From Chloroflexota bacterium (lineage in GTDB: Bacteria; Chloroflexota; Anaerolineae; Promineifilales; Promineifilaceae): a stretch of 44,581 bases of DNA. Numbering within the stretch: position 1 is the first letter of the stretch; each line of letters starts with the position of its first letter. Positions 1 to 44,581 of the stretch are shown in pieces. Below the pieces are notes generated by a model. It searched no databases, was not told the DNA's origin, and saw only the letters and a list, made by a program, of their open reading frames with translations. The position numbers and the translations under genes were made by a program. Location of the stretch: the NCBI GenBank assembly GCA_022616275.1, contig JAKEFB010000281.1, positions 1 through 44,581 of the forward strand, given 5' to 3'.

Positions 1-951
1 TCCAAAATTCCCCTGGCCGGGCTGCGCTACACCTTCATCGGCGAGCCGGGCCAGCGGCCGGTGAGTCTGCGCCAGGCGCTGCTGGCCGAGCCCGACCCGG
101 CACTGCTGGAGAAGTTGTTCCGCACCTTTGGCCCCAACTGGTGGATGCAGCGCCGGCCGTACACCTTCCGCCTGGCCCAGGAGTACGACCGCAAGCTGCC
201 CTCACACTATACGCTCGAACCGGCCGCGGGGAAGGGGGTGCTGTTCGATGGCCGGGTGGGGCCGGAGGAGGTTGGCTGGCAGGTGGGCGACGTGGTTACC
301 CTGCGCCACTTCCGGGTGGTGGAGCGGAAGGCGGACGGGCAGCTCTCGCTGCGAGGCGAGACCCAGTCCGGCCAGCCGCCGCTGCGGCTGCGCTGGTTGA
401 GCCCGGCCGACCCCGAGGGAGCGACGGCTCGGGTGGTGGCGACCCGGGATAGCCTCCTAAAGGAGTGGACGGCCGAGTTCGATAAAAGTGTCTTCGACTG
501 CCACGGGCTACCGGAGCCGCTGGCGGCGCTGCCGGGGCTGCTCAACGAGACCGTCAGCGGCACCCAGTCCACCATTCACGGCGACCTGAACCTGGAGAAC
601 ATCCTGGTCGGGCCGGGCGGGTTGGTCTGGCTTATTGACTTCGCCAATACCCGGGACGGGCACACCCTCTTTGATTTTGCCCACCTGGCGGCCGAGATTA
701 TCGCCCATGTGCTGGTCCTACCCCCGGTCTCGGCCGAGGGATACGTGCCCCTGCTGTTAGAGGAGGAGGGCGGGCTGCTGCTGAGGACGCTGCGGGAGAT
801 AGCCGGCCGCTGCCTGTTCAACTCCGACCGGCCCCGCGAATTCGACCTGGCCCTGGCCCTCTCCTGCCTGGGAGCGCTGAAGCACAGCAACCTGGACGCA
901 GCGGCGCGCTGGCGATTGTACATAGCGGCCGGGTGGGCGATTCAATTTTAG
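1..951 (+). CDS. Kinase-like (APH/phosphotransferase fold) protein, C-terminal part
   Basis: The frame is open from the first base of the window, so this is the 3' part of a longer gene; the GTG at 61 is not needed as a start. The visible C-terminal half has a Brenner-type catalytic loop, HGDLNLENIL (His codon at 577), followed by LIDFANT, the equivalent of the metal-binding DFG. This is the signature of aminoglycoside-phosphotransferase-like small-molecule or protein kinases. The region before it (WWMQRRPYTFRLAQEYDRKLPSHY) is unfamiliar to me. Large proteins with such a domain at the C-terminus occur as kinase-like effectors next to NTPase signalling modules, but the N-terminus lies outside the window, so partners cannot be judged. 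Its stop codon TAG lies inside a short TTTTAGA repeat. Confidence 0.6.
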   Translation, partial: SKIPLAGLRYTFIGEPGQRPVSLRQALLAEPDPALLEKLFRTFGPNWWMQRRPYTFRLAQEYDRKLPSHYTLEPAAGKGVLFDGRVGPEEVGWQVGDVVTLRHFRVVERKADGQLSLRGETQSGQPPLRLRWLSPADPEGATARVVATRDSLLKEWTAEFDKSVFDCHGLPEPLAALPGLLNETVSGTQSTIHGDLNLENILVGPGGLVWLIDFANTRDGHTLFDFAHLAAEIIAHVLVLPPVSAEGYVPLLLEEEGGLLLRTLREIAGRCLFNSDRPREFDLALALSCLGALKHSNLDAAARWRLYIAAGWAIQF

Positions 952-968
952 ATTTTAGATTTTGGATT
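945..968. repeat. Word repeat ATTTTAGATTTTGGATT, copy 1
   Basis: Three imperfect units of ATTTTAGA/ATTTTGGA. A second copy of the same text (TTGGATTTTAGATTTTGGATT type) lies at 37619-37641. The first unit here supplies the TAG stop of the upstream gene, so the repeat reaches into coding sequence. Confidence 0.6.
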
Positions 969-1020
969 GGGGTGGAATGGGGAGACACGGATGGGCAGGG
1001 CAGAGTGCCAACTTACAGAC

Positions 1021-1049
1021 TTGACAGGTTTAACCAATATTTCTAAAAT
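1021..1049 (+). promoter_or_regulatory. Sigma-70-type promoter of the lacI-family gene
   Basis: TTGACA at 1021-1026 and TAAAAT at 1044-1049 with a 17 bp spacer, in a locally AT-rich stretch. It would start transcription near 1056, about 40 nt before the regulator's ATG. No clear LacI-type palindrome is visible next to it. Confidence 0.6.
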
Positions 1050-1097
1050 TCCATTAAATTATCTAATTCCTGTTATTGAATATTTACAAAATTGCCT

Positions 1098-2147
1098 ATG
1101 AACGACCGGAGCAATAATGGGCAGGCCAAAATCACTATCAGTGATATTGCCCGTGATAGCGGCGTTTCCCCGGCCACTGTCTCCCTGGTACTGCGTGATA
1201 AGCCAGGCATCAGTGACGAAACCCGCCAACGTGTGCTGGATACGGCCCAACGGCTGGGTTACGTGCATAAATTGTCCTGGCCGTCTACCATTCACGCCGA
1301 AATTCACAGCGTCGGTCTTCTCCTGAAAACCCGCCCCGACGACATATTGGAAACCAATCAATTCTATGCTCCAGTGCTGGCCGGCATCGAAGCCACCTGT
1401 CGCCAGCGCCACATTAACCTCATTTATGCCCACCTGCCCGTAGACGAAGAAAACAACCTGTTGGAGCCACCGCGCCTGCTGCGCCGGCAAGAAGCTGGCG
1501 GCCTGTTGCTGGTAGGGGCGCACCTGAATGAAGCCATGCTGGCCGTTTTCCAACCACAAAGCATGCCCGTTGTCCTGGTGGATGCTTACGCCGATGGCGA
1601 CCCTTTCGATGCGGTTGTCACCGACAACGTGGCTGGTGCATACCAGGCGACCAGCTACCTTATCCAAAACGGTCACCGGCAAATCGCCATTGCGGGCAGC
1701 CAGAGTCATGCCTACCCTTCTATCCAGGAACGGCGTGAAGGGTACACCCGTGCTATCACTGAAAATCAGTTAAAGCCACACTTTGTAGACAGCCCTCTAC
1801 ACTGGGAGGCGGCCGTACCCGCCACGCTCGTCTATCTGCAACAACATCCAGAAGTCACAGCTATCTTCGCCTGTAACGACGAAATCGCCATTGCCATTAT
1901 GCGGGCGCTACAGGCTCAAGGGAAAACCATCCCCGACGACCTTTCGATTATCGGCTTTGATAACGTCCTACTGGCGCAACACGTTACGCCTGCCCTGACA
2001 ACAATGCGTGTAGACAAGATGGGGATGGGCCGGCTGGCCGCCCAACTGCTGTTCAACCGCATTGAATTTCCGGCCGCGGGAGCTGTGCGTACGGTGATAC
2101 GGCCGTCGCTCATCGAACGAAACTCGGTCAAGAGCGTAGCAGAGTAG
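1098..2147 (+). CDS. LacI/GalR-family transcriptional regulator
   Basis: Ligand-controlled DNA-binding repressor or activator. Residues 10-60 form the LacI helix-turn-helix (ITISDIARDSGVSPATVS) followed by the hinge helix region (ISDETRQRVLDTAQRLGYV). The rest is a periplasmic-binding-protein-like sugar-sensing domain with the usual GSQSHAYPSIQERREGY and DDLSIIGFDNV segments. About 349 aa, the normal size. I chose ATG 1098 over the TTG two codons upstream; neither has a clear Shine-Dalgarno. It lies 38 bp upstream of a secreted mannanase on the same strand, so it probably controls mannan or another beta-mannoside utilisation in response to a released oligosaccharide; that link is inferred from position only. 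GC is somewhat lower than in most of the window. Confidence 0.9.
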   Translation: MNDRSNNGQAKITISDIARDSGVSPATVSLVLRDKPGISDETRQRVLDTAQRLGYVHKLSWPSTIHAEIHSVGLLLKTRPDDILETNQFYAPVLAGIEATCRQRHINLIYAHLPVDEENNLLEPPRLLRRQEAGGLLLVGAHLNEAMLAVFQPQSMPVVLVDAYADGDPFDAVVTDNVAGAYQATSYLIQNGHRQIAIAGSQSHAYPSIQERREGYTRAITENQLKPHFVDSPLHWEAAVPATLVYLQQHPEVTAIFACNDEIAIAIMRALQAQGKTIPDDLSIIGFDNVLLAQHVTPALTTMRVDKMGMGRLAAQLLFNRIEFPAAGAVRTVIRPSLIERNSVKSVAE

Positions 2148-2185
2148 AGAGTAGAGAGTTCGTGTATTGTTAGGAGAGGTTTGCG

Positions 2186-4174
2186 ATGTTTAGAAAAAGT
2201 GATTGGCGAATGAGGACACGCTTGCTGTTATTGATATTCGTGCTTCTGTCACTGGCGGCTGTGGCCACGGCACAGGCCGGGAACAACGGCAGCGATTTTG
2301 TCAAACGATCCGGCGCTGAGTTGCGGCTGCACGGCCGGGTGTTCCGCTTTGCCGGCACAAACAATTATTACCTGATGTACAAATCACAATTCATGGTAGA
2401 CGATGTGCTGGAAACGGCTGCGGCCAACGGCTTTACCGTGTTGCGTACCTGGGGCTTTCTCGACATTGGCAACCAGGACGGCTCAAATTCCGTTCACGGC
2501 AAGGCCGATGGCGTCTACTTCCATTATTGGGATGGAAATGGGCCTGCCTTCAACGACGGCGCGGATGGCCTGGAACATCTGGATTACGTCGTCTACAAAG
2601 CTGGACAGGAAGGCATTAAGCTGGTCATTCCTTTAACCAACAACTGGCGTGACTTTGGCGGGATGGACCAATATGTGCGCTGGCGTGGCGGGGCGTATCA
2701 CGACGATTTCTACACCGACCCGGTTATCCGCCAGTGGTACAAGGATTGGATCGCCCACCTGCTCAACCGCACCAACATCTATACCGGGCTCAAGTATAAG
2801 GACGACCCGACCATTATGACCTGGGAGCTGGGGAATGAACCACGCTGCATAGGGAGTGGCGTGTATCCACGCTCAGCAAACTGCACCACAGAGACCTTGA
2901 TCGCCTGGGCTGATGACGTGTCCCACTTCATCAAAAGTATTGATTCCAAACATCTCGTTTCTGTGGGTGACGAGGGCTTTTACTGCATCCCTGGGGCGGC
3001 GGACTGGACAGAAAATTGTAACGAAGGCGTGGACACGCTCGCCTTTGCTAGCCTGCCAAAGGTTGACGTACTGTCATTCCACCTTTACCCTGATAGCTGG
3101 GGCAAAGATGTGGACTGGAGCACTGAATGGATTGAACGCCACATTGCCGACGCCCAGGCCATCAATAGACCGGCCGTGTTCGGCGAGTATGGCTTGCAGG
3201 ACAAAAGCATACGCAACGTGGTCTATCAAGAATGGACAAACACCGTTTTTGAAAATGGCGGCAGCGGCGCGCTGTACTGGATTTTGTCCGGCCTGCAAGA
3301 TGACGGCAGCTACTATCCTGATTATGATGGGTTCACCGTTTACTGTCCCAGCCCGGTTTGCATTACCATCAGTAATTTTGCGGCGATGATGACTGCCAAC
3401 CAGGCGATGGTCTTCCCTCCCGTGGCTGATCATGATACGGCCGTGACCGAATTTGAAACGGCCGTGACTCTGGACCCACCGGCCAACGACATCACCTACG
3501 GCAGTGCGGTCTTAGAGCCATCCACGGTAGACCTGGACCCGGAGACAACCGGCCAACAGGTGACGCGCACCGTCCCCGGCGGTACCTTTGAGTGGCAACC
3601 GGATGGTATGGTCTTGTTCACGCCGGCGGCCGGCTTCTCCGGCCAGGCCGCGATCAGCTACACCATTGCTGATAGCGACGGCCGGACCTCCAACGCTGCC
3701 AACTTGAGTGTAATCGTGCTGCCCAGCCCAACCGCGCCAATTGTGATGTTCTCCTTTGAGACCGGCACCGAAGGCTGGGCACCAGGAAGCTGGCAAAGCA
3801 ACGCCGGTTCCGTTGCCCAAAGCGCCGCTTTCCATACAGACGGTAGCTATAGTTTGCGGGTAGAGACCAACGACGGCGGTTGGTTCGGGCTGGACTTTGC
3901 CGCACCGGTAGATTTGAGCAACAAAACCACCCTAAAGATTGACCTTCAGACCACGGGAGCGGGCACATCCACCAACATAGCCCTCAAACTTGGCAGTAGT
4001 TGGACATGGTGCCAGGGTTCTTGGGGCTGGGTCAATCCCGGCACAACCACCACGATTGAACTGGACCTGTTGAATCTTGGTTGCACGGCGCCTGACCTGA
4101 GCCAAGTCAATGGAATTTTCGTCTGGGTCAGCGGCGGTGGCACGTTCTATCTCGACTACGTGCGGGGTGAGTAG
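2186..4174 (+). CDS. Secreted modular endo-beta-1,4-mannanase-like glycoside hydrolase (GH5, probably GH5_7)
   Basis: Predicted extracellular enzyme cutting beta-mannan backbones. A signal peptide occupies residues 1-30. The GH5 domain (about 35-400) shows the GH5_7 hallmarks NNWRDFGGMDQYV, FYTDPVIRQWYKDWI and KDDPTIMTWELGNEPRC. E218 of NEP is the expected acid/base, and E334 of FGEYG the expected nucleophile. Residues about 410-505 form a cadherin-like/tandem-95 Ig-type linker domain (FTPAAGFSGQAAISYTIAD). Residues about 515-662 are a beta-sandwich resembling a carbohydrate-binding module (FSFETGTEGW start, FYLDYVRGE end); I cannot assign its CBM family. The ATG is preceded by AGGAGAGG six bases away. 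The LacI-type gene upstream is the likely regulator. GH5_7 also contains enzymes with other mannoside preferences, so substrate is inferred. Confidence 0.9.
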   Translation: MFRKSDWRMRTRLLLLIFVLLSLAAVATAQAGNNGSDFVKRSGAELRLHGRVFRFAGTNNYYLMYKSQFMVDDVLETAAANGFTVLRTWGFLDIGNQDGSNSVHGKADGVYFHYWDGNGPAFNDGADGLEHLDYVVYKAGQEGIKLVIPLTNNWRDFGGMDQYVRWRGGAYHDDFYTDPVIRQWYKDWIAHLLNRTNIYTGLKYKDDPTIMTWELGNEPRCIGSGVYPRSANCTTETLIAWADDVSHFIKSIDSKHLVSVGDEGFYCIPGAADWTENCNEGVDTLAFASLPKVDVLSFHLYPDSWGKDVDWSTEWIERHIADAQAINRPAVFGEYGLQDKSIRNVVYQEWTNTVFENGGSGALYWILSGLQDDGSYYPDYDGFTVYCPSPVCITISNFAAMMTANQAMVFPPVADHDTAVTEFETAVTLDPPANDITYGSAVLEPSTVDLDPETTGQQVTRTVPGGTFEWQPDGMVLFTPAAGFSGQAAISYTIADSDGRTSNAANLSVIVLPSPTAPIVMFSFETGTEGWAPGSWQSNAGSVAQSAAFHTDGSYSLRVETNDGGWFGLDFAAPVDLSNKTTLKIDLQTTGAGTSTNIALKLGSSWTWCQGSWGWVNPGTTTTIELDLLNLGCTAPDLSQVNGIFVWVSGGGTFYLDYVRGE

Positions 4175-4204
4175 GTCTACTGGCCCGGAGGATGTTGCCA
4201 TTCC

Positions 4205-4246
4205 AGACCCCGCAGGTCTCGGAGACCTGCGGGGTCTTATTTTTTG
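4205..4246 (+). terminator. Rho-independent terminator after the GH5 gene
   Basis: A 16 bp perfect inverted repeat (AGACCCCGCAGGTCTC at 4205-4220, its complement at 4222-4237) followed by TATTTTTT. The right arm also has its own internal symmetry (GGTCTCGGAGACC), so it could fold in two ways. Confidence 0.85.
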
Positions 4247-4456
4247 TCAAGCCCTGTCAAAACCCTGTCACCCTCTTGTCAAGCCCTCCCCAGTGAGTTG
4301 TTATAAAGTGATAACTGACGATTGGCAAAGCCAATCGCAGGCCATGATCAATGAACAGAGCGTAGCGGCGACTCCATCGCTCATTGCTCGTAGCCGGCGG
4401 AGTTGGGCCGCCCAACTCAACCAACTGCGCTCATCGCTTTACTGGAGGAGACGACA
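4247..4456. repeat. Intergenic repeat patch with TTGGC-type hairpins
   Basis: No gene seen here. It begins with two copies of TTGTCAAGCCCT (from 4246 and 4276). Then comes the hairpin GATTGGC-AAA-GCCAATC (4320-4336), the tag ATCGCTCATTGCTCG (4376-4390) and a second hairpin, GAGTTGGG-CCG-CCCAACTC (4400-4418). The same tags and similar hairpins recur at 29763-29845 and 37684-37750. Confidence 0.65.
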
Positions 4457-5113
4457 ATGAAACACTTACTGAAATACCGGCCGGTAGGGCTGTTCCTGCT
4501 GGCGTTGTGGTGGCTGGTGGGCTGCAACGGTACGTCTCAGCCGGAGCTGATTGCCAGCTACCCCCGCAAAGGAGAGGTAGCCAGTGGGTATCGCGACCCG
4601 CCAGGCCAGTGGGTAGTCGTCCACACCGCTTACCTGGAGCTGGAGGTGCGAAATACGGAAGTGGCCGCCCAACGGGCCACCGATGAGGCTTACGAGCGGG
4701 GTGGCTACCTGGTCAGTTCCTATTCCTGGTACCGGGACGGGGCGCTGTACACGACGTTGGCACTGGCTGTGCCCGTAGACCGGTTCGAGGAGCTGCGGCG
4801 CGAACTGAACAGCCTGGGAACAGTCGTTAGCGAGCGGGTCTCGGAGACGGTGGTCAGCGCCGGCCGGGGCAGCGGCCCGCCCTTTTCACAGGTGACGGTC
4901 CAGTTGCAGCCGGCCGGAACAACCTCACCGCCCCCGGTCGTATCCGGCGGCTGGAGCCCGGCCAACACCTTCCGGCAGGCGTTTGCGGTGTTCATGCGCA
5001 TCTTCCAGGTCCTGGCTGATATCGTCATCTGGGTCGTAGTGGTGGCCGGGCCGTTTGTCCTGGCCGGGCTAGGCTTGTGGACGCTGGTGCGTCGCTTCCG
5101 GCCGCGGCCGTGA
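4457..5113 (+). CDS. DUF4349-family lipoprotein
   Basis: About 218 aa, unknown function. ATG 4457 has GGAGGAGA at good spacing. Residues 1-24 form a lipoprotein signal with lipobox LVGC, predicting export and lipid attachment. Residues about 50-155 match DUF4349: VHTAYLELEVRNTEVAAQRA, then GGYLVSSYSW, then a VPVDRFEELRRELNSLGTVVSERV segment. A proline-rich linker leads to one C-terminal membrane helix (about 187-212) with a basic end (RRFRPRP), so the protein is anchored at both ends with the DUF4349 part outside. It converges on the next gene, whose stop lies 7 bp away; no separate terminator is visible between them. Confidence 0.8.
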   Translation: MKHLLKYRPVGLFLLALWWLVGCNGTSQPELIASYPRKGEVASGYRDPPGQWVVVHTAYLELEVRNTEVAAQRATDEAYERGGYLVSSYSWYRDGALYTTLALAVPVDRFEELRRELNSLGTVVSERVSETVVSAGRGSGPPFSQVTVQLQPAGTTSPPPVVSGGWSPANTFRQAFAVFMRIFQVLADIVIWVVVVAGPFVLAGLGLWTLVRRFRPRP

Positions 5114-5120
5114 TGGCCCA

Positions 5121-8100
5121 TCACGACATCTGGGCTTCTACAAGGGAACGGCCTTCTTCGCGGAGGCGGCGGCAGAGGGCCTGGATGACGTCCCGGGCAA
5201 TCTCCGGCCGGTCGGCCATCACTGCCTCGAAAGCAGTCTGATCCAGGCGGAAAAGGAAAGTTGGCGTGACGGCCGTCGCCGAGGCTACCCGTGGTTCCGG
5301 GTCCAGCACGGCCAGCTCGCCAACACTCTTGCCCGGCCCCAGGACGATGATCGTCTGGCCGGCGCTGTGGACCCGGACCTGGCCCTCGACAATGACGTAA
5401 AGGCAATCGCCAATATCCCCCTCATGGATGAAGGTCTGGCCGACGGCCACCTCAACCTCTTCCATGACCTGAGCTACGGCCGCCAGAGCCGCGTCGGGCG
5501 TATTGGCAAAGATTTCAACTGTTTTCAAAAGCGCCACGCGTTCAATCGTCAGCAACATCACGCCATCTCCTGGGGAAGTTGTGGCCAGGTAAGCCGCCAG
5601 ACGGGCTACCTGGGGATCGGGATCATGGTGCAAGGGGGCCGCCAGTACCAGGTAACGCTGAGGAGCCAGCCGCCGCAGCGCCCAGGCGGCCGTTTCCCGG
5701 ACCACCGCCGCCTCGGCCTGCAAGGCCGCCTCGACCAACGCCACATGCTCATCTATTTTCAGGCAGGCCACGGCATAAATGGCGCAGGCCCGGCTCCAGT
5801 TGCCTGCCCCGACGACCGTCCCAGCCAGTAACGGCGCCAGCCAGCCATCTGGCTCTGGAGCCATCGTCGCCGGGTTTAACCAGGGGGATGGAGGGCCGGC
5901 CGGCGGCCGGTCTTCGTCTACCAACGGCAGAATCAATCCCTTTTGTTTTTTAGTCAGGTTGACTTCCAGCGTCTCCAACGCCAGCGCCCGGCGGCGCAGG
6001 TCGCCGCTCTCCAGGTGTTCTTCCACCGATAGCAGTGCCGGACAACGGTTTTGGAAGGCCAGCAGGTAAAACAGCCGTTGCCGGGTCTGGCGGAAGGCCT
6101 GCTGCAAGGCCCGCTGTAACGGGGCCAGGGCCTTGGCCGGCCCGCCGGCGGCCGCCTGGGCGGCCAGGCGCAACTGCCCAGTCCAGGCTACCTGGCGGCT
6201 CAACGCCGGCTGCCAGTCCACCCCAGCCATCGCCTGGCTCGAAAATGGGCTGGCGTGCAGAGCGCTCAGCACCTGGCTTTGGATGTCCGGATCAGGGTAT
6301 TCCAGGTGGCGCAGTAGCAGCCGGGCCGCTTCCGGCGTCGGCTGCCGGCCGGCCAGCCGTACCAGGCTGGCCAGCACCGGTGGCTCGCAGACCATCTCGC
6401 CGCTGAGGGCGCGGTGAATCGTTTCCAGGGCCACGTCGGGTTGGGCCCGCAGCGCCTCCAGGGCGGCCGGGCGGGTGGTTGGCGCGGCCAGGTTGTCTAG
6501 CACGGCCGGCAGCAGCTCAGGCGCTTTGGTTTCCCCGGCGGCGGCCAGCGCGGCCAGGCGCACCGCCGGGTCGCTATCGGCCAGCAGCTTTTGCAGGAGC
6601 TGGGCCAGCAACGCCTGCCCGGTGTTGCCGATCACCTGGGCAGCCTGGATGCGTTCGGCCGCCCCAGGGGAGAACGTCAGAGCCAGCAACGGCTCCCACG
6701 CGACCTGGCGGCCGTCTGCACCGCCGTCCCGCAGCAGCCCGGCCAGGGCCGGCAGGCGAACGGCCGGATCGGGGTCGGTTAGATAGGGGGTGACCTGGGG
6801 CACGGCCGCCTTTCCGCCCAAGGTACACAGCGTTTGCAACGCCTGGCCGCGCACCTCTGATGAAGGAGAATCCAGGAGGACCTGGACGGCCGGCAGCGCC
6901 GCTGGAAAGGGCCGGCCGGCCAACCGCCGCAGCGCTTCCTGCTGCATTTCCGGTCCAGGGTGGGCCAGCAGGCGCAGGAGGGCGTTTTCCAGGGCTGGGG
7001 GTGTCGCCTGGGCCAGCGCCTCCAGCGCCAGCCGCACCTGGACCAGGTTGTCGCTATCCAGCAGCTTTTGGATGACGGCCAGGCTGGAACTATCCTCCAG
7101 CCAGAGGGGAGCCTGGCGCAGCCCGCGCCGGCGTAGTTTTTGCAGTAGCTCGCCGGCGTAGCTTCGATAGGTGGCCAGGCTGGCGGTCGTCCAGAGCAGG
7201 TTGACGGCCAGGGTCAGGGCAACGACGGCCGCCAGGGACAGTGCCGGCACGGCCGCTACCAGGAGCAAAAAAAGGCCGGCCAGGCCGAAGGCCAGGGGAA
7301 TGCCGACGCCCTCGACGATGGTCGAGACGGCGGCCTGTTCGGCGTCCGGCAGGGCCTGGTAAGCGGTCTTAATAGCGGTGTTGGTCATCCCGTCGGTGAG
7401 CATCAGGTCGGCCAGGTAGGCGGCGACGGCCAGCCAGAAGAGCAGCCCGCCGGCTGCCGGCCAGAAAGCGGCCGGCAGCATCAAGGCCAGGATGACGGCC
7501 ACGCCGGCCGGGTTAGCTACCAGCCCTAAGCGTAGCCCGTAGCGGCTGAGGAGCCGGCCGGCCAGGAGGCCGGTAAAGAGCAGGCCAGCCACACCCCGGC
7601 CGAAGTTCAGGTTGCCGAAAAAGCGGGCCAGGTCGGCCGCCCGGGAGTAGTGGCGCTCGGCCTGGGCAAAGTAGAGAAAGAGGGCCAACTGGGTGGCCAC
7701 GGCCGACAGGAGCTGGTAGGCAAAGATACGCCGGACGTAGGGTTTTTGCGCCAGCCAGCGCAAGGAGGGCCGGGCCGGCCGGCTTTCCCGGCCGGCCACC
7801 TGCCCCAGCACGTCGCCAAAATGGCGGGCGGTGAGTAACGCCAGGACCAGGGCCACGGCCGTGCTGCCGGCCGAGACCAGCAGCAAATGGGCTGGTTCGC
7901 CCAGTAGCCGCAGCAACGGCCCGACCAGCAGCCCCCCGACAATATAGGCGGCAATCAGGCCGGTGGTTACCAGTGGATAGCGGGTTTTCATCTGCCGCAC
8001 GTCAAGTAGGTGTCCGGCCTGGCCGCCGATCAAAATGGCCCCGGTTAGCTCTAACAGGCTGACTGCCACCATCATGGCCAGGGAGAAAAAAGGCGCTCCA

Positions 8101-8429
8101 GAGAGGGTAAGTCCCGCCCAACCGGACAGGAAGAGCGCGCCAAAGAGAGCCAGGCCCAAGGGTACTATCCTGGCCAATGGCCAGCGCTTTTGCAGCTCCA
8201 GCAAACCAAAAGAAGTCAGGGAAACACATCCGGCCACGGCCAGGTAGACGTAAGGCAGCTCATTACTCTCGAAGGCAACCAGGAAGAGGGTATAGGCAGC
8301 GACGTTAAGCAGCGCCAGGGCCAGCGAGAGGAAGAACATCTGGCCCACCAGCAAGGCCAGGGCCTGCCGCTCCCGGCGTTTGTACAGGGCAACCTGAGCG
8401 GAACTGGCGGCCGGTAGGGGTAGGTTCAT
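5121..8429 (-). CDS. NTT/MFS-like transporter fused to HEAT repeats and a cyclic-nucleotide-binding domain
   Basis: A 1102 aa three-part membrane protein. Residues about 20-430 contain roughly ten to twelve hydrophobic helices and resemble the ATP/ADP-translocase (Npt1/Npt2, TLC) and MFS-like domains. Residues about 440-960 form tandem HEAT-type helical repeats with recurring DSDPAVRLAAL-like units. Residues about 975-1090 form a Crp-type cyclic-nucleotide-binding domain containing IHEGDIGDCLYVIVEGQVRV and GELAVLDPEPRVASATA, the phosphate-binding cassette with its conserved Arg. There is no DNA-binding helix-turn-helix at the end. The architecture suggests a transporter or membrane sensor gated by a cyclic nucleotide through the repeat arm. 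Substrate is unknown; nucleotide transport is only the name of the related family. No clear Shine-Dalgarno precedes ATG 8429. Confidence 0.85.
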   Translation of the reverse strand: MNLPLPAASSAQVALYKRRERQALALLVGQMFFLSLALALLNVAAYTLFLVAFESNELPYVYLAVAGCVSLTSFGLLELQKRWPLARIVPLGLALFGALFLSGWAGLTLSGAPFFSLAMMVAVSLLELTGAILIGGQAGHLLDVRQMKTRYPLVTTGLIAAYIVGGLLVGPLLRLLGEPAHLLLVSAGSTAVALVLALLTARHFGDVLGQVAGRESRPARPSLRWLAQKPYVRRIFAYQLLSAVATQLALFLYFAQAERHYSRAADLARFFGNLNFGRGVAGLLFTGLLAGRLLSRYGLRLGLVANPAGVAVILALMLPAAFWPAAGGLLFWLAVAAYLADLMLTDGMTNTAIKTAYQALPDAEQAAVSTIVEGVGIPLAFGLAGLFLLLVAAVPALSLAAVVALTLAVNLLWTTASLATYRSYAGELLQKLRRRGLRQAPLWLEDSSSLAVIQKLLDSDNLVQVRLALEALAQATPPALENALLRLLAHPGPEMQQEALRRLAGRPFPAALPAVQVLLDSPSSEVRGQALQTLCTLGGKAAVPQVTPYLTDPDPAVRLPALAGLLRDGGADGRQVAWEPLLALTFSPGAAERIQAAQVIGNTGQALLAQLLQKLLADSDPAVRLAALAAAGETKAPELLPAVLDNLAAPTTRPAALEALRAQPDVALETIHRALSGEMVCEPPVLASLVRLAGRQPTPEAARLLLRHLEYPDPDIQSQVLSALHASPFSSQAMAGVDWQPALSRQVAWTGQLRLAAQAAAGGPAKALAPLQRALQQAFRQTRQRLFYLLAFQNRCPALLSVEEHLESGDLRRRALALETLEVNLTKKQKGLILPLVDEDRPPAGPPSPWLNPATMAPEPDGWLAPLLAGTVVGAGNWSRACAIYAVACLKIDEHVALVEAALQAEAAVVRETAAWALRRLAPQRYLVLAAPLHHDPDPQVARLAAYLATTSPGDGVMLLTIERVALLKTVEIFANTPDAALAAVAQVMEEVEVAVGQTFIHEGDIGDCLYVIVEGQVRVHSAGQTIIVLGPGKSVGELAVLDPEPRVASATAVTPTFLFRLDQTAFEAVMADRPEIARDVIQALCRRLREEGRSLVEAQMS

Positions 8430-8517
8430 ATAGTCGAAACTACTGATAGCTTGTGGTAATCACGCCAGCCGTAGAATGGCTAAAGCCATGACTCCGAACT
8501 GGTTTAGGGAAGGTTCG

Positions 8518-10908
8518 TCAAAAGGTGGAGACGGTGCCTTTGTCCTCTTTGCCTTCTCGCCAGTCGCCGCTGGTCAGGAAGCCGATGGCTTCGTCTCCAC
8601 TGCCGTCCATAAGGATAGTCAGGCGGCGGCCGCCGGCCACGGCCGGCACGTCAATGACCCTCAGGTAGTCGGCCACGGGAGCGTCCTGAGGAGAGAGTTC
8701 GGCCAGGACGTTGGGCGAATTGCAGAAGAAGGACCAGTCAAAGCAGCTCTTGGGGTTTTGCAGGTGCAGCGGCAAGGAGTGAATGCCGGCCTCCACCAGG
8801 TCCTGATAGAAGTGAGTGCCATAGGATAGCTCCGGCACGCCGTCTTCGGAGGCGATAGCCATTTCGATGAGCGCCCGGGTGTTGTAGATGTCGGCGTAGC
8901 TGACGCGGACGCCCAGGTCAATGTTGGCGCTGCCCCACCGGCCGGGGCCGATGACGATGAAGGTTTTGCCTTCCAGCTTTTTGTTCAGCCGGCCGATGGC
9001 CCGGCCCAGCTCCAGCCGGGTGGTCTGGCTGGCAATCTGGCGGTACTGGCGAGGGTCCACAAAGATGGCGTAGCGGATGCCCTCTATCTTGCCGTCGGGA
9101 ATCAGCTCGTAGGAGGTAAAGAGGATGTCTTCCTCAGGAATGTTGCGGGGAACGATGATTGGCCCGCCCTCTTCGCGCTGGCTGAGCGGCCGGCATTGCA
9201 GCACATGGAGGACGAAGTCGGGGTAGGGGTAGTCGGGAACAATTTCGACGGTGAATTCAATGTCCACCGGCCGGTTGTAGGCTTGTTCCAGACGCATCAG
9301 GGCGGTGCGCATCAGTTTGACGAATTTGGGCTGGCGGATGAGGTAGTCGAAGGTCAGAATGAGTTTATGGCTGTTGACCATTGCCCCGGCCGAGATCAGG
9401 TCTTCGATGTAGTCCCCTTTGTCAACTGAGGTGATGTAGCGCAGATCGGGATAGCCCCTGGCCATCAGCTCCTCCAGCACCTCCCGCATCGGCAGCGTCT
9501 TAAAGGCGTTTTCTTGCAGGTCAATCACGTCCACGTAGCGCTGGGTATACTGGCGGATGGCTTTGGCCGTCGTCTCCGGCCGGAGATTCGGGTGACTGAG
9601 GGCAATCAGGCGAGGGTAATCGTTGCTGACCCGATCCACGGCCCGGGTGCCAATACCCCAGACCATGCGCAAGAAGCCCTCTTCACGGCGAATCTTGGGG
9701 TTCCAGCGGAAGGTATTCTGGCTGAAGCCGACGCCGGCCACGCTGGGCAGGAAGTAACGGCCGTAGGGCCGGCCGCGCAACGTTTGCAACAGAATGGCCA
9801 TCCGTTCGTCGTAGTCAATGAGGTTGTGGCGCTGCCGGTAGAGAATGGCGTCCGGGTTCAGCGTGCTGGCGTAAATGCGGCGGATGGCATCCAGTAGTTC
9901 TTGTAAATTTTGTTCCGGCGTGCCCTGGTTAGGCAGGAAATGGCTCTGGTATTTGCCAGCAAAGGAGTGGCCGAAGTTGTCCTCCAACAGGCTGGACGAG
10001 CGCACGATGAGCGGCATATTGCCGACCGTGTCCAGCACATCTCGCAACTGGTCTACAATTTTTTCCGGGAAGCGCCCCTGCAGGTGGGCCTCGACAATTT
10101 TGGGGTAATCGTCGCGGATCTCGTCCAGCGAGCGATATTTCTGGTTCATGAGGTAGTCGAGCTTGTTCATCAGCCGGAAGTCGTAAATAACCTCGGTAGC
10201 AATGAAATAAGATTCAGGGATGGCAATATGCTGGCTGATGTCCGGCCCGATTTCCGGGTCGCGTTGCTGCAAGATTTTCCAGGCCAGGAGCATTCCGGCC
10301 GCCTTGCCGCCAATCTTGCCGCCACCAATGCGCCGCTGGTGGATCCATTCCAGGTCCCGGACGTCAAAGACCTTGCGGGCCACGCCGACGTACGGCAATT
10401 GGTCGCTGAGCATGCCCTTGATGAGTACGGCCTTGATTTCTTCCAGGTGATGGCGGACCTTCTCCAGCTCCGGCGGCGGTAGCTTCTCGTAGGTTTTCCC
10501 CTGCTCGAAGAGTAGCTCCCAGGGGGCCAGCTCCGGGTTAAAGGATAGCTCCACGGAAGGGCTGGGCGAAGGCTGGTCGTTAAGTACTTCCTGGACAATT
10601 TGCTCAAAGAGCTGGGAGGAGAGGTTGTGGCCGAAGTAGAAGTCGGTGTGGTAGTCGCGGATGAAAGCTTTCCGTTTTTGCCAGGTGGCGGCCGGCTCTT
10701 CGTTAAAAGGGTCGCGCAGCCCTTCCCGGATCTGGGACTCCATTGCTTTGAGCTTGACCTCGGCTTCAAAGTCGGTCTTACTGATAATACCTCGCCGGAA
10801 CAGCTCTTCCCGCATGCGCAGGCGAATCTTTTCGGCCAGGATGGGATACTGGGCCAGCTTGATGTAAATGTCTATCGTCGCGGTCTTACTGCGTAAAGGC
10901 TCATCCAT
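8518..10908 (-). CDS. Stand-alone PEP/pyruvate-binding (PPDK N-terminal, ATP-grasp) domain protein
   Basis: About 796 aa. The central region has the ATP-grasp N-domain motifs of pyruvate phosphate dikinase and PEP synthase: GGGKIGGKAAGMLLAW near residue 195, then PLIVRSSSLLEDNFGHSFAGKY, then GFSQNTFRWNPKIRREEG. The swivelling phosphohistidine domain and the PEP-binding TIM barrel of true PPDK/PpsA are absent. Instead there is an N-terminal helical region of about 180 aa and a conserved C-terminal part (IGPGRWGSANIDLGV, YGTHFYQDLVEAGI). It therefore cannot be a complete PEP synthase; an ATP-dependent phosphotransfer role is inferred. I start it at ATG 10908 rather than the TTG three codons upstream. 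TATAAT sits at 10922-10917 on this strand, so the mRNA could be nearly leaderless. Confidence 0.8.
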   Translation of the reverse strand: MDEPLRSKTATIDIYIKLAQYPILAEKIRLRMREELFRRGIISKTDFEAEVKLKAMESQIREGLRDPFNEEPAATWQKRKAFIRDYHTDFYFGHNLSSQLFEQIVQEVLNDQPSPSPSVELSFNPELAPWELLFEQGKTYEKLPPPELEKVRHHLEEIKAVLIKGMLSDQLPYVGVARKVFDVRDLEWIHQRRIGGGKIGGKAAGMLLAWKILQQRDPEIGPDISQHIAIPESYFIATEVIYDFRLMNKLDYLMNQKYRSLDEIRDDYPKIVEAHLQGRFPEKIVDQLRDVLDTVGNMPLIVRSSSLLEDNFGHSFAGKYQSHFLPNQGTPEQNLQELLDAIRRIYASTLNPDAILYRQRHNLIDYDERMAILLQTLRGRPYGRYFLPSVAGVGFSQNTFRWNPKIRREEGFLRMVWGIGTRAVDRVSNDYPRLIALSHPNLRPETTAKAIRQYTQRYVDVIDLQENAFKTLPMREVLEELMARGYPDLRYITSVDKGDYIEDLISAGAMVNSHKLILTFDYLIRQPKFVKLMRTALMRLEQAYNRPVDIEFTVEIVPDYPYPDFVLHVLQCRPLSQREEGGPIIVPRNIPEEDILFTSYELIPDGKIEGIRYAIFVDPRQYRQIASQTTRLELGRAIGRLNKKLEGKTFIVIGPGRWGSANIDLGVRVSYADIYNTRALIEMAIASEDGVPELSYGTHFYQDLVEAGIHSLPLHLQNPKSCFDWSFFCNSPNVLAELSPQDAPVADYLRVIDVPAVAGGRRLTILMDGSGDEAIGFLTSGDWREGKEDKGTVSTF

Positions 10909-10935
10909 GAGATCCAATTATAGCAGGTTGCCTGG

Positions 10936-10984
10936 AGTTAGGGTTAGAGTTAGAGTTAGTAGGGGTATGAGCATCGTACCCCTA
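10936..10984. repeat. GTTAGA hexamer array followed by a GGGGTA hairpin (family member A)
   Basis: GGAGTTAGGGTTAGAGTTAGAGTTAG is a hexamer array; similar TTAGAG arrays lie at 21484-21502, 36771-36790 and 43671-43703. It runs into a hairpin with perfect 8 bp arms, TAGGGGTA (10960-10967) and TACCCCTA (10977-10984), placed just before the HIT gene's ribosome-binding site. Related hairpins lie at 11349-11372 and 12974-13001. Confidence 0.7.
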
Positions 10985-11000
10985 TTAAAGGAGCAGCGAT

Positions 11001-11348
11001 ATGACGACGATATTTGCCCAAATCGTGCGCGGCGAAATTCCGGCCGACATCATTTACCAGGATGATCTGGTGACGGCCTTTCGGGACATTCACCCCCTGG
11101 CCCCGGTGCATATTCTCATCGTGTCCAACGAGGTGATTCCTACGGTTAACGACCTGACAATAGAAGACGAACAGGTGGCCGGCCGGATGATGCTGGTGGC
11201 CAAAAAGATCGCCGAGCAGGAAGGGGTTGCCGAGAGTGGCTACCGGCTGCTCATTAACTGCCGCGACCATGCCGGCCAGGAAGTCTACCACCTGCACATG
11301 CACCTGCTGGGTGGCCGGCCTTTAGGGCCAATGCTGGCGCGGCAGTAA
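11001..11348 (+). CDS. HIT-family (HINT-type) nucleotide-binding hydrolase
   Basis: Small soluble protein of 115 aa, typical for bacterial HINT-type purine nucleoside phosphoramidases. The histidine-triad signature [11 protein letters not shown] is complete near the C-terminus (His-x-His-x-His). The N-terminal half carries [21 protein letters not shown] and [15 protein letters not shown], both characteristic. AAAGGAG lies eight bases before ATG 11001. The gene is flanked on both sides by members of one hairpin repeat family and converges with the LysM-M23 gene. Substrates of this family are AMP-lysine-like phosphoramidates; the natural one is usually unknown. Confidence 0.93.
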
Positions 11349-11372
11349 AGGCACGATGCATCGTACCCCTAC
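11349..11372. repeat. GCACGATG-type palindrome (family member B)
   Basis: ACGATGCATCGT is a perfect 12 bp palindrome at 11353-11364, set in GGCACGATGCATCGTACCCC. It fills the gap between two convergent genes and overlaps the last codons of the LysM-M23 gene, so it may act as a shared terminator or a REP-like element. Confidence 0.6.
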
Positions 11373-12931
11373 TCCGCCGTAATAGCATTCCCCTCTTCCC
11401 GGCATTCACACGCCTCTTTGACGAGTTCGCCGCGCACCAGCAGGCCATCGTATTCCCGGCCGAGACCCTGAGAGAGCCAGCCGCCCATGACGAAGGGAAT
11501 CGCGCCGTCGGCCGCCACCCAACGGCCGTTATAGGTGCGGCTGATGTGGACGTGAGTGCCATTGGAAAAGCCGCCTTCGCACGAGGGGTGGCCCAGCGCA
11601 TGACCCACCCGAACGACGGTCCCGGCCGCCACCCGGTCGCGAGATTCCAGGTGCATGTAAGTGATGGCCCAGCCGGTGCCGGCAAAACCGTCGCCGTCCA
11701 GGTCTACCACCACCGCCCCAAAGTCGCTGCGGCTGACCACGCCGTCAGACATGCTGGTAATCCAGGCGTCGGTGGTGTAGCAACCAAGTTGCTCGTGAGC
11801 CGGGGCAAAGTCCAGCGCCGCCCAGGCCGAGCCGCCGGCCCAGCCGCCATGCGGCCCACCGGTAAAGTACCACGTTTCGCCGGCCGCCCAGGGCAAAGCC
11901 AGGGGCGGCTGAACCAGGTCCGGTGACCAGAGGGGGTCGCGAGTATAGGCAAAAGGGTTCCCAAACAACCGGCTGAAGGTGGCAAAGAAGCCGGATGGCC
12001 CTGCTTCTTCCTGCCAGGCAGCATAGGTGGTCCCACTATGGGCCGACAAGAGCATCTGGACCCCGGCCGTACCGTCGTTAATGTCCCCGGCAAAGGCCAG
12101 GTGCAGCTCGTCGCCGACGTTGAAGGTGGTGAGGCCTCCTTCAGCCCGGCCATAAAAGCCCAGGTTGAGCAGGTTGGCGGCCCAGTTCAACTGCTTATAT
12201 AGCCCTTCGTAGCCGGAGGTAGCGTAGCCGAGGGGATAGAGGTTGTCGGCCGTCCCCTGGGTCAGCCAGCCGGAGCGGTACTCGATGAGGGCCAGCAGCA
12301 GGCGCGGATTGACGCTGTAACGGTGGGCGACCAGCTCGACAATTCTCGACCCGCTCAACAATTCGCCTTCGACCTCTTCCTGGTAGAAGAGCAGATAACC
12401 GCCGAAAGAAGCGACCACGGCCGGCACGTCGAAGTCGCCGCCGGCCGGCCCATAGACCAGTTCGCTGTCAGGGATGATTTTGAAACTGGGGCTGACGTTG
12501 GTGGCCCCGGCCGGCACCAGAAGCGGCTGGTCAATGGCCAGGAAGTCGCTGTTTTGCAGGCCATTAATCGTCATTAATTCCTCCACGGTGCTGCCGTAAA
12601 GTTGGGCAATGTAGCCGAGCGATTCACCGTATTGGACATAGTGAGTCTGGTACTCTCCCTCGGCGGCCAGGGCCACCAGCCGGGTGGGGTCGGGCGTAGG
12701 CGTGCCGGCGTAAGCGGGCAGTGGGGTGGGCGGGACGACCGGCGTCGGTGGGCGAAGAATGGGGTTGTTGCTAACGGGCATCTGGACAACGCTGGTGGGC
12801 GGCAGGATGAGAGGCGCCGCTGACGGGACCAGCGTCACCTGGGGGTCCGGCCGCTGGCAGCCGGCCAACCCCAGGCAGCAGGCCAGGGCCAGGAGAAAAG
12901 AGAATTTATTTTGATTGAGATTGGTGGTCAT
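11369..12931 (-). CDS. LysM-M23 lipoprotein, probable cell-wall endopeptidase
   Basis: 520 aa. Residues 1-25 form a lipoprotein signal with lipobox LAGC, followed by a Thr/Pro-rich linker. One LysM peptidoglycan-binding domain lies at about 98-145 (HYVQYGESLGYIAQLYG to IDQPLLVP). A middle region of about 200 aa may carry a lytic or helical fold that I do not recognise. The C-terminal M23 (LytM) metallopeptidase domain has HGGWAGGSAWAALDFAP, supplying zinc His and Asp, and THVHIS, supplying the HxH pair, so the catalytic set looks intact. The expected role is cleavage of peptide cross-links during wall growth outside the membrane. It diverges from the TIGR03936 gene. A TATAAAAT on this strand at 12949-12942 is the likely -10. 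Confidence 0.87.
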   Translation of the reverse strand: MTTNLNQNKFSFLLALACCLGLAGCQRPDPQVTLVPSAAPLILPPTSVVQMPVSNNPILRPPTPVVPPTPLPAYAGTPTPDPTRLVALAAEGEYQTHYVQYGESLGYIAQLYGSTVEELMTINGLQNSDFLAIDQPLLVPAGATNVSPSFKIIPDSELVYGPAGGDFDVPAVVASFGGYLLFYQEEVEGELLSGSRIVELVAHRYSVNPRLLLALIEYRSGWLTQGTADNLYPLGYATSGYEGLYKQLNWAANLLNLGFYGRAEGGLTTFNVGDELHLAFAGDINDGTAGVQMLLSAHSGTTYAAWQEEAGPSGFFATFSRLFGNPFAYTRDPLWSPDLVQPPLALPWAAGETWYFTGGPHGGWAGGSAWAALDFAPAHEQLGCYTTDAWITSMSDGVVSRSDFGAVVVDLDGDGFAGTGWAITYMHLESRDRVAAGTVVRVGHALGHPSCEGGFSNGTHVHISRTYNGRWVAADGAIPFVMGGWLSQGLGREYDGLLVRGELVKEACECREEGNAITAE

Positions 12932-12973
12932 TGGCGGTCCATTTTATACCAAATGAAGGAAGGCGAACATAGA

Positions 12974-13001
12974 GTAGGGGCACGATGTATTGTGCCCTTA
13001 C
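12974..13001. repeat. GTAGGGGCAC hairpin (family member C)
   Basis: Arms GTAGGGGCAC (12974-12983) and GTGCCCTTAC (12992-13001) pair with one wobble around an 8-nt loop. The inner CACGATG matches member B. It lies in a 96 bp divergent intergenic region. Confidence 0.65.
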
Positions 13002-13027
13002 CTTAAGGCGACGGTACAATAAGTCTT

Positions 13028-13723
13028 ATGCAGGCAAATTACGTGCAGCGGTTGCGGCTGTTGTTTAGCAAAGTCGGGCCGACTCGTTTTATCGGCCACC
13101 TGGACCTGGCCCGGACGCTGGAACGGTCGTTGAACCGGGCCAGGATTCCCCTGGCCTACACCCAGGGCTATAACAAGCGGCCGCGCCTCCAACTGGCGGC
13201 GGCCCTACCTCTAGGCTTTACCAGTGCCGGCGAGCTGGCCGACATCTGGCTGCTGGAAAAGATGGACCCGGCCGTGGCCCAACAGCAAATTATGAGCAAG
13301 ATGGCCCCAGGCATCGTCGTCCACCAGGTGTTCGAGGCGCCGTTGGACGCGCCGGCTCTGCAAACGCTAACGGCCGAAGCCACCTACCGGGTGACGCTCA
13401 CCGACCTGGTGGACAGGGCTGATTTGGACCGGCGGGTCGAGGCCTTGCTGGCCAGCGAGACCCTCGCCCGCTCCCGGCGCGGCAAAAGCTACGACCTGCG
13501 GCCGCTGCTCCTGGAGCTGGAAGTAGACGAATCGGAGGAGCCGGCGGTGGTCCTGGCCATGCGACTGAGCCTGCTGCCGGCCAAAACCGGCCGGCCTGAC
13601 GAGGTGCTGGAAGCCCTGGAGCTAGACCCGCTGGCGGCCCGCATTCACCGGACCGAAATTATCCTGGCCAGCGAACCGGTGGCCGAGACGACGCTGGCGG
13701 ACATGCTGGTGGAAGAAGAATGA
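13028..13723 (+). CDS. TIGR03936-family (DUF2344) radical-SAM-associated protein
   Basis: 231 aa. The N-terminus YVQRLRLLFSKVGPTRFIGHLDLARTLERSLNRARIPLAYTQGYNKRPRL is the family signature; these proteins normally follow, or are fused to, a B12-binding radical SAM protein, with function undetermined. No radical SAM gene is present here: the upstream neighbour is the divergent LysM-M23 gene. Either the partner is elsewhere or the protein acts alone. ATG 13028 has TACAAT ten bases upstream, so the leader may be very short. The stop overlaps the next gene's start (ATGA at 13720-13723), indicating translational coupling. Confidence 0.82.
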   Translation: MQANYVQRLRLLFSKVGPTRFIGHLDLARTLERSLNRARIPLAYTQGYNKRPRLQLAAALPLGFTSAGELADIWLLEKMDPAVAQQQIMSKMAPGIVVHQVFEAPLDAPALQTLTAEATYRVTLTDLVDRADLDRRVEALLASETLARSRRGKSYDLRPLLLELEVDESEEPAVVLAMRLSLLPAKTGRPDEVLEALELDPLAARIHRTEIILASEPVAETTLADMLVEEE

Positions 13724-14592
13724 GGTGGCGCCTGACCCGCCTGGGGGGAGCGGTAGGGCTCCTCTGGTTCCTCCTTGGCTGCGTCTTGAGCGGTCGCCTG
13801 CCGGCGCCCACCCCCGCGCCCCTGGCCCATACAGCGAGCCCGCCAACCCTGGCGCCTGGCGGGCTCCCCGTCACCGCTCTGCCTGTGCCCAGCCGGCCGC
13901 CTGATACCGGTTGGGAAACGCTGCGGCCGGGGTTGGAACGGCGGCTAATCACGTTGCCCCGGAGTGGCATCCAACCGGTCGAGGCTCTCTATCTGATCCG
14001 GGTGGACCCGGCCGGCTACCGCTTTGACGTGGCCTACCGGCCGGGCCAGCCGCAAGCCCTGGAGCAATGGCTGGCCGATACCGGCGCGTTGCTGGTCGTT
14101 AATGGCGGTTTTTATACGGAGGCATACGTGGCTACCGGCCTAATCGTAGTCAATGGCCGAGCCAGCGGGGTCAGTTACCAGGATTTTGGCGGGATGCTGG
14201 CCATCACCGCCGCCGGACCTGAGTTGCGCTGGCTGCCGGAGCAACCATACGACCCGGCCGAGCCGCTGCTGGCCGGCCTGCAATCTTTCCCGATGCTGGT
14301 CCGGCCGAGCGGGGTGATTTACCCGGAGGAGGACGGCCTGATGGCCCGGCGCACGGTGGTCGCCCAGGATCGGCAGGGCCGCTTCCTATTCATAATAGCC
14401 GGGACGGGAACGTTTACCCTCCACCAGATCAGTCGTTACCTGGTGGAATCGGACCTGGAGATAGAGGCTGCCCTCAACCTGGACGGCGGCCCCTCCAGTG
14501 GCCTGTTGCTGGCCGAGCCGGCCGATGGTATCCCCGCCTACGCCCCGCTACCGGCGGTGATTATCGTTTACCCAAAGGTGGGTGAGGGATGA
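13720..14592 (+). CDS. Phosphodiester-glycosidase (NAGPA/DUF2233) family lipoprotein
   Basis: 290 aa, with a lipoprotein signal and lipobox LLGC. The NAGPA-type domain shows NGGFYTEAYVATGLIVVNG, then RRTVVAQDRQGRFLFIIAGT, then ALNLDGGPSSGLLL, the expected order for enzymes related to the uncovering enzyme that removes GlcNAc from phosphodiesters. In bacteria the family is thought to act on cell-surface glycans or phosphodiesters; the substrate here is unknown. The start overlaps the preceding gene's stop by four bases. The final codons form the left arm of a convergent terminator hairpin. Confidence 0.85.
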   Translation: MRWRLTRLGGAVGLLWFLLGCVLSGRLPAPTPAPLAHTASPPTLAPGGLPVTALPVPSRPPDTGWETLRPGLERRLITLPRSGIQPVEALYLIRVDPAGYRFDVAYRPGQPQALEQWLADTGALLVVNGGFYTEAYVATGLIVVNGRASGVSYQDFGGMLAITAAGPELRWLPEQPYDPAEPLLAGLQSFPMLVRPSGVIYPEEDGLMARRTVVAQDRQGRFLFIIAGTGTFTLHQISRYLVESDLEIEAALNLDGGPSSGLLLAEPADGIPAYAPLPAVIIVYPKVGEG

Positions 14593-14630
14593 CTAAAGGT
14601 CGCCCGACTGAAAGTCGCCCCTCACCCACC
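14577..14630. terminator. Bidirectional hairpin between convergent genes
   Basis: Perfect 12 bp arms GGTGGGTGAGGG (14577-14588) and CCCTCACCCACC (14619-14630). The loop contains a near-direct repeat, GACTAAAGGTCGCCC then GACTGAAAGTCGCCC. The left arm is coding sequence of the upstream gene. No strong T-run follows, so termination is likely but not certain. Confidence 0.6.
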
Positions 14631-14635
14631 TTCGC

Positions 14636-15007
14636 TTATTGGTTCATACTCGTATAGAGAGCGATTTTGCTATCGTGGGGGTCTATGAGAATGGCGAAAT
14701 GGCCAACGCCGGGGATTTCTGTCTTGGGGAGCACAGTTTTGCCCCCCAAGGATTCGGCCCGGGCCAGGGTGGCCTCAATGTCCTCGACGCCGACGTAGAC
14801 GAGCGTTTCGCCAGGCTTGAACATCTGGCCATCGGCCCCCGGGAAACCGCCGCCAGGGCCGGAATCCGGCTGAAACTGGACGTAGACCTGCCCCTCGCCG
14901 AAGGGGGAGGCTTCGATCTTCCAGCCGAAAAGCTGGCGATAAAACTCGCCAGTCCCCTCCGGGTTGGTGGACGCCAGTTCAATGTGAACAACAGAATTGC
15001 CTGCCAT
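14636..15007 (-). CDS. VOC-superfamily (glyoxalase/extradiol-type) protein
   Basis: 123 aa single vicinal-oxygen-chelate domain: VVHIELASTNPEGTGEFYRQLFGWKIE at the N-terminus and GHFAILIDPHDSKIALY at the C-terminus. The His near residue 8 and the C-terminal Glu position, often metal ligands, are His and Ala respectively, so metal binding is uncertain. Reaction unknown; the family includes lyases, dioxygenases and resistance proteins. AAAGGAG lies eight bases upstream of ATG 15007, and a good promoter precedes it. Confidence 0.85.
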   Translation of the reverse strand: MAGNSVVHIELASTNPEGTGEFYRQLFGWKIEASPFGEGQVYVQFQPDSGPGGGFPGADGQMFKPGETLVYVGVEDIEATLARAESLGGKTVLPKTEIPGVGHFAILIDPHDSKIALYTSMNQ

Positions 15008-15076
15008 AGATGTGTCTCCTTTTGGATGATAGGTGAATCAGGCAGAAGTGGTCGTAAAAAATTGCCTGGTCATTCA

Positions 15077-15105
15077 ATGATAGCACAAACGTTCTATCCA
15101 GTCAA
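15077..15105 (-). promoter_or_regulatory. Promoter of the VOC gene
   Basis: Read on the minus strand: TTGACT (15105-15100), 17 bp spacer, TATCAT (15082-15077). This places the start about 60 nt before the VOC ATG. Confidence 0.55.
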
Positions 15106-15157
15106 TATTTAAATTGCTGGACGAAGTGAAAATCAAAGATTAAGATTGTGCCCTTAA

Positions 15158-15225
15158 GTGCCGGTCGGCCGGGCACCCCGTAACAACCGTCCCTGATGGC
15201 TTTGGGCTACCCGTGGCCAAAGGAG
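15158..15225 (+). promoter_or_regulatory. Structured leader upstream of the antiporter pair
   Basis: Two hairpins. GTGCC (15158-15162) pairs with GGCAC (15172-15176), with an inner GG/CC. CTTTGG (15200-15205) pairs with CCAAAG (15217-15222), which masks part of AAAGGAG (15219-15225). I could not match it to a known cation riboswitch. This SD is 15 nt from ATG 15241, farther than usual, so its role in initiation is unsure. Confidence 0.3.
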
Positions 15226-15240
15226 AATGAAAGAAGCAAC

Positions 15241-16554
15241 ATGAACTCCCAAGACTTCGTTAAGTTCGCCCTCCAAATTACCCTGATGCTCGCCTGCGCC
15301 GTCTTTTTTGGGCAACTGATGCGTAAGGCCAGACAACCGGCCGTGGTCGGCGAGATGTTTGGCGGTATCCTCCTTGGCCCCACGTTGTTTGGAGCGCTGA
15401 TCCCGGCCCTGTATGCCTGGCTCTTTCAATCTTCGGCCAGCGTCGGCGTGGTGCGTGACGCGTCTATTAAGCTGGGGATGTTGTTCTTCTTGTTTATTGC
15501 CGGGCTGGAGGTCAACCTGTCTGACCTGCGGCGGCTGGGGCGACGAGCTATTTTGATTGGACTTATTGGCACACTGGTGCCTATTGGTATTGGCGTGGCC
15601 CTGGTTTACCTGGCGCCCCGCGACTTTTGGGGAGCGGCCGTGCAGGAACATTACCTTTCCTTTGCGTTGTTCATTGGTATGAACCTGGCCAACTCGGCCA
15701 ACCCGGTGATCGCCCGCATCCTGATGGACCTGGGGATGTTAAAGGGCGAAATTGGGACGCTGATTATGACGGCGACGATTGTGGACGACTTAATAAACTG
15801 GACGTTGTTTGCCATCATCTTGGGTGACATCGCTCCTACCAGCCAGGCCACTCCGACCAGCCTGCCGGTGAGTATCATCCTGGTGGTGCTCTTCTTCTTC
15901 GTCGTCTTAGGGTTGGGGCGGCAGATAGCGCCACGCGCGCTCCACTGGGCCAGAGGGCACGTCTCCTGGCCGAGCGGCTTCATCGCCCTGACCGCCCTGG
16001 TGATTTTGGTGGCGGGTAGCGCGGCCGAGGCGCTGGGTATTCACGCCTTCCTGGGCGCTTTCCTGATTGGCGTAGCCCTGGGCGGCGACGACCAGGAACA
16101 TAGTGAAGCCCACGACGTAATCAACCACTTTGTCCTCAGCTTTTTTGCCCCGATTTACTTTGTATCCATGGGCATGACCACCGACTTTATCGTCAACTTT
16201 GACGGGCTGTTGGTGCTGCTCATCGTCGTCGTCGCCTGCCTGAGCAAAGTGGGTGCGGTGCTCTTGGGCGCTAAGGTGGCCGGGATGCCCCTCAACCGGG
16301 AGGCGTGGGCCATCGGCTTTGGCCTTAATGCGCGGGGCGCGACCGGCATTATCCTGGCCGGGGTGGGGTTGGCCAACGGCGTGATTGACGAGCGTATCTT
16401 CGTGGCCATCGTCGTCATGGCCTTGATCACCTCGTTGATGGCCGGGCCAATGATGAATAAACTTTTGTCCCATCGCATGGCCGTTAAACTGGCCCTGGAC
16501 AATCCTGGCGTTTTAACCCAACCCCTCAACGAGCCAGGAGAGTCACCCTCCTAA
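15241..16554 (+). CDS. CPA2-family cation:proton antiporter (KefB/NapA-like)
   Basis: 437 aa polytopic membrane protein with about 12 helices and no C-terminal TrkA-N/RCK domain. Early helices read ARQPAVVGEMFGGILLGPTLFG, the family hallmark. The ion-binding site is intact: NSANPVIARILMDLG in the unwound helix and TIVDDLINW, with D182 and D183; a DD pair is typical of electrogenic Na+/H+ exchangers such as NapA. I start at ATG 15241; an in-frame ATG at 15196 exists, but its added residues read through the leader hairpin. It is followed after 17 bp by a second, divergent paralogue. Confidence 0.88.
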   Translation: MNSQDFVKFALQITLMLACAVFFGQLMRKARQPAVVGEMFGGILLGPTLFGALIPALYAWLFQSSASVGVVRDASIKLGMLFFLFIAGLEVNLSDLRRLGRRAILIGLIGTLVPIGIGVALVYLAPRDFWGAAVQEHYLSFALFIGMNLANSANPVIARILMDLGMLKGEIGTLIMTATIVDDLINWTLFAIILGDIAPTSQATPTSLPVSIILVVLFFFVVLGLGRQIAPRALHWARGHVSWPSGFIALTALVILVAGSAAEALGIHAFLGAFLIGVALGGDDQEHSEAHDVINHFVLSFFAPIYFVSMGMTTDFIVNFDGLLVLLIVVVACLSKVGAVLLGAKVAGMPLNREAWAIGFGLNARGATGIILAGVGLANGVIDERIFVAIVVMALITSLMAGPMMNKLLSHRMAVKLALDNPGVLTQPLNEPGESPS

Positions 16555-16571
16555 ATAGAAGGAAGAAAAAG

Positions 16572-17849
16572 ATGTTTGAATGGTTACAGCAGTTAACTCC
16601 TCCAACAAATGTGATCGGGCCGGCGCTGATAGCGTACGTGCTGCTAGACATCTTCCTGATTGTCGTCCTGGCCCGTCTTCTGGGCAGCCTCATGGTCAAG
16701 ATCAAGCAGCCTCGGGTGGTCGGCGAAATCCTGGCCGGCGTTTTGTTGGGTCCGACGCTGCTGGGTGACAACCTGTCCAGGGTGATTGCCCCCACCGAAG
16801 CCCGGCCGGTGTTGGGCGTCATCGCCACGATCGCCCTGGCCCTGTTTATGTTTCTGGCCGGCGTCGAGTACGATATGAGCCGGGTGAAAGGGCGGGCGGG
16901 CCAGGCCGGGCTGTTGGCCGTCCTGGCCGTGGCCGTGCCGGCCGTCTTAGGCTTCCCCGTGGCCCAGCTCGTACACACCCCCGTTTATTACGGCCCGGCC
17001 GGCGAGACGTTGTTGCCCTTTGCCCTCTTCATCGGCGCGGCGCTGTCGGTGACAGCCTTTCCGGTCATGGCCCACATCTTGATGGAGCGCGGCGAACTCA
17101 ATTCCCCGATGGGCTCCCTGGGTGTGGCTGCCACCGGCATTATGTCGGTCTTGATGTTCCTGTACATTGCCTTTGCCGGGACTGTGGCCGTGGCCCAGGG
17201 GTTTGGCGATTTTATCCTCAGAATCGTCTGGATCGTCGTCTTTGCCGTGGTATCCTGGTTTGTGGTCCGGCCGTGGCTGGCCCGCACTTTGCCGGGCATG
17301 ATGAAAGGCGAGGCGCTCACCGGCAACGGGATGGCTATTTGCTTTGCCGGGCTGGTACTTTATGCCCTGATTGGCCATCTGGTAGGCATCAACGCCCTGG
17401 TGGGGGGCTTTGCCTGGGGCCTGATCTTGCCACCAGACCCGGCCATGCGGCGCTCCATTGCCGGCAAAGTCAACGACGTGGCCATGGTGTTCCTCCTGCC
17501 CATCTTTTTTGCCCTGGCCGGCTTCCAGACCGACTTGAAGCTGCTGACGCTGGAAACGCTGCCTGCGACGCTGCTGGTTTTGGCCGCCGCTATTGGCGGG
17601 AAGTTTATCGCCGCCGCCTCGGTGAAGCTGTTTGGTCTTTCCTGGCGCGAAGTCGGGATCATTGGCGCCCTCATTAACACCCGCGGCCTGCTTGTGCTGG
17701 TAGCCGGCCTGATTGGCCTGGAGATGAATATCATCACCAACGTGACCTTCACCATCATCGTCGTCGTGGCCCTGGTTACTAACCTGATGACGTTGCCGAT
17801 TCTGAATATGGTCTCCCAGGCGCAGGTACCTGCTCCGGCGAAGGCGTAG
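16572..17849 (+). CDS. CPA2-family antiporter paralogue lacking the acidic ion-binding pair
   Basis: 425 aa with about 12 membrane helices. KIKQPRVVGEILAGVLLGPTLLG and SVTAFPVMAHILMERGEL align well with CPA2 and plant CHX transporters. At the next helix, where relatives have (V)ND or (V)DD followed by xxxW, this protein reads AATGIMSVLMF: M191 and S192 replace the Asn/Asp or Asp/Asp pair. The essential carboxylate is therefore missing, although the rest of the fold is well kept. It may be a non-transporting partner, a protein using another acidic residue, or a sensor. AGAAGGAAG precedes the ATG. Co-transcription with the upstream intact antiporter is very likely. Confidence 0.85.
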   Translation: MFEWLQQLTPPTNVIGPALIAYVLLDIFLIVVLARLLGSLMVKIKQPRVVGEILAGVLLGPTLLGDNLSRVIAPTEARPVLGVIATIALALFMFLAGVEYDMSRVKGRAGQAGLLAVLAVAVPAVLGFPVAQLVHTPVYYGPAGETLLPFALFIGAALSVTAFPVMAHILMERGELNSPMGSLGVAATGIMSVLMFLYIAFAGTVAVAQGFGDFILRIVWIVVFAVVSWFVVRPWLARTLPGMMKGEALTGNGMAICFAGLVLYALIGHLVGINALVGGFAWGLILPPDPAMRRSIAGKVNDVAMVFLLPIFFALAGFQTDLKLLTLETLPATLLVLAAAIGGKFIAAASVKLFGLSWREVGIIGALINTRGLLVLVAGLIGLEMNIITNVTFTIIVVVALVTNLMTLPILNMVSQAQVPAPAKA

Positions 17850-17867
17850 GGGTGGGGAGGGCTGAGT

Positions 17868-18434
17868 ATGGAAATTAGGCCGCACAATGTCTCGATGGTG
17901 CGGGAAACACTGGAGGGGTTGCCACGCTATCCTGTGCCGCCGGGTTATACCATTCGTAGATACCGGCCGGGGGACGCCGAACAGTGGTACCGCATTCACC
18001 TGCTGGCCGAGAAGCACTTCCATGTCACGCCGGAGTTGTTTAGGCGGGAGTTTGGGACGGACGAGACGCTGCTAGCCGAACGGCAGTACTATTTGCTAGA
18101 CCCAGAGGGAACGCCGATTGGCACGACGACGGCCTGGTTCCGCGACCGGCCGGATGGCCAGGCCGACGGCCTGGTCCATTGGGTGGCCATTGCGCCGGAA
18201 TGGCAGGGGCGCGGCCTGGCCAAGCCGCTGTTGAGCGCAGTCTTGTGGCGACTGCATGAACTGGGCCACCGGCGGGCCTGCCTGGATACCTTCACGCTCC
18301 GGGTTCCGGCCGTCAACCTGTACCTGCACTTTGGGTTCGCTCCCGACGTTCGCGACGACGCCAGCCTGGCTGCCTGGCGCACGCTCCAACCCCACTTGAA
18401 TTATCCAGTCAATTTGCCGGAAACAATCGAGTAA
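17868..18434 (+). CDS. GNAT-family N-acetyltransferase
   Basis: 188 aa. The acetyl-CoA-binding motif A is clear: VAIAPEWQGRGLAKPLL. It is preceded by HWV and followed by RRACLDTFTLRVPAVNLYLHFGF, a typical motif B region. Acceptor unknown. GGGGAGG sits seven bases before ATG 17868, and the 18 bp gap to the antiporter suggests the same transcript. Confidence 0.87.
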   Translation: MEIRPHNVSMVRETLEGLPRYPVPPGYTIRRYRPGDAEQWYRIHLLAEKHFHVTPELFRREFGTDETLLAERQYYLLDPEGTPIGTTTAWFRDRPDGQADGLVHWVAIAPEWQGRGLAKPLLSAVLWRLHELGHRRACLDTFTLRVPAVNLYLHFGFAPDVRDDASLAAWRTLQPHLNYPVNLPETIE

Positions 18435-18467
18435 ACGGTAGACGCTACAAGCCTGTCAGGTTACAAT

Positions 18468-20090
18468 TTGGCCGGCTGGGGTCCAGTACCCACCCTATCT
18501 CGCTTGTCTCGTGTCGCCTTGGAAGAAACTCTGGTTTTTCCCTACCAGCGCCTGCGCCTACGCCTCGCAACCCATTGGCCGCTGTTGGCCGTTTGTGGGT
18601 TGGCGGCGTTGGCCCTATTCTGGCGCCTGGGCCAGGGGACCTTGCGCGACTTTGACGAAGCCATTTACGCCGAGGTCTCGAAGGAAATGATCCAGAGCGG
18701 CGATTGGCTGACCCCCCATTGGGGTTACAAACCCCATCTGCACAAACCTCCCCTGCTTTACTGGCTAACGGCGATACTTTTTCAACTCTTTGGCGTCAAT
18801 GAATTGTGGGCCAGGGCGACTTCAGCCCTCTCTGGTATCTTGCTCATCGCCGTTGTCTTCCTGATTGCCTGGCGCCTGTTTGGCCAGCCGGCCGCCATTC
18901 TGGCGTCCATTATTTTGCTGACCAGCCAGCAGTTCCTGACCCTGGCCCGCGATGGTGTCTTTGACATTCTTATGAACCTGTTCATTTACCTGGCCGTCTA
19001 TGCCTACGTTCGTCTGCGAGAGGGAAACCAGCGCTGGTGGTATCTGGTAGGGATCGCCTTCGCGCTGGCCTTCATGACCAAATCGGCCGGCGCCCTGGTT
19101 GCGCCGGCGACTATTTTCCTGGCGCTGCTGTTTGACCGTCAACTTACGGCAACCTTTCAATCAAGGCAGTTCCGGCAAGCTGTTCTCCTGGCCGTCGTTC
19201 TTCTTGTCCCCTGGCACATAGTAGTCTACCTGAAACACAGTGAACTATTCGTGGAGCAGTACATCTTTTTTAACGTCGTCACACGAGCCACGACCAACGT
19301 CGCCGTCCAGCCGCGAGCCTACGATTTCTACATCACGGCGCTGCGTTTCTACTTCTTCCCCTGGTTCTACCTTTCCCCTTTTGCCCTGGCCCTGCCCAAA
19401 AACGTCAAAGGGGAGCGGCCCTCAAGGGTGCTACTCATCCTCGTCGTTCTCGTCTTCACCGTCTTCACCGCCGCCCAGAGCAAAATCCCCTGGTATATCT
19501 TTTCCCTCTATCCCGCCCTGGCTATCCTCGTTGCCCACGTTGTCGTCCAGGCCATCTGGCAGGAACACCTCCTCGCCCGGGCCGGCCTGGCCCTGGTGGC
19601 CGCGGCCGTGGCCCTCTTTGCCGCGCCACCGGTCCTGGCTTTCACCTTAGTCCCTGTCGTCTTGCTTGGTACTCTACACCGGGTTATCGGCCGGAAGGCT
19701 AACCTCCGCCTGGAGATGGTTGTCTTGCTGGCCTTTTTACTGGCAACGGCCGTCGTCCGGCTGCGGCCGCTCTACGACCGGCCGGCCGAGCCGGCGTCGC
19801 TGTTGGCCCGGCTGGCGGCCAGCCCTGACCCGGCCGGGCGAGAGCTGCTGCTGGTGTACGGCCGGCTGTACCAGCCGGCGGCACTGTTCTATAGCGGCCG
19901 GCCGGTCGAGCGGGCGCCGACGCCGGAGCGGCTGGCCGAGCTGGTTCCACCGGGCGCTGTTCGTGGTCTGATCATTGCCAGGGAAGAGATGGAGGAGCTT
20001 ACGGCTGATTACGAGATGGAGGCGCAGGCGAGCGTTGACACTTTCGTTTATGTCCTGATTCAGCGCCGGGGCCGGCCTACCGTTGAGTAA
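18468..20090 (+). CDS. GT39 (ArnT/PMT-like) integral membrane glycosyltransferase
   Basis: About 540 aa with about 11 membrane helices. The GT-C signature RDFDEAIYAEVSKEMIQSGDW followed by KPPLLYWLTA marks transferases that move a sugar from a polyprenyl-phosphate donor to an extracytoplasmic acceptor (lipid, protein or glycan). The C-terminal about 100 aa form a soluble extracytoplasmic tail. The start is uncertain: there is no ATG before the first loop, and TTG 18468 or TTG 18504 are the candidates; TACAAT lies immediately upstream at 18462-18467. Acceptor and sugar cannot be told from the sequence. Confidence 0.83.
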   Translation: MAGWGPVPTLSRLSRVALEETLVFPYQRLRLRLATHWPLLAVCGLAALALFWRLGQGTLRDFDEAIYAEVSKEMIQSGDWLTPHWGYKPHLHKPPLLYWLTAILFQLFGVNELWARATSALSGILLIAVVFLIAWRLFGQPAAILASIILLTSQQFLTLARDGVFDILMNLFIYLAVYAYVRLREGNQRWWYLVGIAFALAFMTKSAGALVAPATIFLALLFDRQLTATFQSRQFRQAVLLAVVLLVPWHIVVYLKHSELFVEQYIFFNVVTRATTNVAVQPRAYDFYITALRFYFFPWFYLSPFALALPKNVKGERPSRVLLILVVLVFTVFTAAQSKIPWYIFSLYPALAILVAHVVVQAIWQEHLLARAGLALVAAAVALFAAPPVLAFTLVPVVLLGTLHRVIGRKANLRLEMVVLLAFLLATAVVRLRPLYDRPAEPASLLARLAASPDPAGRELLLVYGRLYQPAALFYSGRPVERAPTPERLAELVPPGAVRGLIIAREEMEELTADYEMEAQASVDTFVYVLIQRRGRPTVE

Positions 20091-20143
20091 CTGGGGCAAG
20101 TTGCCCCGGCAACTTGCCCTGGCAATTAATTGCTACGATTACT

Positions 20144-20172
20144 TTGACAATCCTGGCCGGGACGGCTATAAT
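20144..20172 (+). promoter_or_regulatory. Strong promoter of the rplU-rpmA-rpmE operon
   Basis: TTGACA (20144-20149), 17 bp spacer, TATAAT (20167-20172): both hexamers are perfect consensus. An AT-rich stretch lies just upstream (AATTAATTGCTACGATTAC). Predicted start near 20179. Confidence 0.85.
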
Positions 20173-20178
20173 TTCCAG

Positions 20179-20268
20179 TCGCTGTACTGGTAATCCGACA
20201 CTACCCGTACAATGAGTGGCAATCATCCGAACCGGCATCCCCATGCCGGTTCTTTTTGGGAGGTACAT
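20179..20268 (+). promoter_or_regulatory. Candidate L21 leader with attenuator-like hairpin
   Basis: A 90 nt 5' leader ends in ACCGGCAT-CCCC-ATGCCGGT followed by TTCTTTTT, i.e. terminator-like, placed directly before GGGAGG and the GTG start. L21 leaders are known autoregulatory RNAs in Firmicutes (Rfam L21_leader); I cannot claim homology, only similar logic. Confidence 0.5.
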
Positions 20269-20583
20269 GTGTACGTAATCGTTGAATGTGGCGGCCGGCA
20301 ATACCGCGCCGAGGAAGGCCATAGCTTCAGCGTCGAGAAGCTGCCTTATGAAGTCGGTGAACAGATTGAATTGAACAACGTCCTGCTGGTGGCTGACGGG
20401 GACGACGTGACTGTTGGCCAGCCGGCCATTTCCGGCGCTGCGGTGAAGGCCACGGTGGTCGAGCAGTACAGGGGCAAGAAGATTTTTGTCTGGAAGTACC
20501 GGCCGCGGGAACGGTATCGCCGCCGCCAGGGCCACCGGCAGAGCTACACGCGACTGCGGGTTGACGAGATTGTCGTAGGTTAG
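20269..20583 (+). CDS. rplU: 50S ribosomal protein L21
   Basis: 104 aa. YVIVECGGRQYRAEEG at the start and the RQGHRQSYTRLRVDEI end match L21. I chose GTG 20269 because GGGAGG sits just before it and homologues begin M-Y-x-I-V-E; the longer frame from 20212 would translate the leader hairpin. First gene of the conserved L21-L27 pair. Confidence 0.95.
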   Translation: MYVIVECGGRQYRAEEGHSFSVEKLPYEVGEQIELNNVLLVADGDDVTVGQPAISGAAVKATVVEQYRGKKIFVWKYRPRERYRRRQGHRQSYTRLRVDEIVVG

Positions 20584-20646
20584 AGGATAGAGCGAGAGCG
20601 AGAGCAGAAACTCATCGCTCACCGCTATTTTGTAGGAGAGTAAATC

Positions 20647-20910
20647 ATGGCGCATAAGAAAGGCACCGGCTCGAGTCGAAACGGCCGTGATAGCAATTCC
20701 AAGCGGCTCGGCGTGAAGAAATACGGGGGTGAATTCGTCATTCCCGGAAATATTATTTTGCGCCAGCGGGGTACTCGCTGGCGGCCGGGCGAGCACGTAG
20801 GTGTAGGTAAAGACTACACCATTTTTGCTCTGATCGAGGGGCAGGTGAAGTTTGAGAACCGGCACGGCCGGAAATACGTCAGCGTCTATCCCGTGGAAAA
20901 GGCGTCGTGA
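20647..20910 (+). CDS. rpmA: 50S ribosomal protein L27
   Basis: 87 aa. Starts [28 protein letters not shown], the diagnostic L27 N-terminus that reaches the peptidyl-transferase centre. There is no cleavable N-terminal extension as in Firmicutes L27. TAGGAGAG precedes the ATG. The gap from L21 contains GAGCGAGAGCGAGAGC, a short repeat tract. Confidence 0.97.
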
Positions 20911-20920
20911 GGGTCAGGAC

Positions 20921-21367
20921 ATGAAAGAAGAAATTCATCCCAAGTGGTATCCTGAGGCCAAGGTCATTTGCAACGGCGAGGTGGTCATGACCGTTGGCTC
21001 CACCAGGCCCGAGTTGCACGTCGAAATCTGGTCGGGCAATCATCCTTTTTACACCGGCCAGCAACGCCTGGTGGACACTGAGGGCCAGGTCGAGCGCTTT
21101 ATGCGACGCTTGCATCGGCGCCAGGAAATTCAGACTGAGTTTGAACAGCAAGCTGAAGCCGCTTCGCCGCTGGCTGCGCCTGTGGAAGAATTGGGGCTGA
21201 CGACGCGGGCGCAAAAGGCCCTCAGGGACGAAGGCCTTAACACCATTGGTGACGTGCTGGAACGCTACCGGCAAGGCGAGGACGCCCTTTTAGCCATTAC
21301 CGGCGTCGGCCAGAAGGCGTTGATTGACATCAAGAGATTCCTGCGCAACCAGGGAATGATTGAGTAA
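20921..21367 (+). CDS. rpmE: 50S ribosomal protein L31 with a C-terminal RNA polymerase alpha-CTD-like domain
   Basis: 148 aa, about twice the size of normal L31. Residues 1-70 are L31: IHPKWYPEAKVICNGEVV, then STRPELHVEIWSGNHPFYTG, then VDTEGQVERF. Only C17 remains of the four zinc cysteines, so this is the zinc-free C-minus type. A linker (71-86) leads to residues 87-148, which align along their full length with the alpha-CTD of RNA polymerase: PVEELGLTTRAQKAL, GLNTIGDVL, then LLAITGVGQKALIDIK. Counterparts of E. coli alpha R265, G296 and K298 are R96, G130 and K132; N268, C269 and S299 are replaced (K99, A100, A133). It could tie the ribosome to DNA, RNA polymerase or rRNA. It ends before a strong terminator, closing the L21-L27-L31 operon. 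Confidence 0.9.
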   Translation: MKEEIHPKWYPEAKVICNGEVVMTVGSTRPELHVEIWSGNHPFYTGQQRLVDTEGQVERFMRRLHRRQEIQTEFEQQAEAASPLAAPVEELGLTTRAQKALRDEGLNTIGDVLERYRQGEDALLAITGVGQKALIDIKRFLRNQGMIE

Positions 21368-21419
21368 GGGCTGGTTTTAATCGCCAATGGCCCGAATGGG
21401 CGAATAGAATAAAATGGAA

Positions 21420-21456
21420 GGGCAGGCGCAGCAATGTGCCTGCCCTTTTAACTTTT
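21420..21456 (+). terminator. Rho-independent terminator of the L21-L27-L31 operon
   Basis: GGGCAGGCGCA (21420-21430) pairs with TGTGCCTGCCC (21435-21445) around a GCAA tetraloop; TTTTAACTTTT follows. The words at 21380-21410 just before it (AATCGCCAATGGCCCGAATG) recur at 31834. Confidence 0.9.
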
Positions 21457-21513
21457 AGGAAGAGGAGTGCGGCGCGAGAGCTAGAGTAGACTCTAACTCC
21501 AGAGGGAGGTGAA

Positions 21514-22104
21514 ATGAGCAAACATACACACGGCCGGGTGGAACTGATTTGCGGCAGTATGTTCAGCGGCAAGACCGAGGAGCTGATCCGGCGGGTGCGC
21601 CGGGCGGTGATTGCCAGGCAAAAGGTGCAGGTCTTTAAGCCGGTGATTGATACCCGCTACCAACTGGAACGGGTTACCTCGCACGACGGTCTCAATTTTG
21701 AGGCCCAGCCGGTACAGGCGGCGATGGACATCCTGGCCCAACTGGATCCGGATACTACGGTCGTGGCGATTGACGAGGTCCAGTTCTTTGACGCCGGGGT
21801 CGTGGCCCTGTGTGACGCGCTGGCCGAGCAGGGCCGGCGGGTGATTTGCGCCGGACTGGATACCGATTTCCGGGGCGTGCCCTTCGGCCTCATGCCCGAT
21901 TTGCTGGCCCGCGCCGAGCAGGTGGACAAGCTGCACGCCATCTGTGTGGTCTGTGGCGAAGAAGCCAGCCGCACCCAACGGCTGATTAACGGCGTCCCGG
22001 CCGCCTACGACGATCCGGTTGTCCTGGTCGGTGCGGCTGAGGTCTACGAAGCCCGCTGCCGCCGCTGCCATCAAGTCCGGCCGGCGCAAAATGGAGGGCA
22101 TTAA
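21514..22104 (+). CDS. tdk: Thymidine kinase (type II)
   Basis: 196 aa; phosphorylates thymidine for the dTMP salvage route. P-loop [16 protein letters not shown], Walker [12 protein letters not shown], and the zinc-binding CVVC and CRRC pairs are all present, as is the lasso-loop Tyr region ([11 protein letters not shown]). AGGGAGG lies seven bases before the ATG. Its stop TAA abuts the ATG of hpt (TAAATG), so the two salvage genes are translationally coupled. Confidence 0.96.
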
Positions 22105-22671
22105 ATGGTAGCCCCCGCCGACCGTGACCTTCACCAGGATATAGACCGCGTTCTGATTGCCGACGAGCGCTTGCAGGCCCGGGTCCGGGAGATGGGCCGG
22201 CAGATTGAAATTGATTACCGGGGGATTGACGATTTGCTGCTCATTTGTGTTTTGAAAGGGGCCTTCGTCTTCCTGGCCGACCTTAGCCGCGCCTTGCACC
22301 GGCCGCACCAGTTGGACTTCATGGGCATTTCCAGCTACGGCTCCGGCACCCAGTCGAGCGGGGCGGTGCGAATTGTGCTGGATTTGAAGCAGGATATTGC
22401 CGGGCGGCACGTGCTGATCGTGGAGGACATTATTGACAGCGGCCGGACGCTGGACTACATGCGCCGTAACCTGCTGGCCCGCTCGCCGGCTTCACTCCGC
22501 ATTTGCGCTCTGTTGGACAAGCCGGCCCGCCGCGAAGTGGACGTGCCCGTGGATTACGTCGGCTTCCACATCCCCGATGCCTTCGTCGTCGGCTACGGCC
22601 TCGACTTTTCGGAAATTTACCGCAACCTCCCCTTCATTGCTGTGCTCAAACCGGAAGTATTTGCTGGATAA
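22105..22671 (+). CDS. hpt: Hypoxanthine(-guanine) phosphoribosyltransferase
   Basis: 188 aa; converts hypoxanthine or guanine plus PRPP to IMP or GMP. The PRPP-binding loop VLIVEDIIDSGRTLDYM is perfect, preceded by LICVLKGAFVFLADL and FMGISSYGSGTQSSG (flexible catalytic loop), and followed by VDYVGFHIPDAFVVGYGLDF. Coupled with tdk in a purine/pyrimidine salvage pair. Confidence 0.96.
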   Translation: MVAPADRDLHQDIDRVLIADERLQARVREMGRQIEIDYRGIDDLLLICVLKGAFVFLADLSRALHRPHQLDFMGISSYGSGTQSSGAVRIVLDLKQDIAGRHVLIVEDIIDSGRTLDYMRRNLLARSPASLRICALLDKPARREVDVPVDYVGFHIPDAFVVGYGLDFSEIYRNLPFIAVLKPEVFAG

Positions 22672-22673
22672 GA

Positions 22674-22801
22674 GGTGGCAGGTGGCAAGGGGCAGGGAAC
22701 AGGGGACAGGTGACAGGGAACAGATAAGATAGAGCAGTGACACTTGACGTGGAAACACACGATGTGTAGCAGCATACATGACCACATAACTACATAACCA
22801 C
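22674..22801. repeat. Word-repeat patch between hpt and the CCA enzyme
   Basis: Runs of AGGTGGCAGGTGGCA, GGGACAGGTGACAGGGAACAG, then ACATAACTACATAACCACATG and CCTGACACC units. Related text lies at 28442-28470, 38869-38980 and 41487-41570. No gene or terminator seen. The last units continue into the predicted start of the next gene. Confidence 0.65.
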
Positions 22802-24433
22802 ATGACACCTGACACCGAAACACCTGACACCGATCTCTCGCCCTACACCGGCCGGTGGGTGGCGCTGGTGGGGGGACGAGTGGCCGGGGTGGGGTATACG
22901 GCCGTGGAAGCAGAGCGGCTCGGCCGGCGTAACCGGCTGCGTGAGAAATTGACGCTGACTTACGTGGAGCCGCCCGGCGACCCTCTGCCCCTATCGCCCT
23001 TGCTGGAGCAGGTGCGGCCGGTGCTGGCCCGGCAGGAGATGCCGGTCTACCTGGTCGGTGGGGCGGTACGCGATGCCTTGCTGGACCGTCCGAGCCACGA
23101 CCTGGACTTTGTCGTCCCCGGCCAGGCCATTCAACTGGCCTACAAGGTTGCCAACCGGTTGGGGTGGCCGGCTTATACCCTCGACCAGGAGCGAGACCTG
23201 GGACGGGTAGTGGCCGAGGGCGGGGTGACGCTGGACTTTGCCCGCTTTCGGAAGGAGGACCTGGCCGCCGACTTAAGTGACCGGGACTTCACCATCAACG
23301 CCATGGCCCTGCCGGCTGAGGCGCGCAACCGCACCAGCGTCATTGACCTCCTGGATGGCCAGGCCGACCTGGCTGCCGGGTTGGTGCGCCAGGTCCACGA
23401 ACAATCGCTGGCCAACGATCCGGTGCGGGCGCTGCGGGCGGTGCGGTTGGCTCTGCAGTTGAATTTCCAGGTCGAGCCGGCCACGGCCGAAGCAACGCGG
23501 GCGGTGGCGGCGCGCCTGGGTGCGGTCTCCGTCGAACGAGTCCGCGATGAGCTGGTCAAGCTCATCGGTGGTCCCCGGCCGGACGAAGCTATCGAGCAGA
23601 TGGCGGCGTTGGGGCTGCTGGCGGCCGTGCTGCCGGAAATCGCCGCCCTGGAAGGGGTGGCCCAGTCTGCGCCCCACACCCAGCCGGTGTTGGGCCACAC
23701 GCTCAGTGTGCTGGCCTGGCTGGCGGCGTTGGAAGATGCGCTCCTGGATGGCCAGCCCCCGGCCGAACCGGCCGTCTCCCAGGTCCGGGAACTCCTGACC
23801 CCTTACCTGCCTCCGCTGCGACGCCACCTGGAACGGCCGGTAGACGGTGGGCTGAGCGGCGGCCACCTGTTGCGGCTGGGCGCGCTCTTTCACGACGTAG
23901 GCAAGAAGGAGACGCAACGGGTCGAGGAGGGCGGCCGCATCCGCTTTTTCGGCCACGACAAGGTGGGGGCAACCATTGCCTTTAAGCGACTCAACGCTCT
24001 GCGGCTCAGCAGTGAGGCCGCCCGCCACGTCCGGGCCATCGTCGCCGGCCACACGCGGCCGCTGCTGCTGGCCCAGAGCGGCCGCCCCGGCCGGAGGGCC
24101 GTTTACCGCTTCTTCCGTAACGCGGGCCTGGCCGGGCTGGACATCGGGCTGCTCTCCCTGGCCGATCACCTGGGCACTTACGGCCGGCCGGACGAGGCGG
24201 AGTGGCCGCGCCTGCTGGTGGTGGTCGAGGAGCTTTACAGCCACTACTTTGAGCGGTACAAGGAAACGATCCGGCCGGCGTTGCTGCTAGACGGCCACAC
24301 TCTGATGGAGGCGCTGGGACTGCTGCCTGGCCCGGAAATCGGCCGGCTGCTACGCCTGATCGAAGAGGCCCAGGCGGCCGGGGAAATTACCACCCGGGAG
24401 GAGGCGTTGAGATTGGCCAGGGAGGCGCATTAG
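22802..24433 (+). CDS. CCA tRNA nucleotidyltransferase/poly(A)-polymerase family protein with HD domain
   Basis: 543 aa. The nucleotidyltransferase head reads PVYLVGGAVRDALL followed by HDLDFVVPG, with the metal-binding D-x-D; RDFTINAMAL and VRALRAVRLALQLNF follow. A C-terminal HD domain is present (GALFHDVGKKETQRV, then AIVAGHTRP). Such enzymes add or repair tRNA 3' CCA, and the tRNAs in this window lack encoded CCA, which fits. The N-terminal about 60 aa (GRWVALVGGRVAGVGYTAVE) looks like a DUF5678-type add-on. The first 11 residues, TPDTETPDTDL, are translated from intergenic CCTGACACC repeats and there is no SD, so the true start may lie downstream, for example GTG 22859. Confidence 0.87.
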   Translation: MTPDTETPDTDLSPYTGRWVALVGGRVAGVGYTAVEAERLGRRNRLREKLTLTYVEPPGDPLPLSPLLEQVRPVLARQEMPVYLVGGAVRDALLDRPSHDLDFVVPGQAIQLAYKVANRLGWPAYTLDQERDLGRVVAEGGVTLDFARFRKEDLAADLSDRDFTINAMALPAEARNRTSVIDLLDGQADLAAGLVRQVHEQSLANDPVRALRAVRLALQLNFQVEPATAEATRAVAARLGAVSVERVRDELVKLIGGPRPDEAIEQMAALGLLAAVLPEIAALEGVAQSAPHTQPVLGHTLSVLAWLAALEDALLDGQPPAEPAVSQVRELLTPYLPPLRRHLERPVDGGLSGGHLLRLGALFHDVGKKETQRVEEGGRIRFFGHDKVGATIAFKRLNALRLSSEAARHVRAIVAGHTRPLLLAQSGRPGRRAVYRFFRNAGLAGLDIGLLSLADHLGTYGRPDEAEWPRLLVVVEELYSHYFERYKETIRPALLLDGHTLMEALGLLPGPEIGRLLRLIEEAQAAGEITTREEALRLAREAH

Positions 24434-24517
24434 AGAAGGTAATTATACTGGCTGTGGCCGGTCTCTGACCGTGCCACCTCTGGTGTAATTGGGTAATTAC
24501 CCAACTACTTAATTACC
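24434..24517. repeat. GGTAATT palindromes and dispersed GGTCTCTGACC element
   Basis: Gap between convergent genes. It holds GTGGCCGGTCTCTGACCGTG (within 24451-24478), an inverted copy of 28635-28661 with one mismatch over 27 nt. It also holds the perfect palindrome TTGGGTAATTACCCAA at about 24487-24502, enclosed by outer GGTAATTA and TAATTACC. It could serve as a two-way terminator. Confidence 0.6.
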
Positions 24518-25165
24518 TCAGATGGTCATCGTGCCCCGGCTATCTATGTGTTTCAGGAACTCGTTGCGGGTTTTTTCGTGTTCCTTGAAGGAGCCAAGCA
24601 TGGCGCTGGTCACCATCCGGGCGTGCTCCTTCTTGACCCCGCGCATCATCGAGCACATGTGGGAAGCCTCGACGACCACGCCCACGCCGTAAGGGTGTAA
24701 AACTTCCTCAATCAGGTCGGCGATTTCCCGGGTCATCCGTTCCTGCACTTGCAGGCGGCGGGCATACATTTCCACTATACGCGGAAGTTTAGACAGGCCG
24801 ATAACCTTGTTGCGGGGGGTGTAGGCGACGTGGGCCCGGCCGAAGAAGGGCAGCATGTGATGTTCGCACATGCTGAAAAACTCGATGTCCTTGACCACGA
24901 CCATCTCGTCGTAATCTACGTCGAAGAGGGCGTCGTTGACCAGAGCGACCGGGTCTACAGTGTAGCCGGCCAGCAGTTCGTCGTACATACTGGCGATCCG
25001 CTCGGGGGTGCGGGCCAGCCCCTGGCGCGCCGGGTCTTCGCCGATGTTCAACAAGATGTCCCGGACAGCTTTCATAATGGCTTCGTGGCGGGCCTCATGG
25101 TCGTCCGGGCTGAGCAGGGCGTTATTCTTTTTTAACTCTTCTTGCGCTTTTTTTAAATTGTGCAT
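24518..25165 (-). CDS. folE: GTP cyclohydrolase I
   Basis: 215 aa; first step of tetrahydrofolate (and possibly queuosine) synthesis from GTP. Zinc ligands are in place: Cys and His in [14 protein letters not shown] and the second Cys in [10 protein letters not shown]. Substrate loops [21 protein letters not shown] and [11 protein letters not shown] are conserved. This is the zinc-dependent type IA enzyme. AGGAG lies on the minus strand upstream of ATG 25165. Confidence 0.96.
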
Positions 25166-25185
25166 CCTCTGACTCCTATGGAGAT

Positions 25186-25257
25186 GGGGCGCAGATTAAC
25201 GCAGGTGACGCAGCTAAAAAACAAAATCGGCGTTTATCAGGAAAATCTGCGTCCCGG
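25186..25257. repeat. Degenerate CTGCGT/GCAGATTAACGCAG word repeat
   Basis: GCGCAGATTAACGCAGG at one end and GGAAAATCTGCGTCCCGG at the other give an imperfect inverted pair. This belongs to the same style of text as 27985-28010, 28665-28760 and 43650-43665 (CTTTGCGTTAAA, CTCTGCGGTGAAAA). Confidence 0.5.
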
Positions 25258-26262
25258 CTAAAAAGTTAGCCCGCAATAGGGGCAAGATTGGGCGGCCGCG
25301 TCCACACGTTTGTCACAGCCAGGACAATAAAGGTCAAAAATTGCGCCGCAGTTGGGGCAGGCGGCAGCGTCTTCGGCTACAGCCGCCAGGCAGGACGGGC
25401 ACAGTAGTTGGTGGCAATGGGGGCACTCTTCGCTGCCCACAACCACAGAGCGCTGGCAGGTGGGGCAGTGGTTCAGCCGGCCGGTTGGGGCGGCCGCCGG
25501 CGTGCCGCAGCGAGGGCAGGTCGGCTCGCCTTCTAAAAGGATAAGCTGGCAGCCGGTGCAAATCCAGGTCAGGCATTTGGGGCAGCGGCCGATAGCCAAG
25601 TCAAAACTGTGGCCACACTCCGGGCAGGCCACCACCCGGATCACCTGGGCTTCCAGGAGGATACTGTTGACTACGCGGGCGCTGTGGCGCTGGATGATTT
25701 TTACCGGCCGGCCACACTGTCCGCAGGCCCGGTTGCTGGGTTGGAGGGTAGCCTGGCAATAGACACATTGTTTGGGGAACAGAGCGTTACACTCCGGGCA
25801 TAGCTCGGTGCCGGCGGTTAGTTCGGCCGCACACAGCGGGCAGTTGAAGAAAAGGGCCTGGCCGCAGTAGGGACATGTTTCGTCTTCCTCGCCGGTGGCC
25901 CCGCCGCAGTAAGGGCAAAACGTCTGGCCGCACTCGCGGCAAAAACCGTCTTCGGCGTAATAGGGAGTCTCGCAGGTGGGGCAGAGCGTCGTGGCCACCC
26001 CGGCCAGCTCTGTTTCGTCCGGCCCTGCGGCCGTCTCTTCTTCGTCAAAAACCAGGCCGCAATGGGGGCAAACGGCGTCGGCCGGGTCCACTTCCTTGTC
26101 GCAGCGGGGGCAGTAGACCAGGAATTCTGCGCCGCACACGTCACAGGCGGCCGCATCGAAGGAAATGGGTGCCTGGCACTGTGGGCAAAATTCCTGGCCG
26201 CAGCGTGGACAGCCGGTTTCCGGCTCTTTCACCAGGGCCTGGCAGGCGGGACATTGAATCAT
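25258..26262 (-). CDS. Protein built from twelve tandem zinc ribbons
   Basis: 334 aa. I count 24 CxxC knuckles from the first residues (CPACQ, CPRCG) to the last (CPGCD, CPYCG), enough for twelve four-cysteine zinc ribbons and about 48 cysteines, some 14% of the protein. Ribbons are 20-35 aa apart, with a longer spacer near residue 80 (EEETAAGPDETELAG) and another after ribbon 7 containing IIQRHSARVVNSILLEAQVIRVV. There is no membrane helix or enzymatic domain. I start at ATG 26262, directly before the first ribbon; the frame extends upstream but through the intergenic promoter. Similar double-zinc-ribbon arrays are usually annotated only by fold. Possible roles are scaffold, nucleic-acid contact or zinc store; none is shown. 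Divergent from citrate synthase. Confidence 0.85.
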   Translation of the reverse strand: MIQCPACQALVKEPETGCPRCGQEFCPQCQAPISFDAAACDVCGAEFLVYCPRCDKEVDPADAVCPHCGLVFDEEETAAGPDETELAGVATTLCPTCETPYYAEDGFCRECGQTFCPYCGGATGEEDETCPYCGQALFFNCPLCAAELTAGTELCPECNALFPKQCVYCQATLQPSNRACGQCGRPVKIIQRHSARVVNSILLEAQVIRVVACPECGHSFDLAIGRCPKCLTWICTGCQLILLEGEPTCPRCGTPAAAPTGRLNHCPTCQRSVVVGSEECPHCHQLLCPSCLAAVAEDAAACPNCGAIFDLYCPGCDKRVDAAAQSCPYCGLTF

Positions 26263-26375
26263 AACGGTAATCCGCCCATTATAACAAAAAAGCATTTCCG
26301 GATAATAAGCAGAACGTTTGCAAAACCCCGCAGGATTCCGAAACCAGCGGGATTTTGTCCACATTTTCATGCGAT

Positions 26376-26397
26376 AACGGCAAAAAACCGTTATACT
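26376..26397 (+). promoter_or_regulatory. Likely promoter/operator of citrate synthase
   Basis: Inverted repeat AACGG-CAAAAAA-CCGTT (26376-26392) overlapping a -10-like TATACT (26392-26397). No good -35 is seen, so an activator or alternative factor is possible. On the other strand TATAAT (26283-26278) could serve the zinc-ribbon gene. Confidence 0.35.
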
Positions 26398-26447
26398 TAC
26401 GGGAAACTGCTTTATAGACTTGAAGAGACAGACCGCAGGAGACGACC

Positions 26448-27737
26448 ATGACAAAAGAGACCCTGACTGTAACCGATAATCGCACCGGCCGTACCTACGA
26501 GTTGCCCATCATGGATGGCGCCATCCGGGCCATGGACTTGCGCCAGATTAAGGTCAACGACGACGACTTCGGCCTGATGAGTTATGACCCGGCTTTCAAA
26601 AACAGTGCCTCGACCAAGAGCACGATCACTTATATTGACGGCGATAAAGGGATTCTGCATTATCGCGGCTACCCGATTGAACAACTGGCCGAAAAGTGTA
26701 CCTACCTGGAAGTGGCCTACCTGATTATGTACGGGGAGCTGCCAACGCAGGAGCAATTGAGTAAGTGGGAAAACGAGATTACCTACCACACGCTGCTGCA
26801 CGAGAATATCAAGCAGTTGTTTGAAGCGTTCCGCTATGACGCCCACCCGATGGGGATGTTGATCAGCAACATTGCCGCCCTATCTACCTTTTACCCGGAA
26901 GCCAAGAACGTAGACGATCCCGAAATACGGGAGGTGCAAATCAAGCGGCTGATTGCCAAGATGCCGACGCTGGCGGCGATGGCCTACCGCTTTAGCATGG
27001 GTTTCCCCATTAACTACCCCGACAATGATTTGACTTATACCGGCAACTTCCTGAATATGATGTTCAAGATGGTCGAGCCCAGGTACAGGCCCCACCCAGT
27101 ACTGCAGCGGGCGCTGGACGTGCTCTTTATCCTCCACGCTGACCACGAGCAGAACTGCGGCACCAACGCCATGCGCTCGGTGGGCAGCTCACGAGTAGAT
27201 CCCTATAGCGCGATGGCGGCGGCCGCGGCCGCCCTCTATGGCCCGTTGCACGGTGGGGCCAACGAGCAGGTGCTGCGCATGTTGACGGCGATCGGCAGCG
27301 TCAAGAACATCCCTGCTTATGTGGAGCGGGTGAAGGCCGGCGAGTTCCGGCTGATGGGCTTTGGCCACCGCGTTTACAAGAATTACGATCCCCGGGCGAC
27401 GATTATCAAGGAAATTGCCGACCAGGTCTTCCAGGTGACCGGCCGGAACCCGCTACTGGACATTGCCCTGGAACTGGAGCGGATTGCCCTGGAGGACGAC
27501 TACTTCGTCGGCCGCAAGCTGTACCCCAACGTAGACTTCTACTCGGGGATCATTTACCAGGCGATGGGGCTGCCGGTGGCCATGTTCCCGGTCATGTTTG
27601 CCATACCGCGCACCGTCGGCTGGCTGGCCCAGTGGGTGGAGATGCTGGTGGACAAGGAGCAGGCCATTGCCCGGCCGCGGCAGATTTACCTGGGCCACGG
27701 GCGGAGGGAGTTCTTGCCTATTGAGCAGAGAGGATAG
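26448..27737 (+). CDS. Citrate synthase
   Basis: 429 aa, the length of the hexameric-type (GltA-like) enzymes; condenses acetyl-CoA and oxaloacetate in the TCA cycle. The N-terminal beta domain is present (DNRTGRTYELPIMDGAIRAMDL), with YRGYPIEQLAEKCTYLEVAYLI. Active-site regions are intact: HADHEQNCGTNAMR (H230, H233), GFGHRVYKNYDPRA (H307) and YPNVDFYSG (D363). GGAGACGACC precedes the ATG. Single gene, divergent from the zinc-ribbon gene. Confidence 0.96.
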   Translation: MTKETLTVTDNRTGRTYELPIMDGAIRAMDLRQIKVNDDDFGLMSYDPAFKNSASTKSTITYIDGDKGILHYRGYPIEQLAEKCTYLEVAYLIMYGELPTQEQLSKWENEITYHTLLHENIKQLFEAFRYDAHPMGMLISNIAALSTFYPEAKNVDDPEIREVQIKRLIAKMPTLAAMAYRFSMGFPINYPDNDLTYTGNFLNMMFKMVEPRYRPHPVLQRALDVLFILHADHEQNCGTNAMRSVGSSRVDPYSAMAAAAAALYGPLHGGANEQVLRMLTAIGSVKNIPAYVERVKAGEFRLMGFGHRVYKNYDPRATIIKEIADQVFQVTGRNPLLDIALELERIALEDDYFVGRKLYPNVDFYSGIIYQAMGLPVAMFPVMFAIPRTVGWLAQWVEMLVDKEQAIARPRQIYLGHGRREFLPIEQRG

Positions 27738-27799
27738 GAACGCAGACGGCACGGAGCGGTTTTTTGCGGAAGGCTTTGTGCCCTAAGTGGTTAAGAGGA

Positions 27800-27827
27800 G
27801 AAGCCCGGGTTTTTGGACCTGGGCTTC
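27800..27827 (+). terminator. Hairpin after citrate synthase
   Basis: GAAGCCCGGGT (27800-27810) and ACCTGGGCTTC (27817-27827), one wobble pair, loop TTTTGG, then TTGTGATCTT. The T-run is weak. Confidence 0.6.
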
Positions 27828-27837
27828 TTGTGATCTT

Positions 27838-28007
27838 ATGATGAACGTGTGTCTTAACTGTGGGGAGTATCAGGCAGATAAAGAGATGCCGTGTGTCGAG
27901 CGGCGCCTCCGGTGGAACTGGTGGACACGACGGCCATTCCCGTAGAGGAAACGGCCGGGCAGGTGGCCGCCTGGATTAACCAAAAATTCTCCGCGCCTCT
28001 GCGGTGA
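27838..28007 (+). pseudogene. Internally deleted remnant of a small P-loop kinase-like gene
   Basis: ATG 27838 opens MMNVCLNCGEYQADKE and stops at TAG 27943. In another frame, GTG 27912 to TGA 28007 reads VELVDTTAIPVEETAGQVAAWIN. To me these look like the first residues (a CxxC knuckle) and last residues of a family of about 190 aa AAA/kinase-like proteins whose middle, including the P-loop, is gone. The identification rests on memory of the family, so it is tentative. The reading ends inside a CTCTGCGGTGAAAA word repeat. Confidence 0.4.
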
Positions 28008-28012
28008 AAAAG

Positions 28013-28042
28013 AAAAAGCCCCTGTGCCGATAGGGGCTTTTT
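28013..28042. terminator. Bidirectional terminator of the tRNA cluster
   Basis: AAAAAGCCCCT (28013-28023) and AGGGGCTTTTT (28032-28042) pair perfectly. The A-run/T-run makes it a rho-independent terminator on both strands; on the minus strand it closes the Phe-Gly-Cys tRNA transcript. Confidence 0.9.
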
Positions 28043-28054
28043 GCTGGGGATTCA

Positions 28055-28126
28055 AGGCGACGACCGGATTCGAACCGGTGAATGAGGGTTTTGCAGACCC
28101 TTGCCTTACCACTTGGCTACGTCGCC
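28055..28126 (-). tRNA. tRNA-Cys (GCA)
   Basis: Acceptor GGCGACG pairs with CGTCGCC; D-arm GCCAAGTGGTAAGGC; anticodon loop in GGGTCTGCAAAACCC; T-arm CCGGTTCGAATCCGG. Discriminator U, as expected for Cys. CCA is not encoded. Confidence 0.96.
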
Positions 28127-28138
28127 AGGTTAAATGCA

Positions 28139-28163
28139 ACCGGCAGGCCCTGAGCCTGCCGGT
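28139..28163. other. Spacer hairpin between tRNA-Gly and tRNA-Cys
   Basis: ACCGGCAGGC, loop CCTGA, GCCTGCCGGT: a perfect 10 bp stem with no T-run, probably a processing or spacer structure in the tRNA precursor. Confidence 0.6.
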
Positions 28164-28165
28164 TA

Positions 28166-28239
<74 letters not shown>

Positions 28240-28252
28240 ATGATTTCTTGAG

Positions 28253-28325
28253 TGCCAGGACCCAGACTCGAACTGGGGACACCTGCATTTTCAGTGCAGT
28301 GCTCTACCAACTGAGCTATCCCGGC
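28253..28325 (-). tRNA. tRNA-Phe (GAA)
   Basis: Acceptor GCCGGGA/TCCTGGC, D-arm AGCTCAGTTGGTAGAGC, anticodon GAA in CACTGAAAATG, T-arm CCCAGTTCGAGTCTGGG. Discriminator A. First tRNA of the minus-strand cluster. CCA is not encoded. Confidence 0.96.
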
Positions 28326-28355
28326 GCGGTTGGCATCTGTTGTAAAGCACGGATG

Positions 28356-28384
28356 ATTCTACCTAATCCGTTAGTCGCTGTCAA
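28356..28384 (-). promoter_or_regulatory. Promoter of the tRNA-Phe-Gly-Cys cluster
   Basis: On the minus strand: TTGACA (28384-28379), 17 bp spacer, TAGAAT (28361-28356). It lies about 30 bp upstream of mature tRNA-Phe. Confidence 0.75.
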
Positions 28385-28441
28385 GTTTGTTTCGGCCAGC
28401 AGGGATTCGGCGACGAGGTTTTTTTCTGGTCTCATTCCCCC

Positions 28442-28470
28442 TACACAACCACATAACCACACCACTACAC
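28442..28470. repeat. ACCACATAACCACA word repeat
   Basis: CTACACAACCACATAACCAC followed by ACCACTACAC. Same text family as 22780-22803 and, inverted, 41487-41510. Confidence 0.55.
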
Positions 28471-28473
28471 TAT

Positions 28474-28502
28474 TTGCCTGCGCCGACCGCCTTAGCTATA
28501 GT
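28474..28502 (+). promoter_or_regulatory. Promoter of tRNA-Sec
   Basis: TTGCCT (28474-28479), 17 bp spacer, TATAGT (28497-28502). The predicted start falls within a few bases of the mature tRNA 5' end at 28511. Confidence 0.5.
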
Positions 28503-28510
28503 CATGACCT

Positions 28511-28606
28511 GGGAGTGGTTGTGTCCCGGTGGATGCCCCGGTCTTCAAAACCGGTGGCCGGTCGCGCCGAGCGAGCGGTGGTGGGTTCGACTCCCATCCA
28601 CTCCCG
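28511..28606 (+). tRNA. selC: Selenocysteine tRNA (UCA)
   Basis: 96 nt. Acceptor stem is 8 bp (GGGAGTGG with CCACTCCC), directly followed by a 5 bp T-stem around TTCGACT, giving the bacterial 8+5 arrangement. The D-stem is 6 bp with a 4-nt loop (GTGTCC-CGGT-GGATGC, two wobbles). The anticodon stem-loop CCGGT-CTTCAAA-ACCGG carries TCA. A long variable arm (CCGGTCGC/GCGAGCGG with one mismatch) separates it from ordinary tRNAs. Discriminator G. This tRNA is charged with serine, converted by SelA and delivered by SelB at UGA codons. No selA, selB or selD lies in this window, and I found no clear selenoprotein here. CCA is not encoded. Confidence 0.93.
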
Positions 28607-28634
28607 CAGAAAAAGGACAGGGGACTGAGTGCTG

Positions 28635-28760
28635 AGTGGCACGGTCGGAGACCGGCCACAGCTAGAGACACAAAGGCGCGGACTTTGGCCCTGCCAAAGT
28701 TCACGCAAAGGGAAATTTATCTTGGCGCCTTTGCCCCTTAGTGGCTTTGCGTTAAATTTT
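28635..28760. repeat. Dispersed element plus CTTTGCG word repeats before recR
   Basis: 28635-28661 is the inverted partner of 24451-24478 (core CGGTCGGAGACCG). After it come GACTTTGGC-CCT-GCCAAAGTT (hairpin), CACGCAAAGGG, GGCGCCTTTGCCCC and GGCTTTGCGTTAAATTTTT. No gene or RNA seen. This lies just beyond the 3' end of recR. Confidence 0.6.
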
Positions 28761-28764
28761 TGGG

Positions 28765-29373
28765 TTAGTGGAGTTCTTGCCGCCCCTCCAGCGCCCGGCC
28801 GAGGGTGATTTCGTCGGTGTATTCCAGGTCGCCGCCGACGGGCAGGCCGCGGGCCAGGCGGGTGAGCTTGAGGTTGAGGGAGGCCAGGCGGCGCTGCAGG
28901 TAGAGGGCGGTCGAGTCCCCTTCCAGCGTGGCGTTGGTGGCAATGATGACTTCGTCAAATCCCCCCCGCTCCAGCCGGCTCAGTAACTCGGCAATCTTCA
29001 GATCGTCCGGGCCAATCCCCTCTACCGGCGAGATGGCGCCGTGCAGAACGTGGTAACGGCCGTTGTAAGCTCGCGAGCGCTCAATAGCGACCACGTCCAG
29101 TGGCTCCTCGACCACGCACAGCAGGCTGGCGTTCCGGCCGTCGTCGGCGCAGATGGGGCAGGGGTCGGCCTCGGTGATATTGAAGCACACGGAGCAGAGC
29201 TGGGTCTGGGCCTTGAGTTCTTGCAAGGCTTCGGCCAGCGCCAGCGATTGTTCGTCGGCCGCCCGCAGCAGGTAGAACGCCAGGCGGGCGGCTGTTTTCG
29301 GCCCGACGCCGGGCAGGCGGGCAAATTCGTTAATCAGCCGCTGGACCGGCCGGGGAAGCACGTTACTGGCCAC
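28765..29373 (-). CDS. recR: Recombination protein RecR
   Basis: 202 aa; loads RecA with RecF/RecO at gaps. The helix-hairpin-helix FARLPGVGPKTAARLAFYLL is followed by a C4 zinc finger (CSVCFNITEADPCPIC) and a Toprim domain (LLCVVEEPLDVVAIE, then VIIATNATLEGDSTALYL). Separated by two bases from ybaB; third gene of the dnaX-ybaB-recR set. Confidence 0.97.
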   Translation of the reverse strand: MASNVLPRPVQRLINEFARLPGVGPKTAARLAFYLLRAADEQSLALAEALQELKAQTQLCSVCFNITEADPCPICADDGRNASLLCVVEEPLDVVAIERSRAYNGRYHVLHGAISPVEGIGPDDLKIAELLSRLERGGFDEVIIATNATLEGDSTALYLQRRLASLNLKLTRLARGLPVGGDLEYTDEITLGRALEGRQELH

Positions 29374-29375
29374 CG

Positions 29376-29750
29376 CTACATCCCGCCCAGGCCGCCCAGG
29401 AGATCATTCAGGCCCATTCCACCTGTCAGGCCCTCCATCCGCTGGGCTGCCAACGCCTGCGACTGCTCAATGGCCGAGTTGACGGCCGCCACCAGCATGT
29501 CCTGCAACATTTCGACGTCTTCCGGGTCCAGCAATTCCGGCTGGATCTGAATGGACTCGACCCGCTGCTGGCCGCTGATGACGACGGTGACCGCGCCGCC
29601 GCCGGAGGTGACAGTCACCGTCTCATTGGCCAGCGCTTCTTGCTCCTGGGCCATTTTCTGTTGCATTTCCTGGAATTGGGCCATCAAGTTGCCTGGACTG
29701 GGAGTCCTGGCTTTCTTCGGTTTGCCACCACGAAAAGGTCTTTTACTCAT
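29376..29750 (-). CDS. YbaB/EbfC nucleoid-associated protein
   Basis: 124 aa. The core AQFQEMQQKMAQEQEALANETVTVTSGGGAVTVVISGQQRVESIQIQPELLD is typical. The dimer of this family binds DNA like tweezers. The N-terminal extension is basic (KRPFRGGKPKKARTP), and there is a glycine-rich tail. AAGGAG precedes the ATG. Position between dnaX and recR is classical. Confidence 0.93.
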   Translation of the reverse strand: MSKRPFRGGKPKKARTPSPGNLMAQFQEMQQKMAQEQEALANETVTVTSGGGAVTVVISGQQRVESIQIQPELLDPEDVEMLQDMLVAAVNSAIEQSQALAAQRMEGLTGGMGLNDLLGGLGGM

Positions 29751-29762
29751 CTTAACTCCTTA

Positions 29763-29845
29763 GTGATGAGCAATGAGCGATGAGTAGTGCCCAATGGATA
29801 GCGACCGGCTAAACCAACGGTCACTCATTGCTCATTGCTTTATCT
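29763..29845. repeat. CTCATTGCTCAT tag repeats, inverted
   Basis: GTGATGAGCAATGAGCGATG and, on the other side, CACTCATTGCTCATTGCTT can pair. Same tags occur at 4376-4390 and 37701-37750. It overlaps the 3' end of dnaX. Confidence 0.6.
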
Positions 29846-31463
29846 CGCGTACGATGCCGCCCAGTTCCTGGGCCAGGGCGTCGAGGTCTTCCTTGTTGAT
29901 GGCGACCGGCGGGGTGTACTGGCCGGTGATGACCGTCCGAACGGCGCAAGGGACGCCCAGCAGGCCGCTAAGCACGTCGGCCACCTTTTCTCTGGCTCCA
30001 GCTTTTTTGTCAAATTTCTCCTTGAGCAGGGGATAGTCAAAGCCCAGGATAAGCGTCTGGCCCTCGGTGGCCAGGGGCTTGCAAGAGGCCAGCAGCGCCG
30101 GCAGGTTGCGGTCTTTTTGCTGCAACCGTTCCCGCATTTCCGGCCAGTTAGTCGTGACTATCTCCAGGGACAGGACCGCCGGCTGAGCGGCCGGTTGAGA
30201 CGTTGGCGTGGCCGATCCGTCCGTGGCCAGCTCGTCTACGGCCGTTTTAGCCACGACTGGCTCAGCCACGACTGGTTCAGCCACAGCTAATTTAGCCGCC
30301 TTCTCCGCCGGGGCGCTCTCTTCCGGCGTTGGCGGAAGGATCTGGCCGGCCGCCGGCTCGGCAGTGGGCTGCGGCCGGGTCCCGGCCGGCAAAAGCTGGA
30401 TAAAGGCCAGCTCCAGCGGCAACTGTGGCTGCCAGCTCCCGGTAGACATCGTGGCTGCCTCGTTGAATCCTTTGACGGCGGCAATCAACGCCTGGCGCTC
30501 GGCGCGCCGGGCCTGCTGGCCCATCGCCGCCAGTTGTTCGGCCGGCGCTTCCAGGGGAAGCGTGGTCCCAGCCGTTTGCAGCAGCAGCAATTGGCGCAAA
30601 TAAATGACCATTTGCCGGCAAAATTGGCGGGCGTCGGCCCCTGAGGCCAGCGCTTCGTGGATCGTGGCCAGGCCGGCCTGGCCGTCACCGTCCAGCCAGG
30701 CGTCTACCAGGGCCTGGATCGCCGCGCTGGAGGCGGTCCCCAGGACCACCTGCGCCCGGTTGAGGGTGATGGTGTCGCCGGGAGCGGCCACCAACTGGTC
30801 GAGCAGGCTTTCGGCGTCGCGCAGGCTGCCGTGGCCGTGCTGGGCGATCATGGCGATGGCCTCCGGCTCGACGATCAGTTGCTCCTGGACCACCAGCCAC
30901 TCCAGGCGGCGGATGATTTCCTGGGTGGTCAGCAGGCGAAAGTTGAACGGCTGGCAGCGGGACTTAATCGTCAGCGGGACCTTGTGCTCTTCGGTAGTCG
31001 CCAGGACGAAGATGGCGTGGGGCGGCGGCTCTTCCAGCGTTTTGAGCAGGGCGTTGAAGGCGGCGGTGGAGAGCATATGTATTTCGTCAATTATGTAAAC
31101 TTTATAGCGCCCTTCGCTGGGCGAAAAGTTGATCTTGTCGCGCAGGTCGCGGATGTCGTCTACACCGGTGTTGGAGGCGGCGTCTATCTCAATTAAATCT
31201 AAAAAGCGGGCTTCATTGACGGCCTTGCAGGGGCCGCAATCGTTGCACGGCCGCTCGGCCGGGTCCTCGTGCAGGCAGTTGGCGGCTTTGGCCAGCAGCC
31301 GGGCGGTGGTCGTTTTGCCGGTGCCGCGCGGGCCAGAGAAGAGGTAGGCGTGGCCGATGCGGCCGGCCGCCACCGCGTTTTGCAGCGTGCGGGTGATATG
31401 TTCCTGGCCGATAACCTGGTCGAAGCGGGCCGGCCGCCACTTGCGATAGAGGGCTTGAGACAT
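29832..31463 (-). CDS. dnaX: DNA polymerase III subunit gamma/tau
   Basis: 543 aa clamp-loader ATPase. Walker A GPRGTGKT at 44-51; zinc module C63, C73, C76 and C79 (ERPCNDCGPC); DEIH box IIDEIHMLST; sensor 1 FVLATTE; SRC finger SRCQPFNF. Domain III follows, then a Pro/Ala/Val-rich low-complexity linker with repeated AVAEPVVAEPVVAKTAV, and a C-terminal folded part. I start at ATG 31463 (SQALYRKWRP), 18 codons inside the open frame, because homologues begin there. No frameshift site for a short gamma form was recognised. Confidence 0.95.
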   Translation of the reverse strand: MSQALYRKWRPARFDQVIGQEHITRTLQNAVAAGRIGHAYLFSGPRGTGKTTTARLLAKAANCLHEDPAERPCNDCGPCKAVNEARFLDLIEIDAASNTGVDDIRDLRDKINFSPSEGRYKVYIIDEIHMLSTAAFNALLKTLEEPPPHAIFVLATTEEHKVPLTIKSRCQPFNFRLLTTQEIIRRLEWLVVQEQLIVEPEAIAMIAQHGHGSLRDAESLLDQLVAAPGDTITLNRAQVVLGTASSAAIQALVDAWLDGDGQAGLATIHEALASGADARQFCRQMVIYLRQLLLLQTAGTTLPLEAPAEQLAAMGQQARRAERQALIAAVKGFNEAATMSTGSWQPQLPLELAFIQLLPAGTRPQPTAEPAAGQILPPTPEESAPAEKAAKLAVAEPVVAEPVVAKTAVDELATDGSATPTSQPAAQPAVLSLEIVTTNWPEMRERLQQKDRNLPALLASCKPLATEGQTLILGFDYPLLKEKFDKKAGAREKVADVLSGLLGVPCAVRTVITGQYTPPVAINKEDLDALAQELGGIVREIKQ

Positions 31464-31524
31464 TTGAGCTAAGTTTAACAGGGCAGGGGGCAGGTATGCA
31501 AGTTTGCGAGTTTGCAAGTAGTGC

Positions 31525-31530
31525 TATAAT
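31525..31530 (+). promoter_or_regulatory. TATAAT -10 of tatA
   Basis: TATAAT at 31525-31530. Just upstream is the word repeat GCAAGTTTGCGAGTTTGCAAG (31498-31518), whose TTGCGA (31504-31509) would be a -35 at 15 bp. Leader of about 90 nt to tatA. Confidence 0.45.
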
Positions 31531-31624
31531 GCGAATGGCAGGTGTGGATAGCGCCTGGCCTCCGGTGATACCGGGGTATAGATTGAAAAACGTTACCGAC
31601 CGTACAGGTCGAGGAGAGAAAGCA

Positions 31625-31813
31625 ATGCCTAACTTAGGTGGTTGGGAATGGGTGATTATTCTCGTTATTGTCTTGCTGATTTTTGGCATCGGCCGGATCA
31701 GCAAGCTGGGCGAAGAACTCGGCCGGGGCATTCGCGCTTTTCGTGAGGGCGTGAAGGAAGGCAAAGGGGAGAAGGAGCCCGAAGAAAAGCAGGAAGAAGA
31801 GAAGGCTGGCTGA
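31625..31813 (+). CDS. tatA: Sec-independent protein translocase TatA
   Basis: 62 aa. One N-terminal membrane helix (WEWVIILVIVLLIFG), the conserved F-G hinge, an amphipathic helix (KLGEELGRGIRAFREGVKEG) and a charged Glu/Lys tail: the TatA/E layout. It forms the pore for folded twin-arginine substrates. GAGGAGAG precedes ATG 31625. No tatB or tatC is nearby. The next gene's signal segment has no RR motif, so the pairing need not be functional. Confidence 0.93.
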   Translation: MPNLGGWEWVIILVIVLLIFGIGRISKLGEELGRGIRAFREGVKEGKGEKEPEEKQEEEKAG

Positions 31814-31833
31814 TTTTCCCCGGCCGGTAGAGG

Positions 31834-31905
31834 TAATCGCGAATGGCTCGAATGGACGAATGTCGCGAATAGTTTTTTGATTTATTCGTGGGATTCGTCC
31901 ATTTA
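31834..31905. repeat. AATCGCGAATGG / GGATTCGTCCATT word repeat
   Basis: AATCGCGAATGGCTCGAATGG then TCGCGAATAG, then the inverse text TTCGTGGGATTCGTCCATT. The first half recurs at 21380-21410. Confidence 0.55.
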
Positions 31906-31922
31906 TGTTAAAGGAGGAAGAA

Positions 31923-34385
31923 GTGAATCGGCTGGCTCGCGTTGGTTTGGCGTTGGTGGGGGTCATTGTCGTCCTGGTATTGGTTGGGGTGGTGGCGCTG
32001 GCGGTGACGGTGCGCCGGCCGTTGCCCAAGACCGGCGGCGCGGTCTCTGTCCCGGGCTTGCAGGCGGAAGTCCACGTCTACCGCGACGAATACGGCATTG
32101 CCCACATTTACGCCCAAAATGAAGAGGACCTCTACTTTGCCCAGGGCTACGTTCACGCCCAAGACCGCTTCTGGCAGATGGAGTTCTGGCGGCACGTCGG
32201 CCAGGGGCGCATCTCGGAAATGGTCGGCGAGGCCACGCTGGAAAGCGACAAGTTTATCCGCACGATGGGCTGGAACCGGATGGGCGAGGCGACCCTGGCC
32301 TATTACGAAAAGGAAGCGCCGGAGTACATCGCCACCCTGGAGGCTTACAGCGCCGGCGTCAACGCCTACATTGACGAACACCGGGACGAGTTATCGCTTA
32401 ATTACACCATCCTGGGTCTTGTCAACGACAAGTGGGAGATCGAGCCCTGGACGCCGTTGAACACCATCACCTGGGCGGTGGTCATGTCCGACGACCTGGG
32501 CGGCAACTGGCGCGACGAGATTGACCGGGCCGAGCTGATCAAGGAACTGGGCGAGGCGACGGTGGCCAACCTGAGGCCGCCGTACTCTTACGAGACCCGG
32601 CCGGTGATGATCCCGACTGAGGCAATGGACAACGAGCTGCCCGAAGAGGCCCTGGCCCCCCATGCCCTGGCCGCCGTGGACTGGAGCCGGGTCAACACCG
32701 ACGTCGTCGGCGAAGTACCGGAGCTGGGCTTTGCCCTGGGGCGCGGGCCGTTTATCGGCAGCAACAACTGGGTCGTCGCTGGCGAGCACACCGACACTGG
32801 CCGGCCACTGCTGGCTAACGACCCCCACCTGAGCATTCAAATGCCGGCCATCTGGTACGAAGTGGGGCTGCACGCTCCCGACATGGACGTGGTCGGCTTC
32901 TCTTTTGCCGGCGTGCCGGGGGTCATTATCGGCCACAACAACCAGATTGCCTGGGCCGTGACCAACGTCGGGCCGGACGTGCAGGACCTGTACATTGAGA
33001 AGGTCAATCCCAGCAACCCCCGCCAGTACGAGTACGAAGGGGAGTGGCAGGACATGGAGGTGATCGAGGAAGTAATTAAGGTCAACGGCAGCGAGGACGT
33101 CGTCCTGGAAGTGCTGCTGACCCGCCACGGCCCAATTATCAACGAGCTGGTGGACGGGCAGAGCGACGTGCTGTCCATACGCTGGACGGCCCACGAGCCG
33201 TCGCGGATCTTGCAGGCCATTTCTTTGCTGAACCGGTCCACGAATTACGAGGAATTTCGTGAGGCGCTCCAGTATTGGGACGTACCGTCGCAAAACGTCA
33301 TCTACGCCGACGTGGAGGGCAACATCGCCTACCAGATGCCAGGACTGGTCCCGCTGCGCCAGAACGGCAACGGCCAGACGCCCGTGCCTGGTTGGACGGA
33401 TGAATACGAGTGGGAAGGTTGGGTTCCTTACGAGCAACTGCCGGCGCTGCTGAATCCTGAATGGGGCTACATTGTCACCGCCAACCACGCCGTGGTGGAC
33501 GAAGAATATCCCTACCTGCTGTCGTTGGACTGGGATAACGGCGACCGGGGACAGCGGATTACCGAGATGTTGGAAGAGGCCATCGGCCGGGGCCAGGTGA
33601 CGGCCGACGACATGGCCCACATCCAGAACGACAGCAAATCTTTGCTGGCCGGCTCCTACGTGCCGCTCTTTGCCGGCCTGAGCAGCGACGACGCCCAGGT
33701 ACAGGCGGCCATTGAGCGGCTGCGCGGCTGGGACCTGCAGGAGCGGCGGGACAGCGTGCCGGCTACCCTGTTCGAAATCTTCTTCCGCCATCTGACCGAA
33801 AACGTCCTGGCCGACGACATTGGCCAGGACAACGTCTGGGAGATTGCCGACGTGACCTTCTTCCACCAACTGGCCGGCCAGCCGGAAGCGAGCTGGTGGG
33901 ACAGCCAGGATACCCCGGCGGCCGAAACGCGGGACGAGATTCTACTGCAATCGCTGGAAGAGGCCATTGCCTGGCTGGAAGAGAACGTGGGCGGCGACAT
34001 GAACGACTGGACCTGGGGCCGTCTTCACACGGCTACCTTTGTCAGCAACCCCCTGGGCCAGAGTGGCATTGGCCTGATTGAGTCCGTCGTCAACCGGGGA
34101 CCGTTCCCGGCCGACGGCGGCCGCCACATTGTCAACGCCAACGGTTACGATAGAGAGGAGCCGGCGGCCGTGACTGGCCATCCCTCCATGCGCATGATCA
34201 TAGACATGAGCAATTTTGACGCCAGCCGAGCGGTCCTCCCCACCGGCCAGAGCGGCCATCCTTTCAGCCCCCATTACGACGACATGATTGAGCTATGGCT
34301 CAACGGGCAGTACCATCCCATGCTCTTCAGCCGGGAGGCGGTTGAAGCGGCCGCCAGGGACCACCTAGTGTTGCGGCCGGAGTAA
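31923..34385 (+). CDS. Penicillin acylase family (S45, Ntn-hydrolase) protein
   Basis: About 820 aa precursor. I prefer GTG 31923 because AAAGGAGG lies eight bases upstream; the ATG at 31905 would translate that ribosome-binding site. Residues about 5-27 are a membrane anchor or signal. Autocleavage is expected before S280 in FIGSNNWVVAG, producing an alpha chain of about 250 aa and a beta chain with the N-terminal Ser nucleophile; LLANDPHLSIQMPAIWYE and AWAVTNVGPDVQDLY follow as in the family. These enzymes cleave amide bonds in beta-lactams, acyl-homoserine lactones or similar; the substrate here is unknown, and quorum quenching is one possibility. It converges on a response-regulator gene. 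Confidence 0.92.
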   Translation: MNRLARVGLALVGVIVVLVLVGVVALAVTVRRPLPKTGGAVSVPGLQAEVHVYRDEYGIAHIYAQNEEDLYFAQGYVHAQDRFWQMEFWRHVGQGRISEMVGEATLESDKFIRTMGWNRMGEATLAYYEKEAPEYIATLEAYSAGVNAYIDEHRDELSLNYTILGLVNDKWEIEPWTPLNTITWAVVMSDDLGGNWRDEIDRAELIKELGEATVANLRPPYSYETRPVMIPTEAMDNELPEEALAPHALAAVDWSRVNTDVVGEVPELGFALGRGPFIGSNNWVVAGEHTDTGRPLLANDPHLSIQMPAIWYEVGLHAPDMDVVGFSFAGVPGVIIGHNNQIAWAVTNVGPDVQDLYIEKVNPSNPRQYEYEGEWQDMEVIEEVIKVNGSEDVVLEVLLTRHGPIINELVDGQSDVLSIRWTAHEPSRILQAISLLNRSTNYEEFREALQYWDVPSQNVIYADVEGNIAYQMPGLVPLRQNGNGQTPVPGWTDEYEWEGWVPYEQLPALLNPEWGYIVTANHAVVDEEYPYLLSLDWDNGDRGQRITEMLEEAIGRGQVTADDMAHIQNDSKSLLAGSYVPLFAGLSSDDAQVQAAIERLRGWDLQERRDSVPATLFEIFFRHLTENVLADDIGQDNVWEIADVTFFHQLAGQPEASWWDSQDTPAAETRDEILLQSLEEAIAWLEENVGGDMNDWTWGRLHTATFVSNPLGQSGIGLIESVVNRGPFPADGGRHIVNANGYDREEPAAVTGHPSMRMIIDMSNFDASRAVLPTGQSGHPFSPHYDDMIELWLNGQYHPMLFSREAVEAAARDHLVLRPE

Positions 34386-34408
34386 AGGAAACAAAAGTTT
34401 CCTTTACT
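34381..34408. terminator. Bidirectional terminator covering both stop codons
   Basis: AGTAAAGGAAAC (34381-34392), loop AAAA, GTTTCCTTTACT (34397-34408): a perfect 12 bp stem. The TAA of the acylase gene (34383-34385) and the TAA of the response regulator (34406-34404) lie in opposite arms. Confidence 0.75.
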
Positions 34409-34862
34409 CCACACTTGGTTCAGCGGGTAATTCGACAATGCTGAACCAGTATTGAGCCAGGTTCTTCATAATGTGGACCAATCGTTCAAACGAGCGGGGC
34501 TTGGCAATGAAGGAGTTGGCCCCCATTTTGTACGAGCGGTAGATGTCTTCTTCTGTCTGCGAAGTGGTCAAGACGACGACTGAAATGTGACGCAGCTTTG
34601 GATCGGCCCTGATTTCCTGGAGCGCTTCGCGGCCGCCTTTTTTGGGCATATTCAGGTCCAGTAAAATCAGCCCGGGCGACGGCGAAACGTTGAGTTCACT
34701 GTATTTGCCGCGATGATAGAGATAATCCATGAGTTCCTCGCCATTTTCGACAAAGCGCAACTCATTGGTGGCCTGGCTCTCTGCCAGGGCTTCCTGGATT
34801 AACAAACGGATCTCGAGGTCGTCGTCGGCCATCAGGATTGTAGTTGACTTCTTTTTCTTCAT
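34404..34862 (-). CDS. Single-domain response regulator (Rcp1/CheY-like)
   Basis: 152 aa. The receiver has the acidic pair in ILMADDDLEIRLLI, the phospho-acceptor Asp in LILLDLNMPKKGG, the conserved Thr (VVLTTS) and the Lys in SFIAKPRSF. There is no output domain, as in Rcp1-type regulators that pair with bacteriophytochrome-like or PAS kinases. I start at ATG 34862 (KKKKSTTILM), with GGAGAG eight bases upstream. It follows a PAS histidine kinase by 47 bp, its probable partner. Confidence 0.93.
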   Translation of the reverse strand: MKKKKSTTILMADDDLEIRLLIQEALAESQATNELRFVENGEELMDYLYHRGKYSELNVSPSPGLILLDLNMPKKGGREALQEIRADPKLRHISVVVLTTSQTEEDIYRSYKMGANSFIAKPRSFERLVHIMKNLAQYWFSIVELPAEPSVE

Positions 34863-34909
34863 GATACTTCTCTCCCCGTGGTTTGCCGGGCCCCCAGCTC
34901 GCCGGGACT

Positions 34910-36502
34910 TCAACCTGCTGAGCCTTCGGCCTGCAGAACAGGCAAGGTAACGATAAAAGTTGCTCCCTGTCCCAGTATACTTCTGGCAGCAATCTGGCCG
35001 CCATGACGCTCGGCAATACGCTGACAGATGGCCAGGCCCATCCCTGTGCCTTCGTACTCACTGTGGGCATGGAGCCGCTGAAAAGGCTGGAAGATGCGCT
35101 CCAGGTGTTTTTCCTCAAAGCCAATACCGTTATCTTCGACAACAATGTCAACACATCGCGGCTCAGAGACCCGGCTGTAGATGCGTACGAACGGCCGTGC
35201 GTCTGGCTGGTGAAACTTCAACCCGTTGCCGATCAGGTTTTGCAGTAACTGGTGCATCTGCACCGGGTCGGCGTCAACCACCGGCAGCTCGCCAATTTCA
35301 ATCTGCCCGCCACTCTGGGCCAGACGCGCTTCCAGGTCAGAGACCACCTCCTGGGCTACCATAGCCAGATTAACCGGCGTAAAGGGCTGCCCTCGGGTGG
35401 TCACACGCGAGAGGGTCAGCAGATTGTCTATTAAACTCTGCATCCGGACGGCCGCATTCTGCATACGCTCCAGGTAATAATATCCGGCCTCGTCCAGTTT
35501 TGCGCCGCTTGTCGCTTGCAGGCGGTCACCAAAGAGGTGAATCTTATTGAGTGGCTCTTGCAAGTCGTGCGAAGCCACGTAGGCAAATTGTTCTAACTCG
35601 CGGTTGCTGCGCTCCAGGGCGATACGCTCGATCAGCAGTTGTTCCGACTGCTTACGCTTGGTAATATCGCGAATCGTCCCTCGGAAACCGACCGGCTCGC
35701 CGGCCCGATTTCGCAGAAGTAAAGTAGATAGTTCGACGAATTGGGCGCCATCACTTCTGGCCTGCAACTTGCATTCGACGACTTTGGCCGGGTTCGTCGC
35801 CTCGTGAGCCATCTCAAAAGATATCGAGACCCTGTCCACAGAGTCGGGATCGATCCACTGGCGATAGCCGGTGTTCAGGATTTCGCTTTTCGGCCGGGCC
35901 AGGATATTGCAGACAGAATCGTTGACGAAAGTAAAGTTGCCGGACAGGTCGGTTTCGTAATACCCCTCTTCAATGTTTTCCAGGATGGTCCGATATTTTT
36001 CCTCGGAGCGGCGTAGCTCGGTAAATAGTTCGCGTTGCCGCTCTAGTTGCTCGTGGAGGGCCTGTTGCAGCGCTGCCTGGGAGTTTTCCCATGAACGCTG
36101 GCGCACGGCCTCGCGGGCGCTGGCCAGGCTGCCCATGAAGGATAACTGAAAGTACGCCAACTCTCGGCCGGCATCTTGCTGCAAGGCGGGGTTGTCCCGC
36201 AGCTCCGGCCAGACTGCCTCGCCAAGAGCCTGGATGAGGGCTATCCCGGAGACAATAGCCATCCCCTGGGCCGCGAACTGGCCGGTCGTTTCGGTGACTC
36301 TGGCTTCGCCGGCCCGGCCGCTTAGAAAATCGGTTGCCAGTTCAAAAACTCGCTGAGCTACTTCGGCGGCCCGGTGGGCTGAAGTGAGTGGCCCCCGATT
36401 GTCAATGGAGTGGCGGATAAAGGCGTCCTTGAGCGCCGCCAGCACCCTGGAGCGCCGGAGCAGTATCACTTCCCAAAGACCAGCAGGTGGCTGATCGGTC
36501 AT
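34910..36502 (-). CDS. PAS-domain sensor histidine kinase
   Basis: 530 aa, soluble (no membrane helix). Residues about 1-150 form a helical N-terminal domain reminiscent of globin-like or RsbRD-type sensors, not firmly recognised. A coiled coil follows (about 150-175), then a PAS domain (KYRTILENIEEGYYETDLSGNFTFVN) with a PAC end (GFRGTIRDITKRK). HisKA has H312 in AYVASHDLQEPLNK. The HATPase has N-box NLIGNGLKFH, G1 DNGIGFEE and G2 GTGMGLAI. The SHDLQEPL form of the H-box is typical of kinases paired with Rcp1-type regulators, which is what lies next to it. Signal unknown. Confidence 0.92.
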   Translation of the reverse strand: MTDQPPAGLWEVILLRRSRVLAALKDAFIRHSIDNRGPLTSAHRAAEVAQRVFELATDFLSGRAGEARVTETTGQFAAQGMAIVSGIALIQALGEAVWPELRDNPALQQDAGRELAYFQLSFMGSLASAREAVRQRSWENSQAALQQALHEQLERQRELFTELRRSEEKYRTILENIEEGYYETDLSGNFTFVNDSVCNILARPKSEILNTGYRQWIDPDSVDRVSISFEMAHEATNPAKVVECKLQARSDGAQFVELSTLLLRNRAGEPVGFRGTIRDITKRKQSEQLLIERIALERSNRELEQFAYVASHDLQEPLNKIHLFGDRLQATSGAKLDEAGYYYLERMQNAAVRMQSLIDNLLTLSRVTTRGQPFTPVNLAMVAQEVVSDLEARLAQSGGQIEIGELPVVDADPVQMHQLLQNLIGNGLKFHQPDARPFVRIYSRVSEPRCVDIVVEDNGIGFEEKHLERIFQPFQRLHAHSEYEGTGMGLAICQRIAERHGGQIAARSILGQGATFIVTLPVLQAEGSAG

Positions 36503-36528
36503 TTCTACGATTTAATAACGAAAGGTCA

Positions 36529-36768
36529 TCAAAATAGGTTGATCTGGCCACTGAGAACTAGCGCGGCGCAGGCGAAGGCCAGAATGTTGAGGAATACTAA
36601 CAGGGCCAGGATAAGTCGCTGTTGGGGCGAAAGGCCGGACAACCCCCCGCCTTTGGCGCTGGGCGCTTGTTCGCCCAGGTCGTCGTAAATGGTGCTGGCC
36701 CGGGCGCTTTTATCGCGCAGGCTATCAATCCAGTCGGCCGATTCCGTCTTCTCTGGTTCTTCTTCCAT
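36529..36768 (-). CDS. Small membrane protein, unknown
   Basis: 79 aa. An acidic N-terminal half (EEEPEKTESADWIDSLRDK) and one strong C-terminal helix (LILALLVFLNILAFACAALVLSG). No family recognised. Its 5' region is the TTAGAG hexamer array, which may also provide purine-rich ribosome contact. It lies between the biotin ligase and the histidine kinase on the same strand. Confidence 0.65.
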   Translation of the reverse strand: MEEEPEKTESADWIDSLRDKSARASTIYDDLGEQAPSAKGGGLSGLSPQQRLILALLVFLNILAFACAALVLSGQINLF

Positions 36769-36770
36769 AC

Positions 36771-36790
36771 TCTAACTCTAACTCTAACTC
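36771..36790. repeat. TAACTC hexamer array
   Basis: Three to four units of ACTCTA/TAACTC immediately before the ATG of the small membrane protein (read as TTAGAG on its strand). Confidence 0.65.
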
Positions 36791-36799
36791 AGGATGCTG

Positions 36800-37603
36800 T
36801 CAACCGCGCAGGGTAACGTCCCCGGCCGCCACGGCGTGCAAGACACCGGCCGGATCGCGGACCAGCAGCCGGCCCCATTCGTCGGTCGCTTCGGCCGTGC
36901 CGGCCAGCGGCCGGTCAAAGCCTGGCCCGCTAACCTGGACCGGGCGGCCGAGCGTCACCAGGCGGGCATTCCAGGCCGGGTGGGGCGAGTGGCCCTCTCC
37001 GGCCGCTTCGTATAGAAATTCAAGACATTCCAGGTAAGCAGCTAACAGCTTCAGGCGAGAGACCGGCCGGCCCAGTTCTACCAGCAGGCTCGTGGCCCGG
37101 ATAGCAGCCGGCGACAAATGCCCGGCCGGGATGTTGGCGTTGAGGCCCAGGCCCAGGATGGCGCTTTCCAGCCGGTCGCCGGCGAACTCTCCTTCCAGCA
37201 GCAGGCCCCCGAATTTGCGCCAGCCCTCCCCGGCCGGCACGACCAGGTCGTTGGGCCATTTAAGCCCGGCCGCCAGCCCGGCAACCGCCTGCACCGCCTC
37301 TACAGCCGCCAACCCGGCCATCATCGTCAGCCAGGCGGCTTGCCCGGCCGGCCAGCCGGGGCGAAAAAGGAGCGAAATGAGCAGCGAAGTCCCGGCCGGG
37401 GCTTCCCAGCGCCGGTTGAGCCGCCCCTTGCCCTGGCTTTGAAAGTCAGCCACGACCATCGTCCCGGCCGGCGCCCCGGCCCTGGCCATCTCACCCAGCA
37501 CGTCGTTGGTCGAGCCGACAGCAGGAAAATAATAAACCGGCCGCCCCAACCAGTGCGTAGACAGAACCTCCTCCACGGCCGCCCGGCCCAATAGTTCACT
37601 CAT
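36800..37603 (-). CDS. birA: Biotin--[acetyl-CoA-carboxylase] ligase, monofunctional
   Basis: 267 aa; attaches biotin to the carrier domain of biotin-dependent carboxylases. Biotinyl-AMP site GKGRLNRRWEAPAGTSLL, then LKWPNDLVV and GGLLLEG, then GLGLNANIP are all in order, with a short C-terminal SH3-like domain (GRPVQVSGPGFDRPLAGTAE). There is no N-terminal winged helix, so it is not a repressor. ACTG(S)TND at the start (FPAVGSTNDVL) is as expected. Confidence 0.95.
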   Translation of the reverse strand: MSELLGRAAVEEVLSTHWLGRPVYYFPAVGSTNDVLGEMARAGAPAGTMVVADFQSQGKGRLNRRWEAPAGTSLLISLLFRPGWPAGQAAWLTMMAGLAAVEAVQAVAGLAAGLKWPNDLVVPAGEGWRKFGGLLLEGEFAGDRLESAILGLGLNANIPAGHLSPAAIRATSLLVELGRPVSRLKLLAAYLECLEFLYEAAGEGHSPHPAWNARLVTLGRPVQVSGPGFDRPLAGTAEATDEWGRLLVRDPAGVLHAVAAGDVTLRG

Positions 37604-37790
37604 TTCCCCACCCAGGAATTTTGGATTTTAGATTTTGGATTAAAACCCACACTCAACCTCACCCCTCAGTCCTCAGTCCTAGCGGTTGGCTAGGCCAACC
37701 ACACTCATTACTCATCGCTCGTAGTTGGCCTTGCCAACCGCACTCATTGCTACCAGACCATTGTACTGCCAAATCAACCACTCGCCACCG
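37604..37790. repeat. Repeat patch: ATTTTGGATT words and TTGGC hairpins
   Basis: Gene-free stretch. Holds the second ATTTTAGATTTTGGATT copy (37619-37641), CCCCTCAGTCCTCAGTCCTA, hairpin GGTTGGC-TAG-GCCAACC (37684-37700), tag CTCATTACTCATCGCTCGTAG, hairpin GTTGGC-CTT-GCCAAC (37724-37738), and tag CGCACTCATTGCT. Confidence 0.7.
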
Positions 37791-37820
37791 TTGACACCAG
37801 GGGGAGGGGCGTTCTATAAT
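37791..37820 (+). promoter_or_regulatory. Promoter of the S1-domain gene
   Basis: TTGACA (37791-37796), 18 bp spacer, TATAAT (37815-37820): both consensus. It leaves an unusually long leader of about 100 nt before ATG 37930. I see no strong hairpin there. Confidence 0.75.
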
Positions 37821-37929
37821 ATGCTTTGTCCAGTCACGTTTATACGGCCTTTCAATGGTTCTCGTGCCGGGGGTTACCTGCTAGGCCGCCATTATTTACT
37901 GGCACAACATAGTTATAGGTGTAGGTAAA

Positions 37930-38868
37930 ATGGAGTTGCCATTATCGCTGCAGCCAGAGATATTCGCTCCTATTGAGGAACGGCCGATCCATCTGGGGAA
38001 TGATCGCGGCCGGCCGGAGTTTGTGTCGCCAGAGCCGGTGGCCGCCGCGCCGGATGGAACGCCAGACTTGCAAGAGAGCTGGCGGGTGGCCAGAAAGATT
38101 TTTGAAGCCGACGAAACGGTGGAGCTGCTCGTCCGAGGCTATAACAAGGGAGGGTTGTTGGTCAAGTGGCGAGGCTTGCAAGGCTTTGTGCCCGCTTCCC
38201 AACTGGCTAACTTTCCCCACTTTCACCTGCGGGCCGAACGGTACCGGGAGCTGAAACGCCGGCAGAACCAACGGATTACGCTCAAGATTATTGAGTTGGA
38301 ACCCAAGGCTAACCGGTTGGTCTTTTCTGAGCGGGCAACCCTGGTTGGGGCCGACCAGCGTGAGGATGTGCTGCGCCAGCTTAGACCAGGTTTGCGCTGG
38401 CAGGGCCGGGTGACGAACCTGACCCACTTCGGTGCCTTTGTAGACCTGGGCGGTATCGAAGGGTTGATTCACATCTCCGAGCTATCCTGGCGGAAGGTCA
38501 CTCACCCCAGCGACGTGGTCCAGCCGGGGCAGATCGTGGACGTTTTGGTGTTGACCGTCAACCCGGAAGCGGCCCACGTGGCCCTGAGCTGCAAGCAGAC
38601 CAAGCGAAATCCCTGGGACGGCGTAGCCGAGCGGTACCAACCGGGCCAGCTCGTCAACGGCGTCATCAGTAACGTCGTCGGTTACGGCTTCTTTGTCCTG
38701 CTGGAAGAGGAGTTGGAGGGCCTGGTCCACATCTCCGAGCTGGTCCAGGAGAACGGAGAACATCCCGGCCAAAACTTCGCCAAAGGGGACGCCATCGTCG
38801 CCCGTGTGCTGCACGTAGACGGCGCCGCCAAACGCCTGGCCTTAAGCCTGAAAGGTGTTGCTGTGTAG
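37930..38868 (+). CDS. S1 RNA-binding protein, ribosomal protein S1-like
   Basis: 312 aa with three S1 (OB-fold) domains: about 55-130 (LLVKWRGLQGFVPASQL), 150-220 (GRVTNLTHFGAFVDLGGIEGLIHISEL) and 235-308 (GVISNVVGYGFFVLLEEELEGLVHISEL). The first is degenerate, the next two canonical. It resembles the short S1 proteins of non-proteobacteria, which aid mRNA binding or act as RNA-binding regulators. A strong promoter and long leader fit ribosomal autoregulation. It could also be an S1-type protein distinct from the true rpsA product. Confidence 0.85.
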   Translation: MELPLSLQPEIFAPIEERPIHLGNDRGRPEFVSPEPVAAAPDGTPDLQESWRVARKIFEADETVELLVRGYNKGGLLVKWRGLQGFVPASQLANFPHFHLRAERYRELKRRQNQRITLKIIELEPKANRLVFSERATLVGADQREDVLRQLRPGLRWQGRVTNLTHFGAFVDLGGIEGLIHISELSWRKVTHPSDVVQPGQIVDVLVLTVNPEAAHVALSCKQTKRNPWDGVAERYQPGQLVNGVISNVVGYGFFVLLEEELEGLVHISELVQENGEHPGQNFAKGDAIVARVLHVDGAAKRLALSLKGVAV

Positions 38869-38980
38869 ATTTGTGCGAGTCTGCGAGTCTGCGAGTTTGC
38901 GAGTCAGTCACTCACCCGCTACTCGCATACTCGCCCACTCGCATACTTGCTACCTGCCACCTGCCACTTGACACCTGGCC
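38869..38980. repeat. GAGTCTGCGAGT and CCTGCCACCTGCCAC word repeats
   Basis: GCGAGTCTGCGAGTCTGCGAG with TTTGCGAGTCAGT, then the inverse ACTCGCATACTCGCCCACTCG, then TACCTGCCACCTGCCACTTG. Arms can pair. Related copies at 31494-31520 and 41516-41545. Its ACTTGACACCTGG end supplies a TTGACA to ftsK. Confidence 0.7.
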
Positions 38981-39001
38981 CTAGACGGGTAAATTACCCG
39001 T
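38968..39001 (+). promoter_or_regulatory. ftsK promoter with palindromic operator
   Basis: TTGACA (38968-38973), 16 bp, TAAATT (38990-38995). The -10 lies inside the perfect palindrome ACGGGTAAATTACCCGT (38985-39001), which touches the ATG at 39002. The message would be leaderless; there is no Shine-Dalgarno. Confidence 0.5.
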
Positions 39002-41485
39002 ATGGCCCGTTCAAAAGCTACGCCGGCCCGCAAGAATAACGAGGAGACGGAATCACCCGCCAGAGCAGGTTCAAAAGCTGTAGCCGGCCGCGCCAGGCAG
39101 GAGCCCAAACCAGCTTCCACCGGCCGTTCCAAGGCTAAGCCGGCCGGCGCCGGGCAGGAGCCGAAACCATCTTCCACCACCCGTTCCAAGGCTACCACGA
39201 CGCGCGCCAAACAGGCGCCAGAAGCGCTGCCGGTGGCCCGGCCGAAGCCCACGACCACACGCGCTAACCGGGAGCCGGAGCCGCCTCCGCCCACCTGGGA
39301 CGAGCGGCTGATCAACTTCCTCAGACCCTGGTTCGTCGAGCTGGCCGGTTTGTCTCTCTCCCTGTTCTGCACCCTGTTGTTGCTGGTGGCCCTGAACCCG
39401 GCCGAATCAGGGCTACTGCACACCGTAACCCGGCCGCTGCGCCAGTTGGCCGGTTGGGGCATCTACTTCTTTTGCCTGTCGGGCGTGGCCGCCGGTCTCC
39501 ATCTGATGCTACGGCGAGCGAACCGGCCATACCACGTCCTCCCCGTCCAGGTATTGGGCTTTGAGTTGATGCTGCTGGCCGCCCTGCCGCTGACCCACCA
39601 GTTTTTAGGGCTGGGCCTGGCCGACGTCTACCAGGGGCGGGGTGGGGGCATCATCGGCTGGGCGCTGTCGGCGCCGCTGCTGGATTTCCTGGGGCCGCTG
39701 CTCACGGCGCTCGTTCACCTGGGCCTGTTTACCTGGGGGCTGGCCTTGCTCCTGCGCCTCGGCTGGGTTGACGTCGTCCGCTGGCTAAACTGGGCCTCGG
39801 CCCGCTTGCAAAGCTGGTCGGCCGAGCTGGAGGCAGACGTGGCCGAACGGCAGTCCCAACCCCACGGCCGTACCCCACTCTTTGGCCGGCCGGCCGGCCC
39901 GGAAGACGTGCCCGCGCCGCTGGTCCGGATGGAAGAGGAAGCGCTGATCATCATTGACGATTCGGCCGGCGGAGCGCCCCGGCTGCACAAGCGGGACGGC
40001 CGGCTGCCGCTGCTGGAAGCGCTGGAGGAAGGGGGCATCGTCCCCCTGACGCCGGAGGAAGTGGACGAGAAAAAGCAGATTATCGAGCGGACCCTGCTGG
40101 ACTTTGGCCTGCCGGCCACGGTGACGGAAATCCGCCGCGGGCCGGCCGTCACCCAGTTTGGCGTCCAGCCGGGCTACGTGGAACGGCCGGGGCCGGATGG
40201 TGCGCCCAAACTGTATAAGGTGCGGGTGAGCCAGATTGCCGCGCTGCAAAAAGACCTGGCCCTGGTCCTGGCTGCGCCCCGCCTGCGCATCGAAGCGCCC
40301 GTGCCGGGGCGGGGAATCGTCGGCGTGGAAGCCCCCAACGCCGAAATCAGCGTGGTGCGGATGCGCCCGGTGATTGAGTCGGAGAGCTTCTACCGCCTCA
40401 ATTCACCCCTGGCCGTGGCCTTGGGCCGGGACGTGGCCGGCGCGCCGGTGGCCACCGACCTGGGCAAGCTGCCCCACCTCCTCATTGCCGGCACCACCGG
40501 CTCGGGCAAGTCCGTTTGCCTGAACGCGATGGTGACCTGCCTGGCCTTCAACAACACCCCGGAGCAGTTGAAGCTGGTCATGATTGACCCCAAGAAAGTC
40601 GAGTTGATCCGCTTTAACGGCCTGCCGCACCTCCTGGGCAAAGTTGAGGTGGAAAACGAGCGAGTCATTGGCGTGCTGCGCTGGCTGACGGCCGAAATGG
40701 ACCGCCGCTACGAGATGTTTGCCGCCGTGGGAGCCAAGCACCTCAAAGATTACAACCGCAAAATCAGCCGCCACAAGGACGTGCAGAAGCTGCCTTACAT
40801 GGCCGTGTTTATAGACGAACTGGCCGACTTGATGGCCACCTACCCGGCCGACGTGGAGCGGACCTTGTGCCGACTGGCCCAGATGGCCCGGGCGACTGGC
40901 ATTCACCTGGTGGTGGCCACCCAGCGGCCGTCCACCGACGTGATCACCGGGCTAATCAAAGCCAACTTCCCCGCCCGCGCTTCTTTTGCCGTGGCTTCCG
41001 GCGTTGATTCACGGGTCATCCTGGACACAGTCGGCGCGGAACATCTATTAGGCAAGGGAGACATGCTCTTCCTGCAGCCCGACGCCAGCGCGCCGGTCCG
41101 TATCCAAGGCTGCTTTGTCAGCGACCGGGAAGTGGAGGCCGTGGTCAGCCATTGGCAGCAGGTAGCGGCCGTGGGATCGCCGGGCGGCGAAGCGCCGGGC
41201 GGCGAGGCGCCGTGGGAAAATTTGATTGCCCGCCAGGCGCTGATTGACGACACCGACGACATGCTGGAAGCAGCCATCGCCCTGGCCCAACAGTACGACA
41301 CCATTTCCGCCTCTTTCATCCAGCGCCGGCTACGGGTGGGCTACCCCCGGGCCGCCCGGCTGATGGAAGCGCTGTTTGAAATGGGCCTGGTGGAAGATCC
41401 CCAGGAAGGCGGCCGGACCCGCCGCACCTACGTCGGCGAAGACGACGACCCCCTCAACGACTACCTGGCGCAGCAGGGAGAGTAG
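39002..41485 (+). CDS. ftsK: DNA translocase FtsK/SpoIIIE
   Basis: 827 aa septal DNA pump. Residues 1-95 are a basic linker of imperfect repeats (RSKA..., ARQEPKPAS/AGQEPKPSS/AKQAPEALP). Four membrane helices lie at about 110-265. The cytoplasmic motor has Walker A GTTGSGKS (497-504, K503), Walker B YMAVFIDELADLM and the QRPSTDVITGLIKANFPAR segment. The C-terminal gamma winged helix (YDTISASFIQRRLRVGYPRAARLMEALE-type) reads KOPS-like sites. The N-terminal repeat is unusual for its position ahead of the membrane part. Confidence 0.95.
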   Translation: MARSKATPARKNNEETESPARAGSKAVAGRARQEPKPASTGRSKAKPAGAGQEPKPSSTTRSKATTTRAKQAPEALPVARPKPTTTRANREPEPPPPTWDERLINFLRPWFVELAGLSLSLFCTLLLLVALNPAESGLLHTVTRPLRQLAGWGIYFFCLSGVAAGLHLMLRRANRPYHVLPVQVLGFELMLLAALPLTHQFLGLGLADVYQGRGGGIIGWALSAPLLDFLGPLLTALVHLGLFTWGLALLLRLGWVDVVRWLNWASARLQSWSAELEADVAERQSQPHGRTPLFGRPAGPEDVPAPLVRMEEEALIIIDDSAGGAPRLHKRDGRLPLLEALEEGGIVPLTPEEVDEKKQIIERTLLDFGLPATVTEIRRGPAVTQFGVQPGYVERPGPDGAPKLYKVRVSQIAALQKDLALVLAAPRLRIEAPVPGRGIVGVEAPNAEISVVRMRPVIESESFYRLNSPLAVALGRDVAGAPVATDLGKLPHLLIAGTTGSGKSVCLNAMVTCLAFNNTPEQLKLVMIDPKKVELIRFNGLPHLLGKVEVENERVIGVLRWLTAEMDRRYEMFAAVGAKHLKDYNRKISRHKDVQKLPYMAVFIDELADLMATYPADVERTLCRLAQMARATGIHLVVATQRPSTDVITGLIKANFPARASFAVASGVDSRVILDTVGAEHLLGKGDMLFLQPDASAPVRIQGCFVSDREVEAVVSHWQQVAAVGSPGGEAPGGEAPWENLIARQALIDDTDDMLEAAIALAQQYDTISASFIQRRLRVGYPRAARLMEALFEMGLVEDPQEGGRTRRTYVGEDDDPLNDYLAQQGE

Positions 41486-41615
41486 GGGTGTGGTTGTGTG
41501 GTTGTGTCGTTGTATAGAGTCTACGAGTCTGCAAGTCTGCAAGTAACCTGCCCCCTACCCCCTGCTCCCCCTCACCTCGCTCCTTGTCTCTGTATCCGGC
41601 CAGGGGTGGGGTGTT
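41486..41615. repeat. Word-repeat patch after ftsK
   Basis: GTGTGGTTGTGTGGTTGTGT, then GAGTCTACGAGTCTGCAAG repeats, then CCCCCTACCCCCTGCTCCCC text. No gene or clear terminator seen. Confidence 0.6.
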
Positions 41616-41656
41616 TGTGATAAATGTCACATACTTTAGGTGACAATTGTTATCTT
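41616..41656 (+). promoter_or_regulatory. Perfect Crp-type site with class II promoter
   Basis: TGTGATAAATGTCACA (41616-41631) is an exact TGTGA-N6-TCACA palindrome. TATCTT at 41651-41656 would put the start near 41663, with the site centred about 40 bases upstream, the classic class II activator position. Promoter choice is inferred; a weaker TTGACC/TAAAAT pair (41710, 41731, 15 bp) also exists. Confidence 0.65.
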
Positions 41657-41770
41657 CCCAGCAACCTGGAAAACGGTACTCTTATGGATAGGAGCATCCC
41701 GGGTCGTCGTTGACCTGGATGGGCCAGAGATAAAATTTCTCAATGCAAATTTCACAAAGGAAAAGGAACA

Positions 41771-42394
41771 ATGAAAGGTAAAAGAGTACTTCTCCTGTTG
41801 CCGCTGGTAGCAATTCTTATCCTGGGCGCTGTATTCAGCGTCGCCGAGGCCGGAATTGATGGACCATCAGCCAACATTGCGCCGCACCCGCCACGGTGCG
41901 TTGCGGATTTTTCGTCTGATGCTCTTTACGTCTTGACCTGCACTGACCGCGGTAAAGATATTATTGGCATGCAAGTCAAGAGTAACACCCCCTATGAGCT
42001 GACCTGGAATGCGGAGGGCGCGACTTTAACGGTCCAGTTGCGGAAAGACACCGCCTTTATGTGGACCGTAGTAGACAAGGCTGGCAGCCGCACCAGCGGT
42101 AAGTATCCCCTTGACACTGCAGAAGCCAGCTCCGATGGGGTGTTGGCCAAAGTGGCGCCACACCCGCCCGAATGTTATCGGGTGGATACGTTTATCGGCG
42201 ATGTCTATCAATTGTACTGCACGGACGATGGCAAGGATATCGGCAAAGTAGCGATCAAGAGCAATAGCCCGTACCAACTAATCTGGGACGAGGCTGAGGT
42301 TTCTCTAACCGTCTATTTGAGAAAGGATACCGCCTTTAGCTGGGCCGTGATGGACAAAGCCGGCAGCCGCACCACCGGCCACTATCCCAACTAA
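41771..42394 (+). CDS. Secreted protein with two copies of an unrecognised 75-aa domain
   Basis: 207 aa. Signal peptide at about 1-27 (LLLLPLVAILILGAVFSVAEA). Two copies follow, at about 36-112 and 126-206. Both begin APHPPxC, contain YxLxCTDxGKDI and the block K-S-N-[ST]-P-Y-x-L-x-W, and end with LRKDTAFxWxVxDKAGSRT then YP. Each copy has exactly two cysteines, suggesting one disulfide per domain outside the cell. No known family comes to mind. AAAGGAAAAGGAAC precedes the ATG. It stands alone between a Crp-type site and a strong terminator, so its expression probably responds to a Crp/FNR-family regulator. GC is lower than in its neighbours. Confidence 0.85.
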   Translation: MKGKRVLLLLPLVAILILGAVFSVAEAGIDGPSANIAPHPPRCVADFSSDALYVLTCTDRGKDIIGMQVKSNTPYELTWNAEGATLTVQLRKDTAFMWTVVDKAGSRTSGKYPLDTAEASSDGVLAKVAPHPPECYRVDTFIGDVYQLYCTDDGKDIGKVAIKSNSPYQLIWDEAEVSLTVYLRKDTAFSWAVMDKAGSRTTGHYPN

Positions 42395-42421
42395 GCCCCA
42401 TCCCCCAGGTAGCCCCCAACG

Positions 42422-42453
42422 ATAAACCGGGCCGCAAGCCCGGTTTATTTTTT
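42422..42453 (+). terminator. Strong rho-independent terminator
   Basis: ATAAACCGGGC (42422-42432), loop CGCAA, GCCCGGTTTAT (42438-42448), then TTTTT. Confidence 0.92.
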
Positions 42454-42509
42454 AGGCGCGGGGTGAGAGGGGTGAAAACTTGTCCCCTTGTCTCCCCCTC
42501 TCCCTGTCT

Positions 42510-43637
42510 CTACAGCCGGCCGAGCGCTATCTGGCTGGCTTCACGGTACGTCGGGTCCTGGATCGAGACAACCAACGCTTTGCGGGCCTCGGGGGCCCGG
42601 CCGCGCTCCAGGCAGAGCAGGCCCAGCGTGAAGTGGGCCGCCGCCAGGTCCAGGCCGCCGGCAATGGCCCTGGCGTAACATTGAATGGCGTCGTCCAATT
42701 GCCCCCGCGCCTGGCAGTCCATCCCCTGGCCGATGAGCGCGTCCCGCTCCAGCTTGCTCAGCCGGTTGTCCTCCACCCCGGCCGCCAGGTCCCCATCGTC
42801 CTCCTCGCGGAAAATCTCCTCGGCCAGGTCATCCTGCGCCTTGCGCCGGGCCGCCGCCAGCGGGTCGGCCGCCACCGGCTGGCGGGCCGGCGCCGGTGGC
42901 AGACTTTGCCGTTCCGTTTCCAGGATGGAGGCCATCTGCCGCACCGCCTCCGTCAGCGTGCTGGCTGGCTCTGGTTCCCGCGCCGGCGGGCTGGGCCGTT
43001 CCAGCACCAGCTCTTCCTCTTCTTCCTCTTCCCGGAAAGCCGCCTCCCCCAGGCGGATCAACTCAATGGCCACCTGCACGTCCTTATTTTCCGGGTCCAG
43101 CCGCCGGGCGGCCAGGCACATTTGCAGCGCCTTTTTCTGCTCGCCTTGCATTTGCAAGATCCGGGCAATGGCCAGGTACTCGCGGACCGCCTTGCGCGCC
43201 TCGCCCTGGCGCTGGAAGACCATCGCCAGCCGCTGGTGCGCCGCCAGCAGGTTCGGCTCCAATCGTACGGCCCGTTCCCAGTTGTCAACGGCGTCTTCCA
43301 GCTCACGTTTGCGCAGGTGAATCTCGCCGGCTGCCAGGTAAGTCCGGCTGGCATCGTTTAGCCGGCCGAGCCGTTCCTGGAAGTCGGCCACTTTGCGCAT
43401 ATAGGCGATGTTACCGTGCGAGTAGCGAGCCGCCAGCTTGAAACAGTCCAGCGCCCGGTCTACCTGCTTCAGGCCGAAACAGGCCTCCCCCAGGCCGGCG
43501 TAAGGCAGCGGCTCCTGGGGAAATTCGTTGATGGCAAAGCGAAAGGCGCGAATGGCCTCCTGCCACTGCCCGGCGGCGTTATAAGCCAGCCCGCGCCGGA
43601 GCGCTTCGTCGTAACGTACACGATTACCACCTGTCAC
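42510..43637 (-). CDS. TPR-repeat protein
   Basis: 375 aa. About five tetratricopeptide repeats occupy residues 8-205 (RGLAYNAAGQWQEAIRAFRFAI, GLGEACFGLKQVDRALDCFKL, AAGEIHLRKRELEDAVDNWERAV and so on). A disordered acidic/proline linker follows (EEEEEEELVLERPSPPAREPEP) and another TPR pair near the C-terminus (QGMDCQARGQLDDAIQCYARAI). There is no signal peptide or enzyme domain: a protein-interaction scaffold of unknown partner. I start at GTG 43637, with GGAGTAGG upstream. It sits after a comM-like gene on the same strand. Confidence 0.8.
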   Translation of the reverse strand: MTGGNRVRYDEALRRGLAYNAAGQWQEAIRAFRFAINEFPQEPLPYAGLGEACFGLKQVDRALDCFKLAARYSHGNIAYMRKVADFQERLGRLNDASRTYLAAGEIHLRKRELEDAVDNWERAVRLEPNLLAAHQRLAMVFQRQGEARKAVREYLAIARILQMQGEQKKALQMCLAARRLDPENKDVQVAIELIRLGEAAFREEEEEEELVLERPSPPAREPEPASTLTEAVRQMASILETERQSLPPAPARQPVAADPLAAARRKAQDDLAEEIFREEDDGDLAAGVEDNRLSKLERDALIGQGMDCQARGQLDDAIQCYARAIAGGLDLAAAHFTLGLLCLERGRAPEARKALVVSIQDPTYREASQIALGRL

Positions 43638-43670
43638 TGCCTACTCCACTTTGCGTTAAAGTTTTAAGTT

Positions 43671-43703
43671 AGAATTAGAGTATACCTGACTCTAACTCTA
43701 ACT
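43671..43703. repeat. TTAGAG/CTCTAA hexamers, inverted
   Basis: AGAATTAGAGTATACCTGAC followed by CTCTAACTCTAACTCC: inverted hexamers between the ComM-like and TPR genes. The CTTTGCGTTAAAGTTTT word precedes it at 43651. Confidence 0.6.
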
Positions 43704-43708
43704 CCTTA

Positions 43709-44581
43709 CTAATTCCGCGGCCGGTACTGCAACGCCTCGGCCAGGTGGGCCGGCTGGACGTTCTCCTCGCCGGCCAGGTCGGCAATCGTCCGGGCGACTT
43801 TCAGAACCCGGTGGAAGGCGCGGGCGCTGAGGCTCATCTGGGCCATGGCGCTCTTCATCAGCCGCCGGCCGGTCTCGTCCAGCGGGCAAAAGCGGCGCAC
43901 CTCGCCCGTGCCCATGTCGGCGTTACTATAAAGCATCGTCCCGGCAAAGCGCTCCGCCTGCCGGGCGCGGGCCGCCTCCACTCGTTGGCGGACGGCGCCG
44001 GATAGCTCGCCACGCCGCTCGGCCGTCAGCTTGTCAAATTCCACTCTGGGTACTTCCACGTGAATGTCAATGCGGTCCATCAAGGGCCCGGAAATGCGCT
44101 TCTGGTAGCGGGTGATCATACTGTTGGAGCAGGTACAGGCGTGGGCCGGGTCACCGAAATAGCCGCACGGGCACGGGTTCTGCGCGGCCACGAGCATAAA
44201 GTTGGCCGGGTACGTCACCGTCCCCGACGCCCGCGAGATAGAGACCTCGCGGGGCATGCCTTCTAACGGCTGGCGCAGCACCTCGATTAAATTCTGCCCG
44301 AATTCCGGCAATTCGTCCAAAAAAAGCACACCCCGGTGGGCCAGGGAAATCTCGCCCGGCCGCGGCCAGGCCCCGCCGCCCACCAGCCCGGCGTAGCTGA
44401 TGGTGTGGTGGGGGGCCCGGAACGGCCGGTGGCGGATGAGCGGCGTATCGGCCGGCAACAGGTCGGCCACGCTGTAAATCTTGGTCACTTCCAGCGCCTC
44501 GTCCACCGACATGCGCGGCAAAATGCCCGGCAGCGATTTGGCGATCAACGTCTTGCCGGCTCCTGGGGGGCCGGTCATCAA
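43709..44581 (-). CDS. ComM/YifB-family Mg-chelatase-like AAA+ ATPase, 5' end missing
   Basis: 290 aa visible; the frame runs off the right edge of the window just upstream of Walker A ([19 protein letters not shown]). Walker [11 protein letters not shown], the [19 protein letters not shown] segment, the cysteine-bearing [18 protein letters not shown] region and sensor/Arg-finger region [17 protein letters not shown] are all present, with the Mg_chelatase C-terminal domain after. About 215 N-terminal residues (Lon-protease-like domain) should lie outside. ComM is a hexameric helicase promoting branch migration during natural transformation; the bacterial family at large is widespread. Confidence 0.93.

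Follow-up and report, generated by a model that had tools for sequence, protein, structure and literature searches.

A ribosomal protein L31 fused to an RNA polymerase alpha-CTD-like domain in Anaerolineae

The linkage between ribosome and RNA polymerase differs among bacteria and is debated even for Escherichia coli, as described in two articles (PMC7858274, PMC10953045), the first of which names uS10 as the site where NusG couples polymerase to the ribosome. On the polymerase side, NusA AR2 is described as binding the C-terminal domain of the alpha subunit (alpha-CTD; PMC4650657, PMC6614801), and the E. coli alpha-CTD residues that face AR2 are reported to be those that recognise UP elements (PMC4496710). 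On the ribosomal side, E. coli bL31 is described as the main part of bridge B1b, with last eight residues that aid subunit association and a C-domain that attaches to the head of the 30S subunit, where it touches bS13 and bS19 and reaches as far as bS14 and helix 41 (PMC9966373). The same protein is reported to be an autogenous repressor that uses its N-terminal segment (PMC10931766).

Long models of a neighbouring ribosomal protein also exist: the L21 models PRK12278 (NCBIfam NF008915 and NF008916; 216 and 223 positions) are named L21 and are about twice the length of L21, like the tailed L21 proteins described below. Their addition, which we take to be an HhH-type domain of alphaproteobacteria, is not on L31, and the L21 of the locus studied here matches positions 2-102 only. 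Among the papers listed from the open-licence PMC literature, none names a fusion of L31 to an alpha-CTD in its title or the beginning of its abstract.

The fused gene and the kinship of its tail

The window (the whole stretch of 44,581 nucleotides analysed here) encodes on its forward strand, at 20921-21367, a protein of 148 residues in which L31 is fused in frame to an alpha-CTD-like domain; bL31 of E. coli, by comparison, has 70 residues. The L31 core (residues 1-66; 20921-21118) matched PF01197 over residues 1-63 (1.5e-24) and NF001809 above that model's cut-off (1.7e-29). A linker (residues 67-85; 21119-21175), partly helical in the structure model, leads to the alpha-CTD-like domain (residues 86-148; 21176-21364). 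A sequence-only reading had described a fusion of this kind with an L31 part of the C-minus type, and both descriptions held: PF01197 and PF03118 matched in one frame, the tail was found in relatives and the zinc cysteines are absent. These cysteines are lost in the window's family and kept in tailed L31 of other families, so the tail is independent of their loss. The loci with tailed L31 that retain them are L041-L045 and L047.

The locus otherwise resembles that of bL31, with a complete core and with rplU (L21; 20269-20583; TIGR00061, 6.3e-36) and then rpmA (L27; 20647-20910; TIGR00062, 2e-35) lying 5' of the fused gene on the same strand. L21 here lacks an alpha-CTD tail and L27 lacks a tail; a thymidine kinase gene lies 3'. 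The rplU frame is listed as 20212-20583, and its L21 profile match starts at GTG 20269. A promoter-like TTGACA-17-TATAAT element (20144-20172, forward strand, 12/12) stands 5' of rplU-rpmA-rpmE, and the gene order is consistent with the operon with L21 and L27 that had been proposed. A profile search of the genome found the fused protein as its only L31 match, which makes incorporation into the ribosome likely. The rpoA gene of this genome sits elsewhere and retains its own CTD; the alpha-NTD family was absent from the Pfam matches of the fused L31, which is thus not classed as RpoA.

To what family the tail belongs was addressed by profile, sequence and predicted fold. PF03118 matched residues 78-142 (9.1e-10), scoring 38.6 bits where Pfam sets the cut-off at 23.8. 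When the tail alone was compared with PDB sequences using phmmer, the best 37 of 53 rows were RNA polymerase alpha chains (top, 4.5e-5). An AlphaFold2 model built from 37 aligned fused L31 proteins had a mean pLDDT of 78.9 and a pTM of 0.42, a value at which the position of the tail relative to the core is not predicted; pLDDT was 82-87 in blocks of ten over residues 91-148. Helices were predicted at residues 56-80, 88-91, 95-103, 109-117, 120-124 and 131-143. The best 50 of 275 Foldseek matches of this model to the PDB (E <=10) were ribosome and RNA polymerase structures only, in which we took the ribosome chains to be L31 and the polymerase chains to be alpha or alpha-CTD. Among the alpha-CTD chains the best aligned with TMt 0.80-0.87 at 1.2-1.5 A, and isolated alpha-CTDs (1lb2, 3k4g and 1doq among them) with TMt 0.64-0.74 at 2.3-2.7 A. 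Profile and predicted fold support kinship of the tail to the alpha-CTD of RNA polymerase, as the sequence-only reading had suggested. The likeness extends to the predicted fold, the positions of R265, G296 and K298, a slightly acidic charge and a tether; the polymerase domain sits on alpha-NTD, whereas the tail sits on L31.

It is very improbable that the tail is instead a helix-hairpin-helix domain of the generic kind, no nearer to alpha-CTD than to other such domains, the outcome that would have told against the sequence-only reading. The generic model HHH_5 does match the window protein (0.061), and in the L21 tail of locus L055 it reaches 2.8e-7, above its own cut-off. PF03118, however, exceeded its cut-off and outscored HHH_5 in all eight hosts scanned, and no other HhH protein was seen among the best 50 of 275 Foldseek matches. 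A short insert also argues for the closer kinship: it is common to L31 tails and Chloroflexota rpoA and missing from the alpha subunits of E. coli and Thermus. The same insert is missing in two of three L21 tails.

Distribution, conserved residues and selection

Had the tail been an assembly accident, it should not recur; a full-length fusion match in 32 of the 36 genomes of the window's family, the window's included (among the matches listed), rules this out as its source. One of the 32 (G029) carries an in-frame TAA. G002 and G030 have an L31 that is split or truncated where contigs end, and L31 was not found in G009 and G022 among the matches listed. Among the matches listed, the fusion was also seen in three of four genomes of the other family of the order and in 3/20 further genomes of the class. 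A class sample, with the tail defined as an L31 match reaching profile position 134 or beyond, gave tails in 43/160 genomes from 12 family groups; any L31 match was seen in 156/160 and no L31 tail in 117/160, again among the matches listed. The tail is thus conserved in relatives, contrary to the second way in which the sequence-only reading could have failed.

The search across Chloroflexota that this reading had called for places the tail in the class. The fusion was listed in 14 genomes of a phylum sample (n=151), all among its 19 class genomes, and in 0/132 genomes of other classes; in 129 of those 132 the L31 match ends by position 100. Contigs of named genomes gave at least 80 loci, of which at least 34 were whole-length; all of those listed are titled Chloroflexi, Anaerolineae or lower taxa (Promineifilum, Leptolinea, Thermoflexales and Anaerolineaceae). 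A further 46 of the matches listed from these contigs are confined to the L31 core; almost all of them are cyanobacterial, with one titled Tatlockia and one Anaerolineae MAG. In other members of the class, the C-termini of L31, S16 and L21 bear charged extensions of an unrelated kind.

UP-element contacts of the alpha-CTD are R265, N268, G296, K298 and S299. Numbered as in E. coli alpha, the window tail keeps R265 (R96), G296 (G130) and K298 (K132), and has K, A and A in place of N268, C269 and S299 and D in place of E302. R96, L101 and G130 are invariant within the tail across 37 fused proteins. Among 73 L31 tails, which pool two genome collections so that one genome may count twice, R265 was kept in 69/73, G296 in 73/73 and K298 in 61/73 (R in 3), counts that lean high because a tail profile had selected the rows. 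N268 was kept in 19/73 and S299 in 23/73; the 24 rpoA CTDs compared have R265, G296, K298 and N268 in all 24 and S299 in 23. The tail of locus L013, whose gene has an in-frame TAA, is counted in these 73 and lies outside alignment A1. The earlier claim that UP-element residues are kept is thus borne out only in part, R265, G296 and K298 being kept in most L31 tails and N268 in few. Of the surface that serves for nucleic acid or AR2, the tails appear to retain the core but not the entirety. N268, C269 and S299 are mostly altered in L31 tails, so the partner or the affinity may differ from those of alpha-CTD; E302 is mostly D.

Mean tail charge was -2.1 (range -10 to +3, 73 rows), compared with -1.2 for the rpoA CTD. 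The tail is under purifying selection and the linker evolves faster: in eight hand-picked pairs, some near saturation, dN/dS was 0.00-0.15 for the tail (6/8 pairs with finite dS), 0.02-0.09 for the L31 core (7/8) and 0.12-0.78 for the linker (4/8). Low values in the tail and higher ones in the linker indicate that selection holds the domain and leaves the tether looser.

Related domains and the origin of the tails

Domains of this type are not confined to L31, a wider pattern than the sequence-only reading had noted. We ran tail profile A2 over 42 genomes of the class and examined the hosts, in a listing that covers loci L064-L078 and those from L159 on. Among the loci listed, NusA carried an alpha-CTD-like domain in 14/42 genomes, including the window's own (residues 436-492; PF03118 7.1e-7, above cut-off; L065 408-2363, G000:C10). 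AR1 and AR2 of E. coli NusA are likewise domains in its C-terminal part; the Chloroflexota NusA domain, by contrast, scores as PF03118. Beta-prime carried an internal alpha-CTD-like domain in 7/42 genomes among the loci listed (L069, L163, L165, L175, L176, L179 and L180), inserted at about E. coli residues 559-565 in six aligned cases, and a ribosomal-protein tail was not found in these seven genomes.

Two further ribosomal proteins have C-terminal domains of the same type: L21, in families f7 and f39 (L055 2064-2645, L169 708-1289, L172 577-1113 and L210), and S16 (L071 815-1399, L168 564-1157, L173 650-1141, L178 593-1561 and L211). Among the matches listed, L21 tails were seen in 4/150 class genomes and S16 tails, by an S16 profile, also in 4/150; these are the same four genomes (G044, G106, G127 and G078), in which an L31 tail was not found among the matches listed. 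The genome of L178 (G073) is a fifth S16 case by profile A2; its tail follows a long linker and its S16-profile match stops at 115. Profile A2 did not find an alpha-CTD-like domain in the S16 extensions of the window's genome (2.8 bits), G003 and G024 or in the L21 extensions of G065, G094, G118 and G179, and gave the L21 of G167 only 7.9 bits (E 0.04). Three long proteins (L166, L167 and L181), one TPR-like at its start, each have at least two alpha-CTD-like domains, and an XRE-type helix-turn-helix protein (L072 444-938) has an alpha-CTD-like tail.

Across 93 L21-L27-L31 loci, which pool two genome collections so that one genome may count twice, the tail was on L31 in 73, on L21 only in 3 and on neither in 17. 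L21 was visible in 72 of the 73 L31-tailed loci and tailed in 0/72, and no genome was found with both tails among the matches listed. Ribosomal-protein tails accompanied the NusA domain in 10/14 genomes, against 8/28 without it (p=0.019), and the beta-prime insert in 0/7, against 18/35 without it (p=0.014); for the NusA domain and the beta-prime insert p was 0.075, all three values being from the 42 genomes and uncorrected for kinship.

One genome preserves a trace of copying. The L31 tail DNA of G092 is 86% identical over 195 bp to one domain of that genome's NusA (L170, G092:C87), which has two tandem alpha-CTD-like domains and lies about 2.4 kb from the L31 tail on the same contig, on the opposite strand and read away from the L21-L27-L31 cluster. 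G063, of the same family group, has L31 without a tail. Gene conversion and a fresh fusion are equally possible in G092, and on either view domains of this type pass between the gene of a transcription factor and that of a ribosomal protein. A quick tree (65 columns, few for its 102 rows; L31 tails thinned from 73 to 46, TPR-like rows excluded) gathered 43/46 L31 tails together, with row X350 among them, on a branch that is not starred (SH-aLRT 93). The G092 tail grouped with its own NusA domains (SH-aLRT 95, starred), and the L047 and L107 tails fell elsewhere. The starred branches require two changes or more, yet the AU test did not reject either of the clades put to it (p 0.68 and 0.87), a single L31 clade included, so the L31 tails may have one or several origins.

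Candidate roles of the tail

The proteins uS14, uS3 and uS10 are neighbours. Our preferred reading, held tentatively and at somewhat less than an even chance, is that the L31 tail is a docking module that links the ribosome to the transcription complex. The C-terminus of E. coli L31 is located on the head of the 30S subunit close to bS14; by analogy, the tail would be expected to project from that side of the ribosome on its variable linker. There it could bind the partners of the polymerase's own alpha-CTD, namely a C-terminal domain of NusA or DNA near the polymerase, and such docking would raise the chance that the leading ribosome and polymerase stay coupled. Computation shows the fusion, its predicted fold, its conservation and selection, and the related domains on other proteins; where the tail sits on the ribosome of Chloroflexota, what it binds and that it aids coupling are what we infer. 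Docking is suggested by the profile and fold match, the retention of R265, G296 and K298 and the low tail dN/dS; by related domains on alpha, beta-prime, NusA, L31, L21 and S16; by the finding of L31 and L21 tails together in no genome among the matches listed, the NusA-L31 copy in G092 and the co-occurrence of tails with the NusA domain; and by the location of the bL31 C-domain (PMC9966373) and the overlap of AR2-facing and UP-element residues (PMC4496710), as reported in those articles.

Several observations count against docking: 117/160 class genomes show no L31 tail among the matches listed, and N268, C269 and S299 are mostly altered. S16 and L21 occupy other ribosomal sites than L31, which fits poorly with one fixed docking geometry. 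Moreover, the window genome's NusA carries an alpha-CTD-like domain, so the partner known from E. coli may be missing. A broader and rather doubtful proposal is that in Anaerolineae the alpha-CTD would serve as a general adaptor, with related copies on three transcription proteins (alpha, beta-prime and NusA) and, depending on the lineage, on L31 or on L21 together with S16. Ribosomes would thereby gain a covalent, stoichiometric polymerase-type dock, with coupling built into the ribosome and not left to NusG or NusA alone. A polymerase-type domain on a ribosomal protein, selected in many families of the class, makes the question of coupling testable in one protein, and its echo on L21, S16, NusA and beta-prime hints at a built-in link between both machines.

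The main rival to docking, itself unlikely, needs no link to transcription: the tail would fold onto the 30S head in the region of uS14 and helix 41, its HhH surface holding rRNA and stabilising subunit association or assembly. The part of E. coli L31 in bridge B1b and the effect of its last eight residues, as reported (PMC9966373), agree with such a role, as do the unrelated charged C-terminal extensions on L31, S16 and L21 in the class, which show that extensions are common here. An acidic mean charge of -2.1 is unexpected for an rRNA-binding extension, however, and neither the varying linker nor the related domains on NusA and beta-prime favour it. Those domains, with the one on S16, would also be left unexplained if free L31 used its tail to bind the operon that encodes it, as DNA or as leader RNA, and so feed back on expression. 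This autoregulation is improbable. It has a precedent in the autogenous repression by E. coli bL31, but that is reported to work through the N-terminal segment (PMC10931766). The promoter of the operon does match the consensus, and in the window, as in some relatives, rplU is preceded by a terminator-like hairpin; the promoter, however, is equally strong in loci without the L31 tail, and Rfam gave no match, and hence no leader, at E up to 1 over window positions 19900-21700. Just 5' of the -35 box, 70 L31-tailed loci had an AT fraction of 0.54, compared with 0.47 for the locus as background, a small excess; in 15 loci lacking the L31 tail both values were 0.41.

The tail could also owe its presence to no function at all, as an easily copied domain that spreads selfishly or neutrally and is tolerated at protein ends. 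The copying seen at the DNA level in G092, between its NusA and L31 genes, is what such spread would produce, as are the many hosts and the patchy distribution. We consider it a slim prospect, given a tail dN/dS of 0.00-0.15, the invariance of R96, L101 and G130 in 37 proteins, and the finding of no complete tail-less L31 among the matches listed from the 36 genomes of the window's family.

The region 5' of rplU has features of its own. Its promoter element had a best match of at least 10/12 in 85/88 related loci and at least 9/12 in 86/88, in scans of about 260 bases each that carried no shuffle control. A terminator-like hairpin with a T-run lies at 20229-20252, just 5' of the rplU ribosome-binding site, and a crude scan found a hairpin of this type 5' of rplU in 21/88 loci.
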